39,764 nt of DNA from the NCBI GenBank assembly GCA_903844155.1, contig CAIMSU010000182.1, positions 1 through 39,764 of the forward strand, given 5' to 3'. The translations under genes were made by a program, and so were the position numbers. Below, piece by piece: positions 1-39,764 of this stretch; the stretch's first letter is position 1, and every line of letters begins with the position of its first letter. Under the pieces are notes generated by a model that had not been told where the DNA came from, did not search any database, and worked only from the letters and a program-made list of their open reading frames with translations. The stretch is from an uncultured Pseudomonadota bacterium (lineage in GTDB: Bacteria; Myxococcota_A; UBA796; SXON01).

Positions 1-132
1 GCCATCGGGGGGTACGTGACCCTGCGCTCGCTATGGGCGAGCGGGCCGTGGAGAAAACGCTTGGTAGAAGCTACACGAGTTCGGAAACGACAACGAATGC
101 CGAAAGGGCGGTGGACGCCGGAATGTTAGCGC

Positions 133-360
133 CTATGGGGTCGGCCCCCCGCCGCCAGCGCAGCCACAGCCAACCCTCGTGGAGCGGCCAGAATTGTCGG
201 GCAGCGCGCCAGCGAACCACGGCGCCATCTCAAGCATCGCCCCGCGCCACTCCTTCTCGCAGTCCCCGGAGCACGCCTCCCACGCGGGATCATCGTCGCC
301 GACGTCGCGTCCCGGCGCGAGCGGTGGGCCCTCGCCGCCCAGATCGCCCCCAATCTCCAT
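133..360 (-). CDS. small cysteine-containing hypothetical protein (75 aa)
   Basis: I do not recognise this protein. Its ATG overlaps the stop codon of the upstream 126-aa gene as TGATG, the same coupling seen at several firm junctions in this window. Codon third positions are overwhelmingly G or C, as in the neighbouring real genes. The product is acidic in its first half, has a Cys pair around residues 30-34 (C-S-G-D-C), Trp-rich stretches, and ends in a Cys-Gly-Cys followed by a glycine run. No signal peptide or membrane segment is evident. It is probably the second gene of a two-gene unit. The alternative is chance open frame in high-GC DNA; the coupling and codon bias argue against that. 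Confidence 0.5.
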   Translation of the reverse strand: MEIGGDLGGEGPPLAPGRDVGDDDPAWEACSGDCEKEWRGAMLEMAPWFAGALPDNSGRSTRVGCGCAGGGGPTP

Positions 361-740
361 CACCAGGCCTTGGTCATCACGTACACCTCGACGAGCGACC
401 ACTCTGCCGTCGCCGTGATGCTCTGGTGACTCAGGATCCAATGAAGGTGCTCGCCGAGTACCTTGGTGGAGTCGGCGTCGCCCACGAGGAGGTCCGGGAT
501 CTGCGTCGCGGCCTGCACGGCGATGGGCGTCGAATGGGGCTTCGACACCGTGCCATCTGGGCTGTGCTCGAGGTACGCGCCGACCTTGGCGTTGCTGCTG
601 GAGCGCTGAAGCACCTTGACCATGATCTGGGCGACCTTGGCCTTTCGCCCGCCGGCGCGTGGCGGCAACTTGAACTTCAACTCCGCCTGGTCGGAGAGGC
701 TGTCGATGCGCAAGGGACCCGCGATTTTGACGAAATCCAT
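360..740 (-). CDS. hypothetical protein, 126 aa
   Basis: Not recognised. The protein begins MDFVKIAGPL and has alternating hydrophobic and charged residues typical of a small soluble beta-rich fold. It includes a Lys/Arg-rich stretch around residues 28-35. There is no signal peptide, transmembrane helix or cysteine motif. A GGAG lies about 10 nt upstream of the ATG. The gene lies downstream of the Liv permease genes in the same direction, but a 220-bp gap containing the hexamer repeat separates them, so it may be transcribed independently. It is coupled by TGATG to the 75-aa gene that follows. Function is unknown. Confidence 0.65.
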   Translation of the reverse strand: MDFVKIAGPLRIDSLSDQAELKFKLPPRAGGRKAKVAQIMVKVLQRSSSNAKVGAYLEHSPDGTVSKPHSTPIAVQAATQIPDLLVGDADSTKVLGEHLHWILSHQSITATAEWSLVEVYVMTKAW

Positions 741-789
741 GTGTGGAATTCTCCGCAGGCATTCCCTAGCCTACGCGTGAACGCCCGCC

Positions 790-885
790 CATCGGCATCG
801 GCATCGGCATCGGCATCGGCATCGGCATCGGCATCGGCATCGGCATCGGCATCGGCATCGGCATCGGCATCGGCATCGGCATCGG
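790..885. repeat. perfect hexamer tandem repeat, (CATCGG)16
   Basis: Sixteen uninterrupted copies of CATCGG (CCGATG on the other strand) fill 96 bp. The array starts 50 bp upstream of the ATG of the 126-aa gene and lies 78 bp past the stop of livM, so it is in the upstream region of the small-gene pair. It can be read as poly Ser-Ala on one strand and poly Met-Pro on the other. Neither reading frame looks like a gene. Absence of any degenerate copy suggests recent slippage expansion. Confidence 0.97.
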
Positions 886-962
886 TGCGCCAACTATCCG
901 CGATGAAGTTGCTGAATGGTTGATTGTCATGTTTTGTCCGCCGTCCATTGCCACCCTCTCCC

Positions 963-1925
963 TCAGCCCGCCCGCGCCGCCCGCCTGCGCTTGACCGCCG
1001 CCGCGACGACCTCCGTCAGCTCGCGCGCCCCGAGCAGCCCCGTCGGCCGCAGGATCATCATCCCGATGAGCAGCAGCGCGTAGATGACCATGCGGTACTG
1101 GGCGATCGGACGGAGGATCTCGGGTAGGGCCGTCAGGACGGAGGAGGCGATGAGCGGCCCGGACAGCGACCCGGTGCCACCGAGCACCACCATCGTCACC
1201 AGTTCAATCGACCGGTCGTACTGGAACTGGGTCGGGAAGATGGAGCCGCGGTGGAAGGCGACGAGCCCGCCCGCGATCCCCGCCCAGAACGCCCCGAAAA
1301 CGAAGGCCGTCACCTTCGCGCGCGTGGTGTCGATGCCAAGCGATCGCGTGGCGATCTCGTTGTCGCGCACGGCCTCGAACACGCGCCCTTGCGCGCTCGC
1401 GATCACGTTCCGGATGGCGAGCGCACCCACAATCACGAAACTGAAGGTCCAACCAAAGTTTGTGAACGTCGGCAGGCCGATCAGCCCCTTCGCCCCGCCA
1501 AGCCAGTCCGCGTTCTGGATCAGCACGATGATGATGCCGTTGAACCCCAGCGTCACGACCGCGAGGTAGTCCCCAGTGAGCCGCAAGCTCGGCAGCCCGA
1601 CCGCCACGCCCACGAGCGAAGCGGCCAATCCACCAGCCAGGATGCCGACAAGCGGGTGGACGTGCTCAAAGTAGACGAGCGCGCCCGCGGTGTAGGCGCC
1701 GACCGCCATGAAGCCCGCGTGCCCGAGCGAAAACTGGCCGGTGAAGCCGAGAACCAGCGCCAACCCCATCACGGCGAGCAGGTTCATCCCCACGCGCGTA
1801 AGGATGTCCGTCAAATACGGGTCCATCCACGGCACGGCAAAAACCTGGATCACCCACACGATCCCGATGCTCAGCACCATCGCCGCCCACCCGAGCATCG
1901 CTCCCCTTGTCATGAAGGCGCGCAC
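963..1925 (-). CDS. livM: branched-chain amino acid ABC transporter permease (LivM type)
   Basis: Inner-membrane permease subunit of a Liv-type (HAAT) importer for branched-chain amino acids or related amides. The 320-aa protein has many hydrophobic helices and the LivM signature region GLALVLGFTGQFSLGHAGFM near residues 55-75. Further conserved blocks are the segment around GDYLAVVTLGFNGI and the cytoplasmic EAA-like loop with RDNEIATRSLGIDTTRAKVTAF. The GTG start directly abuts the livH stop and has an upstream GGAGAAGG; an in-frame ATG four codons later is a weaker alternative. It is the last Liv gene of the operon. No LivG or LivF ATPase gene follows. The substrate could also be urea or short amides, since homologous permeases serve those systems. 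Confidence 0.95.
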   Translation of the reverse strand: MRAFMTRGAMLGWAAMVLSIGIVWVIQVFAVPWMDPYLTDILTRVGMNLLAVMGLALVLGFTGQFSLGHAGFMAVGAYTAGALVYFEHVHPLVGILAGGLAASLVGVAVGLPSLRLTGDYLAVVTLGFNGIIIVLIQNADWLGGAKGLIGLPTFTNFGWTFSFVIVGALAIRNVIASAQGRVFEAVRDNEIATRSLGIDTTRAKVTAFVFGAFWAGIAGGLVAFHRGSIFPTQFQYDRSIELVTMVVLGGTGSLSGPLIASSVLTALPEILRPIAQYRMVIYALLLIGMMILRPTGLLGARELTEVVAAAVKRRRAARAG

Positions 1926-2825
1926 CTACACCTTCTCCGGGGCGTGCTTGCCGAGGATGCCCGACGGTCGGACCAGGAGGATGACGATGAGGAGGCAGAA
2001 GGCGATGGCGTCCCGGTAGGTGCTCGTCAAATAGCCGCTTACAAAGGTCTCAGACAGCCCGAGCAGGATAGCGCCGACGACCGCGCCCGGGATCGACCCG
2101 ATGCCGCCGACGACCGCCGCGACGAACGCCTTCAACCCCATGTTCGTCCCCATCTCCGGGTCGATCTTGTGCATGTCCACCGCGCGCAGGAACGCGGCCG
2201 CGCCTGCGAGGCTGGAGCCCAGCGCGAACGTGAACGCGATCACCCGGTCGACGGGAATCCCCATCAAAGCTGCCGCATCGCGCGAATGGCTGACGGCGCG
2301 CATCGCCCGCCCCATCTGCGTGCGCTCGACGATGTGGTGCAGCACCACCATCAGCACAAGCGTGACCGAGAGCGTGATGACGTCCATGCTCCGCAGACTA
2401 AGTCCCGGTGCAAGCTGCCATTGTGTCTCGGGCAGCAGTGAGGGGAAGCTCGCGAGCGGCCCGGCGGCGATGAGCGTGCCGTTCTTGAGCAGCATGCTCA
2501 CGCCGATCGCCGTAATCAGCAAGTTCAGACGCCCCGATTTGCGCAACGGCCGGTACGCCAGCCGCTCGATCGTCATGCCGAGCGCCGCGCAGAACGCCAT
2601 TGTCCCGACGATCACGAAGGTGACGGAAACGAGGGTCGGGTTCGCCTCCGCCCCGCTCCAACGCGCAAGGTACAACGCTGCGAAAGCGCCCATCATGAAC
2701 ACTTCGGAGTGCGCGAAGTTGATGAGCTGCAGCGTGCCGTACACCATCGTGTACCCCAGCGCGATGAGCGCGTAGATCGCGCCGAGCGAGAGGCCATTGA
2801 TGAGCTGCTGCAGGAATACGGTCAT
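1926..2825 (-). CDS. livH: branched-chain amino acid ABC transporter permease (LivH type)
   Basis: Second inner-membrane permease of the Liv-type importer, expected to pair with LivM. The 299-aa length and the N-terminal pattern LINGLSLGAIYALIALGYTM followed by a helix ending INFAHSEVFMMGAF are typical of LivH. The cytoplasmic loop RAVSHSRDAAALMGIPVDRV is the EAA-type motif that contacts the ATPase subunits. ATG start; its TAG stop is immediately followed by the livM GTG. A 138-bp gap separates it from livK upstream, in which I see no gene. Confidence 0.95.
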   Translation of the reverse strand: MTVFLQQLINGLSLGAIYALIALGYTMVYGTLQLINFAHSEVFMMGAFAALYLARWSGAEANPTLVSVTFVIVGTMAFCAALGMTIERLAYRPLRKSGRLNLLITAIGVSMLLKNGTLIAAGPLASFPSLLPETQWQLAPGLSLRSMDVITLSVTLVLMVVLHHIVERTQMGRAMRAVSHSRDAAALMGIPVDRVIAFTFALGSSLAGAAAFLRAVDMHKIDPEMGTNMGLKAFVAAVVGGIGSIPGAVVGAILLGLSETFVSGYLTSTYRDAIAFCLLIVILLVRPSGILGKHAPEKV

Positions 2826-2963
2826 GGGCTGGACCGTTTAGCCCGGTTGGGGGCGGCGCGGAGGTCCAAATGGTGCGGGTCGTCGGGGGTCTTTGGGGCG
2901 GCTCGCTCCCATCCGGGCCCGTTCAAGGGGGGCTGTGGGACGCCGCTTTGAATCGGGGCGGGG

Positions 2964-4166
2964 TCAGGGCGCGATCGACTCCACGAACTTGTTCCCGTCC
3001 GCCGTCACCTGCACCACGACCGCGGGCTTCTGCGCGTTGCGGTGGTCGTCGATGGTAATGTTGCCGGTCACACCGGGGTAACTGACGGTGTGGGCGAGCA
3101 CGTCCCTCAGCGCAGCGCGGGCGGCCTTGCGATCGCCCTCGGTCGCGGGCACGGACGACCGATCGGCCAGCTCCGCGGCCATCTTCGGGTCCTTCGCGAC
3201 CTCGGCCATCGCCGCGTACAGCACCTGCGCCGAGTCGTAGCCGAGCGCGGCCAGCCCGTCCGGCTTCTCGTGATACTTGGCGTTGTACTTGGTGATGAAG
3301 TCCTGGACGACCGGGTTCGGGTCGTCCACGGCGTAGTGGTTCGTGAAGAAGCCGCCGGCGATCGCGTCGCCACCGATCTTGGTGAGCTCGGCGCTGTCCC
3401 AGCCGTCGCCGCCCAGGAACGGGCCTTTGAAGCCGAGATCCCGGGCCTGCCGCGCGATCAGGCCCACGTCCGTGTAGTAGCCGGGGATGAAGATCGCGTC
3501 GGGATTCTTGGCGATCATCGCCGTCAGTTGGGCCTTGAAGTCCACGTCGCCCTGGCTGTAGGCCTCCTCGTCCGCGATGGCCCCGCCCATCTTCGTGAAG
3601 GTCTCCGTGAAATACTGGGCGAGGCCCGTGGAATAGTCGCTCTTCACGTCCTTGAGGATGCCGACGTTCTTGAGCTGCTTGGAGTTGTAGGCGAACTTCG
3701 CGACGGCCGTGCCCTGGAAGGGATCGATGAAGCACACGCGGAAGATGAAGTCGCCTTGCTCCGTCACTTTCGGGTTCGTCGACGACGGCGAGATCATCGG
3801 GATGCCGTTGGTCTGCAGCATCGGCGCGGCTGCGAGCGAATTCGTCGACGCGACCTCGCCGAGCACGGCCACAGGCCGATCCTGGGAGATGATCTTGCCG
3901 ACGGCCGTCGCCGCCTCCTCGGGCTTGCCCTGGTCGTCCTCGACCACGATGCGCACCTTGACGCCGCCTATCCCGCCCTTGGCGTTGAGCGCGTCCGTCG
4001 CCAGTTCAATGCCGTTCTTCGTGGACAATCCGAACGTCGCCTGCGCGCCCGTGAGCGAGCCGTACTCGCCGACGACGATCTCCTTCGGCTGATCGGCGCC
4101 GCCGGAGCAGGCGGAGAGAAGGAGGACGGCGATAGGGGCGAGGATGCGGACGGGAGAGGCGGGCAA
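2964..4166 (-). CDS. livK: Liv-type ABC transporter substrate-binding lipoprotein
   Basis: Periplasmic-binding-protein family (Peripla_BP_6) subunit that captures the amino acid or amide and delivers it to LivHM. The 400-aa precursor has a lipoprotein signal peptide with lipobox LLSAC (Cys around residue 20), so the protein is probably anchored rather than free. Diagnostic blocks include the strand IVVGEYGSLTGAQATFG, the GKIISQDRPVAVLGEVASTNSLA segment, and the hinge strand around DAIFIPGYYTDVGLIARQAR. Start is TTG at 4166, supported by GGAG with 5-nt spacing. First gene of a livK-livH-livM operon with a plausible promoter just upstream. The actual ligand cannot be told from sequence. Confidence 0.93.
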   Translation of the reverse strand: MPASPVRILAPIAVLLLSACSGGADQPKEIVVGEYGSLTGAQATFGLSTKNGIELATDALNAKGGIGGVKVRIVVEDDQGKPEEAATAVGKIISQDRPVAVLGEVASTNSLAAAPMLQTNGIPMISPSSTNPKVTEQGDFIFRVCFIDPFQGTAVAKFAYNSKQLKNVGILKDVKSDYSTGLAQYFTETFTKMGGAIADEEAYSQGDVDFKAQLTAMIAKNPDAIFIPGYYTDVGLIARQARDLGFKGPFLGGDGWDSAELTKIGGDAIAGGFFTNHYAVDDPNPVVQDFITKYNAKYHEKPDGLAALGYDSAQVLYAAMAEVAKDPKMAAELADRSSVPATEGDRKAARAALRDVLAHTVSYPGVTGNITIDDHRNAQKPAVVVQVTADGNKFVESIAP

Positions 4167-4187
4167 GGGGACTCCGAAGGTGGCGGG

Positions 4188-4215
4188 AGTGTATGGAAAA
4201 CCGGCGGGGAGTCAA
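4188..4215 (-). promoter_or_regulatory. putative sigma70-type promoter of the liv operon
   Basis: On the minus strand, TTGACT (4215-4210) and TACACT (4193-4188) are separated by 16 bp. This places transcription start close to the livK Shine-Dalgarno and TTG start. The -35 matches consensus at 5 of 6 positions and the -10 at 4 of 6. Position and spacing fit a housekeeping promoter; no operator is recognisable. Confidence 0.55.
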
Positions 4216-4316
4216 GCGAGGGGGGCCATTGCTGGCGCTGGGCAAACAAGCGAAGCGGAAGTACCTGAATTCACGCGGATGGGCAGGGCAATGGCCCCCC
4301 GGCGCGCGGTTCCGCG

Positions 4317-4362
4317 CACGAACCGTGCCGGCTGGCGTACTCGCCGGCTGGCGGGGTTCGTG
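4317..4362. repeat. long imperfect hairpin with TACT apical loop (copy a)
   Basis: Self-complementary 46-bp stretch. The inner stem runs from 4326 to 4337 and pairs with 4342-4353 (with G-T wobbles), closed by the loop TACT at 4338-4341. After one mismatch the outer stem CACGAACC (4317-4324) pairs with GGTTCGTG (4355-4362). There is no T-tract, so it is not a canonical intrinsic terminator. It shares its loop with three other hairpins in the window. Confidence 0.75.
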
Positions 4363-4385
4363 GCCTTGGAACGCCGAAAAATCAA

Positions 4386-4427
4386 CGCCGATCCTGGCGC
4401 GAGGTACTCCGAGCGCCAGAATCGGCG
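4386..4427. repeat. hairpin with GG-TACT-CC apex (copy b)
   Basis: Left arm CGCCGATCCTGGCGC (4386-4400) pairs with right arm GCGCCAGAATCGGCG (4413-4427) at 14 of 15 positions. The 12-base apex contains GG-TACT-CC at 4403-4410. It lies 23 bp after copy a. No poly-T follows on either strand. Possible roles are a REP-like mobile palindrome, a protein-binding site, or an mRNA-end structure for the gene ending at 4768. Confidence 0.75.
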
Positions 4428-4462
4428 GCGAATTGCGGGACCGTTGAGAGGGGAACGGGGGC

Positions 4463-4514
4463 CATGGGGGGCGTTTTGGCGCGTTTCCCGACTCATGCTG
4501 CGCGTTTTGGCGCG
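4463..4514 (+). repeat. paired 21-bp motif block, left
   Basis: Two direct copies of CATG-N5-CGTTTTGGCGCG at 4463-4483 and 4494-4514. Starts are 31 bp apart, about three helical turns, with a 10-bp spacer. The 12-bp CGTTTTGGCGCG part is identical in both copies. The same two-copy, 31-bp-period block appears inverted at 4664-4715. Confidence 0.8.
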
Positions 4515-4663
4515 CCGACGGCTCCCAACGACCCTCGTCCCCCACGCCGGCGCCGGAAGGCCCGGCGCGGAGGGCGTTCGGCGTCGCGGCGTGCGGAAGA
4601 ATGCAGGTTGTGCCGTGGGACCGACGACCGGCCCGGACGTGTCGACTCGGTTGCTGGCGGCAG

Positions 4664-4715
4664 TGCGCCAAACGCGGGGCCATGGGGTTCGGACCGCGCC
4701 AAAACGTGCACCATG
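4664..4715 (-). repeat. paired 21-bp motif block, right (inverted)
   Basis: On the minus strand, a full copy of CATG-N5-CGTTTTGGCGCG lies at 4715-4695. A degenerate copy at 4684-4664 has one T fewer and a final A. Their period is again 31 bp. The block mirrors the left block across a 149-bp centre. As an inverted pair the two 52-bp blocks match at about 34 of 52 positions, concentrated in the CATG and TTTTGGCGCG parts. Confidence 0.75.
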
Positions 4716-4767
4716 AGCCGGCGGCGGCGGACCAGGCCCCGGCGCGCCCGGCGCCGGGTGCCACAAG

Positions 4768-5805
4768 TCACTCGGGGTGGTGCGCGAGGTCAGCGGCGAT
4801 CGCCGGGGCCTCAGCGCTGTCGGGGTATCGGGCAACAAAAAGGCGTTCGAGGTACGCGAGCTCGACCATGCCCGTCGCCCCGAAGCCGGGATAGTCCGCC
4901 GCACACGCCGTGGATTCACGCTCGAGGCCGCTGATGACGGCGAGGAGCAGGTCGGCGTCCAGAAGCCCGGGTGTGGCCGCATCCTCCTGCTCGTTGAGGG
5001 CGGGGAACCGGTGATCGTCACACTCCACACGTTCGACAGGCATTTCTGGAATGTTGGAATCGCCCGAAGGGTCGGAGGGGAGGTCGCGCTTCGAGTCCAA
5101 TGGGCGCGGCCCCAGATCCACGCCCACCCCCACCGTCCAGCGCAGATCGACCATCGGCTGGGCATCGATAACCGTCAGCAGGTCCAGCCCCGTCCCGACG
5201 ACGACCACACCGAAATGTACGTTCACCGCGGAGCTTGTGTCGATCCACCACAGCGCGGGCGCGTAGCTCGTGCCAGAGACCGGCAGCACCTGCGACCACT
5301 CGCCGAGGAGCTGGATCGGCACCTCGACCCGATCGCTCACCTTGACGTCCAGGCGTGGACCCGCGTGCGGGGCGATGGCGAAGTAGGTGTAGGCGGACGG
5401 GCTGGACGCGTCGGCGAACCAGGTGAGTCCCCCTCCGGCGGTCACGTCGAGGCGGAGCCGGTCGTGCTGCCAGAGCTCCCGTCCGATGGCAAGGTCGTAG
5501 GCGCTGCCCTCGAAGCTGGGCCCCGCGATGACGTGGACATCCCAGCCGCGAAAGCCGAATCCTCCGCTGATCCGGAACGTGCCGAAGAACGGATCTCCAA
5601 GCTCAGGGGCAAGGCCGCCGCTCCCCAGGTTGCCGATCGCGTTCAGCGGCACGCCGCCGGCGCCCACGACCCCGTGCTCATCCGCGATCGGCCCCAGGTC
5701 GACCGGCGACCCCATCGGCGCAGGCCACGGGACAATCAGGCCGTTGCAAGCGCCGAGCATCGGCACAACCACCCCCAACACCAAGCTAAGGTGTCGAACT
5801 GTCAC
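4768..5805 (-). CDS. putative outer-membrane lipoprotein, 345 aa
   Basis: No family recognised. The GTG-start protein has a lipoprotein signal with lipobox MLGAC near residue 20. Residues about 60-240 consist of alternating hydrophobic and polar strands, with segments such as GTFRISGGFGFRGWDVHVIA and VEVPIQLLGEWSQVLPV, which resemble a small outer-membrane beta-barrel. The last 100 residues are Asp/Pro-rich and include two widely spaced cysteines. It is the third gene of an exported-protein operon; its start overlaps the end of the cytochrome gene by 20 bp. It may be the barrel partner of the cytochrome/beta-helix pair, but that is inference from position only. Confidence 0.7.
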   Translation of the reverse strand: MTVRHLSLVLGVVVPMLGACNGLIVPWPAPMGSPVDLGPIADEHGVVGAGGVPLNAIGNLGSGGLAPELGDPFFGTFRISGGFGFRGWDVHVIAGPSFEGSAYDLAIGRELWQHDRLRLDVTAGGGLTWFADASSPSAYTYFAIAPHAGPRLDVKVSDRVEVPIQLLGEWSQVLPVSGTSYAPALWWIDTSSAVNVHFGVVVVGTGLDLLTVIDAQPMVDLRWTVGVGVDLGPRPLDSKRDLPSDPSGDSNIPEMPVERVECDDHRFPALNEQEDAATPGLLDADLLLAVISGLERESTACAADYPGFGATGMVELAYLERLFVARYPDSAEAPAIAADLAHHPE

Positions 5806-6908
5806 ACGTCCCGTCCAGGCTGGAGATCCATTCGCGAATCAGGGCAATCCCCTCGTCATCCGGCAGCAGGTTGGGCAGCTCCGGCATCTTGATCTGCGGG
5901 TCGGTCGAGGCCATGCGGTAGGGCATGATGCTGCTGTCGGGGTCGCCGGGCACGATGTCGTAGAGGTAGCCGCCCGTCCCCGAGCCGGCCGCCGCTGACA
6001 CCTTGCAGATGCCGAGGTGCTCATTGTCCGTCTCCTCGGCTTGCAAATACAAGCCCGAGTTGCCCGAATAGCCGCCCTCCCGATGGCAGTGCGAGCAGTT
6101 GGCGTGCAGGTATCCGCGTGCGCGGGCGTTGAGGTCCTGTGTGTCGTCAAACGCGTCGACGAAGGCATCGAGCGATGCGCCGGGACCGGGGTCCGGGCTG
6201 AAGAAGCTCTGAGCGCGCAACCAGTCGATCTGGTTGGTGCTGGCGCCGTCTCGCACGACGGTGCGGTTCATCTGGCGGGTGATGGGACCGAGCAGGTGCA
6301 TGACGTCGTCGCGGCGGTGACAGTCCTCACACTGGTTCTGGTTGGGGACGAGGTACTCCTGTGTGTAGGCGTTCCCGTCGACGTCGACACGGTCCATGTC
6401 AACGGTCTCACCTGCAAGCACGCGCGTGGCGTCTGTCTGTGTGTCGTTCCAACGGTAGACCAGGCCCTGCCAGGCGCCGTCCACCCTCACGAGCAGCCTG
6501 GTCTCGATGCGCTCGCGTGTGGCGTCGTCGCCCTCCGTCAGGTCAAATGAGAAGGTCTTGGCGACGACGGTGCCATCCGGGAACGTCCAGTCGTCGACGT
6601 TGTCGATCGAGGCGGTCCCCCCCCGGAGGAAGCTGGACGAACCGGTCCTTGTCGGCCCCGTCCGACCACAGCCGGATGACGACGTCGTAGGGGAGGACGC
6701 CCGCGGCGGGTGTCAGGTCGGCCAACGCGCCGGTGAACAGTCCGTAGGTGGACAGCCTTGTGTAGGGGTAGACGGTGTCGCCTGTGTTGGAGTCGGCCGC
6801 GGAGTCGACGGCCGCTGTGGAGTCCGTTGCGGAGCCCTCCGGTGTCCGGTGCCCTGTCTGCGGCACGCACCCGACCGTCAGAATCAGGGCGATCGACCGG
6901 ATCTTCAC
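5786..6908 (-). pseudogene. SO2930-family dihaem c-type cytochrome, frameshifted
   Basis: Exported dihaem protein of the SO2930/HNE_0200 family. The GTG start at 6908 overlaps the upstream stop as GTGA. A lipoprotein signal (LILTVGC) is followed by an Asp/Thr/Ser-rich linker. The N-terminal half, up to DGADKDRFVQLPPG, reads in one frame and the rest in another. The shift falls in eight consecutive G (+ strand C at 6617-6624). Reading seven G gives the continuous sequence GGTASIDNVDDWTFPDGTVV and then reaches both haem sites, CEDCH and CSHCH. The downstream part therefore encodes intact CxxCH motifs and a normal C-terminus. This is either a one-base sequencing or assembly error in a homopolymer, or a real, possibly reversible, off state. 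Partner of the beta-helix lipoprotein upstream. Confidence 0.85.
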
Positions 6909-8149
6909 AGGTTCTGTTCCGCCACGGACTGCCCGACACACGTCACCGCGCTGATGTCCGTGTTCGGGTTGGCAAAGCCCCCGCAGAAGTCGGCGTCGAG
7001 ATAGGTGGCGACCCCATTGTTGTAGACGCAGTTTCCGTTGAAGGCAGCGGTCAACACCGGGTCTTCGCAGCCGTCCCAGATGATGTCGGGGAGCGGTCGG
7101 GGGGACGCGAGCAGCGACGCCAGGAGCGGGTCCGGGGCGGTGCCGTTGTTCAGGAACCGGTTCTCGTGGACGTAATTTCCGGCGGCGTAGGCGTTGTAGT
7201 TGGGATCGTCGTAGCTCCCGAGGAACGCCTCGATGTACGAGAGGATAAACACCCCCGCCGAGCCGTTGTCATTCAGGTTGTTCCCGGTCACCTCGTTGCT
7301 GTCGGACGCGAGCACGACCACGCCGATCCCCTGCGGCACGTTGCTGACAATGCTGCCGGGCGAGCCAAAGTTGGGCGTGTTGTTCATCTCGGAGGTGTTG
7401 CCGGTCACGAGTGTTCGCTTCCCGTCGCCGACCTCCAGTCCAGGAAGGTTGAAGACAAGGATGCCGGCGGTGTTATCGTGGGCGTGGTTCTCGGTGACCT
7501 CCGCGTCCGTGGAGTTCTCGATCTCGATGCCGGTGACGTTGTCATACACCTCGTTCCCCTTGACGAGGATGTGTGTCGACTGCCCAACATACACGCCGGC
7601 GTCGCTCGCGCCGTGGATGACGGAGTCCTCGACGCGCACCATGTCGCAGCCGACGGGGTAGATTCCATAGGCCCCGTCTGTCGTGCTTGGAGCGGCCGAC
7701 CAACCTACCTCCACGCCGGACCAGGTCACGTTCTGGACGTCCGTGGCGCGGATGCCGTCGCCGGGCGGGTCCATCACGGTGAAGTCTTTGAACGTCGTGC
7801 CGTCGGCCAGTGTGCTCATGCCCTGCGCGCCGACGGTTTGCGTGGAAAAGTCGAGGATGGTCTGACCGATGCCGGCGCCCTTGATGGTGACGTTGTTGGT
7901 CGTCAGCGAGAGCTCCGACGTCAGCGTCCACGTGCCGGCGGCGAGGCACACAGTGTCGCCCTCGGCGGCAACGATCAGCGCGGTCTGTGCCGCGGTGCCG
8001 GGGTCGGCGCCGGGTTCGACCATCGTCGTGCAGTCGCTCCAGTCCGGCGCGGTGTCGACGGACGAGTCGGGGTTGGAGTAGGCGGGGGTCGGCAGACCGG
8101 TGCAGGCGAGCAGCACGGACAACGGCGCACAGAGCAGGGTGGAACGCAT
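6905..8149 (-). CDS. right-handed parallel beta-helix lipoprotein paired with SO2930 cytochrome
   Basis: 414-aa lipoprotein with a signal peptide ending VLLAC, then a short Asp/Ser linker. From about residue 50 on, the protein is a series of beta-helix coils with repeating Asn/Val/Ile patterns, for example NNVTIKGAG, VRVEDSVIHGASDAGVYVGQ and TGIEIENSTDAEVTENHAHD. This matches the periplasmic or outer-membrane parallel beta-helix family (NosD-like repeats) that is known to occur as a two-gene pair with the SO2930/HNE_0200 cytochrome family. The pair is present here in that arrangement, overlapping by 4 bp. Biochemical role of the pair is not established. REP1 lies in the short upstream interval, so the promoter of this operon may be affected by it. 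Confidence 0.85.
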   Translation of the reverse strand: MRSTLLCAPLSVLLACTGLPTPAYSNPDSSVDTAPDWSDCTTMVEPGADPGTAAQTALIVAAEGDTVCLAAGTWTLTSELSLTTNNVTIKGAGIGQTILDFSTQTVGAQGMSTLADGTTFKDFTVMDPPGDGIRATDVQNVTWSGVEVGWSAAPSTTDGAYGIYPVGCDMVRVEDSVIHGASDAGVYVGQSTHILVKGNEVYDNVTGIEIENSTDAEVTENHAHDNTAGILVFNLPGLEVGDGKRTLVTGNTSEMNNTPNFGSPGSIVSNVPQGIGVVVLASDSNEVTGNNLNDNGSAGVFILSYIEAFLGSYDDPNYNAYAAGNYVHENRFLNNGTAPDPLLASLLASPRPLPDIIWDGCEDPVLTAAFNGNCVYNNGVATYLDADFCGGFANPNTDISAVTCVGQSVAEQNL

Positions 8150-8175
8150 CCGCCGCCACTAACGCCGGCTTCGCC

Positions 8176-8217
8176 CCCCGTCTCAGAAACGCCCTACGCG
8201 ATTCTGAGCCCTGGTCA
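8176..8217 (-). repeat. REP element copy 1
   Basis: 42-bp element whose 27-bp palindromic core (8182-8208) has outer arms CTCAGAA and TTCTGAG. On the minus strand it contains GAATCGCGTAGGGCG and is preceded by TGACC. Immediately beside it on the TGACC side is the small palindrome GGTCA-AAAAA-TGACC (8213-8227). It lies between the RAYT stop and the beta-helix lipoprotein start. Confidence 0.85.
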
Positions 8218-8243
8218 AAAAATGACCGGCCCGATCCCAAATT

Positions 8244-9068
8244 TCAGCGAGTAAAGGCACCGATTGCGGATGCGAGGTGCGTCCGGTCGTCGCAGAATGC
8301 CGGCGAGACGCGGACCTCGTCCGCCCATCGACAGACCGTGGAAGTCTTGGTCCCGAACAGCCGTGCCACGTAGGATGGGGAGCGCATGGTCGTCTGAAGT
8401 ACCGTCCAAACAGCCACTTTTCGATCCTCCTTTGCGCCCCGGCGGGGGTTCAGCAGCGCGCCGATCTGGCAGCCTCGCCGTCGGCCCACGAGGCGCAACG
8501 CCACCTCCACCTCGGGGTCGAGCTCCGGGACGTCCCAGCGGCGCCGGGAACGCAGGTAATCGTGGAAGTCCGCGGCGAACGCGGCGGGACCGCCAAGGTC
8601 GCTGAGGAGCGGCTCGGGGAAGAGCCAGCCTTCCCGTTCGCCGGTGACCCAGGCGCGGAAGCTCGTGCGAGCACCGAAATCGGCCCGCGGGTTGAGGAGC
8701 GGCGACGGATTCGCCGGGATATAGAGGGCGAGTTCGTGAAGGTGGGCGCGTGAAAGCACGCGCTTTCGATAGAACGGGTGGGTGAAGATGGCGCCCACTT
8801 CGCGCGCCCGGGCGTTGGCGCTCCAAGCCACGGGCCCGAGCAGGCGCATCATCCCGTCCGACAGAGTCGGGCAGTCCGCCGACTCCACGGTCATGTGCAG
8901 GTGCGCGCTCATGAACGCGTAGCAATACACGCGGCAGCCGTCGGAAGCGAATGCGGGGAGCCGGCCCCAGAAATCCGCAAAGAAAGCGGGATCGTTGAAG
9001 ACGTGCCGGTCGTGGCCGGCGGTGACGATGACATGATGGACGCACGGCGCCCCTGAATCGGTGAACAT
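8244..9068 (-). CDS. REP-associated tyrosine transposase (RAYT), HUH/Y1 family
   Basis: 274-aa single-strand DNA transposase-like protein of the IS200-related Y1 family. The HUH motif is the H-L-H at residues 56-58 (context FMSAHLHMTVE). The presumed nucleophile is Tyr116 in the segment ELALYIPANPSP, which corresponds to the conserved YI-x-x-NP motif of RAYTs. The C-terminal third holds a helix-turn-helix-like segment around YVARLFGTKTSTVCRWADEVR. Family members cleave and rejoin REP hairpins as ssDNA. ATG start with GAGG 5 nt upstream. The flanking inverted REPs support the assignment strongly. All catalytic elements appear present, so it may be active. Confidence 0.9.
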   Translation of the reverse strand: MFTDSGAPCVHHVIVTAGHDRHVFNDPAFFADFWGRLPAFASDGCRVYCYAFMSAHLHMTVESADCPTLSDGMMRLLGPVAWSANARAREVGAIFTHPFYRKRVLSRAHLHELALYIPANPSPLLNPRADFGARTSFRAWVTGEREGWLFPEPLLSDLGGPAAFAADFHDYLRSRRRWDVPELDPEVEVALRLVGRRRGCQIGALLNPRRGAKEDRKVAVWTVLQTTMRSPSYVARLFGTKTSTVCRWADEVRVSPAFCDDRTHLASAIGAFTR

Positions 9069-9137
9069 TCTGACCTCGGCGACGGTTTAGTCACCCCCCG
9101 CCAACCTGCAATAGCGAGCCCTCATCGCGCCAAAAAA

Positions 9138-9179
9138 TGACCGAGGCTCAGAATCGGGTAGGGCGTTTCTGAGACGGGG
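9138..9179 (+). repeat. REP element copy 2
   Basis: 42-bp element matching copy 1 at 39 of 42 positions in inverted orientation. The core 9147-9173 has arms CTCAGAA and TTCTGAG and contains GAATCGGGTAGGGCG. It lies upstream of the RAYT start and 36 bp before the start of the divergent beta-helix lipoprotein gene, in the position of a shared promoter region. The adjacent sequence includes GCGCCAAAAAATGACC. Confidence 0.87.
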
Positions 9180-9214
9180 CGTTCGCCCCACGCGGACCCG
9201 GCTACGTTCCGGGG

Positions 9215-11164
9215 ATGTTGTGGTTCCTGCTCGCTTGCCGCCCCGGTCCGAATCCCGGCGACAAGGATGTCGGTCCGTTCGACTCCGGGCAGGTCACCGC
9301 CGACACCGCCCCAACCGACACCGGCCCCGCGGACAGCGCCACTCCCGACTCCGGCGACACCGCTTCCGCCGACTCCAAGACCTTCTACCTCGACTGTAGC
9401 GCCCCCACCGATGGCGATGGCTCCTCCGCCTCGCCGTGGAACGCGCTCGACGACGTGAACGCGCACGGCGCCTTCAACCCCGGTCACTCCATCCTCCTCC
9501 GCCGCGGCACCACCTGCACCGGGATGCTCACGCCCGCCGGATCTGGTACAGCAGACGCCCCGATTGCCCTCGACGCCTGGGGTGATGGCGCGCTCCCCGC
9601 CATCGTGGCCCCGCCGGGCGCGGAAGCAGCCATCAAGCTCTACGATCAGCACGGCTGGAGCATCCGCGACCTGGACCTCTCCGGCGGCGACGAGTACGTG
9701 CTCGAGATGACGGGCGGGTGGGCCGGGCCCGCCCTCGCAAACATCACCATCCAGGACCTGCAGGTGCATGATTGCACCGCCCCCGACGGCAATGCCATGA
9801 TCTACGTCTACAACGGCGCGGATGGGTTCAGCGATGTGCTCATCGACGGCATTGAGGCGTGGAATGCCCCAAATGCGGACGCGATCTTCGCTGCGGCGGA
9901 CAACCTGACCATCTCCAACTCGACGTGCCATGACCTCGGCGGGGCCGGCATGTGGGTGGCCGAGAGCCAGGATGTGACGATGGAGGGAAACGTTGTTTGG
10001 AACACAGGATCCGTCGGAAGCGGCATCATCGGCATCTGGGAGTGGACGTGCACGCGCTGCACCGTCCAATACAACGAAGTTCACGACGCGTCTTCCGCCA
10101 ATCACAACGACGGTGGTACCTTCGACGTTGATTACTACAGCCACGACAACACCGTCCAATACAACTACGGGCACGACACGGACGGCTACTGTGTCAGCGT
10201 CTTTGGTGCCGGGGACGGCCCCCGTTCTGCCACCGCAACCTCCAATACCGTGATCCGCTGGAACGTCTGCGCGAACACCGGGCAGGGGCCGGGAAACTAC
10301 GCTGACTACACGCCGGAGGGCAGCATCTACCTGGCGACCTGGAGCGGCGGCTGGTTGGACGGCGTGGCGATCTACAACAACACCTTCTTCGCCAGCCCGA
10401 CCGCCGCAGTCGGAGTCCTGGACGAGACCGGGTGGCCGACGGTCAAGTTCGATGGTACAAACCCGGATATCTTCGCGAACAACCTGATCTGGTCCGACAC
10501 GCCGCTGATGGTTTCGACAACACGGGGCTCGCCGATGGTCCTTGACCACAACCTCTACTGGTATACCGGCGGCGATCCGACGTTTTCCTGGGAGGGGACC
10601 GAAGTGGCGGGGCTCGCTGCGTGGCAGGCGCTTAGCGGCCAGGATTCGCACAGCGTCGTGGCCGATCCGCTCCTGGGCGATGCCGGCTACCATGACGATG
10701 GGCTGCCGTCGGCGCAGGTGACCCCTGCGGCTGATGGTCCGGGGGTGGACGCGGGCGAGGTGGTCTCGGCGGACATGGGTGGCGTAGATTTTCTGGGGAC
10801 GCCCGTGCCGCAGGGATCTGCCTACGACATCGGCGCCGTCGAGCTACCCGTGTCTTCCGCCCGCGGGACCCGCGTCCTGGCGTTCGTGGGCCCGCCCCCC
10901 GCGCTTGGACCCGATCGGTCGCGAACCGAGGCGGTCACGATCACGAGCCTGGCGCTGCAGCACCAAGGCGTCCGGCTGATCGACGAGGGCGCCCGTCTAC
11001 CGCCGGGTGTGGTGGGCGAGCAGGACCGGGACAGCGAGATCGCGCGCGCGTGGGGCGTAACGGTGTTCCCGACGGTGATCCTGACGGATGACGATGGCGT
11101 GGTGCTTCGACGGTGGAATGGGTTCGTGCCGGCGGCGGGGCTCGGCCCCTCGCTGTCACGCTGA
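9215..11164 (+). CDS. right-handed beta-helix lipoprotein with thioredoxin-like tail
   Basis: 649-aa exported protein with an extremely short lipoprotein signal (MLWFLLAC), then a 45-residue Asp/Thr/Ser/Pro linker. Residues about 55-545 form a long parallel beta-helix with coils such as HGWSIRDLDLSGGDEYVLEM, LTISNSTCHDLGGAGMWVAE and CTVQYNEVHDASSANHNDGG. It closes with the YDIGAVELP end-cap common in polysaccharide-lyase-like or choice-of-anchor proteins. The last 100 residues differ: a VLAFVGPPP strand, then SEIARAWGVTVFPTVILTDDDGVV, resembling a thioredoxin fold without a CxxC. Catalysis on a polysaccharide is possible but no active site is evident. Its stop overlaps the glycosyltransferase start as TGATG. 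Substrate unknown. Confidence 0.8.
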   Translation: MLWFLLACRPGPNPGDKDVGPFDSGQVTADTAPTDTGPADSATPDSGDTASADSKTFYLDCSAPTDGDGSSASPWNALDDVNAHGAFNPGHSILLRRGTTCTGMLTPAGSGTADAPIALDAWGDGALPAIVAPPGAEAAIKLYDQHGWSIRDLDLSGGDEYVLEMTGGWAGPALANITIQDLQVHDCTAPDGNAMIYVYNGADGFSDVLIDGIEAWNAPNADAIFAAADNLTISNSTCHDLGGAGMWVAESQDVTMEGNVVWNTGSVGSGIIGIWEWTCTRCTVQYNEVHDASSANHNDGGTFDVDYYSHDNTVQYNYGHDTDGYCVSVFGAGDGPRSATATSNTVIRWNVCANTGQGPGNYADYTPEGSIYLATWSGGWLDGVAIYNNTFFASPTAAVGVLDETGWPTVKFDGTNPDIFANNLIWSDTPLMVSTTRGSPMVLDHNLYWYTGGDPTFSWEGTEVAGLAAWQALSGQDSHSVVADPLLGDAGYHDDGLPSAQVTPAADGPGVDAGEVVSADMGGVDFLGTPVPQGSAYDIGAVELPVSSARGTRVLAFVGPPPALGPDRSRTEAVTITSLALQHQGVRLIDEGARLPPGVVGEQDRDSEIARAWGVTVFPTVILTDDDGVVLRRWNGFVPAAGLGPSLSR

Positions 11165-12333
11165 TGCTCGTCGCGTGCGCGCTCATCGCGCTGTTCTGGG
11201 TCGCCGTCGCGTTGAAGGTGGGCAGGAGCAAGGCCGAGGCGCGCTGGCGGCTCGCACCCGATGCGCCGGTGCTCGCTGGCCTGCCCCGCCTGACCGTCGT
11301 GATCCCTGCCCGGAACGAGGCCACCAACATCGCGCCCTGCCTCGCAGCCCTACGAGCGTCTGACCACCCCAATTTCGATGTCCTCGTCATCGACGACGGC
11401 TCGACGGACGGGACCTCCGGGCTCGCGCGCGCCGGCGGCGCCCGGGTGATCAGCGGGGGCGGCGAGCCCATCCCGCCGGGCTGGAAGGGCAAGCCGTGGG
11501 CGCTGGAACGCGCGACCCGTCCCGACGCCCTGGCGCCGACTGGTGAACCCGCGCCCTGGCTGCTCTTCCTCGACGCGGACGTTCGGGTGCACCCCGCCGC
11601 GCTCTCCCGCGCGCATAGCCGCGCGATCGCCGACAACGTCGCATTCCTGTCCGGCTTTGGCAGGCTCGAGATGGTCGGGTTCTGGGAGAAAGTGATCCAG
11701 CCCTCCGTCGGCGGCCTGATCATCGCCGGCAACGACCTCGACAAGGTCAACGACCCCGACCGTGCCGACGCCGTCATCGCCAACGGCCAGTTCATCCTGG
11801 TTCGTCGCGATGCGTACGACACGGTCGGGCGACATGCCTCGGTCAAGGCCGACATCCTGGATGACGTGGGGTTGGCGCGCGCGTTCGTCGCCAAGGGGTT
11901 TGCCATCCGGGTGCTGTTCATGCGGGAGCTGTTCTCCTGCCGGATGTACACCAGCTTTTCGGAGCTGTGGCAGGGCTGGACGAAGAACCTCTACGCCGGT
12001 ATGCGGTATTCCGTCGTCGTCCCGGTCGTCCTCTCGCAATTCGTGTTGTTTGAGTTCGTCCTTCCCTATTTCCTGCCCATCGTTGCGTTCGTGCGGGGCG
12101 ACGCCGTCGGACTCGCTGCGTCCCTCGGTGTGCTTCTCCTGATCCACGCCGTGCGCTTGTGGATGGACGGGATCTTCGGCCAGGACCGCCGGTTTGGCCT
12201 CCTGCAGCCGCTTGGCGCCCTCCTGCTCGTCGGCCTGCTGCTCGACTCCGTACGCCGCTCCCGGCTCGGGCAGGTGTCGTGGAAGGGGCGCACGTACAGC
12301 GTCGGTCGCGCGGACGAGACCAGGGAGGCGTGA
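11164..12333 (+). CDS. membrane family-2 glycosyltransferase
   Basis: 389-aa GT2 enzyme, probably adding a sugar to a lipid or polyol at the cytoplasmic face. An N-terminal membrane helix precedes the GT-A domain, which opens with RLTVVIPARNEATNI and has the nucleotide-binding VIDDGSTDGT. It also has the metal-binding LFLDADVRV and a later block KADILDDVGLARAF, resembling the ED-containing acceptor region. Two or three C-terminal hydrophobic helices anchor it. Overall layout resembles hopanoid- or carotenoid-associated HpnB/CrtQ-type transferases. The ATG at 11164 overlaps the preceding stop as TGATG; a longer reading from 11113 would overlap the previous gene by 52 bp and is less likely. Co-expression with the beta-helix lipoprotein suggests a cell-surface glycan role. 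Confidence 0.85.
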   Translation: MLVACALIALFWVAVALKVGRSKAEARWRLAPDAPVLAGLPRLTVVIPARNEATNIAPCLAALRASDHPNFDVLVIDDGSTDGTSGLARAGGARVISGGGEPIPPGWKGKPWALERATRPDALAPTGEPAPWLLFLDADVRVHPAALSRAHSRAIADNVAFLSGFGRLEMVGFWEKVIQPSVGGLIIAGNDLDKVNDPDRADAVIANGQFILVRRDAYDTVGRHASVKADILDDVGLARAFVAKGFAIRVLFMRELFSCRMYTSFSELWQGWTKNLYAGMRYSVVVPVVLSQFVLFEFVLPYFLPIVAFVRGDAVGLAASLGVLLLIHAVRLWMDGIFGQDRRFGLLQPLGALLLVGLLLDSVRRSRLGQVSWKGRTYSVGRADETREA

Positions 12334-12335
12334 CG

Positions 12336-13319
12336 TCAGGGCGTTCGGTGCACCGGCTCCGCCCCGAGCACCACCTGCACCGGCTTCAGCCCCGCAATGG
12401 AGCGTTCGTGGCCCGGAACCCGAAGCTCCATCGCCGTGCTGGACCCGCCGTCAAACCCCATCGCGTCGACGCAGCCGAGGCCGCCGAGGATGACGCCAAG
12501 CTCGGAGATCCGCAGGCCGTTGGTCACTGAGTCGGTGACGAGGATCACCAGCCTGCCTTCGCGATCGGTGCACGCGGCCGTGCGACGGTCGACGCTGTAG
12601 ACGTCGAACCCCCGGCCACCCGAACGGATGTAGTTGTACAGCTTGCCGTCCTCCATGATCGCTGGGAACCCCTGGAACGCTGCCCAGGGCGCGCCGATCG
12701 CAGCCAATTTTTCGTTTTTTATGCAGGCGGGGCCGCCTCGCGTGTCCATCAGGAAGTGCGCTGCTCTCCGCGAGGCCTGCCGATGTCGAACCTTCCCATC
12801 CTGCACCACCAGCCCGATCGGCCCTTCGTCCGAGAAGAAGCTGGCGTTCACGGCGAACGTCAGGTCGAACGTGTCCGCAAACTCCGCGACCGTGTGTTCG
12901 GCCCAGTCCGGGTAGCCGACAACGCGGAAGGCCCAGAACGAGGGGTCAAAGCGCGTCAGCGCAACGTCGATGGTCTGGGGATGCGGTGGACGGGCGAAGC
13001 GAAGGTCGGCGGTCTCCAGCCCGGGCACCACCTGTCGCCAGTCAGGGTTGAGAAACGCAGTGTCTTCCGACCACGTCAGCCTGTCGGCGTCCGCGCGGGC
13101 GACGGCATGCCAGTCGCCCGCGGCGTCCGCCCATTGCAGCGTGCCCATCCCCGCGAGCCGTTGTCCGGCGCGATGCAAGCCCTCCAACAGCGGTTGGGAC
13201 TCCAGCAACACGAGGCCCACGAGCCCGACCATGCCGGCGACGACCGCGAGCCACGCCCGTCGACCCCTCGGCTGATCCTGCCCTTTCGGCGGATCTTGCG
13301 GCGTCGACTCCAGGCTCAC
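12336..13319 (-). CDS. NAGPA-type phosphodiester glycosidase-domain protein
   Basis: 327-aa GTG-start protein with one N-terminal membrane helix (residues about 22-40), placing the rest outside the cytoplasm. The C-terminal 210 residues match the NAGPA/DUF2233 fold. Features are FAVNASFFSDEGPIGLVVQDG, the strand LVILVTDSVTNGL, and the diagnostic C-terminal motif GFDGGSSTAMEL. Characterised family members hydrolyse sugar phosphodiesters or cleave peptidoglycan- or teichoic-like glycosidic bonds. Substrate here is unknown. The gene converges with the GT2 gene (2-bp gap) and is divergent from the alkaline-phosphatase-superfamily gene. Confidence 0.87.
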   Translation of the reverse strand: MSLESTPQDPPKGQDQPRGRRAWLAVVAGMVGLVGLVLLESQPLLEGLHRAGQRLAGMGTLQWADAAGDWHAVARADADRLTWSEDTAFLNPDWRQVVPGLETADLRFARPPHPQTIDVALTRFDPSFWAFRVVGYPDWAEHTVAEFADTFDLTFAVNASFFSDEGPIGLVVQDGKVRHRQASRRAAHFLMDTRGGPACIKNEKLAAIGAPWAAFQGFPAIMEDGKLYNYIRSGGRGFDVYSVDRRTAACTDREGRLVILVTDSVTNGLRISELGVILGGLGCVDAMGFDGGSSTAMELRVPGHERSIAGLKPVQVVLGAEPVHRTP

Positions 13320-13411
13320 GCGCGTCCGCCTGCGCCTGGCCCCGGGTGGACCCCCTCCCGAGAAGAGGCTAAACCCACGCTGCCCCGAACGGGCGGCGAA
13401 AAGGAACGCGA

Positions 13412-14779
13412 ATGACCGGCTCCGTCTCCACCCGCCCGAAGAACATCGTTGTTCTCGTGGCTGACTCGCTGCGGTACGATTCGGTGCACCCGGACGGGCT
13501 GCCGGTGGGCCTCGCGTATACAGCCGCGAACGCCACGCGTTTCACCCAGGCGCGATCCGGAGGGTGCTGGACGTTGCCCGCGACCGCGAGCCTGTTCACC
13601 GGCCTGATGCCGCACGAGCACGGCGCGGACACCCACTCGCGCGGACTGCGCGCGGGCGTCCCCACGCTCGCCGCCATTCTCAAGGAGCACGGCTACTCCA
13701 CCCACCAGATCACCGCGAACGTCGCCACCACCGAGGTGTTCGGCCTGGACGCCGGGTTCGACGAGATCTACCGCATCTGGAAAGAGGTGCCGGCGGTCCA
13801 CCGGAAGATCCACGAGGTGATGGTCCTCATCGGAAAACCGAGGTTGCGCACGAAGATCCTGAGCACGGACTTCGTGACCGGCAAGCTCTCGGAGGATCTC
13901 GAAGCCTCCAAGGTCTGGCTCCAAAGCACGGTCGATGCGGTCTTCCAGCGCGCCCGCGAGACGCTTTCGAAGAACAGCGCGGCAGGAAAGGGGAGCTTCC
14001 TCTTCCTGAACCTGATGGAGACCCATTTTCCGTACCACGTCTCGCCGACTTTTGAGACCACCTCCGAGGGGCTGTTCGACAAGCTCCGCGAGGTCGTCGC
14101 GCTCTACCACCTCGTCAACCAGACCTGGTTGACGCGCGAGCGAAACCCCATCGCCGACCGGCAGATGGCCGTGCTCCGCGACCGCCAGAAGGCCGCGTGG
14201 CGGTTCATCGCCGGCCGCGTCGACGCGTTCATCCGCGAGCTGCGCGAACGGGGCGACACGCTCGTGGTGTTCGGCTCCGATCACGGGGATTGTTTTGGGG
14301 AGCAGGGCTGGTCGTACCACTTCAGCAATGTAGCGGACGCAGGCAACCGCGTGCCGCTCTACTGGCTGCGCGCCGATGGCGACGGGGCCGGCGTGGTCGT
14401 CGACATGCCGGTCAGCGCCCGGGACGTGTTCCACGGCATCCTCCAGGAAGTGGGCGACGCGCGCGGCCATCACCACATCACCGCGGAGCCCGACCGCAGC
14501 CTGCCTGTCATGCAATCGTCCTGGTACAACAACCAGGGCAAGACGCTTGAGCGTTTTCGTTACGACCAGATCGCGTTTGTGGAGGGACAGACCCGGTTCC
14601 TGAACAGGCAGGGCGGCTGGTGGACGGCGCCCGTGGCGACGGTCGGGCCGGAGCCGGTGTTCGTGAGGATGCCCGTCGGGGTCGACCCGGTCGAGGACGC
14701 CGTCGCGCCTGAGCGGCGGGCCGCGTTGCACGCGACGATCCGCGCGTTCCGGGCGTTTGCGGACGAGCATGGGGGCTAG
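13412..14779 (+). CDS. alkaline phosphatase superfamily hydrolase (sulfatase-like, Thr nucleophile)
   Basis: 455-aa protein of the sulfatase/phosphodiesterase branch. It has the N-terminal strand NIVVLVADSLRYD with metal ligand Asp18, the nucleophile helix region CWTLPATASLFTG (residues 52-64), and the late metal site VVFGSDHGDCFGE. True sulfatases carry Cys/Ser-x-Pro-x-Arg. Here the position aligned to that Cys is Thr54 (T-L-P-A-T), as in phosphatases, phosphodiesterases and phosphoglycerol transferases, and Arg is absent. No signal peptide or membrane anchor is visible. AAGGA lies 6 nt before the ATG. A phosphoester or phosphodiester substrate is more likely than a sulfate ester. Confidence 0.82.
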   Translation: MTGSVSTRPKNIVVLVADSLRYDSVHPDGLPVGLAYTAANATRFTQARSGGCWTLPATASLFTGLMPHEHGADTHSRGLRAGVPTLAAILKEHGYSTHQITANVATTEVFGLDAGFDEIYRIWKEVPAVHRKIHEVMVLIGKPRLRTKILSTDFVTGKLSEDLEASKVWLQSTVDAVFQRARETLSKNSAAGKGSFLFLNLMETHFPYHVSPTFETTSEGLFDKLREVVALYHLVNQTWLTRERNPIADRQMAVLRDRQKAAWRFIAGRVDAFIRELRERGDTLVVFGSDHGDCFGEQGWSYHFSNVADAGNRVPLYWLRADGDGAGVVVDMPVSARDVFHGILQEVGDARGHHHITAEPDRSLPVMQSSWYNNQGKTLERFRYDQIAFVEGQTRFLNRQGGWWTAPVATVGPEPVFVRMPVGVDPVEDAVAPERRAALHATIRAFRAFADEHGG

Positions 14780-15173
14780 CGTGCTCGTCTGGCTGATCGC
14801 CTGTTCGGGCCCGAAGGCGGCCGACACGAGCCCCCACGACAGCGCGGACCCGACCGTGGCGCCGGTCGTCACGGCGGTCACCAGCGTGACGTGTGCGGTG
14901 CTCGAATCGGCGGGTGAGACGTGGAACATGGCGTTGACCGTGGACGATCCCCAGGGCGCCAACACGGTGAACGGCGGGAGCGTCAACGTTCTGGATACGA
15001 GCCAGCACGCACTCGCGTCGTATGCGCTCGCCTGCGACAACGGCGCCTGCGCAGGCACTTTTCGGGCTTCGTACGACAACATCGGGTGCAGCCTGGAGGG
15101 CAGCGTCACGCTGGAATTCGTCGTGACCGACGCCGATGGGCACCTCTCCGAGCCGTTCGAGTACCCGACGTAG
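14769..15173 (+). CDS. small hypothetical lipoprotein, 134 aa
   Basis: Starts at an ATG 11 bp inside the end of the preceding gene. The short signal peptide MGASVLVWLIAC has lipobox LIAC and is followed by an Asp/Thr/Ser linker, like other lipoproteins here. The mature part, about 100 residues, looks like one immunoglobulin-like beta-sandwich, with strands such as TWNMALTVDDPQGA and GSVTLEFVVTDADGH and four cysteines that could form two disulfides. No family was identified. An ATG four codons earlier is possible but spoils the compact signal peptide. Confidence 0.7.
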   Translation: MGASVLVWLIACSGPKAADTSPHDSADPTVAPVVTAVTSVTCAVLESAGETWNMALTVDDPQGANTVNGGSVNVLDTSQHALASYALACDNGACAGTFRASYDNIGCSLEGSVTLEFVVTDADGHLSEPFEYPT

Positions 15174-15225
15174 CTGCGGGAGGCGGCGGCTACGTCAAAC
15201 TCCCGTCGCTGCGCGTGCGTTTGTC

Positions 15226-15254
15226 TTGCCCCGTCCTCATCTGGCACTTACAAT
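15226..15254 (+). promoter_or_regulatory. putative clpX promoter
   Basis: TTGCCC (15226-15231) and TACAAT (15249-15254) are separated by 17 bp. The -10 has 5 of 6 consensus bases and the -35 matches at TTG plus one further base. Transcription would start near 15261, right before the hairpin at 15262-15285. A housekeeping promoter for clpX and possibly the genes behind it. Confidence 0.6.
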
Positions 15255-15261
15255 ATGCGCT

Positions 15262-15285
15262 CTGCGCGCGCTTTTTGGCGCGCAG
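15262..15285 (+). promoter_or_regulatory. hairpin at the 5' end of the clpX leader
   Basis: Perfect 8-bp stem CTGCGCGC / GCGCGCAG with loop GCTTTTTG. If the proposed promoter is right, this hairpin forms the first bases of the transcript, about 30 nt before the clpX ATG. It could stabilise the 5' end of the mRNA. It is too far from the ribosome site to block it alone, and it has no U-tract after the stem. Confidence 0.5.
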
Positions 15286-15314
15286 GGCTGAGCCCGTCGT
15301 CCGCCGAGGTCCTG

Positions 15315-16571
15315 ATGCCGAAATACCCGAACGCCTCGCTCACGTGCTCGTTCTGCAACAAGTCGCCCCGCGAGGTGGAAAAGATCATCTCGGGTCCGAA
15401 CGTGAACATCTGCAACGAGTGCATTCGGCTTTGTCTCGACATCATTCGTGAGGACCGCAGCCCCACGACCGGCCCCCTCGGCAACAGCCGCATCCCGTCG
15501 CCCGCCCGCATCAAGGGCTACCTCGACCAGTACGTGATCGGCCAGGACTCGGCCAAGCGCAAGATCGCCGTCGCCGTCTACAACCACTACAAGCGGCTGG
15601 AGGTCGCCGGGCAGAAGAAGGGCTCGGGCGACGAGGTCGAGATCCAGAAGTCCAACGTGCTCGTCATCGGGCCGACGGGGACAGGCAAGACGCTGATCGC
15701 GCAGACGTTGGCAAGGATGCTGGACGTGCCCATCGTCGTCGCCGACGCGACCGCGCTGACCGAGGCTGGCTATGTCGGCGAGGACGTCGAGAACATCATC
15801 CTCAACCTCTACCATTCCTCCGGGAACAACGTCGAGAAGACGCAGCGCGGCATCGTGTTCATCGACGAGGTCGACAAGCTGGCGCGCAAGTCCCACTCGA
15901 GCACCGTGAGCCGGGATGTGAGCGGCGAGGGCGTGCAGCAGGCGCTGCTCAAGCTGCTCGAAGGGACCAGCTCCAACATCCAGGTCAAGGGCAACAAGCG
16001 CATGCCCAACCCCGAGTTTCTGCAGATCGACACGACCAACATCCTGTTCATCTGCGGCGGGAGCTTTGAGGGCATCGACCAGATCGTCTCCGAGCGCCTC
16101 GGCCGGAAGTCGGTCGGCTTCGCGCGCGACCTGACGGACGAGGAGTCCAAGCGGCGCGACGCCATCAGCCTCACCCAGACCGAGGACCTCGAAAAGTTCG
16201 GGTTGATCCCCGAGTTCATCGGCCGCCTGCCCGTCATCGCCACGCTGGAGCCGCTCAAGGTGGAGGATCTGGTCCACGTGCTCTCCGAGCCTCGGAACAG
16301 CCTCGTCAAGCAATACCAGAAGCTGTTCAAGTTCGAGAAGGTGAAGCTGACGTTTACGCCGGGTGCGCTCACCGCCATCGCGACGAAGGGCCACAAGCGG
16401 AAGGCCGGGGCGCGCGGGCTCCGAAGCATCATCGAGTCGGTGATGCTGGACATCATGTACGAGCTTCCGAGCCAGGAGAACATCAAGGAGGTCACGATCA
16501 CCGAAGAGGTCGTGAACGACGGCGCACAACCGCGCATCGAGCCGCTGCGGGACTATGGGGTCCCCGGTTGA
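15315..16571 (+). CDS. clpX: ATP-dependent Clp protease ATP-binding subunit ClpX
   Basis: AAA+ unfoldase that recognises and translocates substrates into ClpP. The 418-aa protein begins MPKYPNASLTCSFC; the zinc-binding domain has Cys pairs CSFC and CNEC. The ATPase core has Walker A GPTGTGKT, Walker B IVFIDEVDK, the pore-loop region around GYVGEDVE, an RKSVGF-type loop near residue 275, and sensor-2 GARGLR near the C-terminus. ATG at 15315 has GAGG 5 nt upstream; a longer reading from 15255 would place the leader hairpin in the coding region and is disfavoured. No clpP or lon is adjacent in this window. The start of the next gene may overlap its end. Confidence 0.97.
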   Translation: MPKYPNASLTCSFCNKSPREVEKIISGPNVNICNECIRLCLDIIREDRSPTTGPLGNSRIPSPARIKGYLDQYVIGQDSAKRKIAVAVYNHYKRLEVAGQKKGSGDEVEIQKSNVLVIGPTGTGKTLIAQTLARMLDVPIVVADATALTEAGYVGEDVENIILNLYHSSGNNVEKTQRGIVFIDEVDKLARKSHSSTVSRDVSGEGVQQALLKLLEGTSSNIQVKGNKRMPNPEFLQIDTTNILFICGGSFEGIDQIVSERLGRKSVGFARDLTDEESKRRDAISLTQTEDLEKFGLIPEFIGRLPVIATLEPLKVEDLVHVLSEPRNSLVKQYQKLFKFEKVKLTFTPGALTAIATKGHKRKAGARGLRSIIESVMLDIMYELPSQENIKEVTITEEVVNDGAQPRIEPLRDYGVPG

Positions 16572-17178
16572 TGCAGCCGTCCCGCGGCCTCCGCTTTGCG
16601 GGATGGCTGTTTCTTCGGGGTCGCGCCTTCGGGGCTGGCCGGCGTTGAACCCCGGCCTGCTCGTCGCCAGCCCGCAGATGCGGGATTCCAACTTCGATCA
16701 CTCGGTGGTTCTGCTCGTCTCGCACGGGCCGGACGGGTCGCTCGGGGTGGTGGTGAACCGGGAGACGCAGCAGCGCATGGTCGACGTGGTGTCTGGACTC
16801 GCAGTAAAGTCTGGATTGCCGCCGACAAACGCGAGCCGTCCCGCGCTCTGGGGTGGCCCGGTGGAGCCGGGGACCGGGTTTGTGCTGTGGCGAGGAAGCG
16901 GCCCGGAGGGCTGGTCACTCGGTGCGTATTCCTTGTCGCAGTCGCGGGACCGCCTGCGTGCTTTGGTGGCCGCGGGGGACGACTTCTGGCTGTGTTTGGG
17001 GTACGCCGGCTGGGGGCCTGGGCAGCTCGAGCGGGAGCTGACCGAGGGGAGCTGGATCGCGCTGGAGGAGGGGGTCGAGCAGGTGCTTGGTGCGCCCGTG
17101 CACGAGCGATACGACGCGGCGCTGCGGTTGCTCGGGGTCGATCCCCGCATCCTGTGGATGACGCCGGTGGACGAATAA
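16555..17178 (+). CDS. AlgH/YqgE (UPF0301) family protein
   Basis: Member of the UPF0301 family, a small alpha/beta protein of uncertain biochemical role named after Pseudomonas AlgH. The family signature is clear: LNPGLLVASPQMRDSNFDHS near residues 31-50, followed by VVLLVSHGPDGSLGVVVNR. Later come WGGPVEPGTGFVLW, the YAGWGPGQLERELTEGSWIA block and a C-terminal RYDAALRLLGVDPRIL. The longest reading starts at 16555 and overlaps clpX by 17 bp. An ATG at 16603 is an alternative and fits the usual family N-terminus better; ribosome sites are weak for both. It precedes the kinase gene by 3 bp. Confidence 0.88.
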   Translation: MGSPVDAAVPRPPLCGMAVSSGSRLRGWPALNPGLLVASPQMRDSNFDHSVVLLVSHGPDGSLGVVVNRETQQRMVDVVSGLAVKSGLPPTNASRPALWGGPVEPGTGFVLWRGSGPEGWSLGAYSLSQSRDRLRALVAAGDDFWLCLGYAGWGPGQLERELTEGSWIALEEGVEQVLGAPVHERYDAALRLLGVDPRILWMTPVDE

Positions 17179-17181
17179 CCC

Positions 17182-18696
17182 ATGCGCGCCCTTCACTTTC
17201 AGCGCGTGGTCGGTGCCGGCGCGTTTGGCGCTGTCTACCTTTGCGACCTCGTTGCGGACAAGGGATTTCGCCGGCAGGTGGCTGTGAAGGTGCTCCAACG
17301 GGACCACCCCAACTCCCAGATGTTCATGGCGAGGGTGAGGGACGAGGCGCGATTATTGGGGTTGCTCCAGGACGATCATATCCTCAAGGTCCTGGAGATC
17401 GTTCAGGTGGACGGCCGTGACGCGGTCGTCATGGAGTATGTCGAGGGGCTGGATCTCGCCGCGCTGATTGAGGGCGGGCAGCGGCCGCCGGCGCGGGCGT
17501 TGGCGGAGCTTGGTGCCGCGATCGCCGGGGCACTGCATCGGGCGCACACCGCCGTGCATCCGGCGACGGGCGTGCCGCTGAACGTCATCCACCGCGATGT
17601 GAAGCCCGCGAACGTGATGATCACGGTGCGGGGTGGCGTTAAGCTGCTTGACTTCGGCGTGGCGCGCGCCCGGTTCGAGGCGCGCGAGAGCTTCACCGGC
17701 CAGTTCGTGCTCGGCACGCTCAACTACATGGCGCCGGAGTACATCGTGACGGGCGACGTGAGCCCGGCGGCCGATGTCTACGGGCTCGGGCTGGTGCTGT
17801 GGGAGGCGGTGACGGGCGAGGTGTTCGGGCAGCCGCGGCTGAAGCTCGACCAGCACAATCCGCGCCGGGACACGCAGCTCGCGCGGATCACCGGCGAGTA
17901 CGCGCCGCTCGTCGACGTCTTGCGCCAGATGCTCGAGTGGGAGCCGCTCAACCGCCCGGACACGCTCGCCGTCGAGAACGCCCTCACCGCGCTCTCCGAC
18001 GGCATGCGTGGCTCGGGTCTGCGGGCCTGGTGCGGCACCGCGGTCCCCCAGCTCCTCGCGCTGCGAAAGCAGGTCCCGGACGACAACGCGCTGGTCGGCC
18101 GCCAGATCCAGCTCGCGGAGACTGCCGGCGACGAACCGCCCGATCGGCAGGCAACGCGCTCGGTCGACGCCCCCGCCAAGCCGATTGCGCGGCCGATCGC
18201 GCCCGCGCTGACGCCGTCGGCCGTACCGGACCCGCCGAGCGCCCTCTCCCGCCCCGCGGTACCCGACCCCTCCGCCGACGAGGGGCGCCCGACAGCCGCC
18301 TACAGCCGCGGCAGCCTCCCGCCGACCTCGGGGATCTCCGAGGCCGTCCGAAGCGCGCCGCCGCCTTCGCGTCCGGCCGCAGACCCCAAGCCGGCCCGGT
18401 CACCGGCGGCGACCTTCGACACCTCGCCCTCCGTAGGCGCTCCCTCGTTGGCCCCGCCCTCGCCGCCCGCCTCCACGGGTCGCACCGCGGTCCCCGACGC
18501 TGAGATCTCCCGGCCGACCCCAGCGCCTCGCCTCGCGCCTCCGCGACCCGCTGACCCCGAGCCCCGCCAGCGCCCCCGGCCCCGCGGGCCGTCGACCGCC
18601 GTCCTGATCGTGCAGGGGCTCGTCGTAGGCGGCGGGATCGGGGTCCTGCTGGTGCTGTTGCTCCTGATCGTCGTCCTGCTTCGTCGCTATCTGTGA
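17182..18696 (+). CDS. membrane-anchored Hanks-type Ser/Thr protein kinase
   Basis: 504-aa eukaryotic-like kinase. The glycine loop GAGAFGAV is at residues 11-18, the ATP-anchoring Lys at 36 (VAVK), catalytic HRDVKPANV at 137-145 (Asp139), DFG at 157-159, and an activation segment ending APE. All catalytic residues are present. After the kinase domain (to about residue 280) comes a 190-residue Pro/Ala/Ser-rich linker, then one transmembrane helix at the extreme C-terminus with a short RRYL tail. The topology is therefore cytoplasmic kinase, tail anchor, no extracellular sensor. The stop overlaps the M23 peptidase start (TGATG), suggesting coupled production with a cell-wall enzyme. Confidence 0.93.
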   Translation: MRALHFQRVVGAGAFGAVYLCDLVADKGFRRQVAVKVLQRDHPNSQMFMARVRDEARLLGLLQDDHILKVLEIVQVDGRDAVVMEYVEGLDLAALIEGGQRPPARALAELGAAIAGALHRAHTAVHPATGVPLNVIHRDVKPANVMITVRGGVKLLDFGVARARFEARESFTGQFVLGTLNYMAPEYIVTGDVSPAADVYGLGLVLWEAVTGEVFGQPRLKLDQHNPRRDTQLARITGEYAPLVDVLRQMLEWEPLNRPDTLAVENALTALSDGMRGSGLRAWCGTAVPQLLALRKQVPDDNALVGRQIQLAETAGDEPPDRQATRSVDAPAKPIARPIAPALTPSAVPDPPSALSRPAVPDPSADEGRPTAAYSRGSLPPTSGISEAVRSAPPPSRPAADPKPARSPAATFDTSPSVGAPSLAPPSPPASTGRTAVPDAEISRPTPAPRLAPPRPADPEPRQRPRPRGPSTAVLIVQGLVVGGGIGVLLVLLLLIVVLLRRYL

Positions 18697-19907
18697 TGCG
18701 GCGGGCGGTTGCAGGGGTCGTCGCGACGCTCGTCGTCGCGGTCGGTCTGGTCCTCGCGCTGCCCCTGGGCGGCTCGCTGCTGTCCCCAACGCCCGTCCAG
18801 CCGCCGTTGGCCGAGCCCGCTGACTGGCCGACGATCACGGCGACGTTGTCGACCACAAGCCACACGCTGGTGGACGGCGAAACCGCATCGGAGGCGCTCG
18901 ACGCCCTCCGTGCGCCCACGCGTGCGTTGGTGGCCGGAGCGGCCGGTGCCCTCGATCACGTCGGCGTGGGCGACGTCATCGACGTGGACTGGCGCGCAGG
19001 CGAGGCGACTCCCTGGCGCGTCCGTGTCGACCAGGGGGACGCGAGCGTCCTCGCTCTCTCGCGCACGCCCCACGGCTACACGGCATCCAGACTGCCGATC
19101 CCCTACAACGTCGTGACCGGGCCAAGGACGGTCACGGTGACGACCTCGCTCTGGGAAGGCGCGTTGGACGCGGGCTTGCGCCCGACCCAGATCCTCGCCG
19201 TCGCCGATCTCTTCGCCTCGGACGTCGACTTCAACACCGAGCTGCTCCCCGGCGCCGTCATCTCCCTCGCCGTTGACACGCTGACCGATGATGCCGGTGT
19301 CTCCCACGTCGGGGACATCCGCGCTGCCAGGCTCCAGAATGGCGCGAAGTCCTATACCCAGATCCGGTTTCGCGCCGCTGACGGCACCATCGGCTGGTAC
19401 CACCCGGACGGCACCGGGGCGAAGAAGCCATTTCTACGCTCGCCCCTGCCGTTTCTCCGGGTCACCTCCGGATTCGCCCCCGAGGGCCGCTTCCATCCCG
19501 TCCTCGGCTACAACCGGCCGCACCTCGGCGTCGACCTTGGCGCGCCCACCGGCACCCCCGTTCGCGCCGTCGCAGACGGTGTCGTCACCTTCGCGGGCTG
19601 GGCGGGCGGCTACGGGAACCACATCGCGCTGCAGCATGCCGGGCCCAATGCGACCGGATATTCGCACCTCTCGGTCATCCGCGTGAAGAAGGGCGAAAAG
19701 GTCCACCAGGGCGATCTTATCGGCAACGTGGGCATGACCGGCCTCGCGACCGGCCCGCACCTGCACTATGAGTTCTTCATCAACGGCAAGTACGTCAACC
19801 CGATGACGGTCGCCCTGCCAGCCGGCGGCGAGGTTGAGCTGGGAGAGGCGGACAAGGCGGCTTTTGATGCGGCTGTGGCGGTCGTGCTCCCGATGATCGG
19901 GGGGTAA
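18696..19907 (+). CDS. M23-family cell-wall endopeptidase (MepM-like)
   Basis: 403-aa exported peptidoglycan hydrolase or LytM-type regulator. An N-terminal helix of about residues 4-27 acts as signal anchor. A middle region with an OapA/LysM-like portion (NTELLPGAVISLAVDTLTDD) precedes the LytM domain. Zinc ligands are visible: His and Asp in NRPHLGVDLGAPTG and the H-x-H in GPHLHYEFFINGKYVNP. The domain appears active rather than degenerate. The ATG overlaps the kinase stop as TGATG; an immediately preceding in-frame GTG adds one codon. It is likely to cleave peptide crosslinks in the periplasm, possibly under control of the coupled kinase. Confidence 0.92.
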   Translation: MRRAVAGVVATLVVAVGLVLALPLGGSLLSPTPVQPPLAEPADWPTITATLSTTSHTLVDGETASEALDALRAPTRALVAGAAGALDHVGVGDVIDVDWRAGEATPWRVRVDQGDASVLALSRTPHGYTASRLPIPYNVVTGPRTVTVTTSLWEGALDAGLRPTQILAVADLFASDVDFNTELLPGAVISLAVDTLTDDAGVSHVGDIRAARLQNGAKSYTQIRFRAADGTIGWYHPDGTGAKKPFLRSPLPFLRVTSGFAPEGRFHPVLGYNRPHLGVDLGAPTGTPVRAVADGVVTFAGWAGGYGNHIALQHAGPNATGYSHLSVIRVKKGEKVHQGDLIGNVGMTGLATGPHLHYEFFINGKYVNPMTVALPAGGEVELGEADKAAFDAAVAVVLPMIGG

Positions 19908-19919
19908 GGCCCGGCGCGC

Positions 19920-21023
19920 CTACTTCGGCGTGTTCAGCCCGTTGTCGATGATCATGAACTCGACGCGCCGGTTGTTCATCCGCCCGTCGTCGGTCATGTT
20001 CGTGTCGATGGGGCGCGTCTCCCCGTAGCCGACGGTGAGCATGCGCTGGGCAGCGACGCCGTGGGCGAGGAGGTACTCGAAAACGGCGTCCGCACGGTCC
20101 TTGGAGAGGCGTTGGTTCTGGTTGTCGTCCCCGACGTTGTCCGTGTGGCCGCCGATCTCCACGTGGATGTTCGGGTAGTCCTTCATCACCTGCACCACGT
20201 CGTTGAGCACCGGGTAGCTGTCTGACAAGATCGTTGCTTTGCCGGTGGTAAAGTTGATGCGTTGCTTGATGATGATCTGGTTCTGCGTCACCTCGACGCG
20301 CTGGGGCTTTTCGTCCGGGCAGCCGTCGTCGTCAAGGTAGCCGTTCACGGTCTCGGGCTGGGTCGGGCACTTGTCCTTGTCGTCGGGAACGCCGTCGTGG
20401 TCGGCGTCGGTGACGGGGCAGCCCTTGGTTGAGGCCGGGCCGGCCACGTTCGGGCAGGCGTCCAGCGTGTCGGCGATGCCGTCAGCATCGTTGTCCAGGT
20501 CCGCGCAGCCGTCCTGGTCCTGGAATCCGTCGCGATCTTCCGCCTCGTTCGGGCACTTGTCGACGGTGTCGGGAATGCCGTCGCCATCGTTGTCCAGATC
20601 CGGGCAGCCGTCCATGTCCTTGTAGCCGTCGAGGTCCTCGGCCTGGTTCGGGCACTGATCGTCCGAGTCGGGCACGCCATCCCCGTCCGAGTCGCCGTTC
20701 TTGGGCTTGGGCGTTGAGGTTGGCTTTTCGCTCACGGGGGCGCATTGCTGCGCGACCTGGACGTGCTCGCGCGCGATGGCGATGTGCTGGGAGGCGCGGT
20801 TCAGATCGCCCTCGTCGAACTCGATCTGGGCGAACTGGTAGTTGGCGTCGGCCAGCGCCAGGTCCTTGGGCGCACAATTCGAGAGCGCGTGGACCGTCTG
20901 GATGTCCTGCTCCAACGCGCCGTACTGCTGGGCCATCAGCCCTTCGTTCGCACAGCCGGTGAGCGCGAGGGCGACGAGGTAGGGGCAAAGCCGCCCCAGC
21001 GGGGCCAGAGGGGGCCGGCCCAT
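19920..21023 (-). CDS. OmpA-family lipoprotein with thrombospondin type-3 repeats
   Basis: 367-aa outer-membrane lipoprotein. The signal peptide has lipobox LTGC. It is followed by a helical N-terminal part and then four calcium-binding TSP3-type repeats between about residues 105 and 235, pattern D-x-D-x-D-G-x-x-D-x-x-D-x-C-P. The C-terminal OmpA domain (about 240-367) contains INFTTGKATILSDSYPVL and the peptidoglycan-binding motif VEIGGHTDNVGDDNQNQRLS followed by RADAVFEYL. It anchors the outer membrane to peptidoglycan. The ATG overlaps the stop of the upstream small lipoprotein (TGATG). Convergent with the M23 gene, 12-bp gap. No beta-barrel is present. Confidence 0.92.
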   Translation of the reverse strand: MGRPPLAPLGRLCPYLVALALTGCANEGLMAQQYGALEQDIQTVHALSNCAPKDLALADANYQFAQIEFDEGDLNRASQHIAIAREHVQVAQQCAPVSEKPTSTPKPKNGDSDGDGVPDSDDQCPNQAEDLDGYKDMDGCPDLDNDGDGIPDTVDKCPNEAEDRDGFQDQDGCADLDNDADGIADTLDACPNVAGPASTKGCPVTDADHDGVPDDKDKCPTQPETVNGYLDDDGCPDEKPQRVEVTQNQIIIKQRINFTTGKATILSDSYPVLNDVVQVMKDYPNIHVEIGGHTDNVGDDNQNQRLSKDRADAVFEYLLAHGVAAQRMLTVGYGETRPIDTNMTDDGRMNNRRVEFMIIDNGLNTPK

Positions 21024-21439
21024 CAGTTCCCTTCCAGGTCGATGTTCAGGTCCGGCGCCGGTTCAGCCGCTTTGACCGGTTCTTTCTTGCGTTCCTCGGG
21101 GACGAACTTGTCCGGGTTCTGGACGGGCGAGAGGTCTTCCGACTTCGTCAGCGCCTTCGTCGACATCTCGATGGAGCGCTTGCAGAGCTGCTCGGTCACG
21201 CCAAAGTCGTTGTAGCCGTCCTCCTCGCGCGCCTTGTCCAGGTAGGCGCCCGCCAACGTCGTCTCGTAGGGCGCGTGGTCGTCCGCCCCCTGGCTCAACG
21301 CGGCCTGGTACTTCTGGTTTGCGTTCACGATGTAGTAGCCCGCGCGGGCGGCGGCGCAGCCCGGGAGGGTGAGCGCGATGGCCACCACCAGCGGCGCGAG
21401 GGCGACGGAAGGGACGACGGGGAGGGCGGGGCGGCGCAT
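21023..21439 (-). CDS. small DUF4398-like lipoprotein, 138 aa
   Basis: Lipoprotein with a signal peptide of 27 residues and lipobox LPGC. The mature part is a helical hairpin-like region, including NANQKYQAALSQGADDHAPYE and LAGAYLDKAREEDGYNDFGV, then a Pro/Glu/Lys-rich tail ending in Asp/Leu residues. The first mature segment resembles DUF4398/TPR-like lipoproteins that accompany OmpA-family proteins. Upstream in-frame codons back to 22087 belong to the antisense strand of the methyltransferase gene, so the internal ATG at 21439 is chosen. It is translationally coupled to the OmpA/TSP3 gene, suggesting that both act in the same periplasmic assembly. Confidence 0.8.
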   Translation of the reverse strand: MRRPALPVVPSVALAPLVVAIALTLPGCAAARAGYYIVNANQKYQAALSQGADDHAPYETTLAGAYLDKAREEDGYNDFGVTEQLCKRSIEMSTKALTKSEDLSPVQNPDKFVPEERKKEPVKAAEPAPDLNIDLEGN

Positions 21440-21490
21440 TGCGGAGAGAGTATCGCGAGACCGCGCGGGACGCAGCGCCGAGTAGCCGCG

Positions 21491-21514
21491 CGCGCCCGGG
21501 GACGCGCCCGGGGA
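21491..21514. repeat. 12-bp direct tandem repeat between divergent genes
   Basis: CGCGCCCGGGGA occurs twice in immediate succession in the 111-bp region between the divergent lipoprotein and methyltransferase genes. It lies 36 bp before the methyltransferase ATG. It might be a regulator site, but there is no dyad with spacing typical of ArsR-family operators. Confidence 0.6.
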
Positions 21515-21550
21515 ACCGGCGGGTGCTACCTTCTCCCGACCGAGGCCCCC

Positions 21551-22680
21551 ATGTCCATCGAGTCCGCCGTCCGCGCCCGCTACTCCGAGGGCGCCAGCAC
21601 CCGCGTCGAGGCGCTTTGCTGTCCCGTTGACTATGACCCGCGCTACCTCGCGATTCTCCCGCAGGAGGTCCTCGACCGCGACTACGGCTGCGGGGACCCG
21701 TCGCGCTACGTACGGGAGGGCGACGTCGTCCTCGATCTCGGCAGCGGCGGCGGGAAAATCTGCTTCATTGCCCAACAGATCGTCGGAAGGACCGGCTCGG
21801 TCATCGGCGTCGACATGAACCCCGACATGCTCGATCTCGCCCGGCGAAGCGCGCCAACCGTCGCCACGACGCTCGGGTACGACAACGTCGTGTTCAAACG
21901 GGGGCGAATTCAGGACCTCGCGACGGACCTCGACGCCATCGACGCCCGCCTCGCACGAGCGCCGATCGGGAGCGCCGACGACCTGCTCGCGTTTGAGGCC
22001 TGGAAGGCGGAGACGAAGATGATCCCCGACAATTCCATCGACGTCGTCGTCTCCAACTGCGTCCTGAACCTCGTCGACGACGCGCACAAACCCCAGCTAC
22101 TCCGCGAGATCTTCCGTGTCCTCAAGGTCGGCGGCCGCATCGCCATCTCGGACATCATCAGCGACGAGGTCGCTCCGCAGGCGCTCCGCGACGACCCGGA
22201 GCTGTGGACCGGCTGCATCTCCGGCGCCTTCCAGGAGGAGGAGCTGCTGACGATGCTCGAAGAGGTGGGCTTTCACGGGATCATGCTGGACAAGTGGGAG
22301 AAGGAGCCGTGGCAGACGGTGCAGGGGATCGAGTTCCGCTCCGCGACGGTGACCGGGCGAAAAGGCAAGCAGGGACCTTGCTTTGAGGCGAACCAGGCCG
22401 TGATCTACCGGGGTCCATGGCGACAGGTGCAGGACGACGACGGGCACGTGCTCAAACGCGGGGAGCGAACGGCCGTCTGCGCGAAGACGTTCGGGCTCCT
22501 GACCAGCGACCCCTACGCGGCTCAGGTGATCGGGATCGAACCGCTGACGACGATTCAAGAGGATGAACGCGGGGAGTTTGACTGCACCCGTACGCGGGCA
22601 CGGCACCCGCGCGAGTCCAAGGGGATGCAGTACGACGTGACAAAGGCGGGTCCTTCCTGTGGCTCTGAGGGGTGCTGCTG

Positions 22681-22681
<1 letters not shown>
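21551..22681 (+). CDS. ArsM-like SAM-dependent methyltransferase
   Basis: 376-aa class I methyltransferase related to arsenite S-adenosylmethionine methyltransferase. The N-terminal pattern ALCCPVDYD, then [19 protein letters not shown], matches the ArsM/AS3MT HEEV-xx-RYYGCG region. SAM motif I is [12 protein letters not shown] (residues 60-71). Post-I is VIGVDMN. Further cysteines sit in [12 protein letters not shown] and WTGCISGAF, the positions where ArsM coordinates arsenic, and the protein ends CGSEGCC. The usual GRDCY following motif I is replaced by GKICF, so substrate may differ. The ATG has GAGG 5 nt upstream, and the stop overlaps the glucosidase start. No arsenic-resistance genes (arsR, acr3, arsC) are near, so an arsenic role is uncertain. 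Confidence 0.8.
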
Positions 22682-25386
<2,705 letters not shown>

Positions 25387-25389
25387 CCC

Positions 25390-26445
25390 CTACCTCAACC
25401 CCGCGTTGATCCTCGCCAGCGCCTCACTGCCCGGACACAGGTCCCGGTCGCCCAATTGGTTCAACGGCGTCGCCACCGTCCCAATATGCTGGTGGAGATC
25501 CTCGGAGTCCCTCTCCGCGTACAGGAGCCCAGTGACCACCTGCCCCGCTGCGCTCTCCCGCATCAGGAATTGCATGGCGGCGATCTTGTCGTGCGGGTCA
25601 TAGTCGGCGGCGATCTTCTTGAGCAGCATCTGGGAGCCGTCGTGCATCGTCACCAATTCGGTGGTGCCAGCGGGGTAGTTCGTCGTGATCTCCTCGCGCG
25701 GTGTGATGATGTCCATGCTGTTGACGGCTTCGTTGTGGGCGCGCACGTAGTCGTAGGACTTGGTCGAGCCGGGGTGATTGTTGAAAGCGACGCACGGGCT
25801 GACAACGTCGATGAGCGCTGCACCTTGATGGGCGATGGCGCCCTTGATGAGCGGGATCAACTGCTCCTTGTCGCCGGAGAAGCTACGCCCGACATAGGTC
25901 GCGCCCAACTCCATCGCCAGCATGACCAGATCGATGGGCGAATCACTGTTCGATGCGCCCTTCTTGGACTTGGAGCCCTTGTCCGCCGTCGCGGAGAATT
26001 GCCCTTTCGTCAGGCCATAGACGCCGTTGTTCTCGACGATGTAGACCATGTTGACGCCGCGCCGGATGGCATGGCAGAACTGGCCGAGGCCGATGGAGGC
26101 GCTGTCGCCGTCCCCGGAGACGCCGATGTAGAGCAGATCCTTGTTGGCGAGGTTGGCGCCGGTGAGCGCCGAGGGCATGCGGCCGTGGACGGTGTTGAAG
26201 CCGTGCGAGTTGCCAAGGAAGTAGGCGGGGGTCTTCGACGAGCAGCCGATTCCGGAGAGCTTGGCGACGCGGTGGGGTTCGATGTTGAGGTCGAAGAACG
26301 CCTGGATGATCGCCGCTGAGATCGAGTCGTGCCCGCAGCCAGCGCACAGGGTGCTGACAGCGCCCTCGTAGTCGCGGCGCGTGTGCCCCAGCGCGTTCTT
26401 CGTGAGCCCGGGGTGGTGGATCGACGGCTTGGCGATGTACGTCAT
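25390..26445 (-). CDS. korB: 2-oxoacid:ferredoxin oxidoreductase, beta subunit
   Basis: 351-aa thiamine-diphosphate subunit of a 2-oxoacid:ferredoxin oxidoreductase that converts a 2-oxoacid plus CoA to acyl-CoA and reduced ferredoxin. Motifs are [14 protein letters not shown] near residues 33-46, GIGCSS, and the TPP/Mg site [12 protein letters not shown] followed by [13 protein letters not shown] short beta-type subunit with the alpha and gamma domains fused in its partner fits KorB (2-oxoglutarate) rather than the long PFOR. The ATG overlaps the korA stop (ATGA). 2-Oxoglutarate is the most likely substrate but branched-chain oxoacids are possible. Confidence 0.93.
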
Positions 26446-28307
26446 TGGCTGGCCTCCGCACGGGCGACGACGCGCTCGGGCGCGGGGATGGTGACGATCT
26501 TTGAGAGCACCGCTTGCACGATGAACCGCGCGGTGATCGGCGTGCCGTCGTAGTGGACGATGGCGGGGACACGCTTCGGGTCGACCTCCAGCTCGTTCAC
26601 GAGCAGCGAGCGGAGCTGCGAGTCCCGGTTCTGCTCGACGACGAACACGCGGTCATGCTCGGCGATGAACGCCGCGACCTCAGGCCCGAAGGGGAAGGCA
26701 CGGACGCGCATCGCGTCGACGTGGACGCCCTGGGCCTCAAAAGCCTCCAGCGCCTCGTTCATCGCGGGCGCGGTCGAACCGTAGTACAGCACCCCGACGG
26801 GGGTCGGGCCCGACGCCATGCGGATGATTGGCTTGGGAACCAGCGACTTGGCGGTCTCAAACTTGCGCAGGAGGCGGACCATGTTCTCGGTGTAGTCCGG
26901 CCCGGTCTCGCTGTAGCGGGCCATGCGATCCTTGGTCGTCCCCCGCGTGAAGTACGAGCCCTTGGTCGGGTGCGTGCCGGGGTAGGTGCGCCAGGTGATG
27001 CCATCGCCGTCGACATCGAGGTAGCGTCCGAACGCGGCGCCGCCCTCCAGATCGGCGTGGGAGAGGACCTTGCCGCGGTCCATCGCGCGGTTGTCGTCCC
27101 ACCCAAACGGGGCGCAGAGGCGCTCGTTCATGCCGATGTCGAGGTCCAGCATCAAGAAGATTGGCGTCTGCAGCCGCTCCGCGAGATCGAAACATTGGGC
27201 CGAGAAGTCAAAGGCCTCTTTGGGGTCCTCCGGGAACAGCAGCACGTGCTTGGTGTCGCCGTGCGAGGCATAGGCGCACAGCAGCACGTCGGACTGTTGC
27301 GTCCGCGTCGGCATCCCCGTCGACGGTCCGCCGCGCTGCACGTCGATGAGCACAGCCGGGATCTCGGCGAAATAGGCGAGGCCGATGAACTCTTGCATCA
27401 GGGAAATGCCGGGGCCGCTGGTACAGGTGAACGCCCTCGCGCCATTCCAACCCGCACCAACCACGATGCCGATGGACGCGATCTCATCCTCGCCCTGGAT
27501 GATCGCAAACTTGTTCTTGCCGGTCTCGGGCTCGACGCGAAGCTTGGAGCAGTAGCGCATGAACGCTTCGGCCGTCGACGTCGATGGCGTGATGGGGTAC
27601 CACGCGCACACTGTCGCCCCCCCATAGACAGCGCCCAATGCCGCCGCCGCGTTCCCCTCCACAAAGATCCGGTCGCCAACCTGGTCGCTGCGCCGTACGC
27701 GCAGGCCGATGGCCCGGAGGTTCTCCTTCGCCCACTCATACCCGAGCGTCAACGCCTCCAGGTTGGGCTTCAGCAGCTTCTCCTTGCCCTTGTACTGCTC
27801 GCCGATGAGCTGGGAGACGACCGGGAGCTCCACGTCGAGCAGCGCTGAGAGCGCGCCGACGTAGATGATGTTCTTGAAGAGCTGCCGCTGCCGGGCGTCC
27901 GTGTAGCGCTCGTTGCAGATGCCCGTGAGCGGCATGCCGATGACCGTGATGTCCGTGCGAAACCTGGACGGGGGCATCGGCTTGGTCGAATCATAAAACA
28001 GGTAGCCCCCGGCTTCCAACTCCTGAACGTCCTTGTCCCAGGTCTGCGGGTTCATGGCGACGAGGAGGTCCACCCCGCCGCGCCGCCCAAGGTGGCCAGC
28101 CTCGCTCACGCGAAGCTCGTACCATGTCGGCAAACCCTGGATGTTGGACGGGAAGATGTTGCGCGGGGCGATGGGTACGCCCATCCGCATGATGCTTTTG
28201 GCAAAGAGCAGGTTCGCGGAGGCGGAGCCGGAGCCGTTGACGTTCGCGAACTTGATGACAAAGTCGTTCGTGGCCTGCAGCGCGCGAACGTTGGAAGTAC
28301 CGTTCAT
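26442..28307 (-). CDS. korA: 2-oxoacid:ferredoxin oxidoreductase, fused gamma-alpha subunit
   Basis: 621-aa partner of KorB. Residues about 10-200 are the gamma domain (VNGSGSASANLLFAKSIMRM and IQGLPTWYELRVSEAG). From about 215 the alpha, pyrimidine-binding domain has GNAAAALGAVYGGATVCAWYPITPS, CTSGPGISLMQEFIGLAYFAE and the TRTQQSDVLLCAYASHGD region. The ATG at 28307 overlaps the flavoprotein stop as ATGA. An in-frame extension upstream reads antisense-like Arg/Pro-rich sequence and is rejected. It forms the catalytic heterodimer with KorB. Confidence 0.93.
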   Translation of the reverse strand: MNGTSNVRALQATNDFVIKFANVNGSGSASANLLFAKSIMRMGVPIAPRNIFPSNIQGLPTWYELRVSEAGHLGRRGGVDLLVAMNPQTWDKDVQELEAGGYLFYDSTKPMPPSRFRTDITVIGMPLTGICNERYTDARQRQLFKNIIYVGALSALLDVELPVVSQLIGEQYKGKEKLLKPNLEALTLGYEWAKENLRAIGLRVRRSDQVGDRIFVEGNAAAALGAVYGGATVCAWYPITPSTSTAEAFMRYCSKLRVEPETGKNKFAIIQGEDEIASIGIVVGAGWNGARAFTCTSGPGISLMQEFIGLAYFAEIPAVLIDVQRGGPSTGMPTRTQQSDVLLCAYASHGDTKHVLLFPEDPKEAFDFSAQCFDLAERLQTPIFLMLDLDIGMNERLCAPFGWDDNRAMDRGKVLSHADLEGGAAFGRYLDVDGDGITWRTYPGTHPTKGSYFTRGTTKDRMARYSETGPDYTENMVRLLRKFETAKSLVPKPIIRMASGPTPVGVLYYGSTAPAMNEALEAFEAQGVHVDAMRVRAFPFGPEVAAFIAEHDRVFVVEQNRDSQLRSLLVNELEVDPKRVPAIVHYDGTPITARFIVQAVLSKIVTIPAPERVVARAEASQ

Positions 28308-30133
28308 TTGGCCCCCACTGGCGCGTGGCTGCGGCACGCGTGCCCGGCGTGCGTGATCGAGATCAGGTATTTCTGCATGTCCCAAGCGCCGGTCGGGCAG
28401 CGCTCGGCACAAAGGCCGCAATGAAGGCAGACATCCTCGTCCTTGATCATGACGCGGGTCGTCTTGAGCGGGGTCGACACGTAGAGGTCCTGCGACGTGT
28501 TGTTCGCGGGCACGCGCAAGCGCTCGCGCAGCTCACTCTCGGTCTCCTCGGCCGTCGGCGCGACGAAGTTGATTGTGTCCGTCGGGCAGATGTCCATGCA
28601 CGCGTCGCACTCGATGCACAGGTTCGTGGAGAACACGGTCTGCACGTCGCAGTTCAGGCAGCGCTGCGCCTCGGCCAACCCCGCCTTGAGGTCAAACCCA
28701 AGCTCGACCTCCATCTTGATGTCGCGCAGCGTGAGCTTCGGGTCGCGATGCGGGACCTTGTAGCGGTCCTCGTTGGAGATGTCGTTGTCGTAGCTCCACT
28801 CGTGAATGCCCATCTTCTGACTGGAGATTTTCACGCCGGGGGCGGGCCGATCCGAGATGTCCTCGTCGTGGCAGAGCTTGTCGATGCTCACGGCCGCTTC
28901 GTGCCCGTGCGCGACCGCCCAGATGATGTTCTTGGGGCCGAACGCCGCATCGCCGCCGAAGAAGACCCGCGGGTGCGAGGAGCGCAGGGTCTTCTCGTCC
29001 ACGATCGGCATTCCCCACCGGTCAAACTCGATGCCACAGTCCCGCTCGATCCACGGAAAGCTGTTCTCCTGCCCAACCGCCACGAGGACGTCGTCCGCCG
29101 CGACCCATTCGTCCGCCTCGCCCGTCGGGACGAGGTTGCGACGGCCTTTTGCGTCGCGCTCGGCCTTCACCTTCTCAAACGTCACCCCGGTGAGCTTCGG
29201 CTTCCCGTCGGGGCCCGGTTCGTGCGTAAACGCCTTCGGAACAAGGAAGTTGAAGATCGGGATGCCCTCATGCCGGGCATCCTCCTTCTCCCACGGGCTC
29301 GCCTTCATCTCTTCGTAGCCGGACCGGACGATGACCTTGACCTCGTCGCCCCCGAGCCGACGGGAGGTGCGGCAGCAGTCCATGGCCGTGTTTCCACCGC
29401 CGAGCACGATGACGCGCTTCCCGATCTTCGTGGTGTGCCCGAACGAAACGCTGGACAGCCAGTCGATGCCGATGTGGATGTTGGCGCTGGCTTCCTGCCG
29501 ACCCGGGATCTCCAGCTCGCGCCCTCGCGGTGCGCCCGTGCCGACGAAGATCGCGTCGTAGTCCTCTTCGAGCAGCGCCTTCATCGACTCGATGCGGTGG
29601 CCGAGGCGCATTTCGGGCTCGAGCGCGGTGATGTACCCGACCTCCTCGTCCAGCACGGATTCCGGCAGGCGGAACTTGGGGATCTGCGTCCGCATCATCC
29701 CACCCGCGAACGGGTCGGCCTCGTAGATCACGACGTGGTAGCCCTGGGGCAGCAGGTCGCGGGCCACGGCGAGGGAGGCGGGACCGGCGCCGATGCAGGC
29801 GATCTTCTTGCCGTTCTTCTCGGCCGGCGGCTTTGGCATGCGGTCGCGGACGTCGTCCTTGTTGTCGGCCGCGACGCGCTTGAGGCGGCAAATGGCGACG
29901 GGCTCCTCGTCGACCCGTCCCCGGCGACAGGCCGGCTCGCACGGCCGGTCGCAGGTGCGGCCGAGAACGCCGGGAAAGACGTTGGACTCCCAGTTCACCA
30001 TGTAGGCGTCGCTGTACTTGCCGTCCGCGATGAGGCGGATGTACTCGGGCACCGGCGTGTGCGCCGGGCAGGCGAGCTGGCAGTCGACGACCTTGTGGAA
30101 GTAGTCGGGGTTCGTGATGTCGGTGGGTTTCAC
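28304..30133 (-). CDS. GltD/NfnB-like FAD oxidoreductase with fused ferredoxin domains
   Basis: 609-aa iron-sulfur flavoprotein. The N-terminal domain (residues 1-100) carries the GltD-type cluster cysteines C18, C22, C61, C65 and C69. The FAD-binding GAGPAS is near 115 and the NAD(P)-binding GGGNTAMDCCRTSRRLGGDE near 260. The second FAD motif ends VFFGGDAAFGPKNIIWAVAHG. The C-terminal part adds two ferredoxin-like sites: CIECDACMDICPTDTI and a separate CLHCGLCAERCPTGAW. GTG start at 30133; the stop overlaps korA (ATGA). The architecture suggests it passes electrons between KorAB-reduced ferredoxin centres and NAD(P). GltB, the large glutamate synthase subunit, is not present nearby, so a glutamate synthase role is unlikely. 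Confidence 0.9.
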   Translation of the reverse strand: MKPTDITNPDYFHKVVDCQLACPAHTPVPEYIRLIADGKYSDAYMVNWESNVFPGVLGRTCDRPCEPACRRGRVDEEPVAICRLKRVAADNKDDVRDRMPKPPAEKNGKKIACIGAGPASLAVARDLLPQGYHVVIYEADPFAGGMMRTQIPKFRLPESVLDEEVGYITALEPEMRLGHRIESMKALLEEDYDAIFVGTGAPRGRELEIPGRQEASANIHIGIDWLSSVSFGHTTKIGKRVIVLGGGNTAMDCCRTSRRLGGDEVKVIVRSGYEEMKASPWEKEDARHEGIPIFNFLVPKAFTHEPGPDGKPKLTGVTFEKVKAERDAKGRRNLVPTGEADEWVAADDVLVAVGQENSFPWIERDCGIEFDRWGMPIVDEKTLRSSHPRVFFGGDAAFGPKNIIWAVAHGHEAAVSIDKLCHDEDISDRPAPGVKISSQKMGIHEWSYDNDISNEDRYKVPHRDPKLTLRDIKMEVELGFDLKAGLAEAQRCLNCDVQTVFSTNLCIECDACMDICPTDTINFVAPTAEETESELRERLRVPANNTSQDLYVSTPLKTTRVMIKDEDVCLHCGLCAERCPTGAWDMQKYLISITHAGHACRSHAPVGAK

Positions 30134-30179
30134 GGGCCCGCGTCTATCACGGGGCGGGCCGAAACGCGCTCTCCGACGG

Positions 30180-31166
30180 TCAGCGCGGAGCCGGCAATAG
30201 ACGGATCCACGCGATCTCCGGGGGCGCTCGCCAGCGCATCGGCGCCACGGACCAGCCGATGCCCCGGTGGACGAAGAGCCACGTCTGTCGCCCATTTCCG
30301 GACGGTCGGGCGTACCAGCCCCACGGGTAGGCGCCGCTGCCCTTCGGCAGGAAGAAGGGGCCGGTGAGCGGGAGGCGGATCTGGCCGGCGTGGGTGTGGC
30401 CGGCGAGGACGCAGAAGACGTCGGGGTGGACGAGGTCGTCAAAGAGGACGGGCGAGTGGGTGAGCGTGAGCGTGGGGGTGCCGTCGAGGTCGGCGTAGGC
30501 GGCGGCGACGTCGGGCGTGCCGGCGAGGGCGTCGTCGGTGCCGGCGAGGCGGATGGGCCCGACGCGGACGGAGCGGTTGTGGAGCAGGGGGATGCCGGCC
30601 TCAGCGAGGACGGCGCGCCACTGTTCGCGGAGAAGCTCCTTTTGTGCGGCGACGTTTCCCGAGTAGGCGGGGTGGTGGGGCGAGCGGGTGTCGGGGTTCA
30701 GGCCCCAGTATTCCCAGTTGCCGATGACGGCCCAGGTGCCGAGCCGGGCGCGCGGGAGGCCGGCGAGAAACCGGCGGGTGACCTCGGGATCGTAGCCGCG
30801 GGCGACGACGTCGCCGGTGATGACCAGCAGGTCGGGCGTCGCCGAGACCAGCGCCTCCGTCAGCCGGTCGACCCAGGGTTCGGCGCCACGAAGGTGGACG
30901 TCCGAGATGTGCAGCACGGAGAGCTGCTCCTGGAGTCCCGGCACCGGCACCCCGTGCTCCGTCGTCTCCCAGCACCCCAGCTCACTCCACCGCCCCACTC
31001 CCCGAAAACGCTCGGATCCGCCCTCTGCGATTCCGAGCGTTTTGGAGCCGCCGGGAGCGGGCGCGGGCGGAACGCGACCGGCAGCCGGGAACACCTCGCC
31101 GCGCCTTACGCCCCGGCTCACGCCCCGCACGAACTTCCACGCCTGCTGCAGTTCCTGAAGGGTCAC
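30180..31166 (-). CDS. calcineurin-like metallophosphoesterase with REP inserted in frame
   Basis: 328-aa protein. The metal-binding motifs are DVH (in SVLHISDVHLRG), GDVV, GNWEY, and GHTHAGQIRLP, giving the YkuE/YaeI-type phosphoesterase order. In place of the usual GNHD/E, the His is Trp (GNWEYW). The N-terminal 30 residues, LQELQQAWKFVRGVSRGVRR, and the segment from HGVPVPGLQEQL onward look like a normal family start. Between them lies a Pro/Gly/Ser-rich stretch encoded partly by REP copy 3. The GTG start has AAAGG about 4 nt upstream. Divergent from the inositol-phosphatase gene. Might be a phospholipid or nucleotide phosphodiesterase. Confidence 0.85.
   Translation of the reverse strand: MTLQELQQAWKFVRGVSRGVRRGEVFPAAGRVPPAPAPGGSKTLGIAEGGSERFRGVGRWSELGCWETTEHGVPVPGLQEQLSVLHISDVHLRGAEPWVDRLTEALVSATPDLLVITGDVVARGYDPEVTRRFLAGLPRARLGTWAVIGNWEYWGLNPDTRSPHHPAYSGNVAAQKELLREQWRAVLAEAGIPLLHNRSVRVGPIRLAGTDDALAGTPDVAAAYADLDGTPTLTLTHSPVLFDDLVHPDVFCVLAGHTHAGQIRLPLTGPFFLPKGSGAYPWGWYARPSGNGRQTWLFVHRGIGWSVAPMRWRAPPEIAWIRLLPAPR
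31005..31043 (-). repeat. REP element copy 3, inside a coding region
   Basis: Perfect 12-bp stem AAAACGCTCGGA (31005-31016) pairing with TCCGAGCGTTTT (31032-31043). The 27-bp core (31011-31037) has the same length and pattern as REP copies 1 and 2: CTC-R-GAATCG-N3-AGGGCG-N2-TC-Y-GAG on the minus strand, about 20 of 27 identical. It is translated as residues of the phosphoesterase N-terminal linker (around SKTLGIAEGGSERFRG). Confidence 0.8.
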
Positions 31167-31218
31167 GGGGCCTTTGTCGCCTCGCCCTCGCCCTATCCGC
31201 CCGCCGGATTACCCGTCG

Positions 31219-32064
31219 ATGATGCCCGACCTGGATCTCCGGCACCTCACCCTCGCGGCCGAACGTGCGGCGCTGGACGCCGTCCGCTACCTGAGCCGTC
31301 GCCCGGAGACGGTCTCGCACAAGGGCGCGATCGATCTGGTGACCGAGGTGGATCTGGCGTCCGAGGCGGCGATCCGGCGGTCGTTCGCGGAGAGCACGCC
31401 GGAGATTCCGGTGCAGGGCGAGGAGGGTGGTGGCGTGACGACGGGCCTGCGCTGGGTCGTGGACCCGCTGGACGGGACGACCAACTTCGTCCACGACTAC
31501 CCGTCCTACTGCGTCAGCATCGCGCTGGTGGACGGCGATGATCCGCTCGTTGGCGCGATCGCCGAGCCGATCCGGGGGCGGCTGTACCTGGGTGCGAAGG
31601 GGTTGGGCGCGCGCGTGTCCTGGCGCGACGGGGAGGCCGCCGTCCAACGGCCGTTGCGCGTCTCGCAGGTCCGGACGCTCGAAGGTGCAATGGGCGTGAC
31701 GGGCTTTCCGTACGACAGGCGGGAGAACGCCGCCTTCTACCTATCCTTCGTGGAACGGGCGCTGAGGTCCTCCCAGGCCATCCGGCGCAGCGGGTCTGCG
31801 GCGATGGATCTGGCGACGCTGTCCTCGGGTGCGAGCGACTACTTCTGGGAGTTCGGCCTCAAAGCCTGGGATACGTCCGCCGGCGTCCTGTTGACCACCG
31901 AGGCGGGCGGTGTCGTCAGCCGACTGGACGGCAGCGCCCATCGGCCGGGCGATCCCGAGATCGTCGCCTCCAACGGCTGGTTACACGCAGACGTTCTCCG
32001 CATGCTCGCCGCCCTGCCCGAGCGCCCTCTCACCCCCTACCCCGAGCGTCAGGACCCGCGATGA
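31219..32064 (+). CDS. inositol monophosphatase family protein
   Basis: 281-aa cytoplasmic Mg-dependent, Li-sensitive-type phosphatase fold. The metal/substrate motifs are GEEGGG near the N-terminal third, then WVVDPLDGTTNFVHDYPSYC, and later LKAWDTSAGVLLTTEAGG. Substrate could be inositol phosphate, a sugar bisphosphate or a nucleotide bisphosphate (CysQ-like). ATG at 31219 (or the next codon, also ATG); an upstream TTG reading would add a Pro/Arg-rich stretch and is unlikely. The stop overlaps the next gene's ATG as ATGA. Divergent from the phosphoesterase. Confidence 0.92.
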   Translation: MMPDLDLRHLTLAAERAALDAVRYLSRRPETVSHKGAIDLVTEVDLASEAAIRRSFAESTPEIPVQGEEGGGVTTGLRWVVDPLDGTTNFVHDYPSYCVSIALVDGDDPLVGAIAEPIRGRLYLGAKGLGARVSWRDGEAAVQRPLRVSQVRTLEGAMGVTGFPYDRRENAAFYLSFVERALRSSQAIRRSGSAAMDLATLSSGASDYFWEFGLKAWDTSAGVLLTTEAGGVVSRLDGSAHRPGDPEIVASNGWLHADVLRMLAALPERPLTPYPERQDPR

Positions 32065-32576
32065 TCCCGTTCTTCTTGGCCTTTTCGCTGGCCCTCCCGA
32101 CCGCCCACGCCGCCGATGGCCAGATCACGCTCCTCATCACAAACGCCAAGGACGTGGCGAAAAAGCAGGCAGGATCGGCCGTTGTGACGATGGCCAGCGT
32201 GTTCATGGACATCGACAAGAAGACGCAGAAGGTGATCGCCAAGCGGCTGACGGAGGGGCTCGCCGCGCAGGGCATCCAGGCTACGGTCGAGGCTGAGACG
32301 ATCTCGTTCCCGTCGCCCGGCTACAGCAACTTCTGCATGTGGGAGCCGGCGAGCAATTCCCTGGTCCCCGTGACGCTCGCGATGGCGGATTACCGGGTTC
32401 TGGACGTGGACATCCAGAATGTCGACGAGGTCGTCGCCAGCCAGTCGAGCAGCATGATCGTGGACGTGGCGCACTTGATCGGCATCGATCTGAAGGGCGA
32501 GGTGAACGCGCGGGCGGCCCCGATCCTGCTGCAGCAACTTCAAGCGCAAGGGATCAACGCCGTCGCCGCCTGGTAG
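32061..32576 (+). CDS. exported hypothetical protein, 171 aa
   Basis: Signal peptide MIPFFLAFSLALPTAHA with an AHA cleavage site, then a mature domain of about 150 residues alternating strands and helices (QITLLITNAKDVAKKQ, QKVIAKRLTEGLAAQGIQA, EVNARAAPILLQQLQAQGI). It is probably periplasmic. No family recognised. The N-terminal pattern of small conserved Lys/Val residues and paired helices could belong to a DUF of LPS/efflux-related periplasmic proteins, but I cannot name it. ATGA overlap with the phosphatase gene makes co-translation likely. Confidence 0.72.
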   Translation: MIPFFLAFSLALPTAHAADGQITLLITNAKDVAKKQAGSAVVTMASVFMDIDKKTQKVIAKRLTEGLAAQGIQATVEAETISFPSPGYSNFCMWEPASNSLVPVTLAMADYRVLDVDIQNVDEVVASQSSSMIVDVAHLIGIDLKGEVNARAAPILLQQLQAQGINAVAAW

Positions 32577-33110
32577 TTACCAGACCTTCCACCAGGACTT
32601 CTGGCCGGCGGGCGGTTCACGGACAAGGCCGGTGACGACCCCCTGTGCGATCGTGAGCGGGAACGCGCAGACGCGGTCAGCGCGAGCGTTGTCGAAGCCA
32701 GCACGCGTCTCGGCGAGCAGCGCGCGTCGATGGCGGTCCGTGTCGACCATCACGGTGATGCGGCCGCGCATGGGCACGCTCGCGAGCAGGTTGTGGGTCT
32801 GCAACCGCGTGCTCGCCATCTGGAGGCGGGGTTGGTCGAGGAGCACCTCGGCCGCCTCCGGGGCGACGATGGAGAGCTGGTTCTCGCCGCTCGCAGTCCA
32901 CGTGTGTGGCAGGCCCTTCAGCCAACTCAAGGCTTCCTCCCGGGATTTTGGGTCGACCTGGTCGCGGGGGACCACGCGGTGGGTCTCGCTGCGGACGATC
33001 GCGACCCACGGCGAGGCGTCCGCAGCGCCCTCCACGACGTATCGGCCGGACGCGGTTCGCACCCCCGGCCAGCCGGGGCCGTAGAGTCGAAGGATCAGCG
33101 CCTCGTTCAT
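32577..33110 (-). CDS. hypothetical protein, 177 aa
   Basis: Unrecognised soluble protein. It starts with MNEALILRLYGPGWPGVRTA, has a Trp-containing central region (LKGLPHTWTASGENQLSIVA), a helix rich in Arg/Leu, and a C-terminal Trp-Trp-Lys-Val-Trp. No signal peptide, no cysteine cluster. It abuts the 171-aa exported protein convergently (no gap) and is divergent from the DUF3347 gene. Confidence 0.68.
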   Translation of the reverse strand: MNEALILRLYGPGWPGVRTASGRYVVEGAADASPWVAIVRSETHRVVPRDQVDPKSREEALSWLKGLPHTWTASGENQLSIVAPEAAEVLLDQPRLQMASTRLQTHNLLASVPMRGRITVMVDTDRHRRALLAETRAGFDNARADRVCAFPLTIAQGVVTGLVREPPAGQKSWWKVW

Positions 33111-33229
33111 GTCCGTAGGGTAGACCTATTGCCGGGCTACGTCCACTTCTGCCGGGGGGATACGGCGTCTGACGGTTTTGCGGTCCGGGTCGGCAACGGC
33201 GGCGATACACTTTGGATGGAGTCACCGCC

Positions 33230-33664
33230 GTGATCCCTCTCTTCCTCGCCCTCCGCGCACTCGCAGCTTCCCCGGCCAGCCCCGGAGAGCCCCTCGCTCA
33301 CTACGACGCCGTGCGCGTCGCGCTCGTCGCTGACAACCTCGTCGCTGCCGAAGCTGCGGCCCGTGAACTTGCGACGGGTGGAGACGCGGCGCTGGCGACG
33401 GCGGCGCAAGGGGTGGGCTCGGCGCCCGACCTCGCGAGCGCCCGGGCGGCGTTTTCGGCGCTCTCGCGGGCGTACATCAGCGAGCTGGCGTCGCAGCCAT
33501 CGCCGCCGAAGGTCTCCGTGTACCATTGCCCGATGTACCAGGGATTTGCCTGGTGGGTTCAGCCGAAGGCCGGGATCGCGAACCCCTACCTGGGGCAGCA
33601 GATGCCGGGGTGTGGGGAGGAGATGTCGCTGAAGGCGGCGGCGAAGGCTGCGTCGACGCCATGA
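33230..33664 (+). CDS. exported DUF3347 metal-binding protein
   Basis: The 144-aa precursor has a signal peptide of about 15 residues (MIPLFLALRALAAS), chosen from a GTG at 33230 because it matches the short signals seen elsewhere; an ATG at 33212 adds six residues. The body is the DUF3347 domain: a helical region (YDAVRVALVADNLVAAEAAA) and then VSVYHCPMYQGFAWWVQPK, NPYLGQQMPGCGEEM. The Cys-Pro-Met and Cys-Gly-Glu-x-Met motifs are those found in copper-related periplasmic efflux proteins. Coupled (ATGA) to an outer-membrane barrel gene, which supports a metal transport or resistance role. Confidence 0.82.
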   Translation: MIPLFLALRALAASPASPGEPLAHYDAVRVALVADNLVAAEAAARELATGGDAALATAAQGVGSAPDLASARAAFSALSRAYISELASQPSPPKVSVYHCPMYQGFAWWVQPKAGIANPYLGQQMPGCGEEMSLKAAAKAASTP

Positions 33665-34575
33665 CCCTCCTCCTCCTCGCGCTGACCGTCTCGCGAGCGC
33701 ACGCCGCGGCCTGCGTGTGCGGGCGCAACGTGGCGCTGCCGAGCCCGGGCGTGCTGCGGCCGTGGGCGGGGGTGTTCGCGCTCGACTACGGCGCGCGGCT
33801 GGAGGCGAACGACAGCCTGTGGCGTGGCTTTGGCGTCAACGACCTGTACGGAAACAGCATGGAAGGCATGTACATGCCGCCGATGCTAGTGCACACGGCG
33901 TCCCTGTCGGCCACGCTGGGGTTGCCGGCACACTTCTCCGTCTCGACCACGCTGCCGTACATGTACAAGAACAACCTTGGTGTCTCGGAGATGCCGGGGG
34001 ACACGGATCTCGCCTCGTTCAACGACGTGGACCTGACCGGTCACTGGGCGTGGCAGTCGGACGACAAGCAAGCGTTCGTGGCGACGTCGCTGGGACCGAC
34101 GTTTCCGACGGGCACGGTGGTGCCGTACAGCCCGGTGCGATCGGGGCGCGGGGTGATGGGCGGAACGGCCTCGGCCAGCGCGGGGGTGAAGGCGACACCG
34201 CACGTGGCGCTCGCGGCGCAGGTCAGCGGGGCGACGGGGTTTGGGGCCGACAGCACCGGCTACACCGTCGGAAGCACGGCGAGCGTGGTGGCCGGCGCGC
34301 AGTGGACGCCACGCGAGGGCGGACGCCTGAGCTTCGCAGCGCTCGGGATCGAGCGGTGGGCGGGCGAGGACAAGCAGGACGACTACTACTTGAAGAACAG
34401 CGGCTCGCTCATCACGGACATCGCGTTGGTGGGAACGTTCACGTTCTGGGAGAGCGACGTGCGCTCCGCGGGGGTGACGTTGCGCGCGCAGGTTCCGCTG
34501 TACCAGGTCATCGGCGACCCGATGTACGCCGAGAATTTCGGTGGGAGCGCCGGGGTGACGGTGGTGGCGTTCTGA
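33661..34575 (+). CDS. putative outer-membrane beta-barrel protein, 304 aa
   Basis: Signal peptide MTLLLLALTVSRAHA, then a Cys-Val-Cys near the mature N-terminus and about 290 residues of alternating strands with aromatic girdles (SATLGLPAHFSVSTTLPYMY, AFVATSLGPTFPTGTVVPYS, and a closing strand GSAGVTVVAF ending in Phe). The terminal aromatic residue and periodicity match outer-membrane barrels. It resembles the transporter or MetA-pathway-type DUF families. The ATG overlaps the DUF3347 stop. A metal-related porin is the most economical guess, from neighbourhood only. Confidence 0.78.
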   Translation: MTLLLLALTVSRAHAAACVCGRNVALPSPGVLRPWAGVFALDYGARLEANDSLWRGFGVNDLYGNSMEGMYMPPMLVHTASLSATLGLPAHFSVSTTLPYMYKNNLGVSEMPGDTDLASFNDVDLTGHWAWQSDDKQAFVATSLGPTFPTGTVVPYSPVRSGRGVMGGTASASAGVKATPHVALAAQVSGATGFGADSTGYTVGSTASVVAGAQWTPREGGRLSFAALGIERWAGEDKQDDYYLKNSGSLITDIALVGTFTFWESDVRSAGVTLRAQVPLYQVIGDPMYAENFGGSAGVTVVAF

Positions 34576-34623
34576 GCGGCCGCGGGCCGACTCAAAACCG
34601 GGCCGGCTGGATACGGGGCGCGC

Positions 34624-35421
34624 ATGAACATCACAAGCTGGAACGTGAACTCCATCCGCCGCCGGCTCGAGCGCGTGCTGCAGTGGGTCGACGATCATCA
34701 CCCCGACGTCCTGTGCTTCCAGGAATTGAAGTGTCAGGACCATGAGTTTCCGACTGACGCCTTTTCCTCTCGCGGCTACACGTGCTCGGCGTTCGGCCAG
34801 AAGACCTACAACGGCGTCGCCATCCTCTCACGCCACGCCTGCGTGCCCCACGACGACGTCGTCACCGACTTTCCCATCCCCGGAGACGGTCAGGCGCGCG
34901 GCATTGCCTGCACGTTGAGGCCAATCACCGGCGCGCCGGTCCGGCTCGTCAACCTCTACGTCGTGAACGGTGGCGAGCTGAACAGCGACAAGTACGCCTA
35001 CAAGCTCCAATGGCTCGATGCGCTCGTCGGCTGGGTGCGTGCGGAGCGCGAGCGTTTCGAGGGGCCCATGGTGATCTGCGGCGACTACAACATCGCGCCC
35101 GCTGACCTCGACGTGTACGACCCGAAGAAGTGGGCGGGCCAGGTGCTTTGCACCGACGCTGAGCGCGACCGCTGGCGCGCCTTGCTCGAGCTCGGCTTTG
35201 TCGACTCCTGGCGGCTCCGCCACCCCAACGCTCGTGAGTTCTCCTGGTTCGACTACCGCACCGCGGGCTTCGACCGCAACGACGGGCTGCGCATCGACCA
35301 TCACCTCGTCTCCAGGCTCTCCGCCGGGCAGGCCATCCTCGACGTGACCATCGACCGCGAGGCGCGGGGCCTGACCGACGCGAGCGATCATGCGCCGGTC
35401 ACCCTGTTCCTGGGCGGGTAG
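34624..35421 (+). CDS. xthA: exodeoxyribonuclease III
   Basis: 265-aa AP endonuclease/3'-5' exonuclease of the Xth family, repairing abasic sites and blocked 3' ends. All motifs are present: ITSWNVNSIRRRL at the start, FQELKCQD (metal Glu), the TYNGVAILSR region, VNLYVVNGGE, GDYNIAPADLDVYDPKKW (catalytic Asp and Asn), FSWFDYR, RIDHHLVS, and the terminal SDHAPV. Normal length. It is transcribed independently of its upstream neighbour by a 48-bp gap and is followed by the ParA gene. Confidence 0.96.
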   Translation: MNITSWNVNSIRRRLERVLQWVDDHHPDVLCFQELKCQDHEFPTDAFSSRGYTCSAFGQKTYNGVAILSRHACVPHDDVVTDFPIPGDGQARGIACTLRPITGAPVRLVNLYVVNGGELNSDKYAYKLQWLDALVGWVRAERERFEGPMVICGDYNIAPADLDVYDPKKWAGQVLCTDAERDRWRALLELGFVDSWRLRHPNAREFSWFDYRTAGFDRNDGLRIDHHLVSRLSAGQAILDVTIDREARGLTDASDHAPVTLFLGG

Positions 35422-35465
35422 GCGCGGAGTCGGCGTTCGTCACATGTGGACGATAGAGGTTGCGG

Positions 35466-36095
35466 ATGCACGTCATCGCCGTTGTGAACCTCAAGGGCGG
35501 GTGCGGGAAGACGACGGTGTCCACACACCTCGCCGCCCGTTTTGCCCGGCTCGGTCATCGTCCCCTCCTCGTCGACCTCGACAAGCAGCGCAGCGCGACC
35601 GGCTGGGTCGCCCGCCGCCCGACCGACCTCCCGCGCATCGACGGACTCGACCAGGACGCGGACGAGATCGCCATCCCGCGCGGCCATCCCTTCGTCGTCG
35701 TGGACGTTCCCGCCGGCCTGAAGAAGCGGGTGCTCGAGGAGGTCATCGGCCTGGCCGACGCCATCATCGTCCCGGTGCTCCCGGGCGCGTTCGACGAGGC
35801 TGCGACCGAGCGCTTCCTGACGACGATGGAGGCATTCAAGCAGGTGCGAAAGGGCCGTCGGCCCGTCGCCGTGGTCGGGAACCGCATCCGCCACGGCACC
35901 CCGGGGGAGCGCCGACTGGACGCGTTCCTCACCGGGCTCTCGTTCCCGGCGGTCGCGAAGCTCTCCGACTCGCAGTTCTACATCTCGGCGGCGGATACCG
36001 GCATCACGCTGTTCGACCAGCCGGTAGGGCGCGTGAAGAAGGCGTTGGACGAGTGGAAGCCGCTGCTGGCCTGGGTCGACGAGGGCGTGGAGTAG
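35466..36095 (+). CDS. orphan ParA/MinD-family ATPase
   Basis: 209-aa ParA-like ATPase. The deviant Walker A is NLKGGCGKTTVSTHLAA with both lysines. Walker A' is the region VDLDKQRSATGW and Walker B VVVDVPAGL. Length and lack of an N-terminal DNA-binding domain match small type-Ib ParA/MipZ/PpfA-like proteins used for positioning of plasmids, chromosomes or protein clusters. No ParB or other partner gene is adjacent. AGAGG 6 nt before the ATG supports the start; a TTG two codons earlier is the alternative. Confidence 0.88.
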   Translation: MHVIAVVNLKGGCGKTTVSTHLAARFARLGHRPLLVDLDKQRSATGWVARRPTDLPRIDGLDQDADEIAIPRGHPFVVVDVPAGLKKRVLEEVIGLADAIIVPVLPGAFDEAATERFLTTMEAFKQVRKGRRPVAVVGNRIRHGTPGERRLDAFLTGLSFPAVAKLSDSQFYISAADTGITLFDQPVGRVKKALDEWKPLLAWVDEGVE

Positions 36096-36101
36096 GGCGC
36101 C

Positions 36102-36653
36102 CTAATACTGGGCGGACAGCTCGATGTTCGTGATCGTCGCGTGGTCGCCCGCGGGCTCGATCTGGGCCAGATCCACCTTGCCGGCGCTCACGGAGACCAC
36201 GACGAGGCCTTGATCGGCGAGCATCGAGCCCGGCGAGACGACGATCTCCTCGCCGGACGGCAGGCCGAGGATCGCGCGCGGGGGCTGGGCCTGGGGGAGC
36301 GTGCTGACGAGGCGGACGGGCCATCGCGTGGTGGGAGGCAGGCCGACGGCGGGGACTGCTGCTGCTGCGGCTGCAGGGGCCGCTGCGGGCGCGGCGCCGG
36401 GGAGCGTGTCGACATCCACGCCCGCGGCGGTGGCGATGGCGACGGTGCCCTTGGCCATGTCCTCGCTGGAGAGCTTGATGGGCGGCGGCGAATCAAACGG
36501 GTCGTCACCGGCTGGCTTGGCGGGGCCGGTGGCCTCTGGCGCGACCTTGACCGGCGCGAACGGGTTCTCACCCGGCGTGGTGGGGGAGCAGGCGCAGAGG
36601 CTCGCCAGCAAGAGCAGGAGGGCTGGCTGCCGGGTCGCGGACTGTAGGCGCAT
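36102..36653 (-). CDS. putative lipoprotein with PilP/GspC-like C-terminal domain
   Basis: 183-aa protein with a 20-residue signal peptide and lipobox LCAC, then a long Pro/Ala linker including an Ala run. The last 75 residues (RLVSTLPQAQPPRAILGLPS, VVSPGSMLADQGLVVVSVSA, ATITNIEL) resemble the homology-region fold of GspC/PilP proteins in type II secretion or type IV pilus systems. Assignment is tentative because no pilus or secretion genes are nearby. ATG 36653 is preferred; the reading upstream of it is antisense-like. Same direction as the radical SAM gene, 13 bp downstream of it. Confidence 0.7.
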   Translation of the reverse strand: MRLQSATRQPALLLLLASLCACSPTTPGENPFAPVKVAPEATGPAKPAGDDPFDSPPPIKLSSEDMAKGTVAIATAAGVDVDTLPGAAPAAAPAAAAAAVPAVGLPPTTRWPVRLVSTLPQAQPPRAILGLPSGEEIVVSPGSMLADQGLVVVSVSAGKVDLAQIEPAGDHATITNIELSAQY

Positions 36654-36666
36654 CCAGAGGAGGCTA

Positions 36667-38121
36667 TCAGATCGGCGCCTCGTGTGCGGTCGGGCGCGTG
36701 AGCTCCAGGCGGACGAGCGAGAGCGCCGCATCCGTCAATCGCTTGAACTCCTGCGGGCTCTGCAGCGCGCGGAGCTGGCGCGCGATGAAGCGCGGGCGGA
36801 AATAGAACCGGCGATGGCACATCTTGAGCGCGTCCAGGAGCTGCTCACGCGTGAGGTGCTCCTCCCAGCAAACCGGCACTTTCACCCCGCACAGCGGGTC
36901 CTTCATCAGCTTGTCCCAGCAGTCGGCCGCGTAGAGGCCGAGCTTGGCGCCGTGCTCAAACGCTTCCGTCCCTGGGTAGGGCGTGTAGATGGCGAACGCC
37001 GCATAATCGGCGTCCAGCTTGATCATCTCTTCGAGGTTGGCCTCGACCTGCGCGGTGCTCGTCTCCAGGGGCCCGCCGATCATGATGTACGCGACGGAGC
37101 GCACACCCTCCTCCCGGCACCACCGGAAAACCCGGTGACAATCGTCGGTATCGCAGTGCTTGTCGTGCTGTTCCAGCCCCTCGTTGTGCATCGACTCGAC
37201 GCCAAAGTGCATCTTCGTCGCGCCGGCCTCCCGGCAGCGACGGATCTGCTCGCGCGTGGTGCCCGCGATGGTCGTCTTGTAGCCCCAGTTGAATTTCAGG
37301 CCGCGCCGCTCGATCCCGTCGCAAAACTTCATCGCCCACTGGCTGTTGGGCGTGAACAGGTCGTCCACGAAGAAGGTCTCGGTGATGCCGAGCGAGACGC
37401 AGTGCTCCATCTCGTCGAGGATGTTGTCGATATCGCGGATTCGATACTGCTTTTTGTACGTGAAACAGAAGGGGCAGGAGTGCGGGCAGCCCTTGGACGT
37501 AATGGCGGTGGTCACCAGCGGCTGCTTGGAGCCCGGCACCCAGTAGTCGCGGAACCGCGTACGGGACCGGTCCGGCCAGATCTGCCAGTCGAGGGTTTTT
37601 GGCTCCCGACGGGCCGAATTCTTTGTAATCTGTCCAGAGCGGCGGTCCTTGAGCCAGAGCCCGGGGATCCCCTCCATCGACCGTCCCTCGTCGAGCGCCT
37701 TCACCATCTCCACGATCGCATCGTCGCCGTCGCCGAGGCAGATGCTGTCGACGCCATCCAGGCCGATGGCGTAGTCCGGGAACATGATCGGGTGCGGGCC
37801 GCCAAGCGAGATATGGGCGTTGGGGTTCAGTTTTCGGACGGCGTTGATGGTCATCTGCACGTCGGGCAGCGAGTGCGTGTACGTCGAAATGCCGACAAAA
37901 TCGAGATCGTGGCGTTTCAGGCCCGCTTCGAACTCGGGGTGATCCATGTCGTCCACGATGGCGTCGTAGACCTCGCAGCGGTGAGACGTGCGTTTTTCGA
38001 TGCTCGCCTGCAAGTACATGAGCGCGAGCGGCGGAAAGCAGTACACGCCGTAGCTCATGCTCTCGGCGATGCCGGCCCAGACGCGCTTTTTCTCGGGGGG
38101 ATTGACGAGGGTGATGGCCAT
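36667..38121 (-). CDS. B12-binding radical SAM protein
   Basis: 484-aa enzyme with an N-terminal cobalamin-binding-like Rossmann domain (residues about 1-150, VNPPEKKRVWAG and YAIGLDGVDSICLGDGDDA) and a radical SAM core. The Fe-S motif is CPHSCPFC near residue 210 (C-x3-C-x2-C), with GVESMHNEGLEQHDKHCD and MIGGPLETSTAQVEA further on. Substrate is unknown; relatives methylate or rearrange lipids, tetrapyrroles or natural products. Methionines at the start: the ATG at 38121 is preferred to one eight codons upstream. No biosynthetic neighbours identify its product. Confidence 0.9.
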   Translation of the reverse strand: MAITLVNPPEKKRVWAGIAESMSYGVYCFPPLALMYLQASIEKRTSHRCEVYDAIVDDMDHPEFEAGLKRHDLDFVGISTYTHSLPDVQMTINAVRKLNPNAHISLGGPHPIMFPDYAIGLDGVDSICLGDGDDAIVEMVKALDEGRSMEGIPGLWLKDRRSGQITKNSARREPKTLDWQIWPDRSRTRFRDYWVPGSKQPLVTTAITSKGCPHSCPFCFTYKKQYRIRDIDNILDEMEHCVSLGITETFFVDDLFTPNSQWAMKFCDGIERRGLKFNWGYKTTIAGTTREQIRRCREAGATKMHFGVESMHNEGLEQHDKHCDTDDCHRVFRWCREEGVRSVAYIMIGGPLETSTAQVEANLEEMIKLDADYAAFAIYTPYPGTEAFEHGAKLGLYAADCWDKLMKDPLCGVKVPVCWEEHLTREQLLDALKMCHRRFYFRPRFIARQLRALQSPQEFKRLTDAALSLVRLELTRPTAHEAPI

Positions 38122-38203
38122 GGGGACGTGCCGCAAGCGTAGCACCGCCTGACGAGGCGCGACGTGAGGATCGGTACAGGCGCGAAGGCGTTAGCGAGCC
38201 CCC

Positions 38204-39142
38204 GTGAGTGACGCTCCCCTCTCCCTCCCCGCTGACTCGCCGTGGCTCCGCCGCGGTCGGGCGGTCGTGCAGTGGCTGCTCGGCGACGTGCCGGAGCTTG
38301 TACGCGAGCCCGAGAGCGGCGCTCTGGCCGTGGTGGTCTGCACAGCCGCGGCAGTGGCGATGTGGCTGGGGACACGCCAGGAGTTGAAGGGGCCGCCGGT
38401 GCCCATGGGCGCCTGGCGCATGCTGGTGCATGGTGGCGTTCCGCTAATTGCGGTCGCGGGCTGGGAGGTGCGGGTGCTCTGGCGACGCGGCTTGCGTCCG
38501 TCCGCGGCGTTCTTCGCCACCGCTGTCGGCGTCGCCCTGCTGGTTCTGCCGGTCCTGCTCCGGTTTTCCCACGAAGGAGCGAAGGAACTGCAGGCCGAGC
38601 CCATGCTGCGGATGGTGTTGCCGGCCGCGGTCGGTGCCACCCTCGTCGTCGCGGGCCTGAAAGCCGCGGGCGCCCGGCTGGCCGACTGGGGGATCGGGCT
38701 TGGGGACTGGCGCTGGTGGCTCCCGCACCACGGCATGCTGCTCCTGGCGCTGCTCCCCGCCGTCGCCCTCACCACCTGCCTCGTCCCCCCGCTGGCCGCC
38801 TACTACCCGATGTACAAGCCCGCGCAGACGGACTTCCACGAGCTCTGGACCTCTGTCGGCTCCCTCGGCCTCGACCTCTTCGGCTGGGAGTTCCTCTTCC
38901 GCGGTTTTCTCGTCTTCGGCATCGCCCGTCGGGGCGACGCGCTCACCGCCATCCTCCTGCAAGCCATCCCGTTCTTCCTGCTGCACAGCCCCAAGCCCGA
39001 GGCCGAGATGATCTCGTCCTACATCGGCGCGATCTTCGCCGGTTGGTTCTGCCTGCGCGCGCGCGCGTTCCTGCCGCTGTACGTCATCCACACGGCGATC
39101 ATCGCGACGGTGAGCTTCACCGCCTACTGGCTTAGAACCTGA
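38204..39142 (+). CDS. CPBP-family (CAAX protease-like) membrane protein
   Basis: 312-aa polytopic protein with eight or so hydrophobic segments. The CPBP motif 1 is GWEFLFRGFLVFG near residue 227: Arg and the second Glu of the EExxxR pattern are present, but the first Glu is Trp. Motif 2 is PFFLLHSPKP (His), and the last helix carries YVIHTAIIATVSF with another conserved His. The function may be proteolytic or, since the first Glu is missing, non-catalytic. GTG start. Its stop abuts the convergent HMA protein gene with no gap. Confidence 0.82.
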   Translation: MSDAPLSLPADSPWLRRGRAVVQWLLGDVPELVREPESGALAVVVCTAAAVAMWLGTRQELKGPPVPMGAWRMLVHGGVPLIAVAGWEVRVLWRRGLRPSAAFFATAVGVALLVLPVLLRFSHEGAKELQAEPMLRMVLPAAVGATLVVAGLKAAGARLADWGIGLGDWRWWLPHHGMLLLALLPAVALTTCLVPPLAAYYPMYKPAQTDFHELWTSVGSLGLDLFGWEFLFRGFLVFGIARRGDALTAILLQAIPFFLLHSPKPEAEMISSYIGAIFAGWFCLRARAFLPLYVIHTAIIATVSFTAYWLRT

Positions 39143-39517
39143 TCAGTTCTTGGCGAGCTTGGCCTGGAACTCGCCGGACGAGGCGACGGCCGCGAGCAGC
39201 TTGTCCGTGCTGACCTTCTTGGGGTCGTAGGCCACGTTCACAGCACCCGTGTCGAGCACGACCTGCGCGCCGAGCACGCCGTCCACGCCCATCAGCGACG
39301 CGTGGACTTCGTTCGCGCAGCCGCCGCACTTCATGCCGGTGACGGCGAGGGCAACGTGGGTCCCGCCGGCGGGGAGGGCCGCGGTGGTCGCCGGATCGGG
39401 GAGCGGGCAGGACTTCTTTTCGCCGGTGGACGCGGTCGCGTCATCGCCATCGTCGCACGCGCGAGCGGTCGGGAGGGCTGAAGAGGCGAGGTGCAGGGCA
39501 AGGGCGAAGGCGAACAT
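39143..39517 (-). CDS. exported heavy-metal-associated (HMA) domain protein
   Basis: 124-aa protein with a signal peptide ending near SALPTARA and an Asp/Thr/Lys linker. The C-terminal HMA domain has VTGMKCGGCANEVHASLMGV, with the metal-binding Cys-x-x-Cys (C-G-G-C), followed by VNVAYDPKKVSTDKLLAAV. It probably binds Cu(I) or a similar soft metal in the periplasm; most HMA chaperones are cytoplasmic, so the export signal is notable. GGAG 7 nt before the ATG supports the start. Alternatively the HMA domain may act as a redox or transport scaffold. Confidence 0.88.
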   Translation of the reverse strand: MFAFALALHLASSALPTARACDDGDDATASTGEKKSCPLPDPATTAALPAGGTHVALAVTGMKCGGCANEVHASLMGVDGVLGAQVVLDTGAVNVAYDPKKVSTDKLLAAVASSGEFQAKLAKN

Positions 39518-39673
39518 GGGGAGCTCCGAGTGGTGAGGAGGCTAATCACCGCAGCCGTGTGCGGCGACGCCCGCGCGCCCCCCAGGCAAGCAAGCTAGCC
39601 GGAACGCGCCGAGATCTGAGAAAACCCGCCCGCCGAATCGCCTCGCGAGATCGCAGATCACGCCGGCCCGGAC

Positions 39674-39721
39674 CTTTGCGCGGGCGGCCGCCGGTACTCC
39701 GGCGCTTCCGCCCGCGCAAAG
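39674..39721. repeat. 48-bp hairpin with GG-TACT-CC apex (copy c)
   Basis: Outer stem CTTTGCGCGGGCGG (39674-39687) pairs perfectly with CCGCCCGCGCAAAG (39708-39721). Inside it, a second 6-bp stem CGCCGG/CCGGCG (39689-39694/39699-39704) carries the loop TACT (39695-39698). The 247 bp after the HMA gene (39518-39764) hold no gene that I can see; this hairpin, copy d and an outlying GATCTG/CAGATC dyad are the only structures. Confidence 0.85.
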
Positions 39722-39724
39722 TCG

Positions 39725-39750
39725 CGGCGATTTGGTACTCCAAATCGCCG
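39725..39750. repeat. perfect 26-bp hairpin with TACT loop (copy d)
   Basis: Perfect 11-bp stem CGGCGATTTGG (39725-39735) and CCAAATCGCCG (39740-39750) with loop TACT. Starts 3 bp after copy c. No T-run follows on either strand, so a Rho-independent terminator is not indicated. Confidence 0.85.
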
Positions 39751-39764
39751 TTAGGGCCCGGCCC

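Follow-up and report, generated by a model that had tools for sequence, protein, structure and literature searches.

The parS site of the P1 plasmid is composed of two arms that carry two kinds of ParB half-site, with a bend site between them, and its helical phase matters; the arrays that we describe here differ from parS in their many chromosomal copies and in a core that is located much farther from the arms. In the lambda attP intasome, arm-type sites flank a core over ~240 bp, and DNA bending joins the arms to the core (PMC4880445); arm sites are likewise located on both sides of a palindromic core in our arrays, which differ from attP in their dozens of copies, their linkers of variable, integral-turn length, the variable central 6 bp of the core and their integrase-free neighbourhood. 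The ends of Mu, Tn7 and IS21 carry several direct repeats each, the two ends being inverted, and a tetramer is wrapped by the donor DNA (PMC10122671); the arrays share the several direct repeats per end and the inverted ends, but they have a 31-bp period (23 bp in IS21) and a phased internal core, and they show neither tips nor target duplications.

In the operators of Lrp/AsnC regulators, successive sites are separated by two or three helical turns and thus share one face of the DNA, which is wrapped around an oligomer (PMC2995911). The three-turn spacing is shared by the arrays, whose sites are non-palindromic (Lrp sites are palindromes of ~15 bp) and form two inverted pairs around a distinct core, mostly off promoters. 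The motif of Escherichia coli DNA gyrase has a dyad centre and two flanks with phased A/T variation at 10.75 bp, and gyrase is enriched 3' of transcribed operons and in BIME-2, i.e. intergenic, multi-copy inverted-repeat elements (PMC6379681). The arrays resemble it in a dyad with A/T flanks phased at ~10-11 bp; they differ by the ~10.2-bp period of their lattice, by a sequence-specific core of ~23 bits and by four non-palindromic bipartite anchors at a quantised distance. REP and BIME elements are also intergenic and often located 3' of genes, as the arrays are, but REPs are palindromic hairpin units, which the 21-bp arm site is not.

The array in the window and its family

The window, i.e. 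the whole stretch of 39,764 nucleotides that we have analysed, is contig C182 of genome G000 (8.13 Mb in 375 contigs); its genes and its GC content of ~70% give an impression of Myxococcota. On its plus strand, the outer left arm site (4463-4483, CATGGGGGGCGTTTTGGCGCG) and the inner left arm site (4494-4514, CATGCTGCGCGTTTTGGCGCG) are both exact and are located 31 bp apart. They are followed by the left linker (4515-4595, no strand), of which the sequence is unconserved among arrays and the A/T steps are phased with the dyad in the family; by the core GAAGAATGCAGGTTGTGCCGTGGG (4596-4619, plus strand), with its dyad between 4604 and 4605; and by the right linker (4620-4663, no strand). On the minus strand, the inner right arm site (4664-4684) is degenerate (CATGGCCCCGCGTTTGGCGCA): it reads CATG-N5-GCGTTTGGCGCA, keeping its register and 8 of the 12 motif letters, and is located 31 bp from the exact outer right arm site (4695-4715, minus strand, CATGGTGCACGTTTTGGCGCG). 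The dyad of the core is located 90 bp from the left inner arm edge and 59 bp from the right one. The original prediction had described two direct and two inverted copies of the motif, each pair at 31 bp, around a centre of 149 bp: the layout stands and the centre (4515-4663) measures 149 bp, while the fourth copy is not exact, the window holding only three exact copies of CGTTTTGGCGCG. Overlooked at that stage were the central core at 4596-4619, the quantised linkers and the dozens of loci that have the same layout.

The array in the window is genuine and belongs to a dispersed family of dozens of ~250-base sites. The pair pattern CAWGG-N8-TTGGCGC-N11-CAWGG-N8-TTGGCGC (F1), searched with up to 3 mismatches in the 8.13-Mb genome, has 40 matches, compared to 0 for the reversed control, which chance cannot account for. 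In a scan for single sites, where no spacing was assumed, the only same-strand distances of up to 120 bp are 31 bp (28 times) and 62 bp (once, in a three-site arm); the random genome-wide spacing that the original prediction had named as speaking against it is thus not observed. There are 20 F1 loci, every one of them intergenic, and 18 are complete, the other two (C203 and C327) being interrupted by a 209-bp repeat. Their common plan is composed of two direct bipartite sites 31 bp apart, a linker, a dyad core of ~24 bp, a second linker and, lastly, a pair of inverted sites, again at 31 bp.

At locus C342, the F1 array adjoins an array of another motif, CWGACnGGGGTCAAAWGTCGC (F2), which occurs in direct pairs at exactly 31 bp and in inverted orientation. 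The F2 pair pattern has 54 matches in the same genome, from which a sample of 26 F2 arrays has been extracted, including a hybrid array (C84, L260); the hybrid combines, in register, an outer half of the F1 type (GASTCAAGG at 7-15) with an inner half of the F2 type (TCAAATGTCGC at 20-30). TGKCGC is common to the inner halves of F1 and F2, which suggests that both units have diverged from a single bipartite site. The GANTC (GASTC) sequence of the F1 inner sites was considered as a methylation signal and dropped, since F2 does not contain it. Two loci vary in their make-up: C42 (L070:4741-5023) has three to four sites in its left arm rather than two, all spaced by 31 bp, and C367 (L072:269-521 and 634-907) is a tandem pair of arrays, i.e. 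an older duplication, with different linker lengths. When 400 kb of the same genome and 400 kb of G003 were scanned for other periods, from 18 to 65 bp, only coding repeats were found. The window has zero matches in an Rfam search; the reading of the array as RNA hairpins is ruled out by the non-palindromic single sites, by the unrelated linkers and by helical quantisation, which is meaningless for RNA.

The 209-bp repeat is also found in the window (4220-4430, plus strand) as a neighbour of the array. It contains three hairpins and a core-like GATCGGCGTTGATTTTT, and has ~50 copies in the genome, some of which stand in tandem (at ~204 bp) and many of which are located where contigs end; the sister species G004 has its own, species-specific repeat of this type (copies L226-L245), which keeps the three-hairpin plan. 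The repeat or a piece of it adjoins 7 of the 20 F1 arrays. It has been rejected as a part of the array, given its variable places and orientations and its interruption of two arrays, and looks like a separate element of the same intergenic niche. Additional repeats of the window are located at 1-150, where at least eight other contigs begin with the same ~140-150 bases (99-100% identity), this being a high-copy repeat where the assembly breaks; at 789-887, a stretch of the SASASA-coding repeat region that matches dozens of places in G002-G004; and at 8176-8217 and 9138-9179, a 42-bp inverted repeat that is 93% identical, ~1 kb apart.

The core and the quantised linkers

The core has been found by a Gibbs sampler that was fed the array centres only: it reads approximately GAAAAATCGGCGTTTGTCCGTG, or the palindrome ACGGAnAAA-N6-TTTnTCCGT, occurs in both orientations and has a specificity of ~23 bits, its central 6 bp varying among copies. 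When a core matrix trained on F1 was applied to 15 unseen F2 centres, 14 of them were found to contain the core, at quantised positions. On both sides, the distance from the dyad to the inner arm edge is 58-59, 69-70, 79-81, 90-91 or 99-101 bp, with a Rayleigh R of 0.97 at 10.4-10.6 bp and p ~1e-19 per side (n = 47; 47 of 48 arrays), and the number of turns is chosen independently on the left and on the right side.

The sequences of the linkers, on the other hand, are unrelated: linkers of the same length are identical at the level of shuffled sequence (0.329 vs 0.325; 0.326 vs 0.327), and the arms alone match in BLAST comparisons between copies. What the linkers have in common is a lattice of A/T dinucleotide steps with a period of ~10.2 bp; counted from the dyad, its peaks are at 27-29, 38, 47.5, 58, 68.5 and 78.5 bp. 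The lattice is symmetric (the left and right profiles correlate with r = 0.79, and with -0.83 after a 5-bp shift), and a periodicity as strong at 10-10.5 bp occurs in 0 of 150 shuffles. Phased A/T-rich minor grooves are a known mark of DNA that is bent on a protein surface, and the gyrase motif has been likened to nucleosomes (PMC6379681); the lattice of the linkers may accordingly be read as a sign of DNA bending or wrapping. Linkers that retain no residual homology, next to intact sites and phasing, imply a constraint on each copy, which points to probable selection for geometry, where the sites, the dyad and the helical phase are kept and all else drifts.

The same architecture has been found in another genus of the family (G011), where a motif-blind scan of 255 kb has revealed one array with a third arm motif, the outer half of which is GCGMAG and the inner half TCGAAAGACCG, related to TCAAAWGTCGC. 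The F1 matrix scores its core, GAAAAACAGGCGTGCGTCCGTTTG, at 13.5, the next best score in 14 kb being 5.8, and the arms are located at 69 and 59 bp; this single array is a blind confirmation, in another genus, of the predicted core spacing. The original prediction had proposed that the phasing of the sites on one face of the helix is a layout for protein binding, and the quantised linkers (R = 0.97), the A/T lattice and the G011 array strongly support it.

Distribution, gain and placement of the arrays

Arrays are present in two of five genomes from the same genus. F1 is restricted to the species of the window: a search for its exact pair pattern in 85,000 GTDB species, in viral contigs and in 112 relatives has given zero matches. 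The sister species G004 has at least four arrays of the F2 type, with a drifted outer half (CCAAC in place of CWGAC); its C8 locus (L279:9789-10330) contains tandem arrays, i.e. a recent duplication of ~300 bp. Elsewhere in the class, 69 further genomes, G001-G003 among them, have given zero matches to the F2 pattern, and GTDB species only three: in Prevotella, in Advenella and in record CALQBK020000073.1. The first two have been set aside as chance matches, the one in Advenella belonging to plasmid RepA iterons: Advenella incenata NZ_SHKO01000006.1 (L222:7692-7968) has five CTCAAAAGTCGC iterons at 31- and 22-bp spacing, downstream of a plasmid RepA-like gene, and their half-site probably resembles the F2 inner half by chance. 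The third record (L223; 70% GC) is filed under Bifidobacterium breve, and its array is that of contig C73 of G004; the public record is mislabelled or mis-binned. Nothing has been found when 300 kb of G001 and G002 were scanned for the 31-bp period, or in a blastn search of phages and plasmids.

Four sister species have 31-49 bp between the conserved flanks of C342, where the genome of the window has ~600 bp; one F2 and one F1 array make up the difference. At the window locus, too, most of the ~600 bp is missing in relatives. As pairwise identities among five species are star-like (79-85%), array gain in the lineage of the window is the simplest reading. The absence of the array from orthologous intergenic regions, which the original prediction had also named as speaking against it, is literally what is observed in the sister species, and it reflects such a lineage-specific gain rather than an artefact.

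This history is an argument for the alternative that the arrays are MITEs, where the arm pairs would be transposase-binding terminal repeats (Mu/Tn7/IS21-like, or of another multi-site transposase), the core an internal transposition enhancer, and the F1, F2 and G011 types separate transposon families; we consider this unlikely, yet the most serious of the alternatives. The C342 operon junction has a lineage-specific insertion of ~570 bp, with empty orthologous sites in the relatives; the inverted site pairs can be read as terminal inverted repeats; tandem duplicates occur; and multiple direct repeats are known at the ends of IS21, Mu and Tn7 (PMC10122671). A mobile or once mobile origin, to which we give the same low probability, is best supported by patchy gain and loss together with several arm motifs within one genome. 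What weighs against MITEs is found at the edges and in the interior of the arrays: in 48 arrays, there is no convincing excess of flanking direct repeats of 2-10 bp at any symmetric offset, i.e. of target-site duplications, and no conserved tips beyond the outer arm sites; 0 of 50 neighbouring proteins is a transposase or integrase; the repeats of IS21 are 23 bp apart, compared to 31 bp here; the interiors are non-homologous between copies although the sites are pristine; and MITEs leave the interior phasing and the A/T lattice unexplained.

The anatomy of arm-type sites that flank a core, in a complex of ~240 bp (PMC4880445), is also that of lambda-integrase-type attachment or recombination sites, where the arms would be bound by the N-terminal domain of an integrase and the core, an inverted repeat with a 6-bp spacer, by its catalytic domain, with IHF/HU-like bending. 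Such a role is doubtful: attP occurs once per element, and here dozens of complete arm-core-arm copies occur per genome; the central 6 bp differ among copies, and crossover between copies should therefore be blocked; no integrase is present among the tested neighbours; and in no case is cargo flanked by the array.

It is very improbable that the arrays form a regulon, in which a transcription factor on the arms would form a loop around a promoter-like core and in this way control the genes next to it. Three-turn spacing and wrapping are known in Lrp-type regulators (PMC2995911), and at a minority of loci the array is located upstream of a gene; however, the arm site is non-palindromic, unlike Lrp sites, the core is oriented either way, and the neighbouring genes have unrelated functions (aldehyde dehydrogenase, microcompartment shell, FeoB, RpiB, ICMT, MopE-type, beta-lactamase, PAP2 and others). 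Of the 36 arrays placed with a home-made gene caller, 14 are located between convergent genes, which is an excess over the background (8 of 82 gaps; p = 5e-4). The operator role that had originally been envisaged is disfavoured by the unrelated neighbours and the preference for convergent gaps. A Uma2-family gene is the neighbour of three arrays, at a distance of up to 70 bp (L068, L071, L155). Lastly, ordinary interspersed repeats under neutral decay, with inverted ends kept by chance, are hardly credible even with high-copy repeats such as the 209-bp element close by, being contradicted by linkers that are quantised on both sides and yet share no homology, across 47 arrays, three motif types and two genera.

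A candidate nucleoprotein particle and its meaning

Judging from the sequence patterns, selection for geometry is more in line with a nucleoprotein particle than with the copy of a transposon or with a regulon. We propose that a dyad-symmetric nucleoprotein complex assembles on each array; its most likely role, at about an even chance, concerns the structure or topology of the chromosome, because of the placement mostly off promoters and the wrap-like lattice. While the architecture can be read from the DNA, the protein and the function that we assign to it are conjectural. The arm sites would be bound by one DNA-binding protein, with relatives of other specificity for the F1, F2 and G011 types, and the core would be held by a conserved protein; the linker DNA would be bent or wrapped, bringing the arms and the core into contact on one face and producing a compact particle of ~250-330 bp. 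The particle would be placed mostly off promoters, often between convergent genes, and, in the most speculative step, may act on chromosome structure or topology as a fixed loop, wrap or boundary, and not as a switch of neighbouring genes. The gain and loss of arrays between close relatives counts against this complex, since a housekeeping element of the chromosome seldom behaves in this way and mobile DNA is closer to it; an arm binder that is a domesticated transposase-like protein would fit both the particle and a mobile origin.

No match to the combined features of the array has been found in the open-access full-text literature and among the families tested, where an overlooked precedent is possible. 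The combination that we put forward as new is that of paired, three-turn bipartite anchors, a dyad core at a variable integral-turn distance, a symmetric A/T lattice and unrelated linkers, in an interspersed, multi-copy element. More tentatively, and with less than even confidence, the arrays may represent a new class of bacterial chromosomal element, i.e. a wrapped particle, nucleosome-like and programmed by the sequence, in which the dyad core is conserved and the species-specific anchors diverge fast; built by a putative protein pair, it would set local topology or loop boundaries between genes.

If this is true, a bacterium writes the positions of its wraps or loops in plain sequence, where the anchors, the dyad and the phase of the bend are legible, and the arrays would amount to a bacterial equivalent, readable from the genome, of positioned nucleosomes or loop anchors. 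They would also provide an evolutionary series, with three arm motifs, one hybrid, two genera and one conserved core, through which the proteins could be found; and even as a transposon, the phased core with unrelated linkers would make the array a new kind of element.
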